DNA of 64,000 nt from Sorex araneus (taxonomy: Eukaryota > Chordata > Mammalia > Eulipotyphla > Soricidae). The notes below the pieces were generated by a model. The model was not told the DNA's origin and made no database searches. It saw nothing but the letters and a program-made list of their open reading frames with translations. The position numbers and the translations under genes are program-made. The stretch lies in assembly GCF_027595985.1 (NCBI RefSeq), contig NC_073311.1:32705557-32769556 (forward strand), in the 5' to 3' direction. Below, in pieces: positions 1 to 64,000 of this stretch (position 1 is the first letter of the stretch; the number at the start of each line of letters is the position of its first letter).

Positions 1-1522
1 TAATTTTTACTTCTGGATGTTTGTTAACTCAGTTTGTGCTGAATAATGCACTTCCCACCTTTAGAGTTAAATCACACACTTCTTCTCCTTGGTCCCTAAC
101 TCATTCCCAACCCTGTTTTGATCCGTATGCTATACTTAACATATTGTTACCAAGTCTTCAGAGTGAATCAGCTATGCCCTCCTGAATCTTCTACCTTGGA
201 CTAATGTCCTATGGTAAGTCTATCCTCTTACTCTCTTGGTGGAAAATCTTCAAGTTCTCTGACAGTAGAAACTGCACTCCAGTCATAATCCTCTTTGTAC
301 AAGTTCTTATTGAGTGTTTGAATTTTCTGGCAAAAATTATTTTGCTGTCCCAGACTTCTGTGGTTTAATCTAGTAGTACCCCAAGTCTTACTGCTTATTG
401 CTTATATAAAAGTGTCATCTGTATAAATTAAATCTAAATCTCACTTAGCAAACACAGAGTGGCAATGTCTCTTAGAAATAATTGAGATGAATAAAAACAG
501 AACAGATAATGGAAACTAATACTGAAAATGAAAGCAAGAATTTGTATGTGTTTTGTTCCCCTAAGAATTTGTGTGTGAACTTTTTAAGGGAATTGAAGTC
601 GTGGCTACTGGAAAAAAAGTTCTAATCTGAGGTTAACAATGATGGTGTGAAAGTTTCAGGAAGATGAGTGCATCAGCTTTGTTGGTCTAAATTAGTTTAG
701 AATTAACAGTCAAAAGTTCCTAAAAGGGACTGCTTCTGTGACTACTTCCTCTGGGATTATTTTAAATTCTACATTTTCAATATCTTTTACATTTTATTTT
801 TTGGTTAAGACACCATGTTTTATAATAGCTGAGTTTTAGGCATACTATGTACCACCAGCAGTTCAGGGTTAAATTTCCACCCACTCTCAGCCTGCCTCTT
901 TGACAGGCACATTTTAAAGTTTAGTTGTTGTGGTTTGAATCTCCTGCTTTCATTGTTTTTGACTCTGAAGTTTGGATATACAAATATTCCACTCTACACG
1001 ACCAATAAAACCAAGGCCCTTGACCACTGCCTCCCAGAGTTTATATTGTTGAGGTTTTGTCTTGTTTTAACTAGAGTAAGATTTTATCAAAGCAGCTGAG
1101 GGGGAGATATTATACTGAAAATGATCTGGGGCTGAAGAGAGGAGGTGTAAGATGGAGATTTCATAGCAGATAGAACACCTGGTAGTGGTTACTTCCAGGA
1201 TTATGAGCCATAAAGAGGCAATTTTCCAGGGCTTAAATATTCTTGATAAATTTGGGTACTTAAATGAATAAAAGTTATTCAGTAATAAAGCTATATATAT
1301 GTACACACATATATGTGAAAAATTAGCATGTGAAATATGTGTGAGATACCATGATTTTTTCAAGTAGTATTTGAAAGGAGGTAGATGCATAGATATATAC
1401 ACATTTTAACATGCAATTGTAAATGACTATACACATAAACTCATATATATAAAATCATATATATGTACATATATGTGTATATACACTACATATCTATTTT
1501 AAATTACCCTACATTTGTGTAT
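1..1522. other. Non-coding AT-rich sequence
   Basis: No gene, splice-flanked coding segment or recognisable SINE is seen. From about 1285 to 1500 the sequence becomes rich in TATATG/ACATAT steps, a decayed AT/TATG simple repeat. The small open frames here have no homology that I recognise and are expected by chance in AT-rich DNA. Confidence 0.6.
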
Positions 1523-1705
1523 ACATATGCTAATGCCAGTAACAAGCCGGATCTCACTCTTCTGAAAGAGCTTCCAATGCGGCACCATTAGGAAGGCCGA
1601 ATCGAGAGAACTTCTAAAATCTTAGGGATAGGACGAATGGAGAAGTTACTGAGCCCACTCAAGAAATCGACAGACAACGGGATTTCGTGATTGTGATGTA
1701 CATGC
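1523..1705 (+). repeat. Type C SINE-like repeat, 5-prime truncated
   Basis: The segment matches the 3-prime body of the type C family (ATATGCCAAAGCCAGTAACAAG-like start, AAAGAGCCTCCAATG, AGGACGAATGGAGA, and an end like AACGGGATGATGATG). The tRNA-like head is absent. It sits inside an AT/TATG microsatellite that resumes at about 1705. Related copies lie at 31498-32275, 37735-38395, 41362-41580 and 42922-43328. Confidence 0.75.
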
Positions 1706-2457
1706 ATACATATATGCATACATTATGTATGTATATAGCATATGGTTGTATATATCTGTGTATGTATGTGTTTATATATGCACACACTCATAGACATATA
1801 CACATTTTTAACATGGTATTTTCAATACCCTTAAAAAATAAAAATAAAGAAGAAATGTAGATGACCCATACTTAGTATTTTAGAAAAATAAGGGCATCAG
1901 AATTAAGCACTTTATCTGAAAGATTAAAAAAGTCAAAAAACGGGTTTAAAAGTTTTGTTAGAAATTAAACTTTGTACCCAGAGTGGAGAAGAAAGAATAT
2001 ATGTCAGTTTAGGTGACTCATGCAGAATGAGAATGACATATAATTGGCATTGCTTTTATAATAAAAATGACAGTAAAATTGTGGACATATGGGTAAAAAA
2101 GCAAAAGTTGTCAGAGCATTGACTGTAGACTCTCCAGAGATGGAAGGTAGGAGGGTTTAAGTATTGACAAGAACAAATGATCAAATAGAATTTCAAATAA
2201 GGTCTGACTGCGACCATTTCATAATTCAGAGGTAATTATAAAAATTGTAATCAAAATTTTGTCAGTGCTTATCAAAGTTCATCAATGTTCACCAATATTT
2301 TAAATTTTGGGGAAATTTTTCTTCCCTAAACCACCACATTTCATTTTGTCCAATTGTTTTCATGTTACTGGATCGGTGAAAAGAAGAAAAACAACAACTG
2401 CAAAAAAATCTATAACTCTGGAAAGCTCTTTGGTTTTTTTAGTGGCGGCAGGACGTT
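1706..2457. other. Non-coding AT-rich sequence
   Basis: TATG/CATA-rich simple sequence continues to about 1800. After that I see only unassigned AT-rich DNA, with no supported gene or repeat. Confidence 0.6.
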
Positions 2458-2619
2458 GGAGGGCACACCCAGAGATGCTCAGTGGTTACTCTTGGCTCTA
2501 CACTCGAGATTACTCCTTGTGGTGCTCGGGGAGCCTTATTGGAGGCCAAACATTGAACTTGGGTCTTCTGCATACAGACAAGTACCTTCCACACTACTAT
2601 CTCTCCAGCCCTTGGAAAA
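2458..2619 (-). repeat. Old type A SINE
   Basis: Minus-strand type A copy. It contains the complements of the body (CTCAGTGGTTACTCTTGGCTC), the box B region (CATTGAACTTGGGT) and the 5-prime end (CTATCTCTCCAGCCC). It is substantially diverged, and target-site duplications are not obvious. Confidence 0.75.
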
Positions 2620-3419
2620 AAAATTGAATGAAAGTTGCATATCAAATTGTCTTCACTAGTTTATTTTAAGTGCATATTTGTCTCATGTATAACGGCATAA
2701 CACTCTTGTTTGGTAATGGAGCACAGAAAGGCGTATTGAGTCTGACCTGAGATGGATATATTGGATCTCATAGAAATGCAAGAAAAAAATATAGTTTTAG
2801 TGCTTTCACATTCTGAGGATAATATCATGAATTATAGCATTCTCTTATAAGTATAGAGAATCAATTGATAAGCATTTAGAAAATTGATAATTATTAAAAC
2901 AATGCTTTACTGAAACTGTATAGAATAACTTAAAAAATCAATCTAAAGATATAAATATGAAGTTATATACATACATTTATATCCATCATTTTCATAATCT
3001 ATATCCAATTTATAAATTTTTACATTTCCACTTCAACATCTGTTGGTATTTTGAACCCAAATTGCATCACATACTCCCCCTGCCCAGAGACTTCTACTTG
3101 CAAATAAAAGAGCAACCTTATATTTCTATTCACATTTCCTACCTCTGGCTTTTAAAAGGTCTGCATTCAAACCAAACTGAATGCTGTTTCCCCCTTACTC
3201 TGATTCATGATTTCCCAACTTAGGTTATTCTCTTCTCAATGTCAATTCAAACATTCTCTCTCTTTTGCTGTTTCACTCTTATGTTTTCCCTGTTTGTTGG
3301 CGTGGTTTTCATCATTCGAACTCCAAACTATTCTTTCTCTTAACTTTGTTTGGGTCAGAGGCAATATCCTCAAGCAATGGTCCCGGGTCACTTCCAGAAA
3401 ATGTCCTACAATAAGATGC
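2620..3419. other. Non-coding sequence
   Basis: Unassigned AT-rich DNA. Short open frames between 2957 and 3535 show no recognisable domain. Confidence 0.55.
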
Positions 3420-3582
3420 TGCTGTGGCTAGGTTGTGCTGAGAGCCTAGTTACCAGGGTGACAGCCAGTAGTACCCACTGGTCTCCAGAGGTACGCCAAC
3501 AAGTATTCAGAAGGGCCTTCAGTGCCAGAGATTGAGCTTTGGGCCAGGCCAGAGTTGATCTTTTGCACTATCTTCAGGCCCA
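3420..3582 (-). repeat. Very old type A SINE remnant
   Basis: Faint resemblance to a minus-strand type A copy: GAGATTGAGCTTTGGGCCAGGCC lies where the box B complement belongs, and it is followed by CACTATCTTCAGGCCC. Divergence is high, so the assignment is tentative. Confidence 0.4.
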
Positions 3583-4843
3583 TAAAAGTCCATAGTTCTT
3601 TAATTCTTTCTCACTATACTTCTTAAATTTTTATTAGAGTAAATAATTATTCTACCATTAATAATTTCACTAAGTGTCACACTTCATTGGGTTATGTCGT
3701 CCATAATTGATTCTAAGACGGAGATATGCAGATAAAAGCAGTTCAATAAACATCAATTTTACTTAATCTTTTGAGAATACCTGAAAATTATGTATTTTCC
3801 TAGTTTTCCTAGACTGTGCGCAGTTGCTCCATGTTAGGTGCATGCATATTTGTTCCTGAATCTTTTGCTTTTCATTATAAACATCATCACCGCAGAATTC
3901 AGTGTCAGATTCGTTGAATGTCTAGAAGGACAAGGCAGGCCCTGTCTGGTAGGTGTGTATGCAGTCAGCACAGATTGAAAGCAGATGATTTTCTCTTCAG
4001 GATTTCATTGGCAATGAAGGGCACGGTTTGGCAGTATTGATGATTTAAATGCATCTGAGTTACGAGATGAGGCTATGGCAGCTACCCTCCATATAGATCA
4101 AGTTTAGACAGGAAACCCCATGATTTTATACAGAGATTGATTGCAGTTTTGGTGTGGTTTGATTCATTCCAAAATGTGTCTAACACGTCTCCATAAAGCA
4201 AATCCCCACCTCCTTGGACTTATGAACACTAAGCAAGACATTGATCTTGTGTTTTACGTGAAGCTGAAGACTCCCAAGTGCTGCTAGAAGATTTAGCCTA
4301 CTCCTCCCCCCAGCCCCCCTGCCTGCTGCCTTTCACAGTCAATCAGATCATTGGTAAAATGAGAGGAGGCCTAAGAATGCAGTGTAACTTGGACTCTGCA
4401 ATGCCACCCCAATTCTTTTGGGGACCTCCAGGACTGCATCAGCATGCTCTGAGAATCAAATTGGGTCAGCTTTGCTTAACTAAAAGCTATTCTGTTCCCT
4501 CCACAACTTAGCTAGATAATAAGAAAAGCATAGATATACAAAAATAAATTAAGCTAAACAGACATGGGAAAGGATACTTATTTAACACCAGTGAGAACTG
4601 AAAATAGGAGGCAAGGGATTTTCCTTGTTCTGTCTCAGCTGGAAATATACAGATTGAGTGACATAACTTTTCACTGCGCTGGACTTTTCCCAAAAAATGA
4701 CCATGAGCACACCGGGGTCTACTGATTTTGAGACTGTATATACATTTTAGCATGCACACAAATTTATAGGTATGGAATTCACAATGATGAGAATGAATTG
4801 TTCTAAGGAAAATTCAATGACAAGGCAACCAAAGATTACATAA
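3583..4843. other. Non-coding sequence
   Basis: No supported gene or repeat. The small open frames at 4278-4511 and 4508-4759 have no recognisable features. Confidence 0.55.
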
Positions 4844-4969
4844 CATTTTGTTAATTCCATAATAAGGTTGAAATTATGTTTAAGTGCCTCATCATTCTAC
4901 TACATACATTTTGTTAATTCCATGATAAGGTTGAAATTAGGTTTAAATGCCTCATCATTCTGCTACATT
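4844..4969. repeat. Tandem duplication, 63-bp unit, two copies
   Basis: The units 4844-4906 and 4907-4969 follow each other directly. They begin CATTTTGTTAATTCCAT and end in CTACTACATA or CTGCTACATT. They differ at about five single bases with no length change, so the duplication is moderately old. Confidence 0.9.
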
Positions 4970-6877
4970 ATATTCGAACAATGAAAACTGTTTATAATCT
5001 TCGCATATATTTACTACTACAAACTTCTAATTACATAGCTTTCTCTGTGGAATGTTCTCCTTTATTTCTGTATCTACTTCTTATTCAATCTTTACAACTC
5101 AAATCAGCATCATCCTTTTAAGGAAGTCAGTCTTGATGCCGACCATCCTGCTAAACAAGCATTCCTCTATCTTGCCATTTGGTATTTAATATATCACCTA
5201 TCACTTCAATATTAAAAACTTCCTCATCTATTTACCTATTTTATAGCCATAAAATCTAGCACAAATTATTGTCCATAAAACTGTCAACTATTGAGTTAAA
5301 TTGAATTGAATCAGAAAAGATTTAGAAAAAAATGATAAAAGATAAAAATTTACCTTGGCTATGCAAAAAGATTTTAAAAATCCAGTACTGAATTTTATTG
5401 CTTAAATGAAATATAGCAAGTTTTAAAATACATTTGATTTAAAAAAGGAAAGACTTTTTGTGCTCAAGTATTGAGGGAGGGTGAATGATTTAAAACTCAT
5501 ATAATACTAACAGGATGATTCAGCAGCATAAAGCAATTATGTAGAAAGCTAACATTATGTTGGAGTATATTAATAGGAGTATGACAAGCTTATCATCAGT
5601 GGTAATCTTTCTTCCATATTTGGCAATAATCAAGTCTTTCCTGATTGTAAAGAAATTGGAACTCATTCAAGGATCAACAAAAATGTAAAATATAAAATTA
5701 TTAGGAAAGATTAAAGGGACTTCAGGATTCTAAGGAGGTCAGAGAATAGCCTGGAGGATCATGAATTATAACTTATCATCAACCCCAACCCACTACTTGG
5801 CAGTAGTTTCAATAAGTATTTTTTATTATTTCAAATATTAATAATTCACAATTCAAATTAATATTCAGCAAAGATAGATCTGTGTTCCTGTATGGACTAG
5901 TAGTCAAAACTGGATAAAGTAAATCTATCAAAATTCTAAAAGCTGATTAAAAGTTCTTTAAAGGAGAATCTGATGGAAACAAGTGCCTAGACACTAGATA
6001 CACTTCAGCAAAAGGTTAATTAGAATAATTTAAGTGACAAACTACTTTAAATGGCTTCACTAAGTCCAACCTAGAGAAGGCTTGGTTCATAGCCTATTAT
6101 CCTTTAAATGATTCTAGCAGAATTTCATTATTTACTCATGTTTTATTTTTTTAATCTAGAATTCAGTGGTATTAGTTCCACTTAATCTGTTTATCCTGTG
6201 TTCATCGTGCCTATTTTCATTTCCCACTTTCATGCTTATGTATATTTTCCACAGATAAAGCACAATGTTTTCTCTCTTTATTTCATCCTTCTTATTCTAA
6301 TGTTATGATAGATGCTGCCGAGGTGTAGGGAGAAAAAAAGAAGAAAATTCTTGGCATAAAGAGCTAACTACATTTCTTGCACAAATAATAACAATAATAG
6401 TTATTTTGTCAAGCATTTTGTTAAGAATTTAAATGCCACAAATCTCAATTGCTGCAAAAGTGTTTGGAATTTTATATTTCTAACCAACAGTTGTTGAGAG
6501 ATATCTTGTCCCCAGAAAAGTACTTTCCTGATGCAAACATTCCCTTCACTCAAGGGCAACTATAGAGAGGGACTCGGCCTAGACTATGTGAGATGCACCA
6601 GTGTGAAAATAGAAAAGAATACTCACCTTAGTTAAGCTTGTGTATTACAGAACTGGAAGGATCAATATTAACATGGAAAATGGGAAAAATGTTTATGCTG
6701 AAGATGATCTGCAGCAGCCTAATATGGATGGTATTTCATGGCTAGAAAATAAAATAAAAGAGAGTTCGTTCAAAAGGACCGATGAGATCAGAAGTCAGTG
6801 AAAAAAACAGAACGGGAGAAAGACAGGAAGATGATACAGGAGCTCTGTGACAGACTAAGGGAACTGGCATTTATTAT
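4970..6877. other. Non-coding AT-rich sequence
   Basis: Nearly 2 kb without a SINE, unusually long for this window. I see no gene, no clear repeat and no long open frame. Confidence 0.55.
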
Positions 6878-7106
6878 GGGCTGGAGTGATAGTGGAGTGA
6901 GTGGGGCGTTCGTCTTGCACTCAGCCGACCCGGGTTCAATTCCTCCATCCCTCTCGGAGAGTCCAGCAAGCAACTGAGAGTACCTGCAAGCTATCCATGG
7001 TGTATTTGATATGCCAAAAACAATAACAAGTCTCACAATGGAGACGTTACTGGTGCCCACTCAAGCAAATTGATGAGCAACAGGATGACAGTGACAGTGT
7101 CAGTGA
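6878..7106 (+). repeat. Type B SINE
   Basis: Near full-length plus-strand copy. It has the head GGGCTGGAGTGATAG, box B CGGGTTCAATTCC, the type B body (CCTCTCGGAGAG, ATATGCCAAAAAC, TCTCACAATGGAGACG) and the tail GACAGTGACAGTGTCAGTGA. The box A region carries an altered spacer. A short deletion lies between the two AGCAAG/GCAAGC motifs of the body. Confidence 0.9.
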
Positions 7107-7374
7107 GTTAAGAGTTTGATCGAGGATTTTGGAAAGAATTTGAATGTAAAATTGGAATGATCTGTTAAATTTATACCCATTTTTTCCCAGGACAGATAAT
7201 AGGGAGACAGAAGAGAAACTAAATGTTTGCAGCAGCCCAGGTAAAACTGTGGGAGCATTTACCAGTAATTGTAAAGTTGATGAAAAGTAGCTGGACTCTG
7301 GTTACATCTAAGATGGAATCAAAAGAGTTTACTAATCTAAAATTTATGATGTGGACTTAAGCAGTTCATTTCTT

Positions 7375-7507
7375 TTTTGCTTTGTTCTTTGGTTTTGGTT
7401 TCCAGGCCACACCTGGGGTTGCTCATGGCTTCTGCTGGCTCTGCTTTCCAGAATCACTAAGGTGGTGCGAGGGATGGGGCCCTAACCACTATACTATCAT
7501 TCTGGCC
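7375..7507 (-). repeat. Old type A SINE
   Basis: Minus-strand copy. CCACACCTGGGGTTGCTCATGG corresponds to the 3-prime end and CTATACTATCATTCTGGCCC to the 5-prime end. The centre is shortened and diverged. Its last bases lie at the left edge of a 168-bp tandem duplication. Confidence 0.65.
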
Positions 7508-7833
7508 CATTATTTAATTTCTTAACTATTTTTTCTTAAAAATATGATATAATGGATAAGATGCTTATTCAATTGAGCAGCTTAGGAGAAGTAAATGAAA
7601 AAGAAAAAATAATTTACAAAGTGCCTAGAACATAATATATGTTCAATAAACACTATATTCTCCTTCTTTCTGGCCCATTATTTAATTTCTTAACTATTTT
7701 TTCTTAAAAATATGATATAATGGATAAGATGCTTATTCAATTGAGCAGCTTAGGAGAAGTAAATGAAAAAGAAAAAATAATTTACAAAGTGCCTAGAACA
7801 TAATATATGTTAAATAAACACTATATTCTCCTT
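7500..7833. repeat. Recent tandem duplication, 168-bp period
   Basis: Bases 7500-7665 recur at 7668-7833. I find one mismatch in 166 positions (C at 7644, A at 7812). The unit is unique-looking AT-rich DNA beginning TTCTGGCCCATTATT. The near identity means the duplication is young, still polymorphic, or an assembly artefact. Confidence 0.95.
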
Positions 7834-8740
7834 GTTCTCTTTGTCTTCCACTTTCATCAATGTAGTTTGACTTTTTTCATTTGGTCTTTGAAAACATAAT
7901 TTAAGTTAATGAGACTTACCTTAAGATCACTATGATTTATAAATGGAGACTTGCAAAGCTGTTATTTTTAGTTATTATTTGAGACAGTATCAAAGCCTGA
8001 TGAAAATATCACTGGACTGAACTCTATCAAGGGTAGAGCACTACCTCTCACATATTGATATTTGAACCCTTGCATACACCCCATCAGTCTTACAAAAAGC
8101 AACATTTACCCTCAGCAAAATTTTTGGTGAATTTTTAAAATGTGCTTTCCAAATTTTATATTTTAAAGGTTTCTTTTTAAGAAACATATGCTATCCCAGC
8201 TGTCTACATTTAATAAAGCAACAACTGACATAAGGAAGAAGAAATAGGATATAACATTTGAAGGTTCTTCATAGACACTGGAGACCGAATAATATGGATG
8301 AAGTTAAGTCAGGTTCTCATGTAAGCTAAGGGATTGTGAAAAGTAAGATTCCAATATATGTAAAATCCCAGAGTTTCAAAAGCAAAACTGTTTATAACAT
8401 ACATTATAATACACCAGAAAAATCAGGTTAATAAAAAGATGATACCTAACTTTCAGTGTATATAGCATATATTTATCTACACACATTTTGTGATATAAGA
8501 TAAATTAGACGTTTTATAGATACTATTATCCTTGTTGCTCACGACACTTGGTTTTTTGGACTCGTTCAATGGAAACATGAAGAATTTGAGAACATGTTTA
8601 AAGAAAGTAGTTCAAGTAATATATCACAAAATACAGACATTTTAAAATGAACCCATGAAGGGTTTGATAGAGTGAACAAGAATCTTAACGAGGTCAGAGA
8701 AAAATGGGAAGTGGGCGAAGGGTGTTCTCCTTCTTGAAGT
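7834..8740. other. Non-coding sequence
   Basis: AT-rich DNA. A stretch near 8035-8100 may be a decayed SINE, but I cannot support that. Confidence 0.5.
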
Positions 8741-8771
<31 letters not shown>

Positions 8772-8790
8772 GTGCATGCACAATGTGTGC
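8741..8790. repeat. (TG)n microsatellite
   Basis: A run of about 13 TG units, followed by imperfect TGTGCATG steps and a short palindrome-like GTGCATGCAC. Confidence 0.95.
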
Positions 8791-9534
8791 ATTGTGTATT
8801 AGAAATACAAACGGTATCAAACATACATGAAATTTGCTTCAAAAATGGTTAAACAACAGCTATAGGATAGATAAAATTTCTCAAAGACAAAACTAAGACA
8901 TTGCTCTACTCTAGCAAAATATTGTCCCTATTTCCTAAAACATCGGTCTATGAGTACATAGTTAAACAATAAGGATGTTGACTGTTTAAAACATAAAATC
9001 TTGCTTATCGGTTCCAAGGGATAGCAAAGCACAGGGTGTGTGCACAAACTGAAGAAACTCTGATGAAATTAATGGCCAATAGGGTAAAGGTCAGGATGGT
9101 GAAGCAGCGACTGTGGTGTAAGTTCTCAGGGTAGAGGGGACTATGGCAGGGTGTAGGAATGGGAAGGAAGGCTTTAATAAAGTTGAATGATGAAGGTGGA
9201 TGGAAATAGGAGACGGAGAGTTGACGGGAGGCTGGTTGGGAGTTGAAACTTCTATTCTGACCCCACGTCCCTAAGAAAATGTAGAGCTTCAAAGAAAGCC
9301 AATGCCTAAGAGAAGCACCAGGTTCGAGGAAGACAGGATATCCCGGTTGTGGAAAGATGAAGACACATAGAAAATAGATTCCCAAGGTAGGTGACCCTGA
9401 ACGTTTGTTATGTGTCTCTAATGTCTTCAAATGGGGCTTTGCTCTGAGATGGGGCTCCTGCACCTGGGGTTTAAGGTTCCATGATTCTCACTTTTAAAAT
9501 TCTATTCAATTTAATTTTTGGCTTTGTGGGTTTT
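8791..9534. other. Non-coding sequence
   Basis: A 152-codon minus-strand open frame spans 9005-9463. It shows no domain, no splice context that I can defend and no recognisable homology, so it is left as non-coding. Confidence 0.5.
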
Positions 9535-9720
9535 AAAAAAATATATTGAATCATTGAGATAGAACCCTTACAAAGCTGTACATGATTAGTTTTTAGTCAT
9601 ACAGTGTCCCAACACCCTCCCCTCCACCAGTGTGCATTTTCCAGTACGGTGTCCCCAGTTTCCCTGCCATCACCCTCCCACTTCCTCCCCCATCCTTCCT
9701 CTACCTCTATAGCATACCTC
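9535..9720 (-). repeat. L1-like 3-prime end, minus strand
   Basis: Reversed, this matches the end module seen at 49880-50445. In order it has a GGAGGGGAGGGTGTTGGGACAC-like block, a GTACAGCTTTGTAAGG-like block, then ATCTCAATGATTCAATA and an A-rich end. The 5-prime side runs into the CT repeat. Confidence 0.7.
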
Positions 9721-9732
9721 TTCTCTCTCTCA

Positions 9733-9767
<35 letters not shown>

Positions 9768-9782
9768 ACTCACTCGCTCGTT
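9721..9782. repeat. (CT)n microsatellite
   Basis: About 60 bases of nearly pure TC/CT. On the minus strand this is GA-rich, as in the GAGACA-rich block inside the related element at 50127-50250, so it is probably part of the retroposon. Confidence 0.9.
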
Positions 9783-9888
9783 TGCTTTGTGGTTTGCAAT
9801 ATGGATACTGAAAGGTTATCAGGAATATCCCTTTACCTACTTTTAGCACTCAGTTCTTGTCTTGGATTTGTGTCTTATAAATGAAACA

Positions 9889-9905
9889 CACACAGGCATG
9901 CACAT

Positions 9906-9943
<38 letters not shown>

Positions 9944-9957
9944 ACACACATGAATTC
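9889..9957. repeat. (CA)n microsatellite
   Basis: A CA run interrupted by GGCATG and TA steps, in otherwise unassigned DNA. Confidence 0.95.
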
Positions 9958-11230
9958 ACTGCGATTCACCTGTTGTCTAAAATCTGCCAGTTCCTCTTGT
10001 CCCCTATTTCCCAGGAACTTCAGCTACCCTCATGGAGTCTAGGCATGGCCCTGGGGATAAAAACTGGGCTTCAGAATCCTAGCCCCTACAGAGAATTGCA
10101 GTGATGGCAGGTGGGGGAATGGGGTTTCTGCTAATGGTCCATACTCACTCTGGATTGAACAAGCATGCCATTTATTTCTAAATACATTTAAAAAATAAAA
10201 TGTACTATGTCTTATTTTAATAGAAAAACCCGTTCTCCCTGCCCTTTATACAGTAGTCCCTGAATTTCTCACTGAGTACCACAAAAAAATGTTGTCAACC
10301 ACCCCTGAGATTACTGAAGGAAACAGGCTGAAATTTATGAGGATGAAAATGGCTAGAAGAGGGATCAGAGAAAAAGAACATCAATGAGACTTTAGGGAAG
10401 AAGGGATTGATAGGTCACAGTAACAGGGAAGATAGATTTTACATTCTGAGCAGTGGCCAAGGATAACATTGCGGGAGACATGGAAATTGCCTTGTCAAAG
10501 ATCCAAGTGGAACTCTGGCAAAAGTTTCAGAGTGAGTGTGCTGAATTCCAATGCTTAACTTTACGGCTGATGGCCTCTGCCACTGGGCAACAAACAGAAG
10601 GCAGAGAGCTTCTTATAAGTTGGTTCAATAAATCTTCTCCCAGGGGCAATTTAGTTAGAGAAGACTCACTTCAAAATTGAAACAGCTGCTCTTGTGGAAT
10701 CTAACAGTAAGCCCATGTTACGTGTGGGTGGGTAGAGAGTGAGGAAGGAAAATGGGGACAGTATTGGGGACTCATAAAAAGGGATAATCAATGCCTATTG
10801 AACATACAAAAAGAAAAAATAAAAGACTTTGAGTACTCGCTTTTTCATCAACAATTTTTTAACCCTAGTTGCAGACCTTCATTTCTTTGGGGCTGATCTC
10901 TAATGGGAGTATGATTACAATACAAAAAGTCAGTTTTCTGACTGCCCAGGGATGTAAATGTGAAATTGCCTTTCAAGTAGCTAGATGAATATTAACTAGC
11001 ACTTTAATTCTGTTCTGTTTTGTTCTATTTTGTTGTTTCAAGAATACAGGATACCTCAAATGATTATGTATTGCTTGTAGGAAAGAGTCCTGGAGTCATT
11101 ACTTAACTATGGTCAGTCCCACATCTCTTTGAAGTCTAAATTTTAGGGTAACACAACGATAAACTTAAAGCAAAAGATGAAACTCCAGAGCAAAGGAAAT
11201 CTAAGTGTTTCCCCAGACAGGGGAGTGGAG
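9958..11230. other. Non-coding sequence
   Basis: No supported gene or repeat. The 75-codon frame at 10453-10680 has no recognisable domain and no splice context that I can defend. Confidence 0.5.
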
Positions 11231-11396
11231 GGAGATAGGCCACACCTGGCTGTCTTTGGGGCTTACTCCTGGCTCTGAGCTCAGGGATTACTCCTGGTGG
11301 CAATCTGGCAACTATGAGCAGTGCCAGAGAGGGAACAAGTCTCCCAGGTGCAAGGCAGGCTCCCTACCCATTGTACTATCTCTCCAGATTCCTAAT
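11231..11396 (-). repeat. Type A SINE
   Basis: Minus-strand copy, near full length: CCACACCTGGCTG, GGGGCTTACTCCTGGCTCTG and GGGATTACTCCTGGTGGC, then a disturbed box B region, TGCAAGGCAGG and CTATCTCTCCAGA. Confidence 0.8.
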
Positions 11397-11569
11397 TTTC
11401 AATTTCCAAATATTTAATGCACATGGAAGAAGAAAAATGATGAGAATAATGTGGGCAAAGAAAGACAATATATTATCTTCCTAAAAATCTAAATATTTTC
11501 ATTTTTATCATTCATATTCATCTAAGTATTCCCTTTTCTATACATTTTTGGTATTTTTAATTATATTAT

Positions 11570-11680
11570 GGGGGAGGGCTCTGGAAATATGGCTAATCTA
11601 CACATGAATATGTAAACATGTAAACCTTACATGTTTAAGAGTCTGAGTTCCATCCCAGGCCCACAAAATTGTTACGTATA
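11570..11680 (+). repeat. Possible very old SINE fragment
   Basis: GGGCTCTGGAAATATGGCTAATC looks like a decayed plus-strand head, and GAGTTCCATCCCAGGCCC lies where box B and the body start would be. Weak. Confidence 0.3.
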
Positions 11681-11810
11681 GAAAGAAATCATAGAAAGTC
11701 TAAAGTAAGTGGGATTAGCTTTGTTTAAACTCTTTTCTTCATTTTATCAGTGGAATACCTCCAAAGGAGCTTTTCGACACAGTGTGAAAAGAATAATTAT
11801 TATCAAAGAG

Positions 11811-12067
11811 ATCATTGTATCACTGTATCACTGTCATCCCATGCTCATGGATTTGCTCGAGTGGGCACCAGTAATGTCTCCATTGTGAGACTTGTTGTTA
11901 CTGTTTTTGGCATATCGAATACACCATGTGTAGCTTGCCAGCTCTGCTGTGCGGGCGAAATACTCTCAGTAACTTGCTGGGCTTTCAGTAGCTTGAGAGG
12001 AGCGGAGGACTCGAATCCAGGTTCGCTGCATGCAAGGCAAATGTCCTACCCACTGTGCACCTGGGTC
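11811..12067 (-). repeat. Type B SINE
   Basis: Near full-length minus-strand copy. It starts in the tail complement (CACTGTATCACTGTCATCCC), passes the body (CACCAGTAATGTCTCCATTG, TTTTTGGCATATCG) and ends in the head complement (GCATGCAAGGCAAATG, CCCACTGTG). A short local duplication lies around CTTGCTGGGCTTTCAGTAGCTTGAGAG. Confidence 0.9.
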
Positions 12068-12244
12068 AAAATTTTTGAAAAAGTGACATTTTCCTGCATA
12101 CCTGCTATACAATTGTCTTCACTGGTTGAAATCTTGAAGAATTTAATTCTAGTTGAATAATCTATCTACTACTGAATTATTATAAGTCTACTCCACTGAA
12201 CGGCTCCCTCTAGCTCTGACACTTTCTCTGTGCTTGGGTTTCTT

Positions 12245-12360
12245 TCTCAGAGAGATAGGTCAGTGGGGAGGGCGCTGGCCTCGTGTCCTGACACCCTCTT
12301 GGATTCGCCCGAGCCAGGAGTCAGCCCTGAGCAATGCCAGCTGCGGGTCTGAAACACAAT
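12245..12360 (+). repeat. Old type A SINE fragment
   Basis: AGAGAGATAGGTCAGTGGGGAGGGCG resembles the head, and GAGCCAGGAGTCAGCCCTGAGCA resembles the body, followed by an A-rich tail. Box B is damaged (GGATTCGCCC). Confidence 0.55.
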
Positions 12361-13529
12361 TAAAAACAAATTGCACATCAAAGAGATAGATAAAAATTTT
12401 AAATAATGTCAAAAAAAAACAAAAAAGCAAAAGAAAAATATTAAATAATGTCAGCGTTTTAGAAAAGAAACTACAAGCAGTCCCAAACTCAAAATTAAGT
12501 AACATGCCAGTCACCTCCAAGATAAACCAAAATTTCTGCTTACTCAAACCAGTGTTTTAAAAGTACCTGTTCTCAATTGAGTTTAAGGGTTTTTTTTTTT
12601 AAAGAGAAACGATTGCTCTCTCACATTTTGTGAAATTTTAGAGATATAATTTATCATAGCATAATGTGCCCAAACTGCTCGTCCTCCCCCTGCCTCCTCC
12701 CCGTGGTTACGAAGCTAGATTAGGGTGTACACATTTCCTGCAGGCATTAGCTCATCCGTTAGGAGAATGGTGACCGCATCGCTTCTTTGAAACCATCGCC
12801 ACCTAGCGGAAATCACGTATCAAAGCAATATCTGCAATGCACCACATTTGCTGTGTAATGCCTAAGAATATCTAAGAAGAAAAACGTGAAATATTCCCAT
12901 CTGCCAGTATAGGAGGTGGACCACCTAAGAGACACATACTAACTAGTAAGTTAGTGGTCTTAGAATGTATCTGTACTCAGTTTCATTTTTTCCTAAGTAA
13001 CATTAGAACTGCCTTTTGGATTTTGTAAATGCTTTAGAACTTCTATCATCCCCCTTCACACTGAGAAATATTTTCGGAATACTAACACCCTCAAATTGGA
13101 TTCCATGGCTAAAATTACATTTTGGAAAAATTATTCCACTTAAAAAATTTTAATTATTAGCCTGAAAATGATGAAGAGTTTGACATGCAAAATTATTTCC
13201 ATGTAACTTATATTATATTGACTTACAAATATACAGAATATCTCTCTATAAAATCATGTTTCTTGAATTTTAACAAGATCCCTCAAATAAGAGTAAATGG
13301 AATTGAAGAAAACTTAGTTGACTGACAAGTAAAATGAGATTTAAAAAAATTCCATTTATGATGTTTCTGATAAATGTCTTAGGGAATCACTACTTTTTAT
13401 GGGACAAATAACATAAAACATGGTTTATCTTTACATGCCATGGTACTTGAAAGAAAACAATTATCTCAAAAGTTTAAATTGATAATTTTTTATCTGTAAG
13501 AAATGTCACTTTTTTAAAAATTTATTTTA
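12361..13529. other. Non-coding sequence
   Basis: More than 1 kb with no recognised repeat. The block at about 12690-12860 is less AT-rich than its surroundings and might be conserved non-coding DNA, but nothing in the sequence alone proves that. Confidence 0.45.
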
Positions 13530-13693
13530 GGGAGGCCACATCAGGCCATACCACACTTAGGGGTTACTCCTGCTCTGCACCCAAGGATCACCTCTAGAGG
13601 TGCTAAGGGGAACCGCATGGGATGCCAGGGATTGAACATGGCTCTGCCATGTTCAAAGCAAGCACCTTACCCATTGTAGTACCATTTTAGTCC
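13530..13693 (-). repeat. Type A SINE
   Basis: Minus-strand copy with CACACTTAGGGGTTACTCCTG, CGCATGGGATGCCAGGGATTG and AAGCAAGCACCTTACCC. The box B complement is disrupted by a short duplication around GCCATGTTCAA. Confidence 0.85.
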
Positions 13694-13708
13694 ACTATAA
13701 TTAAAAGA

Positions 13709-13709
<1 letters not shown>

Positions 13710-13754
<45 letters not shown>
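13710..13754. repeat. (TA)n microsatellite
   Basis: About 22 uninterrupted TA units, directly abutting the A-tail side of the next SINE. It probably grew from that tail. Confidence 0.97.
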
Positions 13755-13755
<1 letters not shown>

Positions 13756-13912
13756 CTTTTTGAGTCATACCCAGCGAGGCACAGGGGTTACTCCGGACTC
13801 ATGCACTCAGGAATTACTCCTGCTCGGGGAACTATATGGGATGCTTGGAATCGAACCTGGGTCGGCCACATGCAAGGCATGCCCTACCCGCTCTGCTATG
13901 ACTCCAGCCCCC
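13755..13912 (-). repeat. Type A SINE, fairly young
   Basis: Minus-strand full-length copy with TTGCTTTTTGAGTCATACCC at the 3-prime end, box B complement GGAATCGAACCTGGG and 5-prime end complement GACTCCAGCCC. It has few changes against other type A copies. Confidence 0.93.
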
Positions 13913-15654
13913 AAAAATATATATTTAATTTTTAAAAACTAGAAACTTTCTTTCTGCAGACAACAAACGTTGGTAATCAGATGTCTTTGGGTTTAAATGT
14001 TTTCATGTATCGAGAATTATGGAATAGAAAGGAGTATAAATTTAAAGAAAAACTATTCTGAGATGTTTCATTAACTTGAATTTTATCTGGGAGGGATGAC
14101 CAATGCTCAGACCTGATTCCTGCCTGGCTCTATCTTCAGGGCTTACTTCTGGCTCTGAACTCAGGAATCTCATCTTAACCACTATATTTTCTCTTTGGTC
14201 CCTCACCTACCTTTTTAGATCACTTGTCTTACTTGTTTGGTGACAGCTTAACCGCTCATCAATCTTTCTCACTAAATAGAATTCTCTTGAGACTAGATAC
14301 TATGTTTCACCTACAATCAGTCCCAGGGTGCCTTTGGGTTAGTCTCTTTTCTGATTTATTGCTATTCTAAGTAGAAGTAGTTAAATATTTTAAAGTATAT
14401 CATCTAGCTGTATCTTTAGCACTTAGACTAATGGCTGACTAATGGGAGTGGAGGCCAGCAATAATGAGCACTCTAGATGCTGAACACTCCCCATTCTGAA
14501 AGGTCCTTGTTCTTATGAACTTTCACATAATTCTTTGTGTCTCTGTCTTAAGTAATATTGACCAATTAGCTTTCTGCCTTTAGTAACCATCAGTATCAGC
14601 TCATTTGAATCCTCATCAAATATTAACCCATTCTATTCCTAACTAGTTCTCATTCCCCTTACATCTTTATGAAATGGAATAAAATAATCAAAATTAACAA
14701 ATATACTTATTGCTCAGTTTCTTGTCTCCTGATAAATGCAGAATAATTGATTTCTAAGGAAAAAAAAAAACCCTACCCTTAATCTAAAGGAGTTACGAGA
14801 TTCACAGTGAGGGATGTTTAAGTTAGAGTTAACATAAAAACTCCATGGACCAGTAGGCTACTTTGAAGAAAGTAGAGTTTTAAGACACAGTGACATTTAC
14901 ACTTCCTGTCTGTCTTTTGTCCAGACTCATGACTGTCAAAGAAACTTTAATGCTACATATGGCATTATTCCCAATTGAGTTCAATTTACATATTATATTT
15001 AATTTTTTCCACACTCTAACTTCTGATCCTTTCCTAATGGTGACCCTTTTTCAGCTTGTTGTATTTTGTTACATCTATATGCTCTCAACTAACATTAATA
15101 GTTGATATTGATATTGACTGCTTTTAATTTTATAGCATAAATATAGTTCTGAACATTGGTTGCCACGTGGCAGCTCTGAAACACTTTGACCAGTAGTTAG
15201 CACTTTTCCATTTCCACTCCCTTCCATTAGGGATAGCTGATTCCCAATTTAGAGCATTAAGAACTCTGCAATCAGAAAGTTTTATACTTTTACCTCAGAA
15301 GAAAGGGGAAGCAGTCCAGAAAATTGTTCTAATGATGTGAATATTTTAGCATTGTTTTTCACTCTGCTACTTTTTCTCTCTAAAGCTTCTCATCCCATAA
15401 ATAATTTATCCCAGAATTTTTGGACATCAATTACTGAGACTCAGCATTTTCCCAGGACATTATTGCAATATGCAGCATGACTGCAGGTTTGACTTTGAAT
15501 ATAGAATCAAAGTTATATCCTTGAATAATATCAACTGATACTAAAATTTCTCTACATTCCCCTCCATTTTGATGAAAGAGAGTTGTATGTTTTTCAGCTT
15601 CTGTCACCAATTAGCTGTTCAATTTTGGGTAAATAATTAATAACTTATTTTGGT
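13913..15654. other. Non-coding sequence with one SINE scrap
   Basis: About 14110-14203 carries a decayed minus-strand type A fragment (CTTACTTCTGGCTCTGAACTCAGG, given only in part, with an internal deletion). The rest is unassigned. The 71-codon frame at 14890-15105 has no recognisable domain. Confidence 0.5.
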
Positions 15655-15805
15655 GGGGGGGGGGACAGCGGAGCACAACCAGTGGTACTCAAAGCTTACT
15701 CCAAGCTCTAAACTCAGGGATCATTCTTGATGGAGTCCTGGGGACCATGGACAGTGCTGGAGATTAAACCCAAGTCAGCCATGTGCAAGAAAATGAACTT
15801 CCTTC
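15655..15805 (-). repeat. Old type A SINE
   Basis: Minus-strand copy beginning at a G-run. It has AAGCTTACTCCAAGCTCTAA, GACAGTGCTGGAGATTAAACCC and GCCATGTGCAAG. The 5-prime end is missing or unrecognisable. Confidence 0.75.
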
Positions 15806-15949
15806 TTAAAAGAATAAAGTGTTCTACTTAAGGACATTTCTATGACACAACAGAGTTTGGGTACAAGAGATGTGGATGGATGCTTGAACTTCAAGAGCTC
15901 CTAGTTTGCTCACCCATCTTTGTGCTTTCCTACTAAAAGTAATTTTTAG

Positions 15950-16120
15950 TGAACTGGAGAAATTGTACAGTAAGGCACTTGCCTTGCATACAGCTGAATC
16001 AGGTTTGAACCCCTCAGCAGTGTATATGGTCCCCTGTGCCCTGCCAGGAATGATCTTTGAGCCATAGACAGGAGCAAATCCTAACATGACCAGGTATAGT
16101 CCCAACACAAAACAAAAATC
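15950..16120 (+). repeat. Old type A SINE
   Basis: Plus-strand copy: ACTGGAGAAATTGTACAG head, AAGGCACTTGCCTTGCATAC, damaged box B AGGTTTGAACCCC, then a body and an A-rich tail. Confidence 0.8.
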
Positions 16121-16219
16121 AGGTGATTTTAGTTATAAACATCATACGTGACTAGGGTTCTCTGTTAGCATTTCTTGTCATAATTCATTTCCTATTTAGT
16201 TTTAGTTATTTTTGTCCAG

Positions 16220-16460
16220 GCCTGGAGTGGAGCACAGCGGGTAGGGCGTTTGCCTTGCATGCGGCCAACACAGGTTCTATTCCTCCGACCTTCTCAGAGA
16301 GCCCGGCAAGCTACTGAGAGTATCCCACCTGCACAGCAGAACCTGGCAAGCTACCCGTGGCATATTCGATATGCCAAAAACAGTAACAAGTCTCACAATG
16401 GATACTTTACTGGTGCCCGCTCCAGCAAATTGATGAACAATGGGACAACTACAGTGCTGT
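16220..16460 (+). repeat. Type B SINE
   Basis: Near full-length plus-strand copy. It has CTGGAGTGGAGCACAGCGGG head, AGGTTCTATTCCTCC box B with one change, CCAAAAACAGTAACAAG, and an end at ACAACTACAGTGCT. Confidence 0.92.
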
Positions 16461-17162
16461 CTTTGTCCACAGTATTAAAAATGCTTATTGAGAGTTTCTA
16501 TGAGCAAGGTTTTGAATTGAGAATAGAAAATCAGTTCTAGGCTTTTAGGTTTACTAGGCTGAAGAAAACCACAGATAACTATTTATTGTTTTCAGAGATA
16601 ATGAAATTATCACCACAGGGCTCTTATGCAAATAAAGTGAAGAGTATCTATTCTTCCTAAATGTGCTCTTCCTGCAATGAATGAGTGCGTTCCTAGAAAA
16701 GCTGTAAACCAGAACACAGCCTCTCCAAATGCAGAGCCCCTACATCCTTAGCACCACACTCCCAGTAGATGGGTTTAAGCAACTAAAGAGACACAGGAAT
16801 AAGACAACATTAAACCTTTGAATCATCCTCTGGATGCCAGACCCACGATTACATGTTGATGTGGTCTCTTTCTCTAACATGTTGCGCTCTAGCTACTGAC
16901 GACAATAATTAACAGATCAAATTATGTTCAAGTTCCAGGTGATTGACTTCCATTAGTCCCATATTTAAAATTAAGTTTATAGGGACCAAGAGATAATGCA
17001 GAGCTTGTGGTACTGGTACCACATGGTTCTTTGAACCACCAGCCTGGTTGGCTGAAAGTCACCTGTGGAGTCCAGGGACCACTGCTAGGAAAATCCCCAT
17101 CCCCAAAATATAACCCCTAAGTTTCTGTATACATCTTATCTGTATATTTTAGGATTAAGATC
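16461..17162. other. Non-coding sequence with a doubtful SINE remnant
   Basis: About 16980-17110 may be a very old plus-strand SINE (GGGACCAAGAGATAATGCAG, TCCAGGGACCACTGCT). Otherwise nothing is recognised. Confidence 0.4.
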
Positions 17163-17411
17163 ACTGTCACTATCACTGTCATCCCGTTGCTCATCGATTT
17201 GTTACAGCGGGCACCAGTAACGTCTCTCATTGAGAGACTTATTGTAACTGTTTTTGGCATATCCAATATGCACGGGTAGCTTGCCAGGTTCTGCCACTCG
17301 GGCTCAATACTTTCAGTATTGAGCTTGCCGGGCTCTCAGAGAGGAGCAGAGGAATCGCACTCGGGTCGGGCGCATGAAAGGCGAATGCCCAACCACTGTG
17401 CTCCAGTCCAG
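17163..17411 (-). repeat. Type B SINE
   Basis: Minus-strand near full-length copy. Its tail complement is (CACTGTCACTATCACTG), followed by CCCGTTGCTCATCG, TTTTTGGCATATCC and the head complement ending TGTGCTCCAGTCC. A small internal inverted or duplicated patch (CAATACTTTCAGTATTG) forms a perfect short palindrome in the body. Confidence 0.92.
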
Positions 17412-17627
17412 GATTAAGATATTAACCAAATTTAATTGGAAATTTCAGTTTTTATCACATAAAATAAACCCATTTTGAATTGTTCATTCAGCATTCGAAG
17501 GAAAACAAGTAACCTATCAGAGTAACTGCTAATATGAATTAGTGGTATTGATAACAAAATGAATTAAAGTTTATCTATTGCAATAAAGCCTTCCTATAAA
17601 TGTCTATTAGAGTATGAAAAGAATAAT

Positions 17628-17800
17628 CTGGAGCTAGGGTGACAGTAGAGAGGATGGGGAGCCTGCCTAGTATGTGGATGAACTGGCTTTGATCTTTGGC
17701 ATCCTGTAATGTCCCCTGAGCCTAACAGAAGTGATTCATGAGTACAGAACAAGGAGTAAGCCCTGTGTACTGCTGGGTGCCTCTTAGCCCCAAACAGAAT
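17628..17800 (+). repeat. Old type A SINE
   Basis: Plus-strand copy: CTGGAGCTAGGGTGACAGTAG head, a damaged box B (GGCTTTGATCTTTGGC), then GTACAGAACAAGGAGTAAGCC in the body. Confidence 0.75.
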
Positions 17801-17809
17801 AGTCTATAG

Positions 17810-18165
17810 GGGCTGGAGTGGTAAGCTTAATCTTGTCAGCTTGATCCCTAGCACCATATATGATCATCCAAGCCCAGATAGAAATAGTCCTGAGGGGCTG
17901 GAGCAATAGCACAGCGGGTAAGGCGTTTGCCTTGCACGCGGCCAACCCGGGTTCAATTCCCAGCATCCCATATGGTCCCCCAGCACCGCCAGAAGTGATT
18001 CCTGAGTGCAGAGCCAGGAGTAACCCCTGTGCAGAGCCAGGTGTGACCTAAAAAGCAAAAAAAAAAAAAAAAAAAAAAAAGAAATAGTCCTGAGCACAGA
18101 ATCAGGAGTAAGCCCTGAGCTTACTTAGTACCATATGGCCCCAAAACAAAATAAATAAATAAAAT
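17810..18165 (+). repeat. Older type A SINE split by a younger SINE
   Basis: The outer element runs from GGGGCTGGAGTGGTAAGC to about 17894 and resumes at 18081 with the body (GCACAGAATCAGGAGTAAGCC) and an AAATAAATAAAT tail. The two halves join cleanly once the inner copy and one target-site duplication are removed. The outer head lacks part of box A. Confidence 0.88.
17895..18080 (+). repeat. Young type A SINE nested in an older one
   Basis: Almost consensus copy: head GGGCTGGAGCAATAGCACAG, box B GGGTTCAATTCC, CATCCCATATGGTCCCCC, GTGTGACCTAAAAAGC and about 22 A residues. A 14-bp duplication, GAAATAGTCCTGAG, flanks it at 17881-17894 and 18081-18094. This shows integration by target-primed reverse transcription. 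Confidence 0.97.
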
Positions 18166-18339
18166 AGAATAGTCTATGAAAACCAAAGAACTCTTATTTG
18201 TCTTATCATCATTTTTTTCTTTACAAATTTTGATAGCTTGTTATTTATATTTGGCTTCATATGTTAAATATTTAATTTTAATTAAATATGAACCCCTAAT
18301 TATTAAATATTGAGGCATTTGACAATGCATTGTAGCAAA

Positions 18340-18850
18340 TATTATCACTGTATCACTGTTGTCCCATTGCACATTGATTTGCTCGAGTGAGAGTCACTAA
18401 CGTCTCCATTCGTCCCTGTCGCATTCAGGGTCAGGGGAATGAGGCCCATTATTGTTACTGTTTTGGGCATATCAAAAACACCATGGGTAGCTTGCCAGGC
18501 TCTGCCTTGTGAGATTATGCATTGCTCTCTTCCGGGAGCTTTGTTTTATAGTCTCTGGATCTTGATCACTGATTAGATTACATGAACGTCGGGGGGGCAG
18601 TTTGTGTGTGTGACTGTCAAGCTACTAGAAATCGGGGAGCCTGGGTGAAGGAGGCCCAGTTCCCCATCTGAGCAGGCTTAGAGATCTCAGCCATGGGTCC
18701 CACATACCTGGGTTCCTCTGTTGGTTCCTTCATGGGTGTGGCTCAGCCGAGCCCATGGAGAGAGGCCTTGAGCATGACTGTGGCTGGGTTCTGGAGGTTT
18801 TCTGCTGCCTGGACTCTGCTTGGGGTAGGGAGGGAAACTCATGGTCATGG
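18340..18850 (-). repeat. Composite repeat, minus strand
   Basis: The left part (18340-18512) is the complement of a type C/B tail (CACTGTATCACTGTTGTCCC, TTTTGGGCATATC, GTAGCTTGCCAGGCTCTGCC). The right part (18513-18850) is the complement of the GC-rich composite head, with GATTACATGAACGTC, GGGGGCAGTTTGTG and CCATGGGTCCCACATACCTGG. Tail and head have the same relation as in the plus-strand copy at 31498-32275. A 64-codon frame at 18693-18887 lies inside and is not a gene. Confidence 0.75.
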
Positions 18851-19004
18851 AAGACCATGGTTACTGGTTTGCTTTGAAAGGTTTTAGTTTGCCACTAGGG
18901 GGCTCATGTACATTAGTAGTTGCAAAGCATACACTGCACAACACAGAAAATGAGACGAAAGCTAATTTTATTAACTTTTTGTGTTAATGTGTACTTGGAT
19001 GGAC

Positions 19005-19247
19005 TGGAGCAATAGAACAGCAGGTAGGGCATTTGCCTTGCACGCGGCCGACCCAGGTTCGATTCCCCTGTCCCTCTCAGAAAGCCCTGCAAGCTACCAA
19101 GAGTATCTCGGCTGCACGGCAGAGCCTGGCAAGCTACCCATGGCATACTCGATATGCCAAAAACAGTAACAACAAGTCTCACAATGGAGACGTTACTGGT
19201 GTCTGCTCCACCAAATCGATGAACAACGGAGCAACAGTGCTACAGTG
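19005..19247 (+). repeat. Type B SINE
   Basis: Near full-length plus-strand copy: GGACTGGAGCAATAGAACAG, perfect box B GGTTCGATTCC, CATACTCGATATGCC, AATGGAGACGTTACTGG, ending GCTACAGTGCAG. Confidence 0.93.
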
Positions 19248-19321
19248 CAGTTCTTGGATGACATGGGTTTATTGCATTTATTTAGTGCGGGCTACATCAA
19301 AAGCACTTTTGTTTTGTTTTG

Positions 19322-19479
19322 TCTTTTGCTTTTTGGGTCACACCTGGTGATGCACAGGGCTTACTCCTGGCTTTACACTCAAAATTAATCTTGGCGGTGC
19401 TCGAGGATGCTGGGAATCAAACCTGGGTCGGCCGCGTGCAAGGTAAATGCACTACCCGCTATACTATTGCTCCAGCCCC
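19322..19479 (-). repeat. Type A SINE
   Basis: Minus-strand copy with CTTTTTGGGTCACACCTGG, GGAATCAAACCTGGGTCGGC and TATTGCTCCAGCCCC. It lacks about ten bases around the GGGGACCATATGG segment. Confidence 0.93.
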
Positions 19480-20171
19480 ATAAAAGGCACTTTTAAAGAA
19501 GATGGAATATATTAACTACTGCCATTTTTCAGGATTGGGGGGTTGCCCCATAAGGACTGTCCTGCTGGGACCACTCTTTGGGAGGAGTGCAGGCATGAGA
19601 GTTTAGGGCTCTGGCCCTAGCGTGTTTACTGGGGACGAGATGAGTCACGCTCCAACATTCCCACGCCGTAGCAGCATTGAACCTGGCATCTCCACATGCA
19701 AGCCAATCTCCCTGGCCGCTAACCGTTCTTTTATTTTTAAGAACAATTTTAAATGTACACTTCTTTGAAAAACTTTCTCTGTGTGGGGCAGGGGTGGACA
19801 TAGAGGTACCTAGTCTTGTGTTCTGTCATTTATATTATAATCTTTCTGCTCAAAGAAAAGCCACCATCAATAGAATAAAAAGCAATGCAACCTATAGCAA
19901 AATGACCATCTTTCACTTGGTAGTGCTACCTATTGGCTAATATGTGAAATATCTAATAGTGATTTTTGTCATAAATGGTAAACTCAAAAGTCAAAGTCAT
20001 AGATTATAAATAAAGTTGTCATGCTAAAAATCAAAATACATTCTGGACTTCTTAAAACTCAGGTTATTGAAGGATGTTGTGTTCCTAGTTACAAAATTCA
20101 AAAAAAGACAATGGAAAAATACGGTGGATCCACAACTTTGGATTAAAAATAAAGAACTTGGACCTTGCAAT
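19480..20171. other. Non-coding sequence
   Basis: No supported gene. About 19540-19720 contains GCATGAGAGTTTAGGGCTCTGG and TGCAAGCCAATCTCCCTGG and may be another decayed minus-strand SINE. Confidence 0.45.
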
Positions 20172-20183
20172 AATTCTTTTCCT

Positions 20184-20354
20184 GGGGCTAGAGTGATAGC
20201 ATAGCGGGTAGGGCATTTGCCTTGAACACGGCCAACCCGGGTTCGATTCCCAGCATCCCATATGGTTCCCCAAGAACCACCAGGAGTAATTCCTGAGTGA
20301 ATGAGCCAGTAGTAGCCCCCATACATCGCTGAGTGTGACCCAAAATGAAAAGAA
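20184..20354 (+). repeat. Type A SINE with target-site duplication
   Basis: Plus-strand full-length copy, with perfect box B GGGTTCGATTCC and CATCCCATATGGTTCCCC. The 12-bp duplication AATTCTTTTCCT lies at 20172-20183 and 20355-20366. The tail is short (AAAATGAAAAGA), probably eroded. Confidence 0.96.
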
Positions 20355-20366
20355 AATTCTTTTCCT

Positions 20367-21118
20367 ATGATCTTTTATTTGAAAATGGAACAAAATCATT
20401 AGTTTGCAATGGTCAGATGTTTAAATGTGATAATAAATGTTAAGAATTTTGTATATGGCCAAGTATTTCTGAATGTATTAAATTTCTATACATAATCATT
20501 TCACTCTAGGTGAAACAATTTTCAATCCTTAAGTGTCACATAAAATATAAACTGCCTTAAGCATTATGATGCATTTAAATTGTTTTGAAATGTTCCATCC
20601 TAATACCAACTGCTTATATGGAAAAAAAATAGTCCTGCTTTAAGTAGGTGAATTTTAGAACTAGCCATTAGGATATTGTTAACCATAAGAAGATACATTA
20701 TTCATATGAAGGTGGAGTAAGAAAAAATGTCAGAAAGAACATTATAGAATTAATCTAGCTCAAGAAATGTAATTAGCTCTCATAGTCCATACAGTGATAT
20801 GTGCAACTCAAAGTAATCTAATTGCGGTTGTCCATGGGAAAATATAGAGTAATAAATCATTTTGGCAACAACCTTAGAAAATTCACATTATTTTTCCAAT
20901 CACCAAAGTCACTTTTAGACAACACTAAGTATGTCAAAGATTCAATCGTGCATATATCAAATATGCATTACAATTAGTAAACATTAATGTCACTTATGAA
21001 AGCTTCATTATCTGGGCATTAAGTCTTTCTAAATTCATTTAATCCATTAAATAAATAAAAACACAGATAAAAAAATGGAAAATCAAAAATTTTAGAAACA
21101 TGCCAGATTCTCAAAATA
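20367..21118. other. Non-coding AT-rich sequence
   Basis: Nothing recognised. Confidence 0.55.
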
Positions 21119-21130
21119 GTAATAGAAGTT

Positions 21131-21304
21131 GTTTTTTTTTTGGGGGGGGGTCACACCCAGGGATGCACAGGGATTACTCCTGGATCTGCAATCAGAAATT
21201 ACCCCTGGCGGTGCTCAGGGGACCATATGGGATGCTGGAACTTGAACCCAGGTTGGCCTCATGCAAGGCAAATGTCCTACCTGCTGTGCTATTGCCCTAG
21301 CCCC
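21131..21304 (-). repeat. Type A SINE with target-site duplication
   Basis: Minus-strand full-length copy. The 12-bp duplication GTAATAGAAGTT lies at 21119-21130 and 21305-21316. The poly-A end appears as T10 followed by G10. Confidence 0.96.
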
Positions 21305-21689
21305 GTAATAGAAGTTTTAAAACCACAAACCACCATCATTTCATTCCATGAGGCATAGTAAATCTAATGTGTCAACAACAGAGCTTCTAAGTATTTTTTT
21401 AAATATGTGATTGCGTTGACAGGGCAATCATAGTGTAATGGTTTTAGTGTGTAATTTTAGTATCTACCACTACCATTGGTGATGTGACACTAACCATCCA
21501 CCACCGTATTATGTCACTTGGAGTCAGTCACAGCTTCTCCTTCTCCTAGCCACTGTCTCCCCCTGTACCCCCATACTTGGTTATCTCAGTTCCTGTATCT
21601 AAGTCCATGGGGTTGTTTTTTATTGGATACTGTCAATTTCCTAGTTTTATAAGTTTTTGTAATGCATTTCCCTCTGAAATCCTATAAAG

Positions 21690-21800
21690 TTCACACCTGT
21701 CAGTGCACAGGGCGTATTCCTGGCTCTGCACTCAGGGATCACTCTAGCGGGGTTGGGTTTAGAAAGATGCAAGATGCAGGTCACCTAGCCCTAGTAGGCC
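21690..21800 (-). repeat. Type A SINE fragment
   Basis: TCACACCTGTCAGTGCACAGG and GGCTCTGCACTCAGGGATCAC give the 3-prime half. The 5-prime half is replaced by unrelated sequence, apart from CACCTAGCCCTAG. Confidence 0.75.
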
Positions 21801-22502
21801 AGGCGATCCAGTCTCTGGATTCAGAATTTTAAATAGTTTCTCCTATAGATATATGACCAAATCAAGGCATTCAACCGGCACAAGTACTATTTTATTTAGC
21901 TATTTACCCGATGCCAACACTTAATTTCCAGGACTGATTCATGTGTGTTTCAATGATATTAAGCATATCTCATATCAGCATCTCATTCCAAGAGAATACA
22001 CAATTTTTCAGTTCTTGTTAATTAATCAAGGATAATCTCATGTCCACAAATTAAGCAGATTCTCAAATATAGTTTATGTTTAATGTTTTAATAAGATTTA
22101 TGGTCTATAGTGCAATTATTCTTTGTGTGAAGATATTTTTTTTATAATGTCTGATCAGTAAGTAATGAAGCATGACAACTTATCTCGAGGAAACAAAGAC
22201 CAAAAGTGAGGGGTTACCAATAAAGGTCTGTCAACACCAACCCAACCTTCTCTTCCATCATCTGATCAGAGTTTGGAGCTGTGTTCTGGTTATTAATGGC
22301 TAATCCTAACTTGCTGGGGAAAATGCTAACACTGAAACCACGACTGCATCTTTGTTTCTGTTTTAATATACAAAGAGTCAAGGGCAACATGATTCTGAAG
22401 CATTGCTATCAAGAGTAATTTTTGAAATGTAATTATTATTACATTATTGCAAACAATTTAAGGCAAACAATTAATTTGCATTGGCAGGCTGTTAAGTGAC
22501 TT
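21801..22502. other. Non-coding sequence
   Basis: Nothing recognised. Confidence 0.5.
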
Positions 22503-22516
22503 TGGTATGCTGATAA

Positions 22517-22602
22517 TAGGCTTTGCATGTGGCCGACCCGAGTTCGATTCCCAGGATCCCATATGGTCCCCCAAGCACCACTAGGAGTGATTCCTGAGTA
22601 CG
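22517..22602 (+). repeat. Type A SINE truncated at both ends, with target-site duplication
   Basis: Only 86 bases, from GGCTTTGCATGTGGCCGACC through box B (GAGTTCGATTCC) to GATTCCTGAGTACG. The first 30 or so bases and the whole A-tail are absent. It is nevertheless flanked by a 14-bp direct repeat TGGTATGCTGATAA at 22503-22516 and 22603-22616. Confidence 0.93.
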
Positions 22603-22616
22603 TGGTATGCTGATAA

Positions 22617-23981
22617 ACATTAAACTAAAAAAAAATTTTTATTCACTCCTTTTCTCCAAAACCACTGATAGAGTAATATTTGTAACATTCTCTTCTCTGA
22701 CCCTGTAGAATGGGTATAGCTGCTAATGTTATTACAAGAAGACTAGTTATTCATCTCTTGTGTTTATTTTAATGGAATTTAATATGTTGTAATTATTTCT
22801 TCATATGCAGCTGCTCTAAAATATTTATGAAACCAAACTCAAAATTCAGAATTGATCTCCATATGCCAATTTCTTATGCCCTCTCTAGAAGGCTAATATT
22901 TCATAGAAGAAAAATTTCTTTTATGGCAGATAATAAAGACAATTTTTTTAAAAAGCTGCCACTAACTAGTACAAGGAAAATACCTGAATCTCTACATATG
23001 GAAACATCTGAAAATTCAGTAAAATTTATTGCCTTCTGGACACACTTATGATTTACAATATTTTTTTCTGACAATTGACAAATGACTCCATTCTTAAATT
23101 GCTGTGGTACCTTATTATTCATACATGAAGCTTGATATGCACTTAAAAAACAGTGAACTTACTCTGGAAAACTCTCACAGCAGTATACTTACCTCTAAAA
23201 CTAGAGACTGCGTATACTCTCAGCCATGCTAACACTGATGCTGTTGAGTCAACAATGCTGTGTTGAACAAGTTGTGATGAAGTTACCTATGGAGTCCAAA
23301 AATTACGGTGCTCCAATTATGCCTCACAGGCATTTTTAGGGCCTTTCCATCTCATGCTTGTGAGTTGGGGAGGGACAAGTATCTGAAAGGATTGGTAGTG
23401 TGTGTGACACTGCAGTTCATCCCCAATTTATTTCCTCATTTCACATTAGTCTTCAAAGATTAGTGAAGACTGTCACAAAACCTGGCTAATAAATGAGTTC
23501 AGAGAATCACTGATCACTATTTTCTCCTGTCATTAATTTTTGTGTTTCAGAAGTTAGAAATTACACACACATGCACAGATTCTATGATTTCCGCTTACCT
23601 CTTCTCTCTTCTTGTTGGCTGTTTCTTCTGGATTCTCATTTCTCTGTTCTCATTTCCTCTTCCTAGTTCTCCGTTTTTACCTCTGTCCACAGTAATTCTC
23701 CCCACTTCGGTGTTAGGCTTTCTTATAATATATACATTCTTAGTGTTATAATTTCCTTTACAGACTTGCACTGGCAAATTTGTCTTTCTGTACTAAATGT
23801 TCTTTTCTATCAAGAACATGAGTAGAGATTTTACTTGTTTATTGTGTATCTTTATCTCTAATTCACACTAATTGGTCCTCAATGGGTCATTAAAAGTTTA
23901 CTGAATATCAGTCTGTGAACTTGTTTATAGTCCTTAAGCACTGCATATTTGCATTTCTTAGAATGACTTGTGGATAAAGCC

Positions 23982-23982
<1 letters not shown>
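22617..23982. other. Non-coding AT-rich sequence
   Basis: No supported gene. The frames at 22827-23051 and 22901-23122 overlap on opposite strands and look random. Confidence 0.5.

Positions 23983-24038
<56 letters not shown>
23983..24038. repeat. (TATC)n microsatellite
   Basis: About 14 TATC units, nearly uninterrupted, followed by ATCTATCTGTATATATATGG. Confidence 0.97.
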
Positions 24039-25585
24039 ATCTATCTGTATATATATGGAGCCAAGTAATGTGCTGCATTATTTTTATGTCGAAGTAAAGC
24101 TGATGATATATTCTGTAAGTGTGATTGTGAGAAAATTCAATCATTAGTGAGAACATAGGTAAAACTTGAGTTTTCATCTGGATATATGGAATAAAGGCTT
24201 GTAATTTGTCATGGACTACAATTTGTAATGTGGATTAATCAGTATCAAAAGCAAGGGTCTTTGTTTGCCCCTCCCCCAGAAAAGAACCCCACAGGCATGA
24301 CCATTTTATACTACCTTTATAGATCACCAGAAATTCCATCTTGTAGAAAATGATTTCTAAGAGTATGATTAAATTTTTGGTTACACACTGCTGTCATTGG
24401 AAATTTTAAAATTACTACAGATGTTATTTTTTTCTTTGTTTATTCTGACCATTGAATTACTGTTTAATAGATTTCTGATGTTTAAATAACAAGAAATAAG
24501 AACCATGGTACTTTTATCACTTTTATTTTTTTTTAAAATCGGAAGTATAATTTTATTGCACTGGAACATATAAATGTAAATCATTATTCAGATTACACAT
24601 CACTCTCCAACAAATAATAAATTGTGTTTCAAATTATACTTATATAGTTTTGTCAACAATCTACTTTTTTGAGAAGGCAGGTTCAAATTATTCACATTAG
24701 AGTGTTCTTGAAATAGGCACTGGATCAAACCTTTGAGTGATGAAAATTAAGTTTCTAAGAAGAAATGCATTATCTTTCTTAAAAGAAACAAAAGCTATTA
24801 TACTCAAATGACATATTTTCCATAGGTGATTGCTTAGACTGTAGAAACTAGCTCACATGGGCGAGCACTAACGCATCTTGGCCTTACTGCCCTTTATAAG
24901 GAGCATATACTGGGAAATAAGATATTCGACACCTGAAAGGCTAAGAAAATTTTTTAAAAATCTGTTCTGCAAAACCTAGTTTTATGATTCCTGTAAACTT
25001 ATGACAAGGAATTATCTAGTGAACAAGGCTGTAAAAGCTTAGCTATGTTCCATGCTTTGCAGTTACCTTGGATTTTAACTAGATGTGCAAGTTGACATCT
25101 GACCATGGGGAATCCTCTCCATGCATGGATTTATGGACTGTTGAGGCCATGGCAACCAGTTCCACAGAAGCAACTTCATGTTCTTCTGAGGAAGATCCAT
25201 AGCACTGTGGAACAAGGAATATAAATGAGCGAAGCCAGGAGAAACTGTGTTATGGGGTTATCAAAATACAACCCTCAAACACAAACCCTGAAAGTGCAAA
25301 GTCTACAAGGGAAAAAAAAAACAGACATTTAAAAATTGTTTGTTATGCTCAGAGCACTTAATGACATTCAAAGTGATGGTAGATACTTCTGAAACAGTCT
25401 GAAAATCTGTTGATTTCAAGCTCATTAAGTAAAAAAATTGTGTAGATTTGTTATTTAAAAAATAGCTTCTCATTGCCAGTATTAAAAAACAAAGAAAAAC
25501 AAGATCTCTAAATTGTTTAGAGAAAAACTCCAAATAAAAATATTTAAACTGTAGTGATAACTATCGTAATCGTTTCCAATTAAAT
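24039..25585. other. Non-coding sequence downstream of CCER1
   Basis: Nothing recognised. Minus-strand transcripts reading past the CCER1 poly(A) signals would enter here. Confidence 0.5.
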
Positions 25586-25691
25586 TTTATTTGTAATGGA
25601 AATCTTCCATCCCCCACCTATAGTCATACACAAACACACCGATGTTTAAGCATTTTATAATGGCCAAAGAAAGGGTTTACAGATGTTTATT
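25586..25691 (-). terminator. CCER1: Candidate CCER1 polyadenylation signals
   Basis: Two AATAAA hexamers on the minus strand, at 25686-25691 and 25586-25591, lie 95 and 195 bases after the CCER1 stop codon. The nearer one would give a short 3-prime UTR. Which is used cannot be told from sequence. Confidence 0.6.
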
Positions 25692-25785
25692 AATGGAACT
25701 CACTGTTTAGCTCGGTTTACTAAATTGCTAATTTGTTTTAGCTTCAAATCAGTCCCAACCCTTTCCCCAATCCCTTTCCTGGTAT

Positions 25786-27087
25786 CTAACAGTTAATGTC
25801 CTGTACCCTGAAAAGGTCCTGAGATACTTGGTGCATGTTTTCTGGGCTAAAATAAGTACAGTTTATAAAGTTCTCTCTCTCTTCTTCAGCCCCAACTAGG
25901 ATTGATAAAGGCATTTCCAGAGGTAAATGATTCTCTTCCCCCCTCTGCTCCTGCTCTTCTTCCTCTTCCTCCCCCATCTCCTCCTCTTCCCCCTCAACCT
26001 CCACCTCTTCCTCTTCAAACTCCTCTTCCTCCCCCTCTTCCATAAAGTCATCATCTCCATAGTCAACCTCCTCTTCTCCACCGGCTTCTGCCTCTTCATC
26101 CACCTCCTCTCCCGCTCCATCCTCCTCTTCCTCCTCTTCTTCCTCCTCCTGCTCCTCACTCTCAGAGTCTTTCTCACCGCACTCCTCACAGCACCTCTTA
26201 TGCTCCTCCTCCTCCTCCCCTTCCTCCTCCTCCTCCTCCTCCTCCTCTTCTTCTTCCTCCTCCTCTACTCCTTTCCCTTCTTCTTCCTCCGCGTGCAGTG
26301 CCTCGGGATACGGCTCAACCTGGTGGGGGTCGGGGCTGAAGACCAGCGAGGGCTCCTGCATGAAACTGAACAGAGACGCGGGCAGCTGGTCGTCGTCCTC
26401 GCCGCCGCCGGCAGGGGGCGTGCCCCCGGCGCCGCCCCGCAGCGCCCGCTCGGCCTGCCGCTGCCGCTCCAGCTCCTCCTGCTGCCGCATGTCCTCGTAG
26501 ATCTGGTTCATGATGAACTGGGTGGTGTTGCGCGGCGCCCGCATGCCCGGCGCCCGCCAGCCGTACAGGTTGACGGGCCGCAGCAGCTTGCTCAGGTCCA
26601 CGGGCGGGTTGGTGGGGCTGGCGCGGCGCGCTGGGCGGCGCAGCCAGCGGCCCCGGCGACCCCAGCGCTTCTTGCGGCCCGGGGCCCGGCGCCAGACCGG
26701 GGTGCGCGGGCCGCGCCAGCAGGAGCAGCAGCAGGGGCAGCGCGGGTGCGGGCCGCACAGCCAGAACACGGGCACGCGGGCGGGCGGCTTGCGGAACCCC
26801 GCGGGAGGTGGGTGCCAGGGGCCACTCCAGTGCCCCCAGTTGGAGTACAGGGCCCAGTAGGGCCAGCGGGGTGGCGGACACCAGGGGCCCAGGCCGGGCG
26901 GTGGCTTCGCCTTTTTTCTCGGGGGCTCGTACTCGGCCTTGGGACGGTAGCTGCAGCGCTGCTTGTACGTCGGGGCGCCCCCGCGCCTCTGCTGGCAGGA
27001 AGACCAGGTGGGAAACGGCATCGAGGCTGCCCAGCCGCCGCCGCCCAGGTTGAGAGGGTTCTCCCTCTGGTCCGGGATCTGGGTCAT
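25786..27087 (-). CDS. CCER1: CCER1, coiled-coil glutamate-rich protein 1
   Basis: Intact single-exon frame of 433 codons; the human protein, as I remember it, has about 406. The start is the ATG at 27087 (MTQ...), the first in-frame ATG, with A at -3; the open frame extends upstream only through non-ATG codons. Residues 1-125 are rich in Gly, Pro, Trp and Cys, with a CPCCCSCW cluster near 117-124. Residues 136-156 are strongly basic (GRKKRWGRRGR). Residues 182-204 (RAPRNTTQFIMNQIYEDM) are the part most like human CCER1 and run into a short helical stretch. Residues 266-384 are dominated by Glu, including an E15 run. The C-terminus (HLPLEMPLSI ... QDINC) again matches the human protein. CCER1 is testis-specific and has been reported to form nuclear condensates in haploid germ cells that support histone-to-protamine replacement; that is family knowledge, not visible here. 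EPYC lies upstream on the same strand, as in human. Confidence 0.96.
   Translation of the reverse strand: MTQIPDQRENPLNLGGGGWAASMPFPTWSSCQQRRGGAPTYKQRCSYRPKAEYEPPRKKAKPPPGLGPWCPPPRWPYWALYSNWGHWSGPWHPPPAGFRKPPARVPVFWLCGPHPRCPCCCSCWRGPRTPVWRRAPGRKKRWGRRGRWLRRPARRASPTNPPVDLSKLLRPVNLYGWRAPGMRAPRNTTQFIMNQIYEDMRQQEELERQRQAERALRGGAGGTPPAGGGEDDDQLPASLFSFMQEPSLVFSPDPHQVEPYPEALHAEEEEGKGVEEEEEEEEEEEEEEEGEEEEEHKRCCEECGEKDSESEEQEEEEEEEEEDGAGEEVDEEAEAGGEEEVDYGDDDFMEEGEEEEFEEEEVEVEGEEEEMGEEEEEEQEQRGEENHLPLEMPLSILVGAEEERENFINCTYFSPENMHQVSQDLFRVQDINC
26005..26295 (-). repeat. CCER1: Glutamate-coding GAG/GAA repeat within CCER1
   Basis: On the plus strand this is a TCC/TTC-rich tract. At 26221-26265 it gives 15 consecutive Glu codons, eight of them GAG in a row with GAA at the flanks. 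Several shorter runs follow. Such codon repeats vary in length by slippage without shifting the frame. Confidence 0.9.
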
Positions 27088-27469
27088 GATGCAGGCAGCT
27101 CTGAGAGGTCTAAGCGGCAGCCCACCCCGCCCCGAAGGTGGCAAGTCTGGCCCGGTTCCTACAGTCGTTAGAGCCTCACCCCCCGGAAGGCGGCTGGCAG
27201 CGCCACGTGCCCGGCACTGGAATCACAACTTCGGGTTCCGGGGGGCTCTCTCGGTTCTGCTCTCTCGCTCTGCGTCGCAATATCTTCTCGCGGGGTTGTC
27301 TCGCCCAGGTGGATTGGGTGGAACTGGGGCTGCCTAAGGATGCAGTGGGGAGGGAGGAAGGTATTGGCGGGCGCAGCTCAGTGACACCCGCTCCCGGGCC
27401 CCCCAACACACCCGCCTCTGCCGAGGAGGCGCTGGCCGGGGTTCGGGGAGGCCGGGGGTTGCGCTTTAC

Positions 27470-27525
27470 CTTGCTGCTCCCTCACAACCCAGGGGCTCCA
27501 CCGGCTCCGTCCAAGCCGGACTGAA
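27470..27525 (-). other. CCER1: Possible CCER1 non-coding first exon with splice donor
   Basis: GCAGCAAG|GTAAAG on the minus strand (exon end 27470, intron from 27469) is a strong donor match. Acceptor candidates before the ATG include ACCTCTCAG|AG. If used, the 5-prime UTR would have a short intron. This cannot be settled without transcripts. Confidence 0.3.
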
Positions 27526-27548
27526 GAGACGCGGGCCTCGTCCTGGCC

Positions 27549-27615
27549 TTTAAATACTGGCCAGTGCGGGCCAACACGTGCCTTGCACATCCTCGGTTGC
27601 CTAGCAACAGCCAAT
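27549..27615 (-). promoter_or_regulatory. CCER1: CCER1 core promoter: TATA-like box, E-box, RFX X-box, CCAAT box
   Basis: Reading along the minus strand from the distal side: an inverted CCAAT (plus-strand CCAAT at 27611-27615), an X-box GTTGCCTAGCAAC (27596-27608, matching GTNRCC-N-RGYAAC exactly), a CACGTG E-box (27575-27580) and a TATA-like TATTTAAA (27549-27556). By usual TATA spacing, transcription would start near 27520. That leaves a leader of about 430 bases before the ATG. X-boxes bind RFX factors, and RFX2 drives spermiogenesis genes, so the arrangement fits a testis-expressed gene. Function is inferred. Confidence 0.6.
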
Positions 27616-27700
27616 CAGCGTCAAGTGGTTCTTCAGCTCCTGGAGGCGGGGTTCTGGCCAGAACCTGCTGCCCCCCGAAGGTTCTTAGGGGGCTTGTGAT

Positions 27701-30454
27701 GCAATGCTGAGGCCCACACTAGGGTTGTGCTGCCCAGATCGGGCAACGATGGAGGCAGTTAGACCCAGCCATGGCACCTTGTGTTACCAAGATCTAAAGA
27801 GTCTTCAGCGGAAAGCCTGGAGGGCTGGAGGGTGGAGTCAACTGTCCAAGTGGGGCAAAACAGTGCCTCCTACCCCTTTGAGGGGTCAGGGGACTCAACA
27901 CAAAATGCTCCTCGAATCAGACAACTGAGCTCACTCCTTACGTTATGACCCGAGCCCGTTTCCAAACTCTCACGGTGTCTCCCTGTTTGCGAAACACAAC
28001 TTTTAGCACCCTGGATTGCCGGGCCCACAATCCTTACCCCAGCCCCGGGAAGGAGGATTGCTATTTTGTCACACAAATTAGGAGTGGAGAGGTTCCTTAT
28101 CCAGAGTCTGGGGCTGGTGAACTTTAATACAACTGTTTCAGGCTTAGGCAAATTTGACTACAGCGCACACATTTTTCTTGACTTCATAAAATTGTTTATT
28201 CCCCTACCCACCGGCTTGATGGAGACTCTAGAAGAAGGCATCTTGCTCATCGGGAAGTACTGTGCTAGCAAGCAGCGATTGACTACGTGCAGCCCCAGGA
28301 TGGGACAAGGCCATGGGTTCTTGGGAATACAAACGCGTCCTTCTGTGTCTTTAACTCACCACGTAGTTACATACTCTGGACTCCTTATGTCTTAGGGTTT
28401 TGAATGTGTTAAGTAGACTTGAGCTGACTGAATATTTTCTCTTAGATGCATAGCAATGTTTAGATTGGATTTTATCCAAATCCTTCGAATTTACCTCGAT
28501 TGATCCCAATGGATTCTATGTACTTTGCTGTGATTATAACATGCCAATATGAGATTACTAGCCAATGGAGGAATGTTCATAAGGGGGGGTTATGGGAAAT
28601 CTTTAGTTTCAAGGTCCCCCCCTCAACATAAGACTGTTTGGAAAAAGAAAAGTTCTTTAAAAATAAATAGGTATAATTCTACTTTGGCTCACCAGTTATT
28701 AACCATGTAAATCAGTCTCAGTTTCTGTAGTCAGTTGTGAGTATAGAGATAGAGTAGCATGTTCCTTATTCATTCCATAGTATGAATTAACTAAGGTACT
28801 ACATTAAAGTACTCAGCTCAGGTAGGTAGCTGGTATATACTCGGAAACTTAAATTTCAACACTGTCAAATTTAAATATGTGTGTCTTTTTTTAAATAAGG
28901 TAATGCTGAAATATAATTAACTATATTTTAATGCAAAAATTGGCATTACTGCCCTTGCATCTTTTTATTCTTTGTGTTTTTAGGAACATCACAGATATGC
29001 TTGGAAGCATCATCCTAGAGAAAATCACCTGGAGCATGAATCTTTATTATTTTCCTGCAGTAAGTAAGTGCAAAACAGAACACTGCCCACTGGGAACATG
29101 CGTCTACACATGTCACTGTGGAGTGACAGAGAACAAAATGTGGAAAAGTTCTGGAGTTGATAAAGGACATTTTATATGTTCCTGATTGAAAATTGAGGAT
29201 ATCACTGGGGTTCTTGGACCAGGACTGCAATTATAGACTAGGGACCTAGACTCCACACACTTAATTCTGCTTCTTTTGCTCTGTGGGTTGTTGAAGACAA
29301 GCTGGCTTAGCTCAACAAGGAGTATGCTGAAATATTTTACCTCTGGTGCCCCTTTCTGCTTATAGATTTACACAAGTGGAGGTTACTGCCCTGGATTGTA
29401 AGTGCCCAGTGTTTGTTTTTATTTCCTGCTTTGCTTCTTTCCTCTCATCCTCTATCCTTTCCTTCCTTCCTTTTCTTTCCCTATAAGGGTTGGATGTCTC
29501 AAAGATAATTATCTCAAAAAGAAAAAGACAAGGGCTATATAAAGACCAAGGCTCCATCCAAACTTAAAGATATCTTTGTTTTATAAATTCTGTAGCATAT
29601 TGATGTTTACTAAATGGCCAACATTGCTTCCTCGGGAGATTTAGGAATGATTCATGTGGGTCATAGTACTCTTGGTGTTATTAAGGCCCTTTAACATATT
29701 AGCTTAAAGGAGCTTTTGGGAGCAAAGTGAGTACTTTTTAAGTATTTTTTAAAGACATAGCCAAATAAGTTCAGAAACTTCTAGAATAGATGTTGACCAT
29801 CTTGTTACTGTAGTAGAATTTCCAAAGTTTTTCTTTGTTTAAAAAAAATATAGATAAGAATATTATAATTGGGTTGTTGATGTGAACTTTATAAAAATAA
29901 CAATAGATTCAAACACTTTTTGCTTCATAGTGCATAAAATGTAACATGATACTGTATTGTCCTGCTATTTTTTTAAGTTGCAAATTTTGATACTATGAAA
30001 TAGGCAGTAATTGCCTAAAATTAATAAATAGTTGGAAATATCAGATATTATCTGAAAAGGGTTGTCCTGAGACTACTCAGAACCAAATAAGGCCCAGAAA
30101 AGACCCAAGAAAAGAAGAAAACTTCAATTTCCAAGTCTTTTTTTGACTAACAATGAGTGCCTGATCACTCTCATCTGCTCAGAGTGATCAGAGCCCTAAG
30201 CTAAGGCAGCTTGGGAAAAATATGTATCTTCAAGTAACACCAAAAGAATTTGGGAATTTTCTCCTCTCTTTGAGAATCCCATATTCTTTCTTAAACATGT
30301 CTCATTTTTCTTTAACAAAGTAATTCTGCTTCGCTATTTTCTTCTGTAATTCTTCCACATGTGAAAGGCAAAGAAGCAGGACCCCAATGGAGTTAGGGTT
30401 TAACTCCTTTTCTTTTTTTGAAAAAGTGGGCTTTCATTTTTTTAAAGTTTTGCT
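27701..30454. other. Non-coding sequence upstream of CCER1
   Basis: No supported gene and no clear SINE over about 2.7 kb, the longest SINE-free non-coding block in the window. Short frames at 27704-28395 and 28931-29185 have no recognisable domain. Confidence 0.5.
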
Positions 30455-30800
30455 CTTTTGGGTCACACCTGGCTCTGCTCAGGGGAGCACGACTGCCAGG
30501 GAAAATGGTGTCCATGAATGTTGAGCTGAACCTTCCATCTGCTGGTCCAGAGAGATGGTCCAGAGGTTTGGACACCTGTTCTACACCAGGGTCTCTCTCT
30601 AGCACCACGTGACCTGGTCCCCCCGTACTGTCCCTTGTAGCCCCAGAGGCCCCAAAGGACCACCAATTGTGTCCTGGATGATCCCAAGTCTGGTGGGGCC
30701 TGAGGTGGACTATGTGCTCGGCCTGGTATTGACCACCAACTGGGCTGGCTGGGAATCACCAGGGGCTCCCCCAGGCCGCCAGAACATCATGTGAAAAACT
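30455..30800. repeat. SINE fragments, mixed orientation
   Basis: 30455-30510 is a minus-strand type A 3-prime piece (TTTTGGGTCACACCTGGCTC). 30545-30800 resembles an old plus-strand SINE (TCCAGAGAGATGGTCCAGAGG head, ACCAGGGTCTCTCTCTAGCACC), with a GC-rich remainder that I cannot place. Confidence 0.45.
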
Positions 30801-31497
30801 CCCACCAAATGCAACATCTCCCAGTTGCTACTAAGGGCAGTAAAACAGGAAATTCTGCATGTTCACTCCAGACAGTACTGCATGTTGGTGAGAACTGTCT
30901 GAGTTCAAGCTCTCCAGGTGACTTGAAAGTGCTTCGTGAGATACTGAGCAAGAACATTCATATGTAGGAGAATGTTCACTATGGGCTTATGGAATTTTGA
31001 TCTTTTTAAAGCAATTAATAATCTATTACATTTATCTATTGGTGTGTTCTCTATTTTATCTATTTCAATTCCTTCCTTTTCAGTGATTCTACTTGGTCAG
31101 GCTCTGTGTCTCTATCTAGTCTCCTCAGGTAATATCTTGGATCATGGAGGTCTATTGGGTCTTATTAAACTATGACTTTTCCTCTTCTCATGGCTCTAGC
31201 TGTATACCTCAAATTTTGGATGCTGTATTCTCATTATCATCCCTCAAAAATTCCTTTCAACTAGTTCTTTTTTTTAAATGACAAATCTAGAATGAAATAG
31301 AAAGCAAATAATCCTTCCATTGGGGCACACCTGTGGTCACTATTATGCAAGAAAAATGAAATAGTGACTGAGGTTTGGAGCACCTTTTCAGAGCACTCAT
31401 TTTAAAGTCCCTTTTTCTTCCAGTTTTGCTAACAGGGTCAAAGACCAAGAAGCCATCATCAACTAGGAGCAAAGTGCAGCCTTTTGGCATTTCAGGG
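30801..31497. other. Non-coding sequence
   Basis: Nothing recognised. Confidence 0.5.
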
Positions 31498-32275
31498 AGA
31501 TTTCCCAGTTCCCAGTAGCTAGACGGTCACATCCAGGGACTGCCCCCAGTGCTGTGTAATCCCATCCACAGCCAGCATCCAGAGACTTAAAAGCAAACTC
31601 CCAGAAGAGAGCGACACAGAGAGTCTCTCGCCTGCACACCTGGCTATCTTGGCTATCTTCCCCGGGACCCCTCGGAGGGGATGGGCCCCAGCTTCCCTCC
31701 CCGCCCGGAGCAGAGCTCCCGGCGGCCGAAGATCTTCGCAACCTAGCCACAACTATGCTCAAGGCCCCTCTCCACACGTTCGGATGAGCCTCATGCATGA
31801 AGGTACTGGCAGAGGAACCCAGGTGTGTGGGACCCAGGGCTGAGACCTCCAAGCCTGCTCGGATCGGAACTGGGACTCCTCTGCCCAGATTTCCCATTTC
31901 CCAGTAGTTAGACGGTCACACCCAGAAACTGCCCCCAGTGCCACGTAATCCCATCCATGGCCAGCATCCGGAGACTTAAAAGCAAGCTCCCGGAAGCTTG
32001 TGATATCTTATAACCTACTTCTCCGGGAAAACCTGGCAAAGTACCAGGAGTTTCCTGCCCACGTGGGAGAGCCTCGCAAGGTCCCCATGGTGTATTAATA
32101 TGCCAAAGCTAGTAACAAGCTGGGTCTTTCTCCTGACCCTGAAAGAGCCTCCAGTGCAGCATCGTTGGGAAGGAGGAGAAAAGAGAGGCTTCTAAAATCT
32201 CAGGGCTAGGACGCATGGAGACGTTACTGAGACCGCTCGAGAAATTCGACGATCAATGGGATGATGATGATCACT
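31498..32275 (+). repeat. Composite repeat, long copy with duplicated head
   Basis: The head block (AGATTTCCCAGTTCCCAGTAG, CTAGACGGTCACATCC, GGGACTGCCCCCAGTG, CAGAGACTTAAAAGC) starts at 31498 and starts again at 31887, a 389-bp period. The second copy ends near 32010. There the element passes into a type C tail (GAGAGCCTCGCAAGG, ATATGCCAAAGCTAGTAAC, AAGAGCCTCCAGTGC, ATCAATGGGATGATGATGATC). The first head copy includes a GC-rich stretch at 31660-31740. A 144-codon minus-strand frame inside (31463-31897) has no protein signature. Confidence 0.8.
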
Positions 32276-33066
32276 GAGGTCACCAAGGCATGTGTATTCC
32301 ATGTTTGATCTGTCCCTCTTTTAGCGACTTCCAGCCCTAGTTCTCCATACCCGCTTCTTCCTTGGTTTACCTGATATCTGTAGTTCAGCTGATACCTGGC
32401 AGCCCCAAGTGAGGGCTCTCATTCTTGTACCTGCCAGGATGCACTTCCCGGTGGAGGCGAGGCAGGAGAAGGGCCCTGCCAGGATGGGCCCCTGAAAGGA
32501 AAGGGGAACCTCACTCACTCATTGGTTCTCATTTGCTCTCAGAAACTTGGTCATGCGGGAAGGGGCAGGGCATCTGAGCCCCGTGGATGACTACATCGGG
32601 ACAGTGAGACCAAAGGAAGAAGCAGGCTGCCCCCCCCTCCCCCCCCCCCCACACACACAGAGTCCCCAGGCCTTGCCCCCACCACACACACAGTCCCCAG
32701 GCCTGTCGCCGCTACTGGCCTAGGAGAGGAGTGAACTCCTGGGAGGGAAAGGCGCCCCCACTAACCCAGAGCCCTCACAAAGACCCTCCTCAACCATGTC
32801 CACACACAACAAACACGAACAGCAATGAATCCGTCAGGCTTAGACGCTGCAAATATAAACTGTGGCAGAAATACAAGGAGCTGATTTTGTGGGTGGAAAA
32901 CTGGAGGGCTTGACAGATGAACAGAACCATTCACCAAAGTTAGAGGAAACGATGCTTCTAAAATGTTGTGCAGGTCCATGCAGACGACCAGTGGCAGACC
33001 CGCTGGCCACACCGAGGAAGAAGAGGTGTCCGGAGCCACCACAAGTCACTGTTCATCTTCAGCTTT
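32276..33066. other. Non-coding sequence with a C-rich patch
   Basis: 32629-32702 is a C-rich low-complexity run in which ACACACACAGAGTCCCCAGG and a near copy are repeated about 40 bases apart. No gene is supported. Overlapping opposite-strand frames at 32731-33068 look random. Confidence 0.5.
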
Positions 33067-33081
33067 AAAATTTGCATTTAT

Positions 33082-33253
33082 GGGACTGGAACGATAGCAC
33101 AGCAGGTAGGGCATTTGCCTTGCACGTGGCTGACCCGGGTTCGATTCCCAGCATCCCATATGGTCCCCCGAGTGCCGCTAGGAGTAATTCCTGAGCACAG
33201 AGCCAGGAGTAATGCCTGAGCATCGCCGAGTGTGACCCCAAAAGCAAAAGAAC
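33082..33253 (+). repeat. Type A SINE with target-site duplication
   Basis: Plus-strand full-length copy, with perfect box B GGGTTCGATTCC and GAGTGTGACCCCAAAAGC. A 15-bp repeat AAAATTTGCATTTAT (33067-33081) recurs at 33254-33268 with one mismatch. Confidence 0.95.
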
Positions 33254-33268
33254 AAAATTTACATTTAT

Positions 33269-33513
33269 GGGGCTGGAGCTATAGGACAGTGGGTAGGGTT
33301 TTTGCTTTGAACGTTGGCAGACCTGGGTTCAATTCCTTCGCCCCTCTCAGAGAGCCCGGCAAGCTACCGAGAGTAGCTTGCCATCATGGCAGAGCCTGGC
33401 AAGCTACCCGTGGCATATTCAATATGCCAAAAACAGTAACAGCAAGTCTCACAATGGAGATGTTACTGGTGCCTGCTCAAGCAAATTGATAAGCAACACG
33501 ATAACAGTGACAG
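33269..33513 (+). repeat. Type B SINE abutting a type A SINE
   Basis: Plus-strand full-length copy: GGGGCTGGAGCTATAGGACAG head, CTGGGTTCAATTCC box B, AATATGCCAAAAACAGTAAC, and a GATAACAGTGACAGTGACTGG tail. It begins immediately after the target-site duplication of the previous SINE, so the two insertions share a target. Confidence 0.94.
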
Positions 33514-33520
33514 TGACTGG

Positions 33521-33699
33521 TCTTTTTGGGTCACACCCAGCTGTGCTCAGGGGTTATTCGTGGATCTACACTCAGGAATTACTCCTGGCAGTGCTCAGGG
33601 AATCAAACAGGATGTTGGGAATCAAACTCAGGTCGGACACTTGCTTGGCAAATGTATTTCACTCTGTATTATTTCACGCTGTATTATCACTCCAGCCCT
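33521..33699 (-). repeat. Type A SINE
   Basis: Minus-strand copy (CTTTTTGGGTCACACCCAGC, GGAATCAAACTCAGGTCGG, TATCACTCCAGCCC). A duplicated TGTATTATTTCACGCTGTATTA patch sits near the 5-prime end. It is the third SINE in a row from 33082. Confidence 0.93.
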
Positions 33700-34573
33700 T
33701 ATTCCTTTTCTTGTGAAAAGCACACCTTACCTTGGTCTGAGTTCCATAGCCCCCTAAAATGCTGGTAGCAAGATGAGCTCATGTGCTGTGCAGATCAAGT
33801 CTGTGTGAATGTAGCTTGACAGCAACCTTAGTGCGGTTGGTAGCACCTTCACAGGCCTTGCCATGCAGGACTTCCTATAGACTTTGCCTGTCCTCACCAT
33901 TGTGATCACTCACTCCACTGACCTTGTGCCCGGCTGCCAGCAGTGAGCAAACTCCCTATTATGACTTCTTCCTCCACTTTTATGGCTCTTCTCTTCATCT
34001 TCTCAGTGCATTCTACAGACAACTTGATCTTCAGTGTTTTTTTAATAGTCCACTGGCATAATTCAAATTGCATAGATTCAGGCAAATCATCACCCATTAC
34101 CAAGCAGAGGATGTTGAACATAACCATTAGATGTTTAATTAATGACTTTATGTCCTCTTTCATCAGAATCTTTAAAAGCTACAAAACAAAATGTCCCAAT
34201 TCAATAAAAAATAAGACACAGTTAACATGTTTTTCTATTTTATTTTTCTATTGCCACGTAACAAATTCCCATAAAGGTAGTTAAAGGCATTCAAAGCAGT
34301 ATACAGCTGTTTTCTCAGATGTCAGTGGTTCAAGTTTCTTTGGATCTCTGCACAGCATTTCACTGGGATGTTTTCAAAGTATCTGGCTCATTTTGTTTCT
34401 GATTGGTATCAATTCAGAAAAATCTTTTCCCATGAAATTTTATTTATTATTGCAGATTTCATTCCCCTTTCTAACTAAGGGCCCTGGCATTAGCTGTTAA
34501 CTAAAGGAATTTCAGTTTATAGGTCACAGACAGGCTCTGGATGCCAATAGTAGTTTCTAGAGACTGTCTTCTG
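33700..34573. other. Non-coding sequence, one unplaced frame
   Basis: The minus-strand frame at 33906-34163 (85 codons, rich in Lys and Glu) reads a little like a decayed processed gene, but I cannot name a parent. Nothing else is recognised. Confidence 0.4.
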
Positions 34574-34633
34574 TGTGTGTGTGTGTGTGCGTGCATGCGT
34601 GTGTGCATGTGTGTGTGTGTGTCTGTGTGTGTG
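34574..34633. repeat. (TG)n microsatellite
   Basis: TG runs interrupted by CGTGCATGCG and CATG/TCTG steps. Confidence 0.95.
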
Positions 34634-34939
34634 GTCATTAGCTTGCCATTTGCCATTTGCTTTACTCAACAGTTTCATCATGTTCTATTTTCTGAAAATA
34701 AGAATGAGGTCCTACTGTACTCCAGTTCACTCAGACATGAGATCCAATAGGTGAGAAATTGTTGGGTCTTCAGCTTACAGTCTGTTAATCACATATATAG
34801 TGTAAATAAATACTTCATACTAACTAGTTATGACAATTTGGGAGTTTTAATTGCAAGATTGTGAAATTCTCAGTAGTATCATAAGACAACAGGTGTTACC
34901 TCATATATTATGTTAGGCAGAGCATTGTATTACATTTTA

Positions 34940-35141
34940 TTTTATTTTATTTTATATTTATTTATTTATTTATTTTTTGCTTTTCGGGTCACACCCAGCG
35001 ATGCACAGGGCTTACTCCTGGCTCTACACTCAGGAATTACTCCTAGCGGTGCTGGGGGACCATATGGGATGCTGGGAATCGCACCCGGGTCGGCCGAGTG
35101 CAAGGCAAACGCCCTACCCGCTGTGCTATCGCTCCAGCCCC
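34940..35141 (-). repeat. Type A SINE with 20-bp target-site duplication
   Basis: Minus-strand full-length copy close to consensus. Its tail has become a TTTTA/TTTA simple repeat (34940-34975). A perfect 20-bp direct repeat, beginning GAGCATTGTATT, flanks it at 34920-34939 and 35142-35161. Confidence 0.97.
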
Positions 35142-35161
35142 GAGCATTGTATTACATTTTA

Positions 35162-35689
35162 AATTGTACAATGCAGTCTTCATCGGATTTTCTCTGTGTA
35201 CACTCATATGACTTGAAAAGAATGAATTCTAACACTTGATGGCAGTAGTAACTCATTCAAGTTTCATTCTTCAAGATTTCCTATGCAAAACAAATTTTGA
35301 AAGTAAAGTACTATGTAAACTAAGGTACAAAAATTGTAGTATTTTATCATTAAATTATATCTCATTTCTAATACTAATTTCTGTTTGGTTTGGTGCAATG
35401 GATCTGATATATATTAATTTTAGCAATTTTTCCATTGGTTTTTAGAAAGACAACATGGGTTAATTAAATTTGTAAATGAGACACTTTGCAAGGGAAGTTG
35501 TATATACTTAAATATATTCAATCTGAGAAAGAAATTCAACAAATATTTTATATCTGTCTTTGTTAAAAAAACATTGCGACATTGGATGCATTTTACACAA
35601 TTTCAAATATTTGTCTTTTTCAATCTTGAATATATACATGTAATATGAATTTAAGCTAAAGATGTTGTAACCAACTAAGAGTCACCAAA
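35162..35689. other. Non-coding AT-rich sequence
   Basis: Nothing recognised. Confidence 0.5.
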
Positions 35690-35775
35690 AGTGAGAGTCC
35701 CCTGGGTCCCCTGGGGTGGGGAGGGTTCTCACCCCTGCCCGGGCACCCCGAATGAAAATAGCCTGGTGTGGTGTC
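35690..35775 (-). repeat. Composite-head fragment
   Basis: Reversed, CCAGGCTATTTTCATTCGGGG and GAGAACCCTCCCCACC match the head of the composite at 37929-37985. Only this piece of the head is present. Confidence 0.6.
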
Positions 35776-35941
35776 CCAACATCCAAATAAAAAGAGTATA
35801 TATAAATATATTAAGTACATACAAATTACCAAAATCCAAGGGAAAGTCTGAAAACAGCCTTTAAAATGAATTACAATATCCCAGAAAATTATTGACAAAA
35901 ACAGTACTTCATAATACTTCATACTAACTAGTTTTGTTAGT

Positions 35942-36012
35942 TTGAACGCTGACAGACCTGGGTTCAATTCCTCTGCCCCCTCTCGGAGAGCCCGGCAAGC
36001 TACCGAGAGTAG
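35942..36012 (+). repeat. Type B SINE fragment, truncated at both ends
   Basis: Starts at TTGAACGCTGACAGACCTGG, holds box B GGGTTCAATTCC and ends at GGCAAGCTACCGAGAGTAG. The first 30 or so bases and the last 150 or so are missing. Confidence 0.85.
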
Positions 36013-36251
36013 TAAAGTAAAAATGAAAGTAAAAATGAAAGAATTATAAAGGAATGAAAGATAAACAACAAATAACTAAATGTGAGCAAAGATTCCCACC
36101 TATTTTTCATTAAGTCTATCAGTCCTCACCCTTGTGTTAATCCATCATTCATTTCCTATAAATCATACACCAAAACTGTTTTTTCAAGGAACACTCTCTA
36201 TACGATCCAGTCTAATAACTTCCTTACTTCAAATTAACCTCTTGAGGTTTA

Positions 36252-36282
36252 TAAAAGCAAATAAAATAAATAAATAAACAGA

Positions 36283-36316
<34 letters not shown>
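36252..36316. repeat. (AAAT)n microsatellite
   Basis: A run of about 15 AAAT units with one CAG interruption, abutting the next SINE. Confidence 0.95.
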
Positions 36317-36317
<1 letters not shown>

Positions 36318-36318
<1 letters not shown>

Positions 36319-36540
36319 GGGCTGGAGCCATAGCACAGCGGCCTTGAACACAGCCGACACGGGTTTGGTTCCTCCGCCCCTCTTGGAAAGCTACTGAGAG
36401 TATCTTGCCCACATTGCAGAGCCTGGCAAGCTACCCGTGGCATATTGGATATGTCAAAAACAGTAACAAGTTTCATAATGGAGACATTACTGGTGCCTGC
36501 TCGAGCAAATCAATGAGCAATGGGATGATAGTGACAGTGA
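36318..36540 (+). repeat. Type B SINE, left arm of an inverted pair
   Basis: Plus-strand copy with a deletion in the box A region (ACAGCGGCCTTGAACACAGCC). It ends in GATAGTGACAGTGACAGTGA and then another AAAT-rich run to 36593. Confidence 0.93.
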
Positions 36541-36603
36541 CAGTGAAATAAATAATAAATAAATAAATAAATAAATATAGTAATAAATAAATAACATTCA
36601 GTA

Positions 36604-36847
36604 TATCTGTAGCACTATCTTCCCTTTGTTCATCGATTTGCTCGAGCGGGCACCAGTAATGTCTCTATTGTGAGACTTTTTACTGTTTTTGGCATATCAA
36701 ATAAACCACGGGTAGCTTGCCAGGCTCTGCCATGCGGGTGAGATACTCTCAGTAGCTTGCTGGGTTCTCCGAGAGGGACGGAGGAATTGAACCCGGGTCA
36801 GCCACGTGCACGGCAAAAGCTCTACCCGCTGTGCTATTGCTCTAGTC
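36604..36847 (-). repeat. Type B SINE, right arm of an inverted pair
   Basis: Minus-strand full-length copy (TTCATCGATTTGCTCGAGCG, GGCATATCAAATAAACC, GAGAGGGACGGAGGAATTG, TATTGCTCTAGTCC). A 10-bp repeat CATTCAGTAT lies at 36594-36603 and again right after the element, consistent with a target-site duplication. Confidence 0.94.
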
Positions 36848-37734
36848 CATTCAGTATTTATTAAATATAATAAGATAGGCAAATAGATAGATAATAAGTA
36901 AATAAATAAAATAACTACAAAGTCATTTTTATATAAATTTAAAAGTAAGAGAATAGATTCCACATACATAAGGGTATTGTGTTTATGTACATCAGTTCTC
37001 AGCTTGTGAAATATTTATTAATCTCACAGCACATCAGGATTTTCAGTGAATTAACAGAAAGTATTTGGGAAAAAAAGTGTGTTTAGCAGTGATTAGTTAG
37101 AAATTGTTAGCAGGGAAGTACTTATTTTTTTTTTAATTAAGGAAATCAGGAAAGCAATATCCCTCTTCCCAAATTTCTCTTTGATATAAGCTATTACCTT
37201 GAAATATTTAGATAAAAAATAAATGTGCTTAATAAATGAAGAATAAGAGTTAATAAAATTAATTTATTATGAAAAAATTCTGTGTTTCATCAAAGTTCAG
37301 TGTTAGAGTATTCAATTAAGTATGTAAAACATTTGAAAAGACCATTTAAATAGCACACTTGTAGCAATATTAAAACATTATTATATTCTCAGGCTTTGGT
37401 AAAGCATTTTTTCTTCCTGAAATTCATGGCAAATTTAACCTGCAGTGTTGCCTTCTGTGTAATAATATCATAATGCCTGTGCAAATGTCAATTGGACTCT
37501 TGCATAATAATGCCTTTTTCATGCAAGCACCTTATTTCACTTTTTTGCTATAGCTTCCCAGACTCTTTTTTTTTTTTAAATAATTATACTGAAGATGCTC
37601 TGAGGACAAAAATGTGTTTTATGACATTTGTGAGGTAATCTGAGATTATCAATGTTGTTTGAGTGGATAGAAACTTATTATCACTTTCTTGGTCCATCTT
37701 AAAAATATTAAAAGTTATATTTTATAATATAACT
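36848..37734. other. Non-coding AT-rich sequence
   Basis: Nothing recognised. Confidence 0.5.
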
Positions 37735-38395
37735 CTGGGCTCAATGGGACCTGGGAGCGGAGATCCCCTGCCTGCTTCCTCAGTTTCTGGTGACCTAGGG
37801 GTCACACCCGTAAACCACCTCCTCCTGACACCTGATAATCTCATTGGCACCCTCCAGAAGTCACGGCTGCTTCTCCTGGAAGGGAGCATAAAATGAGGCC
37901 CCCATAACCATGCCACCGTATTCCACTCCAGGCTGTTTCACTCGGGACACCCCAAATCGGGGAGGGTGAGAGCCCTCCCTGCCCTGAGGGACCCAGCCCT
38001 AGCAGCCGACCTCCACTATCCAACCACTGCCACGCTCTAGCACGCTCTAGGCTACTTTCCACATGCTCGGGCCAAGCCTCACACATGAGTGAACATATTC
38101 CTGGACACAACATTATAGAGGGAAATAAATTTACCTGCCTTTCTGAGAGCCCAGCAAGCTACTGAGAGTATCCCGCCCACACGGCAGAGCCTGACAAGCT
38201 CCCTGTGGCATATTCAATTTGCCAAAAACAGTAACAATAACAAGTCTCATTCCCCTGATCCTGCAGGAACCCTCCAATTGTTGGGAAAGACGAGTAAGGA
38301 GAGGCTGCTAAAATCTCAGGACTTGGATGAATGGAGAAGTTACTGGCGCCCAATTGAGTAATTGATGAACAACGGGATGACAGTGATACAGTGAT
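37735..38395 (+). repeat. Composite repeat with type C tail
   Basis: GC-rich head from about 37735 (GACCTGGGAGCGGAGATCCC, CCACCTCCTCCTGACACC, CGGGACACCCCAAATCGGGG), then from about 38140 a type C/B body (GAGAGCCCAGCAAGCTACTG, TTTGCCAAAAACAGTAAC, GACGAGTAAGGAGAGGCTGC). It ends in GATGACAGTGATACAGTGAT. The head differs in sequence from most of the 31498 head, so the class has more than one head module. Confidence 0.78.
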
Positions 38396-39464
38396 ATTTT
38401 ATAAGCAGTCATTATCATAGTGAATGTAACATCCAATATTTATTATTGCATTTATTTAATAAATAATCATCCAGTACGTATTCTATTCTCAGTTTAATCG
38501 GCATGGTTCCTTTTTAATTAAATAAAAGTATTTACGTTCACCTTGGTATGTATTTAGCCCTTTGGCACAGCAGTCTGTGTCCAGAGTAATTCCATCAGTC
38601 TTGACTGAACGGTCTCCCTTAACTGTAACTGCTTTTTGCATCTAAACACATCTATTTTCACATGATCCAGAGCCTCAGTATCTGTAAGACGATGTTAGAC
38701 ACCCCAAATCTTTCCTATAACATTGTGCAAAGGTCCTTAGTCACTTGGAAGTCTGTGACATGTAAAACTCAGTTGTAAGCTTGACATTTGTAGTAGTCCA
38801 TTTGACCCCCATAGAAAACTATTTTAAAGAAATAGCTTAAGCAATGTAATTTTATTTCTCACAGGTTTGGGGACAGGACATTCCAAGACTGGTTGAGTGC
38901 TGTTTTTCTGACTTGTAGAGAACTTATTTATACTATGTCCTCACATTGTGTACACACAGACACAGATAGATATACACATACACATAATAAGATCTCCTTT
39001 TCTTCCTCTTCTTATAAAACAAACACTAAATCTGTGTTGAGAGCCTTTATGACCTCATCTAACTAATTTACACTCAAAAGTGCCATCTCTAATACCATTA
39101 CTTAGGGATCAAGGCTTAAATATGTGAATTTTTGAGTGGTCACACATGGTCCATAACAGATTATCTGAAATGTCTGCATATGGTTCTCTAGCATTATGCA
39201 AGAGGTATTTCTATGATATTTTAAACAGTATTTAAGTCAATAAGGAGTATAGTGAACTGGAATAGAAATGCGTTTTGATATTAATTCTTAACCCAGGTAA
39301 AGTTATTTAAGCTCATTCTCTGCTCTTTGACTTAGAGTAGTCATTACTATCCCCAAATCCTGTTATGTCTTTAATGAACACAGAGTTAGCATATTAGAGT
39401 CTTTCATGTCTTTCATGTTGTTTGTATCTAAAAGTTGAATATTGTTATAATGTGTATAAATACA
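38396..39464. other. Non-coding sequence
   Basis: Nothing recognised. Confidence 0.5.
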
Positions 39465-39555
39465 GTAGCACTGTCATCCCATCATTCATCGATTTGCTCC
39501 TGGGTCGGCTGCGTGCAAGGCAAATGCCCTATCAGCTGTGCTATAGTTTCAGTCC
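39465..39555 (-). repeat. Type B SINE with large internal deletion
   Basis: The tail complement (CACTGTCATCCCATCATTCATCG, shown in part) is joined straight to the head complement (CTGGGTCGGCTGCGTGC ... TTTCAGTCC). About 150 bases of body are missing while both ends remain. Confidence 0.88.
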
Positions 39556-39679
39556 AATACACTAATTATAAATAATACCCAAGATGCTTCAAAATCAAAG
39601 TTCAACTAAAAATGAACTTCTCCTTTGTGCCTTTCTTCTCTGATACTAGAGTTAAAGGCCAGGGGGATCTCTCCAGGGC

Positions 39680-40068
39680 TTGGAAGCTGACCTCATATGC
39701 TGGGGTAAAAGGCATCTGGGATAGAAAATGGACCACCAGGTAAATATGCTTGGAGGGCTCGCTCATAATGGGATATGTGTTTTGAAAGTAGAATATAGAC
39801 CAAACATGATGGCCCATTACCACCTGTATTGCAAACCATCACACCCAAAAGGAGAGAGAGAGTAAAAGGGAACTGCTTGCCACACGAGTTGGGGGGCAGG
39901 AGATGGAATAAGGGTGTCAGGAGGTGTACTGGGAACATTGGTGGATTGGTGGTGGAGAATAGACACTAGTGGAGGAATGGGTACTGGATCTTTGTATAAC
40001 TGAAACCTAATCACCAAAGTTTGTAAGTCTGTAACTGTATCTCTTGGTGAGTCATTAAAAAAAAAAAA
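39680..40068 (+). repeat. L1-like 3-prime end, plus strand
   Basis: Contains GGGGCAGGAGATGGAATAAGGG, ACACTAGTGGAGGAATGGG, TATAACTGAAACCTAATCACC and CTTGGTGAGTCATTAAAAAA. This is the same order of blocks as at 49880-50445 and 62600-62810. The short frames across it are chance. Confidence 0.75.
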
Positions 40069-40109
40069 GTTTGTTTATTGCATTTTTTTTTTGTTCGCTT
40101 TGTTTTTTC

Positions 40110-40295
40110 TGCTTTTTGGGTTACAACCGGTGATCCTCAGGGGTTACTTCTGGCTTTGCACTCAGGAATTACTCCCTTCATTCAGGAATGACTCCTGGCA
40201 GTGTTTGGTGGACCATACGGGATGCTGAAAATTGAACCCTGGTCAGCACTGTGCAAGGCAAACACCCTACCCGCTATACTATCGCTCCAGCCCCC
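40110..40295 (-). repeat. Type A SINE with internal duplication
   Basis: Minus-strand copy. About 23 bases around CTCAGGAATTACTCC are repeated as TTCAGGAATGACTCC, making it longer than its relatives. Ends are intact. Confidence 0.93.
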
Positions 40296-41153
40296 AAAAG
40301 ATTATTACATTGTTGTTTGCCATTCTATCCCTTACCCCTCACCCTGCACCTACCTAGCACAATTTCTCTTTCCCTATATTAGCACTGTTTGCTCTCAATA
40401 AAGTGGTCATTAGCCATTAGCCTGTCAACTCATTCTTCCATCCACCTGCCTGGGGAATGACTTGCAGTCCCAAACTCACCCAGAGAACAGGGCCACTGCA
40501 GGTCAGTGACAATACAGAAATACTCCAAGAGCCAGTGAGTCAAACAAAGAATAAATGTGAGTTGTGAGTTTAAGATGATGAAGTATTAATATTTTAAAAA
40601 AATGTATTTTAGTATCCGGATCCTTCTGAGAAATCTTCTGAAACTTGTTTAACACAGTATGCATATTTGGTTGAAGAGTCAATTTCATTTTCAGATCTCA
40701 CTGGGACTTCCAATGGTAAGTCCTTTTTCCCTAGTACATGTACCAATTCACCCACTGAAATATTTGTTCAGTAGACATTTATGTTACTGCATGTTAAAAT
40801 TTATCACAGTTAAAAGAATCCTTTCTGTTTTAGGAATTCATGTTCCTAGTAGAAATGTTTCAAAATTCTTAAGGTGTGAAAGACAGCAATGTCTGTTCTG
40901 AGATGCTACTAGTAAGAGTTAAGGAAATATTTTCAAGCTGATAGAGCCTAATACAAAGTAAAAGATCTCTAAGCATATTAACAATGCATTTTTTAGAGCA
41001 AATATACTATTTTTGTTTTGTTTTTTAATTTTTTTCTGGTTTGTTTTTTGTACAATAAAAACCAACATTGAAAAGTTATTTGCCTTTCCCAAAATCATAT
41101 GTATGTTCAAAAAAATCACCAAGAAGTTATTAAATTTACTTTCAGCTTACCTG
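40296..41153. other. Non-coding sequence
   Basis: Nothing recognised. Confidence 0.5.
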
Positions 41154-41320
41154 TCTTTTTTTGGGGGGGTGCAAACCAGCGGTATTCAGGGCTTACTCCT
41201 GGCTCTGCACTCAGACATTACTCCTGGCTAGGTTGGGGTACCATATGGGATGCCAGGGATTGAACCCACAACAGCTATGTGCAAAGCAAGAGCCTCACTC
41301 TTCTATTACTCTGGCTCCTT
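41154..41320 (-). repeat. Type A SINE
   Basis: Minus-strand copy: G-run, GGGCTTACTCCTGGCTCTGC, GGTACCATATGGGATGCC, then a diverged 5-prime part. Confidence 0.88.
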
Positions 41321-41361
41321 ACCTATAAAGACCTATAGTTGTTTTTTTTTTTTTAAACCTA

Positions 41362-41580
41362 TTCATGGGAGAGCTTGGCAAGCTCCCTGTGTTGTATTCA
41401 TATGCCAAAACCAGTAACAATGATGGTTCTCATTCACCTGAAAGAGCCTCCAATGTGGCACTGTTGGGAAGGATGAGTAAAGAAAGGCTTCTAAAATCTC
41501 AGGGCTAGGACAAATGGAGATGTTAATGAGACAGCTCAGGAAAATTGACAATCCACTGGATGATGATGATAATGATAATG
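41362..41580 (+). repeat. Type C SINE-like repeat
   Basis: GGGAGAGCTTGGCAAGCTCCC start, ATATGCCAAAACCAGTAAC, AAAGAGCCTCCAATGTGGC, CTCAGGGCTAGGACAAATGG, ending GGATGATGATGATAATGATAATG. No tRNA head is present. Confidence 0.88.
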
Positions 41581-41669
41581 TATTTTAGTATGTCATTGTT
41601 GAGTATGATTATTTGTATGCTGTAAATGATGAAAATCATTGGTCATTGTAATTTTCAAAGTTTTTAAGT

Positions 41670-41675
41670 TTTATT
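41670..41675 (-). terminator. EPYC: Candidate EPYC polyadenylation signal
   Basis: AATAAA on the minus strand about 400 bases after the EPYC stop codon, giving a 3-prime UTR of plausible length. No transcript evidence is available. Confidence 0.45.
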
Positions 41676-42068
41676 AGCACTTTAATAAATTTGGAAACAG
41701 ACACATGTTTAGTGAAAAAAGATTTAGTTAAAATAGGTAAATATTTTCAAAACTAAAGTATTCATTTGAATTATTCTTTACTTTACATTCAATTTGAAGT
41801 TATATGGTCTATGAACCCCTAAACTTCCTAGCTACATACAATACATGGGTTTGAAAATTTTTCTATCACTTCTTTTTTTTCTGTACATATTTTGACTTAT
41901 TCCTAACTCACTTTATGTTTTATAAATTGCCACTCCCTAAAATTTTTTGTCACATTTTGTATGATTATGTCATTCAGAACACAACTTGACACTATGCTGG
42001 GTTTGTTTTTGAAAGCAACAAAATTTATCTGCTGTAATAACCATCATTAGGTTTTGCATTATTGGAAA

Positions 42069-42239
42069 TCATACAAGACTTCCAATAGGCAAACGGGGTA
42101 GGCACATGTATGCCTGAGGAGTTTTACTAAGATTAATAGGATTTCCATCCAGTCGAATGTCCTCTAGAGCCTTGCGAATATAGGTCAAATTTTTCACATT
42201 GCAGAATGTATCTTCATGCATCTCAAGGATGTTGTTGTT
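42069..42239 (-). CDS. EPYC: EPYC exon 7, C-terminal repeat and stop
   Basis: Acceptor TTTAG| before AACAACAACATCC. The exon encodes 56 residues from NNNILEMHEDTFC to LPIGSLV and then TGA. It holds the two C-terminal cysteines and two N-glycosylation sequons (NLT, NLS). Human has Val where this copy has Ile in the last residues. Starts in phase 0. Confidence 0.96.
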   Translation of the reverse strand, partial: NNNILEMHEDTFCNVKNLTYIRKALEDIRLDGNPINLSKTPQAYMCLPRLPIGSLV

Positions 42240-45200
42240 CTAAACAAGGTGGAAACAAAAGGTAATAAAGACATATCTTAGCATGGATTTACATGGTATG
42301 TTTTAATTCTCATCCACAATTGCATGTGAAGTGATTATTGAACAAACCTTTTATTATACACCAAACACTTTCTAGTCAATAGGAAAAAAAAATTAACAGA
42401 ATGGACACGTTCTGACTCTTCCAGAATTTATGTCTCAGCAGTGAAAGTATAAGTAAGACAAGAAGTTCAAAGAAAAAACTTATTTTCAAAATAATTAGTA
42501 CTATGAAGAAAGGATTGATGACAGAGCATGTTATCTTGACAGGAAAAATTCTCCTTGAAGTAGAAATAGCAACAAAACATGAACTTGAAAGGAGTCAAAG
42601 TAAAATAGTCCAAAAATAGATTATCAGGCTTAAATTCTGAGTGATTAGTATTTTCAAGAATGTATTATTATAAGTTGAAACTGGCCAAGTATAGTACTCA
42701 ATGGTAAAGTGGTAAAGTGGATGTCTCATTTGTGAGACTCTCAGTTGAAAGGTTTTTACACGCAAATATGTGCATGCACACACACAAAATCATATAGATA
42801 GAGATATAGATAAATCACACATATAATCAATATGGTGGAAGCAAGTAAAGGTAGAAAGTGAGCCAATGTTAGAAAGACACACAAGGTTCAAAATTTGATT
42901 TTGAAGAATTTATTGACTATACCTTATAGCCTGGCAAGCTACCGAGTATCCAGTCCACACGGCAGAGCCTGGGAAGCTACCCATGATGTATTTGATATGC
43001 CAAACACAGTAGCAATAGGTCTCATTCCCTTGACCCTGAAGGAGCCTCTAATCTCTGGGAAAGATGAGTAAGGAGAGGCTGCTAAAATCTCTGGACTGAG
43101 TGTAATAGAGATGTTACTTGTGCCCGGTAGACTAGAGCTATTCCCGACTGGATTCCACCTACAAGATGGTCAAATTTCTTCACCGGTGCCCTGAATGAAC
43201 GGTTTGAGGCTCTTCATATTCCTGGAGTGATCAGACACCATTTGGATGAATGGAGATGAATGGAGATGTTATTGGCACTCACTTGAGCAAATCGATGACT
43301 AACTAGATGACAGTGATACAGTGATACCTTATAAATAATAAAATTCATCCCCATTTAGGTATACCCTTCTGTAGTTTTTTTAAAGGACTTTGAGTTATAC
43401 CATTTCCACAGTTTAGTTTTAGGTCTTTTTAATCTTGAAAAACTTTATAACTATTTATGTCAATTATTTTCATTTCCCTGCCTGTAGAATCTTAGAAATT
43501 CCTATTCTACTTACATTTTTATAGTATTTTCACAAAAGACCATCTAGGTAAGCTGTTCCTAAGAATCTTTGCTAGAGATCCCTTTGGAGCAATAGCATAG
43601 CAGGTAGAGCGTTTGCTTTGCACGGCCGACTCGGGTTTGATTCCTCCGTCCCTCTTGGAGAGCATGGCAAGCTACTGAAAGTATCCCTCCTGCATGGCAG
43701 AGCCTGGTATGCTACCCGTGGCGTATTTAATATGCTAAAAACAGTAAAAACAAGTCTCACAATGGAGACATTACTGGTGTCCACTTGAGCAAATCTATGA
43801 ACAATGGGGCAACAGTGCTATGACAGTGATACAGTGTTGCAATATGTTGTAGTGTGCACTGCACAAATCATTTACATCTTTTGTCAAAATTATTTACTTG
43901 TTATTTTTTTAATTATTTAAGTGGTTTTAGAATGTTTTAAATTTAATTTTCCATATTTGTTTTAGTATATGCTTGCAAGTAACATTAATTTATAAAATCA
44001 GCACGTGCTGAGCTTTTTTTTTAAAATTGCTTTTCGGGTCACACCCGGCCATGCACAGGGGTCACTCCTGGCTGTACACTCAGGAATTACTCCTGGCGGT
44101 GCTCAGGGGACCATATGGGATGCTGGGAATCGAACCCGGGTTGGCCGCATGCAAGGCAAACGCCCTACCTGCTGTGCTATTGCTCCAGCCCCCAGCACAT
44201 GCTGAGCTTATTAACTCAAATAATTTTCATAGGATTCCTTAGATTTTACTGTATAAGATATTATGTCACCTAAATGTGGCAATGCTACTCTTCATTTCCA
44301 GTTAAGGTAACATCTAATTAATTACTTAATGATTTCCTAATTGCCCTAACTGGAGCTGCCAAGTGCAATGATGACAAGATGTGGTGAGACGTGAGCCAAA
44401 CGTTCCTTGCTTCTGATCTTAAGGAGAAAGGTTTCTGACATTTTGTATTATATATATAGTAGCTGGAAGGGTTTTATTTTTAATAAAATTTTCTTTAATG
44501 GGTTCAAGAAGTTTCCATCCATTTCTAGTATTTTCAGTTATATTTTTGCCCTCTCCCCACTTAAAAAAAAAAACACCTTGCTGTAATTTGTCCAAAGCTA
44601 TGTTCTGCACGTATTGTATAGCTTATAATGTATGTATATTTTTAAAAATATTATTTGGATGGCCTAAACCTGCCTGTGCTCAGGGTCCATTTTAGCTCCA
44701 TGCCCAGGGACCACTCTTACAGTATTTATGGGAAAATATGTAGTGCTGGTGTTGAAATTGATACTAGCTGTATGCAAGGCAAGAATGCCCCTGTGTTATT
44801 TCTGACCCATAACTGTACACTTCGAACCCAATTCTATTAATATGATAGAATTTTATGGTTTATTTTTATTTATTTATTTTTTTGCTTTTCGGGTCACACC
44901 TTGCAATCCACAGGGGTTATCCCTGGCTCTGCACTCAAGAATTACTCCTGGCGGTGCCGGGGGACCCTAAGGAATGCTGGGAATCGAACTCGAGTTGGCC
45001 GTGTGCAAGGCAAATGCCCTACCCACTGTGCTATCACTCCAGCCTCTCATTGGCTGATTTTTTAATATTAAACCATTTTGTGTTTCTAGAATAAAACCCA
45101 TTAATTCTCAAGTATTTCTTTTAAATTGCTAATAGATGTGATTTTCTTGTGTTTTGTTAAAGGTATCTGCATTAATACTTTAGAGATAATTGTTAGTCTT

Positions 45201-48200
45201 CTCAGATGGTATTTTTGCATGGTCTTTTGTTGGAAATGGTGAGAATGTGCCAGTATTGTTTGACAGTATCTCTTTTTGAAATTATTCTTGAAATATGTGA
45301 CAAAATTGACTATTAAATCAATTTAGGATTGGATTTTTACCTCCTCGATCATCTGCAGCCTGGGTGTGCAGGCCTAGCCATTCAGCTCTGAGACGGTGTT
45401 TTGTGGCACGGGTCCAGCAACGCAGAGAGCCATTGGCGCTACCCCAGAAGTACTCAGGGGCTACCAGAGCTATAACCCACAAAACCCAGTGGGCCATGAG
45501 ATGCCAGGGTCTGAAGCAGGGCCTTGTGTTTGCAAAATATGCACTCTAGTCCACGGAGCTCTCCTCTTTCCCCTTTCATTGTTTCATTTTTGATTTTAAT
45601 AACTTTGCCCCATTTTTTTCTTGCTAAGAATTTTTCATTTTGCTCATGTTTAATTATTTATTTATATGGTGGGGAGTTGAGAATCATATGCAGTGATTCT
45701 CAGGGTTTATTCCTGTCTCTGTACTCAGGATCATTCCTTTCTTGCTCAAGGGACCAAATGGGGCACCAGGGATTGATTCAAGTCAGTTGCATGCAAAACA
45801 AATGCCCTACCTTATGTACAGTTGTTCTGGAGTCTATTATGGGTGATTTTTCTGTTTGTTTGCTTATTTGTTTATTTGTGGAACACACCTGATAATGCCT
45901 GGGGCTTCCTTCTGGATCTGCACTCAGGAATCATTCCTGATGGGCTCTTATGATTATATATGACGGCCAGGATCAAACCTTGGTCAGCTGCATGCAAGGC
46001 AAGCACCCACCCGCTATACCATCATTCAAGACCCTCAGCTTGCTTATATTTAAAACACCTAATTTTTAGTTTGATTTTGTCCATTATGTTTTTGTTTAGT
46101 TCTTTTTTGTTTTGCAGGGCCTATTTGTGTGTGGGGTACCATGTTCAGTTCTGAGGACTGAACAGGACTCCTGTGTGCAAAGCATGTGCTCATGGCATTA
46201 AACTTCTCTCTCCATCCCCAAATGTGCTTTCACTTTTTCCTTCAATGTCAAAAAGTAGCTTAATGGAAATTAAAGTAAGGCAAGCTTTCAATCATATTTT
46301 TTTTTTAAATCTTGCATTTTCTTGATTCTGTGTAATTGAAGGCTGTCATCTTTTAGTACATGAGGACCTCTAAGACAGTAAACTTAATTTAATACATAAA
46401 GCCTAAAATAAAAAGCTAAAATAAACCATTTAACCCCTGAAAGCTTAAAATAAAATTATATTTTCTTTACCCCATTGCTCTTACTTTTATAACACATTTT
46501 TTTCTGGTGGAACTTTCAAATTTTTCAAATCGTATTGGAAAACCTTGCTGTTTGTGGCAAAAAAAAATGATTTTGGTGACTAAAGACTAAAGATATATGA
46601 GTAGTTGGTGACTGCTCAAAAAATGATAATAAAAACTAACATTTTAAGAAATAAACCAATAAAAATAGGGTGATAAATATGCATGTTTTTATACTCAGAA
46701 AAAAAAAATGAAAAGAGAAGTTAGAAAAAGTCACAGTGTGTTAATGTGTCACTTCAAATAGCCCCCTACTTTCTCTTGCTTGCATTTCTCCCTACTAAAG
46801 CTCTTAGGCACATGCACCGTGCAAACCCTACCTGGAGGTGAAGGGCTCGTAGGTTTTCTGGGAGTGGCAGAGGAATGTGATCCAAGTTGTTATCGGTGAG
46901 GTAGAGATGATGGAGATCGTACATGTCCTGCAAGCATTCCAGATGTAAGGAGTTAGTAGAAACGGTGGTCCCGTTGCTATATTTTTCATTTGCTGTCGCT
47001 GTGACTATTTGTAAGTTATCTTATTATGTATAGACTTCCCAAACTCTAGGTAGAACTTTTTGTTGTCTGCTCTAGACCTTACTTTAAAAAAATATATAAA
47101 GAGAACTGCTTTCCATGAGAGATATTCTACGCTAGAATTGTGAGAAGTTGGTGAGGCAGAACAGAAATATTTTGTGTTGTAGTATAGAGAAATAATCATT
47201 TCTTTCTAATGGAAGGTCAAGCTCTGTCTCCGGAAACCAGGAAAAGAAGAGTCTAGCAAGACAGGAAACACTCACAGAGATGCACACAGGTACTATGATC
47301 AAACACGACAGAGCAAACCGACTTAGCATTCCCTTGAGAGCCAACGCTGGTGCAGAACTGAACTCTGACTCTTACCCGGGAGACTCACAGAAGTGACCTG
47401 ACTCCCTGGACCCCCAAGCGCTGTCTGCAGAAGGTCAGAGGAGAGATCAGCCTCTCATCATTGCCTACTCTCAGTGGATCCGCTTTCTCTCAGGGAGTGG
47501 TGTCCCTTCAACTAGTATTTTACATTATTTGTTCCAACTTAAGTTACAAGGGATAGCAAAAATGCAGTAAGAATGTGTAAGAAAACTGGTGGCGACTGCT
47601 CGTAGACTGTGTGCTATTATTCTAGCAGGTTATCCGAGCCCCATTTCCATTCCTTCATAGAGAAAGCAGCGTTCCTACGATGAAATGAATCAATCCTCCT
47701 ACAAAGTAATTTAGAAACCACCCACACCCCGCACAAGAAGATATTCCTTTTAACCACGTAGAATATTCTCCTTGAGTAGAGTTATTAGGAAATAAATGTT
47801 CTCTTATATCATTTCCAGTGACACTTATGTATTTAGATGATTTAGGCAGCTGCTTTGGGGAATTTCCCCACTTTCTGTTATGGGGACTGAGCAGTTACAG
47901 AACAAAATACTGCCACCCTCTTCCCCCCAAAAAAGAAACCCATGGTAAATCATTTTGTAAGGCTTATATTAGGTGCTAAAAGTTTCATCAAATTGAATCC
48001 CCTTATAGAAATAAAAAGACTAGTCACTGACAGCAAATAGAATGGGAAGATTAAAGTCTTTCATATCCAAACTTAAAACTTACTTTAAAAGCTTCTTGCT
48101 TGATTCCTTTCCTCCCGAGCCTATTGTTGCTGATATCAATGAATGTCAAAGTGGTTGGCAATTCTGGGAGCTGTCTTATTTTGTTGTCACGCAAGACAAG

Positions 48201-51200
48201 CTCTTGAAGCTGGGGCAGCCTTCTGAATGCATCTTCATCAATCTCAGATATTAAATTCGATGTCAAATCAATTCGTCTTAAATCATCTAGAAGAAAAAAT
48301 GGAGAAAGCAGTTCAATCACATGTAATATTTTTGGTCACATAGAAATATGATTATGACTGGTCCCATGTGCAAAAAAAATTAAATATGAATTAAACCGTT
48401 GGAAGCAACAGAAATGATTAGTTCTAATTTATAAAATGTTATTGTTTCTACTGAATATGCTTCATATTTGTAAGAAAGAACAAACTTTAGCAAAGGACTT
48501 GACATGTTATCTGTAAAATTTCTGTTGTTTTCTTTATATTCAAAACTTATAATAGATTTTACCAATTATACTCCAAACTTTTAATAGATTTTACGAATCA
48601 ATATATCTTCCTTTTGTGATATTGTGCTGTACTTTCCAAGACCAAAGTTCCATTAGTGTTAAAATATAAAGGCATTGGGCCTAGGGGAATGCTCAGAGGA
48701 CTGAACAAATACTTTGTGGACAGAGTTTTGCACACAAAGTATGCTCCAGTTCCTGGCACCTCAAGGTCCCAGGTACTGTGGGAGTGACCTTCCAGCACAG
48801 AGCCAGGAGTAGCACTGAGTACCAGCAGTGTCTCTCAAAATCAAGCAAACAAGGATATAAAAAGTTTACGCAGAATTTTTTATAGAATTAATTTCATGAT
48901 GGAAACTGCTACCAAAATTAAGTATGGCAATAATTATCAAAATAGAAGATGGCAATAATTATTTAGAACTAAGACATACATTTGTCGATCAAGAAGAACT
49001 AATTGATGGAATCCAATTCAAACAAGTCAAATATTTAGTAAGTTTATGGCCATGACATTTTTTTCAATCAATGTCAAAACATCTAATATTGAAAAAACAT
49101 GCAAAATAAAATTGCTTTAATGAAAGATTATTGAATTGTTTTTAAAAAATCAACAACTATGTAGTATCTAAGAACCTTTAATTGTTTATTGTATCATGAC
49201 CAAATATTCAAATATTTTATGGGGAAATTAACTTATGAGACAAATCTACTTATATTCATTTTTCCCTTCTCAGTGCCAACATTTTTAAGACAGTTAAAGA
49301 AAAGGAGATAAATGCAGCCATCCATACTTAGGTTTGCAAAGTCATTTTTGTTGATCTTCTTGATTCTGTTAAAGCGAGAATAGAAATAGCCAGTGCTCCT
49401 TGGAAGTGGAGGGATTGCATCAAGTTCATGGTCATCACAGTATATGGTGGTACTTATACAAGTACATAGTAGGCAGGTCGGGAAGTCTGAAAGGAAGAGA
49501 AAAGTAATGTGTAAATAACAAAAACAAGTCTTAAGAAATGATTTAATGTGTTTTAAAGAACATTGGAACCTCACTGAGCCATCTGGTATATTTTATGTTT
49601 TTCCAATACAGCTCATGAAAATGGATATTGATGGCAACTAGCCAAGTAAACTGTCCTAGCAATTAGCATATAATTTGTCATTTAAAAAAGTTTAATTACT
49701 GAGTGGGTTCAACATGGCTGTGTTTTCCTACCTACTAGAAATTTTATTTTTAAGTATTCTATTTTCAAACATAAATATTATAATTGTGATTATGTTTATA
49801 TAGTTTTAATTGAGCATTATTCAGCTGTTTGGAAAATGAAGTTATGAAATTTGCTTATAAATTGATGGACTTGTGGAATATCGTGGTGAGTGAAATGAGT
49901 CAGAAGGAAAGTATTAGACATAGAATGGTTGCACTCATTTGTGGGATTAAAAAAAATAAACATAATATGAGACCAATACCCATGGACAGAAGAAACAAGG
50001 GACAGAAGGGACAGGAGGATTGGTCCACGGTAGGAAGCCTGCCTCAAGGACTGAAGAAAAGGCAGTTGGTACACAGAAGGGACTGATATGACAAAGATAG
50101 TTGGAAATGATCATGCCCCAAAGGTGAGAGAGAGAGAGAGACAGAGAGACAGACAGAGAGAGAGAGACAGAGAGACAGAGAGACAGAAACAGAGAGACAG
50201 AGAGACAGAGACAGAAACAGAGACAGAGACATAGGGAGAGACAGAAAGAAGGAGAATGTCTGCCATAGGGAGAGGCTGGTGGAGGGTGGCAGGAGGAAAA
50301 CTGGGGACATTGTCGGTGGGAAATGTACACTGGTGGAAGGATGGGTGTTGGAACACTAATGAATAAAACCTGATCACAATCAGCTTTGTAACTCTGTATA
50401 TCTCATGGTGATTCAAAAAATAAAATAAAATAAAAAATTAAAATGAATCATTATAGATAATGCCTTATTAGTTTTTGGTTCAATATTAACTACCTCACCA
50501 AAACAAAATCTCACTCAAGAAAAAGGATAATAAGCATTAATAATGTTGAATAGAAGTTATTCAACATTAATTTACTAAAATGTTCCATATATACACTATA
50601 TATGTATATATACACTATATATACTATATATATGCTAGCAACTGAAATAGTAATGAGCAATGAGTAATGTTTTATGCTCTGCTATGTAAGATCATTGTCA
50701 ATGACAAATAAATGAAATGACCATGGTGATAAATTTCATGACATATTATATGAGCAATGTTCCAATTAACTAAAGGATTTTGAACCAGTCTGAGAGCCAC
50801 AGTTCTCTGAGAAGAAAATATAGAATTTGCTTTGCAGAGGTCAGGATAAAATATGCCAGCAGAGGAGGACATACCAAGGACATGCCACGTTCCTTCTCTT
50901 TGAAAAGGCTGAAAGACATCAATCTGGTTAGAGCAGAGTGAGCTTCAGAATGTGTTGGACAGGGCTTACTGGAAAGATCTAGATTGAATCATAGGTTTGG
51001 CCCCTTATTGTATATATACAAAAACAAACAAAGCAGGAATGGAACCATAGTTCAGCAGGTCAGGTTGTTTTCCTTGTTTGAGGCCAACCTGGTTCAATCC
51101 CAGGCATCCCATCTGACTCCCTGAACACCTCCAGGAGAGATTCCTGTATGTAGAGCCTGGAGCAACTCCTAAGCATCTCCAGATGTGACCCCTAAACACC

Positions 51201-54200
51201 AAACAAACAGAAAAAGCAGGAGTCATCTGTGATTAGGAAGGCATTTTAGAAGGCCATACAGCTTGAAGGTGACTGAATGTGGTGAAAAGGGAAGGATGGG
51301 GTAAGTCGGATAAAAATAGTTTACCCTGCTATCTTATAATGATCGGACAAAAAGAGTGGTGATCGCAGCCCTGAGCAGTGGCCACAAACCCCAAATAAAT
51401 AAATGAAAAGATTAAAGTTCTGTGAAAAAAATAGTAGTGGCTTAGATAATGATCGAATAGGCAAAACATGTTTTTATGAAAGTTGAATTATCTTTTAACT
51501 TACTAAAGTATTTATCTCTGTTCAACACAAACACACACTCACACACATACACATAGAGGCACACATTTCATACAAATCTTACTCCTCCTACACTCTTTGC
51601 TCATGGACAAAGAATTTTTAAAAACACAATAATCAGAAAAAAATGAGGTAAACAGGATGAACCAAGTTTCTAGTGTCCAAGTGGAGAGGGAGTTTAAGGA
51701 AAAGGCAACAGGAAACAATCTGAGGATGCTGAGAGTTCATGGAATTTGAGGACTGAAAAATTAACAGCAAAAACACCCTCTTGGAATAGTTACTGTGTTG
51801 TTTAGGGAAGGCTGCGGAAGAGCCACGCCACTCGAGACCAGGTTATCATCAATTAAAGAGTGAGTTTTAGGTGAGGAAAATGCTAAGCAAGCATCGACAA
51901 TGCAAGGAGACGTGTGATAGTGAAGGAGGAAAGAGAGATGGTGATAACCAGAGAAGATAAATGTGTGACTTGTAAAATGAAGGACAGTTACTAAAGTGGG
52001 AGAGCGGTAAAGAAAAGAATATGAAAGGAAATGTTGAATATAAGCGCCCTGCCGCTTTCAAGGCTCACTCCTGGATCTGTGCCCCAGGATCACTCCGGGT
52101 GGGGTCAGGGGACCATACGGGATCCTGGGGACCCAACGGGTCAGCAGTGTGTCAGGCAAATGTTCTACCTGCTGTAAAACATGCTCTGGCCTTCAGATCA
52201 CTTTAAAGACAAACATTACTTCATGTACTCCTACTATTAGTAGTAACATAGTTAAAATGTTATTTTTAAACTGACATTTTTGAACCATAATATTGACTGA
52301 AGGTTATTAAAATATAGACATTATGAATTTCAGTTTGTCTTGGCTGAATTGAAAAGGTTCCTGGAACTGTTGATGGTACTAGATAAGTCAACCTTTGAAG
52401 GATCTGAATTTGCTTAGAAGCAAGTCATGTTCTAGGGCTACTTAATTTCCTTATTTAGAGGGCTTCCTTCTCAGTACTTTACATTTCCTTCTCATTGAGT
52501 GTTGTCTTCCCAATTCTCCTTGTAGAGTGCGCACATTAACTATTGTAAAGAATATGACATATTTATCAAGATGGAATGGCCTTGGATAGGAGAGTAAGCA
52601 CTGTAGGTAAGGTGCTTGCCTTGCACATCTTGACTAGGATCTAATCTTCATACCACATATGCACCCTTGGGCATCCTTAGAAATGACATTTCAGTGCAGA
52701 GCCAGGAGTAAGCCCTGAGCACCAAAAGGAGCGGTCCAATCCCTACTACCCTAAAAGTGATCGTTGCATTCCAACACCACTACTTATAATCTTTACAATG
52801 TTGGAAAGTTTTGTTGTATGTTGGAGTTTTAGTTTTTATCTTAATAAAATGGAGATAACAGACTAAGTTATAGTATTGTAATTGTACTAACTCATGAATT
52901 GATGTCCAGAAAGCCTTGTTAGTCACTTTAAAATAAAATACTTTGGAAAAGATCCCTTCTTACATTCGCACTGTAGCACTATAATCCCACTGTTCATCAA
53001 TTTGCTTGAGCGGGCACCAGTAACGTCTCCATTGTGAGACTTGTTGTTACTGCTTTTGGCATATTGAATACGCCATGGTTAGCTTGCTAGGCTCTTATTG
53101 TTAATTAATTAAAAGCTCCAGTTTGCTCTTTGATATCATCCTGTTGTGGTAACTTTGTATCCCTAATATGTTAAACTGTTTACATTCCTGTAAACCAATT
53201 CTTTCTTTATGAAAAACATTTTTTCATAACTCATGGAAATAGGGACTGGTGGAGGAGAAAATGTAGACGTGCTCAGTGGGCTAAGATTTTTAGTGATGTA
53301 AGATGAGTTAGTTTTAGTTATCAGTATTGCTACAGAGGCCTGTAGCTAAAAAATTCCATTATACACAAATTGTGATATTAGAAACCAGAAGATACTGTCC
53401 CCTCAATAATAGTACAATGATCATAGTGAGTGTTGTTACATTCACTATGGACCTGGCACTTAATCCTTGCAGTCAGTTTATTCATTTGCTTAATCCTCAA
53501 AATGACTCTGTTTTGTGACATATATTGTTTGTTATCCTAGTTATATGAAATAATAAAAGCAAAATGTATTGAATGACTTATTTGATATGTCTACCCAGCA
53601 AGTACCAAAGCCAACGAATGAATGATTTCCCTCATTTTCTCTCCCAGTATGATCCGAATTTGCTCTTATTACCGACTATTGACACAATAATGTCTCTAAA
53701 TATCTGTGAGAGGATGGAGAGATAGTATAGGAGTTAATGTGTTTGCCTTGCAAAGCTTCTGCCTGTGGTGGTTCAAGTCCTGAGCATCACATATTGTACC
53801 CTGAGCTCTGCTAGGGGTCTCTTCTGAGCACAAGGTCCCGACTAGCCCCTGAGCACCTCTGGGTGGGTTGTGCCCGTCACCCCAACACATGTACACAGTC
53901 TGTGATCATAGCCACTTTAAGGTAAGCTTTATAGCTCTAAAATTAAGGGCAGAGAGACACGACTATCATTATGATGATCTTACAACCTTGAGTTGCTCTG
54001 AGCAGATAACTCACAGATTCTGATGCTGCCAAAAGGTCATCCTTTGTTCTAGAAATACATTTGGCAGCACAAATTTGAGCCACAATGCTAGACAAATATT
54101 TCCACTTCAAATCTGGAACTAATGGATCATTCCCATGAAACCAAAACTGAATTTTCCCAAACAGCTTCATACTTAACTATAAAATATGGCTGTATCTCCT

Positions 54201-54482
54201 ACTTCGCCCTGATATATCCTAAAATTGGCCATTTATTCAACTATATGCGTTTGGCAGTTTGGGGGCGTCATCATGCTTTATTTTATCATAAATTCAACTT
54301 TGATGGACCAGACCTTCGCTTGTGTGTGGGCCGAGAACCCCAGTGAACTCAGGTTCTTGGGGTGAAGAGCCATCGATCAGCCTCGGGGTGGACTCCTCCT
54401 CCTCATCTTCTGCCTCCTCTGATTGTGGGGGCGGGGTGAGGAGCTCTCTGTTCCCAGAAGGCATCACTGTAGCTATTTCGAA
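42069..54482 (-). CDS. EPYC: EPYC (epiphycan), coding exons 3-7 of the gene
   Basis: Five coding segments join in frame: 54314-54482, 49328-49486, 48084-48286, 46832-46927 and 42069-42239. They total 798 nt, 265 residues and a stop. The human protein has 322 residues, and the missing N-terminus of about 55 residues (signal peptide and Tyr/Asp-rich start) lies in an upstream exon not found before base 64000. Epiphycan is a secreted class III small leucine-rich proteoglycan of cartilage matrix that carries dermatan or chondroitin sulfate and binds collagen. Visible marks are an acidic linker with an SG dipeptide (PSGNRELL), the class III cysteine cluster C-X2-C-X-C-X6-C, the leucine-rich repeats, and two C-terminal cysteines (TFCNV and AYMCLP) that close the last repeat. 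All junctions have GT donors and AG acceptors. Exon phases agree throughout. Confidence 0.96.
42240..42921 (-). other. EPYC: EPYC intron 6, 3-prime part
   Basis: AT-rich intron sequence next to the exon 7 acceptor. No SINE and no coding sign. Confidence 0.6.
42922..43328 (+). repeat. Type C repeat with inserted segment, in EPYC intron 6
   Basis: Body GCCTGGCAAGCTACCGAG, then CCAAACACAGTAGC and GATGAGTAAGGAGAGGCTGC. At about 43120-43230 lies foreign sequence (CTAGAGCTATTCCCGACTGG, CCTGAATGAACGGTTTGAGG). The normal tail (GAGATGTTATTGGCACTCAC, GATGACAGTGATACAGTGAT) follows. It is antisense to EPYC. Confidence 0.8.
43580..43838 (+). repeat. Type B SINE in EPYC intron 6
   Basis: Full-length copy: GGAGCAATAGCATAGCAGG head, CGGGTTTGATTCCTCC, GGCGTATTTAATATGC, tail GCTATGACAGTGATACAGTG. 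Confidence 0.93.
44015..44192 (-). repeat. Young type A SINE with target-site duplication, sense to EPYC
   Basis: Near-consensus minus-strand copy: TTGCTTTTCGGGTCACACCC, GGAATCGAACCCGGGTTGG, TTGCTCCAGCCCC. A 16-bp repeat CAGCACGTGCTGAGCT at 43999-44014 recurs at 44193-44208 with one mismatch. Confidence 0.96.
44660..44810 (-). repeat. Old type A SINE, sense to EPYC
   Basis: CCTGTGCTCAGGGTCC, GCCCAGGGACCACTC, TGTATGCAAGGCAAG, TTATTTCTGACCC. Box B is lost. Confidence 0.7.
44878..45046 (-). repeat. Type A SINE, sense to EPYC
   Basis: Full-length copy: TTTGCTTTTCGGGTCACACC, GGGAATCGAACTCGAGTTGG, TATCACTCCAGCC. Confidence 0.94.
45360..45555 (-). repeat. Very old SINE, sense to EPYC
   Basis: Recognisable only from GTACTCAGGGGCTACCAGAG, GAGATGCCAGGGTCTGAAGC and TGCACTCTAGTCC in the expected order. 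A GC-rich insertion lies at its start. Confidence 0.5.
45668..45835 (-). repeat. Old type A SINE, sense to EPYC
   Basis: GATTCTCAGGGTTTATTCCTG, GGGGCACCAGGGATTGATTC, GCATGCAAAACAAATGCCC. Confidence 0.8.
45872..46034 (-). repeat. Old type A SINE, sense to EPYC
   Basis: ACACACCTGATAATGCCTGGG, CTGCACTCAGGAATCATTCC, GGATCAAACCTTGGTCAGC, GCATGCAAGGCAAGCACCC. Confidence 0.85.
46110..46219 (-). repeat. SINE scrap, sense to EPYC
   Basis: The 5-prime half of a decayed SINE: TGTGTGCAAAGCATGTGC and CTCTCTCCATCCCC. Its nearest exon (exon 6) starts about 610 bases away. Confidence 0.45.
46220..46831 (-). other. EPYC: EPYC intron 6, next to exon 6
   Basis: AT-rich intron sequence with no recognised repeat. 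Confidence 0.6.
46832..46927 (-). CDS. EPYC: EPYC exon 6, one leucine-rich repeat unit
   Basis: Exactly 96 nt, phase 0 at both ends: DMYDLHHLYL ... NLRALHLQ. Acceptor TTGCAG|GAC, donor CAG|GTAGGG. It covers most of a repeat, including the LYLTDNNLDHIP consensus. Confidence 0.96.
46928..48083 (-). other. EPYC: EPYC intron 5
   Basis: 1156 bases with canonical ends (GTAAGT to TTGCAG). It contains no recognised SINE, although its neighbours are full of them. Confidence 0.85.
48084..48286 (-). CDS. EPYC: EPYC exon 5, central leucine-rich repeats
   Basis: 203 nt: two bases completing a split codon, then 67 residues from DLRRIDLTSN to GIKQEAFK. Several LxxLxLxxNxI-type repeats are evident. The donor AAA|GTAAGT is consensus; the acceptor is TTCTAG|AT. 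Confidence 0.97.
48287..49327 (-). other. EPYC: EPYC intron 4
   Basis: 1041 bases with canonical ends. It contains one old type A SINE in antisense orientation. Confidence 0.85.
48673..48852 (+). repeat. Old type A SINE in EPYC intron 4
   Basis: GGGCCTAGGGGAATGCTCAG head, AGCACAGAGCCAGGAGTAGC body, CAAAATCAAGCAAACAAGG tail. Box B is lost. Confidence 0.75.
49328..49486 (-). CDS. EPYC: EPYC exon 4, N-terminal cysteine cluster and first repeat
   Basis: 159 nt. It encodes FPTCLLCTCISTTIYC, the class III C-X2-C-X-C-X6-C cap, then the DAIPPLP and RIKKINKNDF segments. Acceptor CTTTCAG|AC, donor CTAA|GTATGG. The codon shared with exon 5 becomes AAT (Asn); human has Ser there. Confidence 0.96.
49880..50445 (+). 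repeat. L1-like 3-prime end with GAGACA repeat, in EPYC intron 3
   Basis: The block GTGAAATGAGTCAGAAGG ... CACTCATTTGTGGGAT is characteristic of L1 3-prime regions. It is followed by GGACAGAAGGGACAGGAGG, a GAGA/GACA tract (50127-50250), GGTGGAGGGTGGCAGGAGG, TGGGTGTTGGAACAC and the end CATGGTGATTCAAAAAATAAAA. Frames reading SLSLSL in the tract are artefacts. Confidence 0.8.
50588..50636. repeat. Imperfect (TA)n repeat
   Basis: TATATACACTATATATG units repeated about three times. Confidence 0.85.
51030..51222 (+). repeat. Type A SINE in EPYC intron 3
   Basis: GGAATGGAACCATAGTTCAGC head, GGTTCAATCCCAGGCATCCC, CTCCAGATGTGACCCC, and an A-rich tail AAACACCAAACAAACAG. Confidence 0.85.
52045..52194 (-). 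repeat. Old type A SINE
   Basis: CTCACTCCTGGATCTGTGCC, GGGGACCATACGGGATCC, GTCAGGCAAATGTTC. Confidence 0.8.
52574..52757 (+). repeat. Old type A SINE
   Basis: GTAGGTAAGGTGCTTGCCTTGC, CAGAGCCAGGAGTAAGCC, CCCTACTACCCTAAAAG. Confidence 0.78.
52968..53097 (-). repeat. Type B SINE, 5-prime truncated
   Basis: Tail and body complement only (CACTGTAGCACTATAATCCC to GCTTGCTAGGCTC). The tRNA head is absent. Confidence 0.9.
53710..53890 (+). repeat. Old type A SINE
   Basis: GATGGAGAGATAGTATAGG head, GTGTTTGCCTTGCAAAGC, GGTTCAAGTCCTGAGCATC, and a CACCCCAACAC end. Confidence 0.8.
54314..54482 (-). CDS. EPYC: EPYC exon 3, acidic glycosaminoglycan-bearing linker
   Basis: 169 nt: 56 residues plus one base. 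It runs FEIATVMPSGNRELL ... EEAEDEEEE ... STPRLIDGSSPQEPEF ... GPHTSE. The PSGN serine lies where human epiphycan carries a sugar chain. The acidic run is a few residues shorter than in human. Acceptor TTTTTCAG|TTC. The donor GAAG|GTCTGG is weak at positions +3 to +6. The first residue is Phe; human has Ile. Confidence 0.94.
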
Positions 54483-54866
54483 CTGAAAAAGAAGTGGAAA
54501 TTTATTAGACAGTCCAGCACCTGGTGGGGCTGTGATACGGATTTATAAGGTATGTTTATTGGCCACCAGAGGGCACCCGTGCTCTGAAGTTCAACACCGA
54601 CCTAGCTTGCCTGCAAGGGCAGCATATAATGAAGGAATTAACCTGTTGCTGTTTCCAGCTGTTCCCTGAAACCTTCATAATAGTTTCAGTGCCTTTTAAA
54701 TATAGTTTTTCTCATTAAAATGCCACATTTAAAATTTTTCAAGGTTCAAAAAACTAGCTGTTTTCTAAAGACTAGAATTTATTATTGTGAAAGATTAAAA
54801 TTAGTTCTAAAATGTACTGAGTAAAATCCAAAAGGTCCTTTCAATTTACAACACAAATTCTACCTT

Positions 54867-55022
54867 TTTTTGGGGGGGTCACACCCGGCAATGCTCAGGG
54901 GTTCCTCCTGGCTCTGCACTCAGAAATGACTCCTGGCGGGGCTCAGGGGACCAAATGAAATGCTGGGAATCAAACCGGGTTGGCTGAGTACAAGGCAAAT
55001 GCCCTACCCGCAGTGCTAGCCC
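54867..55022 (-). repeat. Type A SINE with target-site duplication near EPYC exon 3
   Basis: Full-length minus-strand copy lying 384 bases upstream of exon 3, in the same sense as the gene. The 15-bp repeat CACAAATTCTACCTT flanks it at 54852-54866 and 55023-55037. Confidence 0.96.
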
Positions 55023-55654
55023 CACAAATTCTACCTTCTTGAGCAATGAGAAACTTGTGTGTCAATTCCAGTCCTTTTAATCTGGATTCAATATTGGTCG
55101 CCGTCATTTTTTGTTAATAATTTATATATACTTCCTTCAATAAAACAAAATCATTTTAATAATGAATATTATGAAAAGTTTCTTTGTATTAAACTATAAA
55201 TACTCAAAACAATGTACTTTTATTATATGACATTACTTATTTATTTTCAATTTATTTATTACTCATTTATTTACTTTGAGTATTTGACTAAAAGTATTAT
55301 GACATTTGAGTCAGATACGATTTAAATATTGTTTGTTCATAAACCTTTTTTGTGAAGTAAAATAGTTTTATTTAAAAAACTTAGAGAAATGTTAGGGGAG
55401 AGAGACATTTTTTGGGCAGTATGATAGAGGGACGAAAGAAGAGGGAAAGAGGGAGAGAGAAGAAAAAGGGAGAGATAAGTCTTTACTCGAGAACATAGGT
55501 TAACAAGGTTCTGACAGTTAAGGAATAGTCCCTAAGCAACACCAGGTGTTCACCAAATCCCCTCCTACATAGCTGATAAATAATGTTTCTTCAAATACTG
55601 TATTTTAAATTATACTTGCTTTTTTTCTACAGCAGCTACTTCCTTTTGGGGGCA

Positions 55655-56110
55655 ACTTTTATATATTTTATTTTCATAAAGTAGTTCACAACAGTTCATT
55701 ACAGACAATATTCAAACAATATTCAAACACCAATCTCACCACCAAGCACCTTCCCACCACCATAAAAGGGAAGTGTGTGAAGTTTGTTTTTCATTCTGGA
55801 GCCATTTATGCCCTTGTATAAGACATTACAATCATGTTTGATAAACCCAATCAAATGCTGTGGGCTGCTCTTGGTAAGTGGGCCAGAGTAGAGCTTACAC
55901 GGCCACAAATGTTCTCTTCTGGGAGGTTTAGTTTATAGTCCCTGGGCCTTGGCCATTGATGAGATTACATGGCGCCAGGGGCAGTTTGTGGGTGTGACTG
56001 CCAAGCTACTGGAAAACTGGGGACCTGGTTGGAGGGGTGCCCAGTCCCGTCTGAACAGGCTTTGAGTTCTCAGTCATGGGTTCCCGCATACGTAGCAGCT
56101 CCTTATAAGA
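55655..56110 (-). repeat. Composite head joined to an L1-like 3-prime end
   Basis: The right part (55905-56110) is the complement of the composite head (GATTACATGGCGCCAGGG, GGGTGTGACTGCCAAGC, CATGGGTTCCCGCATACG). The left part reads, on the minus strand, through TGGTGGTGGGAAGGTGCTTGG to a TATGAAAATAAAATA end. This head therefore has an A-rich tail and not the type C tail. Confidence 0.65.
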
Positions 56111-56118
56111 ACACTTTA

Positions 56119-56122
56119 CATC

Positions 56123-56158
<36 letters not shown>
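56119..56158. repeat. (CA)n microsatellite
   Basis: About 19 uninterrupted CA units. Confidence 0.97.
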
Positions 56159-56160
<2 letters not shown>

Positions 56161-56796
56161 AAAACACACATAGGTATGTCTTATGTGACTCTTCATTCTC
56201 AACCCCCTTCCCTAATTTTAATGTTGATTTCTTTTGGACTTAGCAAATGTATACTTTCCTCATGACGCAGCAACCTGGAATAGGAATTATGATAGAGTAT
56301 TTGCTCTCCGAGCCTGTGTTCTGCCTTGAACACATAATCTCACTTGCTTGTCTGGATTCTTTCTCTGGCTTTTTTCCTCTTTAGATAAGCTTGTTCTCTC
56401 TTTAACACATATGTCTTCTCTTTCTTTTCTTTCACATCTTTCGAAGTAAGCTTTATTCAAGAGAACTTATCTTGCTTCAGTAAAATTAAAAAAAAAAACA
56501 AAAACAAAAAACATGCTTGGGTTGACAAAGTGCAGGCCGCTCCCTCCAGAGACCACGTTTGTCCTGACATTCTCAGAAATCCAGAATCTCTTATGACTTT
56601 CCTGTTTGAACTTTTGTCCTCTGTACCCTCTTTGTTTGGTCAAAAGATGAACTACCCTCACACAAGTGACTTTCTAAATTTTAATACCAAAATGATATAA
56701 GAAGTATTGCTTTTATGTATCAGATAGGTCCATATTAGGCCATATAATTTTCATCACCATAAATACGCAATGAACAATTTTTTATTTTTTATTTTG

Positions 56797-56946
56797 AGCC
56801 ACCTATGCAGTGCCTCTGGCCTACTCCTAGTTTTGCACTTAGGGAGTCACTCCCCTCGCGGACCCACAGGTCCATATGCAGTGTCTGTGATGGTATCAAT
56901 CACGTGCATGGCTAATGCCTAAATTCCTGTATTTTCTCTTTGGCCC
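56797..56946 (-). repeat. Old type A SINE
   Basis: GAGCCACCTATGCAGTGCC, CTACTCCTAGTTTTGCAC, GGTATCAATCACGTGCATGG, TTTCTCTTTGGCCC. Confidence 0.7.
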
Positions 56947-57107
56947 AAAGTTTGTTAAGTTTTGTTGATTTGGAGGCCATTTTTAGCAGTGCTTGAGGCT
57001 CTAGAAGTTGTGCTTGGGTGGAACAAGAAGCTCTAAAAGGAGCTCAGGGTCTCATAGAAAAAATCATAAGTTCTGCTTCTTGAACTTTCTACAGCCCAAT
57101 CATAACT

Positions 57108-57285
57108 TCTTTTTTTTTTTCTTTTTGAGTCACACCCAGTGATACACAGAGGTTACTTCTGGCTTATATACTCAGGAAATATCCCTGGCGATGCTCAGGG
57201 GACCATATGGGATGCTGGGAATCGAACCTGGGTTGACTGCATGCAAGGCAAACGCCCTGCCCACTGTGCTATTGCTCCAGCCCCA
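57108..57285 (-). repeat. Type A SINE
   Basis: Full-length copy with T-run, CTTTTTGAGTCACACCCAG, GGAATCGAACCTGGGTTGAC, TATTGCTCCAGCCCC. Confidence 0.95.
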
Positions 57286-57391
57286 CATATAATTATAAAG
57301 ATATAACTTAATGTAATTTTTATAAATGTTAATTCATTGCTTCAGAGACAATGCCCTGTCTCCTATCATAGTAAGAGTTAATTGACACATA

Positions 57392-57638
57392 ACACTGCAC
57401 TGTACTGTCGTTCCGTTGTTCATTAATTTGCTAGAGAGACCACCAGTAACATCTCCATTGTGAGACTTGTTATTGTTTTTGGCATATTGAATAAGCCACA
57501 GGGAGCTTGCCAGGTTGTGCCCTGCAGGTGGGATACTCTCAATAGCTTGCTGGGCTCTCTGAGAGGGACGGAGGAATCAAACCCAGGTCAGTTGCGTGCA
57601 AGGCAAATGCTCTACCGACTGTGCTATTGCTCCAGTCC
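57392..57638 (-). repeat. Type B SINE with target-site duplication
   Basis: Full-length copy. AATTGACACAT at 57378-57388 recurs after the element as AATTGATACAT (57639-57649), one mismatch. Confidence 0.94.
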
Positions 57639-57799
57639 AATTGATACATGGTACTGATAAAATATAAAGTATCTGACATGGGTATTTTAATTAATTTTTA
57701 AATCACCTAACAGTTTCCATTAGGGTTTCACTTACCCTGTTTATCTCCTCACTTACTTTCTATATTTTATCTATTTTATTTTTATTTCTTTCTTTATTT

Positions 57800-57967
57800 A
57801 TTGCTTTTTGGGTCACACCCGGCAATGCACAGGGGTTACTCCTGGCTCTGCACTCAGGAATTACTCCTGGCGCTGCTCGGGGGACTACATGGGATGCTGG
57901 GAATCAAACCCGTGTCGGCCGCATGCAAGACAAATGCCCTACCCGCTGTACTATACCTGCTCCAGTC
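57800..57967 (-). repeat. Young type A SINE
   Basis: Full-length copy close to consensus: TTGCTTTTTGGGTCACACCC, GGAATCAAACCCGTGTCGG. It has a three-base insertion near the 5-prime end (CTATACCTGCTCCAG). Confidence 0.95.
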
Positions 57968-58398
57968 CCTATTTTATCAATTTTAAAACAGCAATAATTT
58001 TTGACGTTCAGGAAACAAATGTACATTAGAATGGAAAACACTTTTAGTCCCTAAGATATCAGCGTACTTATTTGATATAACAACCGAGAGGAAGCATCTT
58101 GTCGTTTCCTCCTTATGTTCATACAGTCCTTAGAGAGCCCCTGAAATAGTTGGTGATAACTCTCTCTAGCCCATCACTTCTCTATGCTCCAAGGGGCTCA
58201 CACAAACCGCCCAAATTGGACCAGGTAGTAAGTAACACAATAGAATTATTTTTTTTGTTCTGTTTTGAACAAAGGTCACCTCTGATGATACTTGTCCTGG
58301 TAGTGCCAGGCCTAATGGTTTGGTACCCAGACCCAAACAGACCCGAACATACCATGATGCTCAATTGGCAGAATTGACATGGTGATGCTGAAGGGGGT

Positions 58399-58418
58399 GT
58401 GTGTATGTGTGTGTGTGT

Positions 58419-58454
<36 letters not shown>
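58399..58454. repeat. (TG)n microsatellite
   Basis: TG run of about 27 units with TA and TC interruptions. Confidence 0.96.
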
Positions 58455-58456
<2 letters not shown>

Positions 58457-58587
58457 GTGGGCAGGTCAGTGCCAGGATTCCAACACAAGGCCTTGAAAAC
58501 GTAAGGCATGAATTCCTCTTCTTTGATTTATCTCCCCAACTCAAAAAACAGCTTAAATTGAAAAAATATATAATTAATTAGTTCTTG

Positions 58588-58722
58588 GTACCAGAGAGTA
58601 TAGCAGGTAAGATACTTTTCTTGTAGGCAGCCACTTCAACTGACTCTATTTGATACCTGGTACCTCTTCTGGTCCCCTGAGCACTGAGCTAGGAACAGTC
58701 CCTAAGAATAGGAACCCCTCCT
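58588..58722 (+). repeat. Old type A SINE
   Basis: TACCAGAGAGTATAGCAGG head, AAGATACTTTTCTTGTAGGC, CTGGTCCCCTGAGCACTGAGC. Confidence 0.75.
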
Positions 58723-58839
58723 AAGTTATTTTTTGATTTTTTTTCTTAAGACCAACATGTTTTATACTTATAACACTGCACTCCAAGCTCACTCCCAGGG
58801 TGCCGAGATCCTGCCAGCATTATCCTTAGGTCTCTTTTC

Positions 58840-58990
58840 CTCCCTAGTGAAGTGAGTCAGAAAGAAAATGACAAATACCAGATGATCTCACTCATGTCCT
58901 GTAGAGAGAAACAAAGCAAGGGATTAGCCAATCCCCAGTGGAAACAAACCCAGAGAAAATGTCTTGAACTGTGATCTGAAGATGCTGTTT
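58840..58990 (+). repeat. L1-like fragment
   Basis: GTGAAGTGAGTCAGAAAG and CAAATACCAGATGATCTCAC are the conserved start of L1 3-prime modules, here without the terminal part. Confidence 0.65.
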
Positions 58991-60399
58991 CTTTCTTGTG
59001 GTATGAACATTTAGAATGCACTCTTCTGACAGTATTTAATATATGATATAATGTGATTTATATTCACTCTGCTGTACATTAACTGCCTAAGCTTCTTCAT
59101 CTAATAACTCAAAGATTGTGCTCTGATAGATTTCTCAATAATATTCTCCACTTTTCATTCCAGTAACAAATATAATGAATGTGTGAATGCCAATTTTCAT
59201 ACATTTATGACATGAAATTTAGTCAAAAGCAAATCATACTGTACATCAGGAGCCATCCACGAATACATTGTGAATAAATTTCTTCTTTAAATAGACATAC
59301 GGTTTCCATCTGAAGAGTCAGAATGAGGCAGATCAGAAGGAATGAATTTTCAGAGACCAAAAGTAAGCTTCAGGAAGAGAGGAAATGAAGACAGATGTTT
59401 CATGGCACAGAGGCAGTCTAAGGAGAGAAATGCATTCCACACACATTGCCTTGAATCTCCAGCTTTGTAGGAAAAAAGTTTGCACATACTTTTTATAGAT
59501 AATTACTTTTGCGTGGTTTTGATGGGAGCTGTAAGATTTCACTTGTCTTCCAACACAATGAGGCAAAACAGCTTTTGTGTTTATCAGAAACTTTGTATAA
59601 GTGTACTTGCTAATAAAACAGAAAAACTGACCAACTTTTGAAATAAAGAGCGAGGGAATGGTTTTAAGTTCAGTAAATTTATAGAACTGAAACCTCACAG
59701 CAGTGTGTCTGGAGAGCCTTTTGAACCACAGATGCAGTTATTCTCAGTATTGAATGGGAGTGATTCAGTGTGCCATTATTTTTCTATTCGTTATTAAAAC
59801 AATTTTTATGCAGTGACATGAAGTTATGAAACAAGGAATGCAATGGAAGGAGACCATGGAAACACATGAACCTGACCCTTTTTCTGGCAGCAGACTTTCA
59901 TGCTCATGCTGCAGATATAAATTGGTCATAAATACAAATGTCCAGGCACAACTCAGCCTGAGACCTCTTATTCCTCCAAAAGAGCTCAAATTACTCTCAT
60001 CCCGATGCTGTTTCCTGCAACCTGATATAGGTGAGCTGGATATCAATTTGTCCCTGCATCCCAGAAGAAGTATCTGGGCCAAAATGTACCCTGTCCAACT
60101 CTATGCCTACAGAGGATCAACGAATGCTCCCATCCCAGTACTATTTCCCCTGACCTGATATAAATGAGGAACATTGCCCTTCCACTTGTTCTCACCTCAC
60201 TTCTCTCTCACAACTAAGTGCAGAACACTAGGATCCCCCTTCTGGTTTTCCAGATTCATAGAGCTTTCATTCATAACTCATGGAGAAAAAATTTGGGACT
60301 CCTCCTGTACAGTGAACCCACAGACTCTAGAGAGATCGTCTGCCCCCAATTCTGCTAGGAATAAGTGAATTCTATTAAATTAGGATTAATCACCTATTC

Positions 60400-61344
60400 C
60401 CACAACCAGTCACAGACGTAGCCACGCTTGGAAGAAATCATAAATCCCTAAGTTAGAATCAGATGTGAGGCATGGACAGAGATAGTGTAAGTCACCTTGG
60501 GGCCCTCACATGAAACTGCACACAGAAACAACATGAATTGGGATAGCTCTGGTGCGAGAGGAAGAGAACAACACTCATGTGAAGTTCTCAGAGTGATGGT
60601 AATGGTGGGGACATGATTGGTGAATCAAAAAGACTCACCACACACAGAGCAACAGACTCAATGGGGTAACAGCATAGAACCTCACTAAGTTTAGTGAGTG
60701 AAGATAATAGCCTGGAAGACTAGACCAGTCCCAACCAGCTCTATAACTTCTCAAGTCATGATTTTAGAAGCAAACATGTTAAGGATATTTAATGATCTCA
60801 AAGAAACAACACAAGAAACAAATAAAGTTCAAGAAAGCATTAAGTTGGAAATGAAAAAAAAACTGCAATCAAAAATGACAGAAATTGGTAGGTGACATTT
60901 TAAAAACTCAGTGGAAGATATTGGCAGTAACTGATAAAGCAGTGAGCTGCAAGATTGGATCTGGTAAACTTCTAGAGAAAAAAATAATAGAGCAGAATAT
61001 GAAAAAAAGTGTCTCAAAATAAGTGAATATCACGAGAGAATTATGGGATCAGTTCAAGAAGAACCACACAAACTCATCAGAAATGCAAGGATAAGAAATT
61101 GATTTTGATGAAACTCTGTTAGTCAAATAATCATAGCTGAGAATTTCCCAGAGTCAAAGATTCCATGTACTCAGGTTCAAGAATCCTAAAGGGTTCAAGA
61201 CAAAGAAGACCCAAATAAAAGTAATATGTTATATCATAATCAGCTGATAAAAGCTAAAGGCAGACACAGAGAGACAAAATATTGGAAGCAGCAATATCAA
61301 AGGAGGGAATTCTATACAAATGATCTGCTTTAAGGTCCTCATCA
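60400..61344 (+). repeat. Decayed L1, ORF1-like region
   Basis: Reads like the 5-prime part of an L1. 60780-60890 encodes a Lys/Glu-rich coiled-coil piece. 61120-61310 matches the L1 block around AGCTGAGAATTTCCCAGAG, AAAGCTAAAGGCAGA and GGAAGCAGCAATATC. Stops and indels are many, so no protein is made. Where the element begins is uncertain. Confidence 0.7.
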
Positions 61345-61480
61345 GATCTGGGAACAGGAGAAATTGTACAGCAAGTATGGTACCACATACAGTCCCCAGA
61401 GAGCCACCCAGAAAGATTGCTGAGCCCGGATCCAGGAGTAAGCCCTTCACATTGCTGGGTGTAGCCCCCCAAAAAACAAT
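61345..61480 (+). repeat. Type A SINE inside the L1
   Basis: Diverged plus-strand copy: AGGAGAAATTGTACAGCAAG, CCAGAGAGCCACCCAGAAAG, GGATCCAGGAGTAAGCC, CTGGGTGTAGCCCCCC and an A-rich tail, into which the next element inserted. Confidence 0.85.
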
Positions 61481-61491
61481 AAAGAAAATCA

Positions 61492-62810
61492 GCCCATTTC
61501 TCCGCGCCCGCACCCCCAGAATGACTGACGAAGAGGATGGAGCTGCTTGGGACACCGGCAGCCCACCAGCAACCTGCACACAGCACCTACCCCACTTCTG
61601 AGCACAAAATGGAGAGACGCACCCAAGTGCGCGGCGCGGCTGGCGGGGGATCGAGGGCGGGGAAGTACCGGTCTCCGCCCACATCGGACACTTAAAGAGA
61701 GTGCAGGCACGTGGGCTTTCCCATTTCTCCGCGCCCGCACCCCCAGAATGACTGACGAAGAGGATGGAGCTGCTTGGGACACCGGCAGCCCACCAGCAAC
61801 CTGCAGTATGTGACTTGAGAGTCTCCGCCAGGTCCCCCGTGCGGAAATCTCTCTCTCTCTCCTTCAACTTTTTCCCTGGACTTTAGACAGAAACCCAGAA
61901 CCGCGCGGCCGCGACAGCGCGCGACCTAATGTCATCTTAGTATCAGCAATATGTAATGGTTCCTTCTTAATGGGTCGGACTTTTGTGGGTGATCCTAACA
62001 AGAATAGTAAGTATTTTGCTGAAATATTGAAGGCAATCAAAATGGTAGCCATCTCTCTAGACTGAACTAAGCTATATCCCCACGCCGGCTGAGAAGAAAT
62101 ATCCTTCTATCTCGGGAAGAAACGCGGCGTGGTGTCAAACATAGTGTGATGTCCATTAAGCAAACAGACCTGGTGGCGTGGGAATGGGAAATAAGGGGAA
62201 AAATTAGGTACATGGACCAGCGGGACGCTGGTGGTATCTCGAGCCGGAGCCGATATTAGCGCAAGAGCTTTGGTTCCAGAAACTGCTTCCAGACACTCTA
62301 CTAGACTATCAACTAAGCCAGAGCCCCACGCCGGCTGATGACGGGAAATAACCATCCTCTTCGGTTTTTTTCCCTTTGTCAGACAGCGTGGCGATTACTA
62401 AACAGGCGTGAACTCGGTGGCGCGGGGCAAGGGGGAAAAAGAAAAGTTATGTAACAAACAGCAGGACTTAATATCTCTATATGCTTAGTAATGGAGAATT
62501 ATCAAATGCCTCATTGGCAATACGACTGTCTTTTTATTTTTGGGGGGAAACCCCAGCAACAGTAGTGAGTTGTGTGTTGAAACATGGGATGTAATCGAGA
62601 TAAGTGCAAATGAAGTGAAACTTATCACGTACAAGGGTGGGGACTAGGGAGGTGGGAGGGGGCGGCAGATATACTGGGGGGGTTGGGGATGGAAGATGGG
62701 CACTGGTGAAGGGAGGGGTGTTTGAATATTGTATAACTGACATAATCCTGAGAACTTTGTAACCCTCCACTTGGTGATTCAATAAAAAAAATAAAAAATT
62801 AAAAAAAAAA
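61492..62810 (+). mobile_element. ORF-less 1.3-kb retroposon with monomer-like 5-prime repeats
   Basis: Bounded by an 11-bp target-site duplication AAAGAAAATCA (61481-61491 and 62811-62821) and ending in poly-A. The 5-prime part is CpG-rich. An 86-bp block (61493-61578) recurs without a mismatch at 61720-61805, a 227-bp period like the promoter monomers of some L1 5-prime UTRs. Two imperfect repeats share ACTAAGC, CCCCACGCCGGCTGA and a GGTGGCG-rich end (about 62067-62205 and 62310-62445). The last 200 bases (GGTGGGGACTAGGGAGG, AAGATGGGCACTGGTG, TATAACTGACATAATCC, TTGGTGATTCAATAAAA) match the L1-like end module. No long frame has reverse-transcriptase features. Frames across the 86-bp repeats (for example 61229-61867) are by-products. 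Confidence 0.85.
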
Positions 62811-62821
62811 AAAGAAAATCA

Positions 62822-64000
62822 AACAAAACTGATTCACAGCAGTTTTCTCAAATGAGAGACTTGATAAACCAGAAGAGAATGGTTCAGTATTATAAAACAT
62901 CTTAATGGTATGAGCACCTCACCCAAAATACTCACCCTAACTAGACTTTCATTCATGTTTAAAGGAATGAGCTCCACAGAGAAGCAAAAATTCAGGAACT
63001 TTATAGCCTTGAAACCAACTTTCTGAGACCCATGGAAAGGGCTTACTTAAGACAAGACAAACAACAAACACATAAGCTATACAGAATGATAAAATAAAGA
63101 AAAAGAAAACTTTTTTCATGCCAGTGATCCCAGTCAATATCAAACGGCCTTAATATACCAATAAAGAAATAACAGCAGGGTGAATCATACAATTGAACCC
63201 AACTTTCTGCTGCTCACAAGAGATACATTTGAATAGTAAGGGCAAGCACAGGCTCAGAATCAAAGGCTGGGAACCAATATTTCAAGCAAACAATTTCCTT
63301 TTAATGGCCAGGTTAACCATATTTATATTAGACAACATAGACTTTGAAGTTTTAAAAAAAAGTTTTAAAGGAGAGAGGAATGATCTGTATAACAGGAAGA
63401 GTGAACTCTCCTAAACATTGTGCACCTCATTAGGGACCATCAAAATATTCAAACAACTGCTAAAAGGCCTCAAAGAAGATATTGACAGAAATTAATAGTA
63501 GCTGGAGTCTTCCACACTACTTTGTCATCTCTGGGTCTATCAACCAGTCTATAACTGAACAAAGCTTTGAAAGAAGAAATAAGATGTGAGCCAAATTTAT
63601 AAATATATGAGTCTACATCCCCAAACTTAAAAACACATTCTTTCCCAAGGAAAATGATTTATTCTCCAATAGAGACTGCACTGTTCAAAAAACATGCTTC
63701 CATAAAATCAAGAAGATAAAAATTATATCAACTATCCTTTTAGACCATGATCCATTGACAGTGGAAGTTAATCAAAAACAGAAACAAGAGGAAATAACCA
63801 AATACTTGGAAATTAAATAACTCATCACTGAACAAACAGTGGGTCAAGAAGAATATCAGAAAGGAAATCAAAAGATTTCTGGAAACAGAAGAGAATGAAG
63901 AAATGAACTGCAAAATATAAGGAACACCAAAGGCCGAGTTAAAAGTAAAGTTCATAACAATGTAGTGATTCATGAGAAAACAATAAAAGTCCACATAAAT
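62822..64000 (+). repeat. Decayed L1, rest of ORF1 region and ORF2 endonuclease start
   Basis: Continues the element interrupted at 61481. 62830-62960 matches the end of the ORF1 region. 63190-63414 encodes SQEIHL, HRLRIKGW and IFQAN-like segments of the L1 apurinic endonuclease. 63740-64000 matches the downstream endonuclease region (CTTGGAAATTAAATAACTC, ACAGTGGGTCAAGAAGAA). Frameshifts and stops make it inactive. It runs out of the window. Confidence 0.8.

Follow-up and report, generated by a model that had tools for sequence, protein, structure and literature searches.

A 1,319 nt insertion at positions 61492-62810 of the analysed stretch of shrew DNA (the window, 64 kb in length) is best read as a young, non-coding, non-autonomous retroposon that would have been mobilised in trans by shrew L1 elements. 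It is most likely an ORF-deleted L1 derivative, a tentative reading that falls a little short of even confidence. The element, which lies on the forward strand as do its component features, would comprise a layered promoter region, in which young 227 nt monomers lie upstream of what is left of an older ~245 nt array, and, attached to it, the last ~140 nt of an L1 3' UTR.

The borders of the element exhibit the features of L1-mediated insertion through target-primed reverse transcription (TPRT), taken here as a target-site duplication of ~6-25 bp (PMC5860796), a 3' A-rich tail and a TTTT/A-like nick site. An 11 nt sequence, AAAGAAAATCA, is present as exact copies on either side of the element, at 61481-61491 and 62811-62821. 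Among 8,286 control places, sampled every 7 nt, there was no instance of an 11-mer recurring 1,319 nt downstream (+/-5 nt). The bottom-strand nick implied by this duplication is CTTT/AT, and CTTT/AC is given for an SVA-type insertion (PMC4859970). The A-rich tail occupies 62787-62810 and includes polyadenylation signals at 62790 (AATAAA) and 62798 (ATTAAA); both this tail and the target-site duplication had been recognised in a preliminary description of the sequence. At the 5' junction, a single extra G (61492) falls outside both the target duplication and the 227 nt repeat that begins at the next base; the second copy of this repeat is preceded by a T, and an A comes after the 3' copy of the target duplication. 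An untemplated 5' G in L1 and SVA insertions is described as a copied cap, signifying full-length capped templates (PMC4859970), and the G of this element is possibly also untemplated and cap-derived, judging from the sequence, although one base is weak evidence.

The insertion site lies within the A-rich tail, running towards 61491, of a degenerate tRNA-type SINE in the host flank (61385-61487), which was detected by nhmmer with an alignment of nine SINE copies (E = 3.7e-13); this alignment is antisense to the tRNA gene, and its minus strand gave the match. Repeats of this type, which are presumably the SOR elements of shrews, are very dense in the window, with 51 profile matches (for example, at 33082-33249). 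ARAGORN calls one copy a tRNA-Ala gene (33087-33159), and the abundance of the repeat fits a shrew origin of the DNA. Upstream of the SINE, the flank has the look of an old L1 when judged by eye; one frame of it searched against the PDB and two against Pfam gave no matches. Downstream, a decayed L1 ORF2 endonuclease is found on the same strand as the element (63169-63660), where phmmer matched a single read-through frame, its stops written as X, with structures of the L1 endonuclease (E = 4.9e-14 at best).

The element stands out from these surroundings through its CpG content. With 61 CpG dinucleotides, it ranks second among the CpG peaks of the window, behind the CCER1 reading frame. The ratio of observed to expected CpG amounts to 0.70 for the monomer region and 1.12 for the 130 nt that follow; the stretches with the first and second modules of the older array have values of 0.87 and 0.82, and lower ones are seen at 61936-62060 (0.24) and in the last 180 nt (0.16). 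In the kilobases on either side of the element, the ratio is 0.08 and 0.03. Over the first 444 nt it spans 0.70-1.12, in line with the CpG-rich 5' end of the preliminary description. The retention of CpG relative to the depleted flanks, together with an exact 86 nt repeat at the 5' end, makes this look like a young insertion. With zero changes in the repeat, and its copies assumed to have been identical at insertion, the age is bounded at about 2-8 million years, for substitution rates taken to be 2.2e-9 and 4e-9 per site and year, whether or not CpG sites are allowed to change ten times faster; this bound would loosen under gene conversion.

The 5' end of the element consists of a complete, GC-rich 227 nt monomer (61493-61719), a putative promoter, followed by a second that is 3'-truncated to 86 nt (61720-61805). 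The latter is 100% identical to 61493-61578 at a spacing of 227 nt, in agreement with the period and mismatch-free overlap first read from the sequence, and the element thereby contains 1.38 monomers. Simple motif matches near the end of the first monomer include TTAAAG at 61692 and an E-box, CACGTG, at 61708. After the truncated monomer comes a CpG-rich, tether-like stretch (61806-61922), perhaps the degraded first unit of the older array. This order, in which tandem and partial monomers precede a tether, resembles that of monomeric L1 promoters. Mouse L1 monomers are ~200 nt long and CpG-rich. The 5' UTRs of the mouse A, Tf and Gf subfamilies are likewise described as tandem monomers succeeded by a tether, which in Gf_I begins with a truncated 64 bp monomer (PMC9022269). 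The likeness is one of layout; unlike the mouse sequences, the shrew element has no ORF1 or ORF2 afterwards, its monomer is 227 nt and an older, diverged array lies downstream. Comparisons of the 227 nt monomer with the old modules gave no sign of kinship (381/500 and 280/500 shuffles scored as high), nor did that of the monomer's tail with the stretch after it (291/500), and a second copy of the element's 5' or middle part was not found within the 64 kb window.

We read the middle of the element as largely the decayed remains of a tandem array, its period being ~245 nt, in which two modules can be identified with certainty through alignment, shuffling and a search of the window. Module 1 (62055-62241) and module 2 (62299-62482, ~246 nt further downstream) are each ~185 nt long, spaced at ~245 nt and separated by a 57 nt spacer (62242-62298) for which no relative was found in the window. 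When gaps are penalised lightly, 155 bases of the two can be aligned, with an identity of 81%. Their global alignment score, 74.5, was reached by none of 500 shuffles (mean 6.8, maximum 21.5), and a score of 35.5 was obtained when the first ~60 nt of each module was removed, against a shuffle maximum of 30.5. A second internal repeat pair had been noted previously; it is real but larger than first described, the 28 nt pair forming the core of these two modules. Similarly, AT-rich segment 1 (61923-62044) is related to AT-rich segment 2 (62465-62601), which overlaps the end of module 2. The local alignment of the two scored 60, exceeding the maximum of 50 among 500 shuffles, and nhmmer matched them with E values of 4.6e-4 and 5.1e-3 when eight pieces of the element were compared with the whole window.

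The case for an old array depends on these two pairs, modules and AT-rich segments, and an older third unit, first in line, is suggested by its AT-rich part. Within the tether-like stretch, 61826-61908 is weakly like module 2 in the same order (9/500 and 6/500 shuffles as high), whereas the sequence before AT-rich segment 1 hardly aligns with module 1 (72/500 and 49/500 shuffles as high). The first and third old units, taken whole, gave a score of 58.5, which no shuffle of 500 attained, but six of 298 random pairs from the window, a control that includes real repeats, equalled or surpassed it, so this likeness is unconvincing alone. The first and second old units did not align (200/500 shuffles as high). 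Altogether, tandem repeats, comprising the monomer and its partial copy, the modules and the AT-rich segments, account for ~925 of the 1,319 nt, an anatomy suggestive of an L1 tail preceded by a layered promoter region, a structure that can arise in L1 5' UTRs. Since repeats make up most of the body, we favour this structure over the capture of a host transcript.

Although 19% of aligned sites differ between the modules, both keep CpG near expectation; of 12 CpG positions in their alignment, four are common to both and three have changed to TG, CA or TA. Divergence within a methylated genome would be expected to deplete CpG, as is seen in the flanks, so that of the modules probably arose before the insertion of the element, in a CpG-preserving source lineage. 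This source would be either a replicating lineage, of a retroposon or of an L1 promoter, or else a transcript from a CpG island. An excess of transversions over transitions had been considered as a further sign of CpG-preserving divergence, but was dropped because the L1 tail displays the same when compared with an old copy (19:16, alongside 18:12 in the modules and 22:17 in the AT-rich segments). Our confidence in an ORF-deleted L1 derivative did not alter as a consequence, as it had rested on CpG and layout.

L1-like sequence is detected in the last ~140 nt of the element only. A query spanning 62631-62786 matched three copies within the window, at 50273-50419 (E = 1e-9), 9685-9544 on the minus strand (4e-8) and 39920-40058 (3e-7), with no further relatives among the matches listed. 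As the alignments start at query positions 16, 18 and 35, the L1-type 3' end is placed at ~62646-62786, with an AATAAA at 62781, consistent with the L1-like end originally proposed. The identity of the three copies depends on a weak match upstream of the first, where residues 1234-1274 of the 1,275-residue human L1 ORF2p align with one frame; taken by itself this match lacks significance (E = 1.1), but it falls precisely at the C-terminus. The tail of the element can accordingly be assigned to L1 on good, though not absolute, grounds. G-quadruplex-type runs of G, a feature of L1 3' UTRs, are found at 62635-62662. An unassigned stretch of 44 nt separates AT-rich segment 2 from this tail, and no alignment was obtained between 62500-62640 and what precedes one of the older L1 ends in the window (450/500 shuffles as high). 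By eye, the three older L1-type 3' ends are preceded by GAGA-rich stretches; they should be useful for tracing the turnover of L1 3' UTRs in this lineage.

The element appears to lack both L1 ORFs. In three plus-strand frames searched against the PDB, which holds L1 ORF2p, L1 ORF2 was not found, each frame giving a single match, to an unrelated protein (E = 0.49-0.70). All six frames were searched against Pfam, with no family above the cut-off; one sub-threshold match, to DUF3553 on the minus strand, had an E value of 0.0032 and 17.5 bits relative to a cut-off of 20.3. Pfam is a weak test for L1, having missed, in the four of 12 flank frames that were run, the decayed copy that the PDB search found, and the failure to detect an ORF1 family in six frames, which comes from Pfam only, is a weaker test than that for ORF2. 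No sense ORF of at least 120 aa lies wholly inside the element, nor was any Rfam family found in it at gathering scores, the only match listed for the window being tRNA-like (57569-57633). The initial statement that nothing codes is in keeping with these searches, and the possibility it left, that the middle (61806-62600) might be part of an L1 ORF, is countered by the lack there of ORF2 in the PDB search and of an ORF1 family in Pfam. An ordinary 5'-truncated L1 is rejected, since no ORF2 sequence was found before the tail in the three plus-strand frames, and a captured protein-coding gene or known RNA is also rejected, there being no Pfam family above the cut-off and no Rfam family.

If the element is an ORF-deleted L1 derivative, its RNA would be started by RNA polymerase II inside or just upstream of the monomer, capped, and polyadenylated at the L1-type signal. 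The poly(A) of this RNA would then lead to its uptake by L1 ORF2p, and target-primed reverse transcription to insertion at an A-rich site. We infer the promoter activity, the mobilisation in trans, the existence of a family and an L1 5' UTR as the origin of the element's 5' part. The L1 3' UTR is dispensable for the mobilisation of mammalian L1. These elements are reported to take RNA via its poly(A) tail (PMC8535693), so the L1-like 3' end is a sign of descent and a source of polyadenylation signals, and does not have to serve as the 'recognised end' known from stringent LINE/SINE pairs. In this respect the non-autonomous L1 derivative of the preliminary description requires amendment; the absence of ORFs, the L1 hallmarks, the monomer-like CpG-rich 5' end and the L1-type 3' end all stand.

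The element may also represent an undescribed shrew-lineage family of non-autonomous L1 partners, having an L1-type promoter, built from successive generations of monomers, and an L1 3' end; this idea remains speculative, being appreciably less than evenly probable. Were the middle to be found in a known L1 5' UTR, and many copies to have the same junction, this would be an ORF-deleted L1 family rather than an ordinary deleted copy. In such a family, an ORF-less element would retain its Pol II promoter whenever it retrotransposes and would compete with its parent L1 for proteins. HAL1 (half-L1) elements, a non-autonomous mammalian L1 derivative described as having several independent origins (PMC5753468), are comparable, but encode ORF1p, whereas no ORF1 was recognised by Pfam in the six frames of the shrew element.

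An unlikely but still substantial alternative is a one-off deletion, in which the transcript of a single autonomous shrew L1 retained its 5' UTR and the end of its 3' UTR but nothing in between, through splicing as in human SpIREs or through template jumping, and was inserted once, dead on arrival. The same anatomy would be expected of a single such copy. SpIREs, like the shrew element, are internally deleted L1 insertions with a target duplication and poly-A, and spliced L1 are a known class, described as 131 of the 6,609 annotated full-length L1PA1-L1PA6 (PMC5860796); donor-like motifs are also present at 61806 (GTATGT), 62007 (GTAAGT) and 62565 (GTGAGT). However, the splicing described for SpIREs occurs within the 5' UTR or from the 5' UTR to ORF1 (PMC5860796), such that the deletions reach ORF1 at furthest and, on our reading, ORF2 stays. 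The loss of both ORFs, which are unrecognisable here with only the end of the 3' UTR detected, would therefore be unusual. A strict pattern scan also found no acceptor-like site, although interrupted pyrimidine tracts would escape it.

It is less probable again that the element belongs to a separate non-coding family, with a body unrelated to an L1 5' UTR and an L1 3' end gained as a terminator, after the fashion of SVA and LAVA. These share its overall plan, as they are described as non-coding, poly-A-tailed, L1-mobilised and repeat-rich in body, with L1 fragments in the 3' end of LAVA (PMC7353768, PMC4859970). Unlike these hominoid-restricted families, which are characterised by a hexamer array, an Alu-like domain and a 36-50 bp VNTR, the shrew element contains neither such a VNTR nor a hexamer array. 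In addition, its body has no similarity to the SINEs of the window and no Pfam match to a retroviral family, and its monomer-tether layout is more like that of an L1 5' UTR.

The least probable of these alternatives, and one we doubt strongly, is a chimeric or processed retrocopy, formed when ORF2p switched from an L1 3' end to a CpG-island non-coding RNA, or when a host lncRNA terminating in an L1 polyadenylation signal was retrocopied once; same-orientation RNA/L1 chimeras arising by template switching or RNA ligation are described (PMC13174262, PMC4859970) and the retained CpG would suit a CpG-island source, but 61493-62601 is mostly repeats, which would be unusual for a host transcript, and neither Pfam nor Rfam returned a family, as set out above. 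Artefact or chance is ruled out by the exact target duplication, the exact 86 nt repeat and the CpG contrast, each of which is far from chance.

Among the matches listed from the open-access literature, searched by titles and the starts of abstracts, no ORF-less L1 family of shrews is described. Exact patterns from the element had no matches in viral contigs and prokaryote genomes, collections not expected to include shrew DNA. Unclassified repeats are reported to form 17.41% and 9.63% of two shrew assemblies (PMC11544316); with shrew repeats this poorly curated, such a family could exist unnamed. As L1 proteins are described as favouring their own RNA, a cis-preference (PMC5860796), families of L1 derivatives consisting of a promoter plus a tail would be natural tests of what an RNA requires for copying in trans. 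A pure L1 promoter with an L1 tail would show what the untranslated ends contribute apart from the coding region, whereas HAL1 keeps ORF1 and SVA is composite.

The folding of the RNA was also considered, and a special structure was set aside. Predicted folding is unremarkable both in two long stretches (z scores of -1.15 and -0.73) and in six short ones (-0.15 to -2.42). A hairpin in each module (62065-62170 and 62311-62420; z scores of -1.12 and -2.30) has a common CCACGC/GCGTGG stem, with differing inner stems; these fold well, but not exceptionally so, and the hairpin is possibly kept as an RNA structure, which with two copies is not significant.

Elsewhere in the window, two features are apparent. 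A direct duplication at 7497-7836 consists of 172 nt copies that are 98% identical at a spacing of 168 nt, more alike than any other pair among the repeat matches listed. The strongest CpG peak coincides with a 478 aa open frame on the minus strand (25786-27222), about 34 kb away from the insertion, matching the Pfam CCER1 family (E = 9.6e-95), which places the window near the CCER1 gene.
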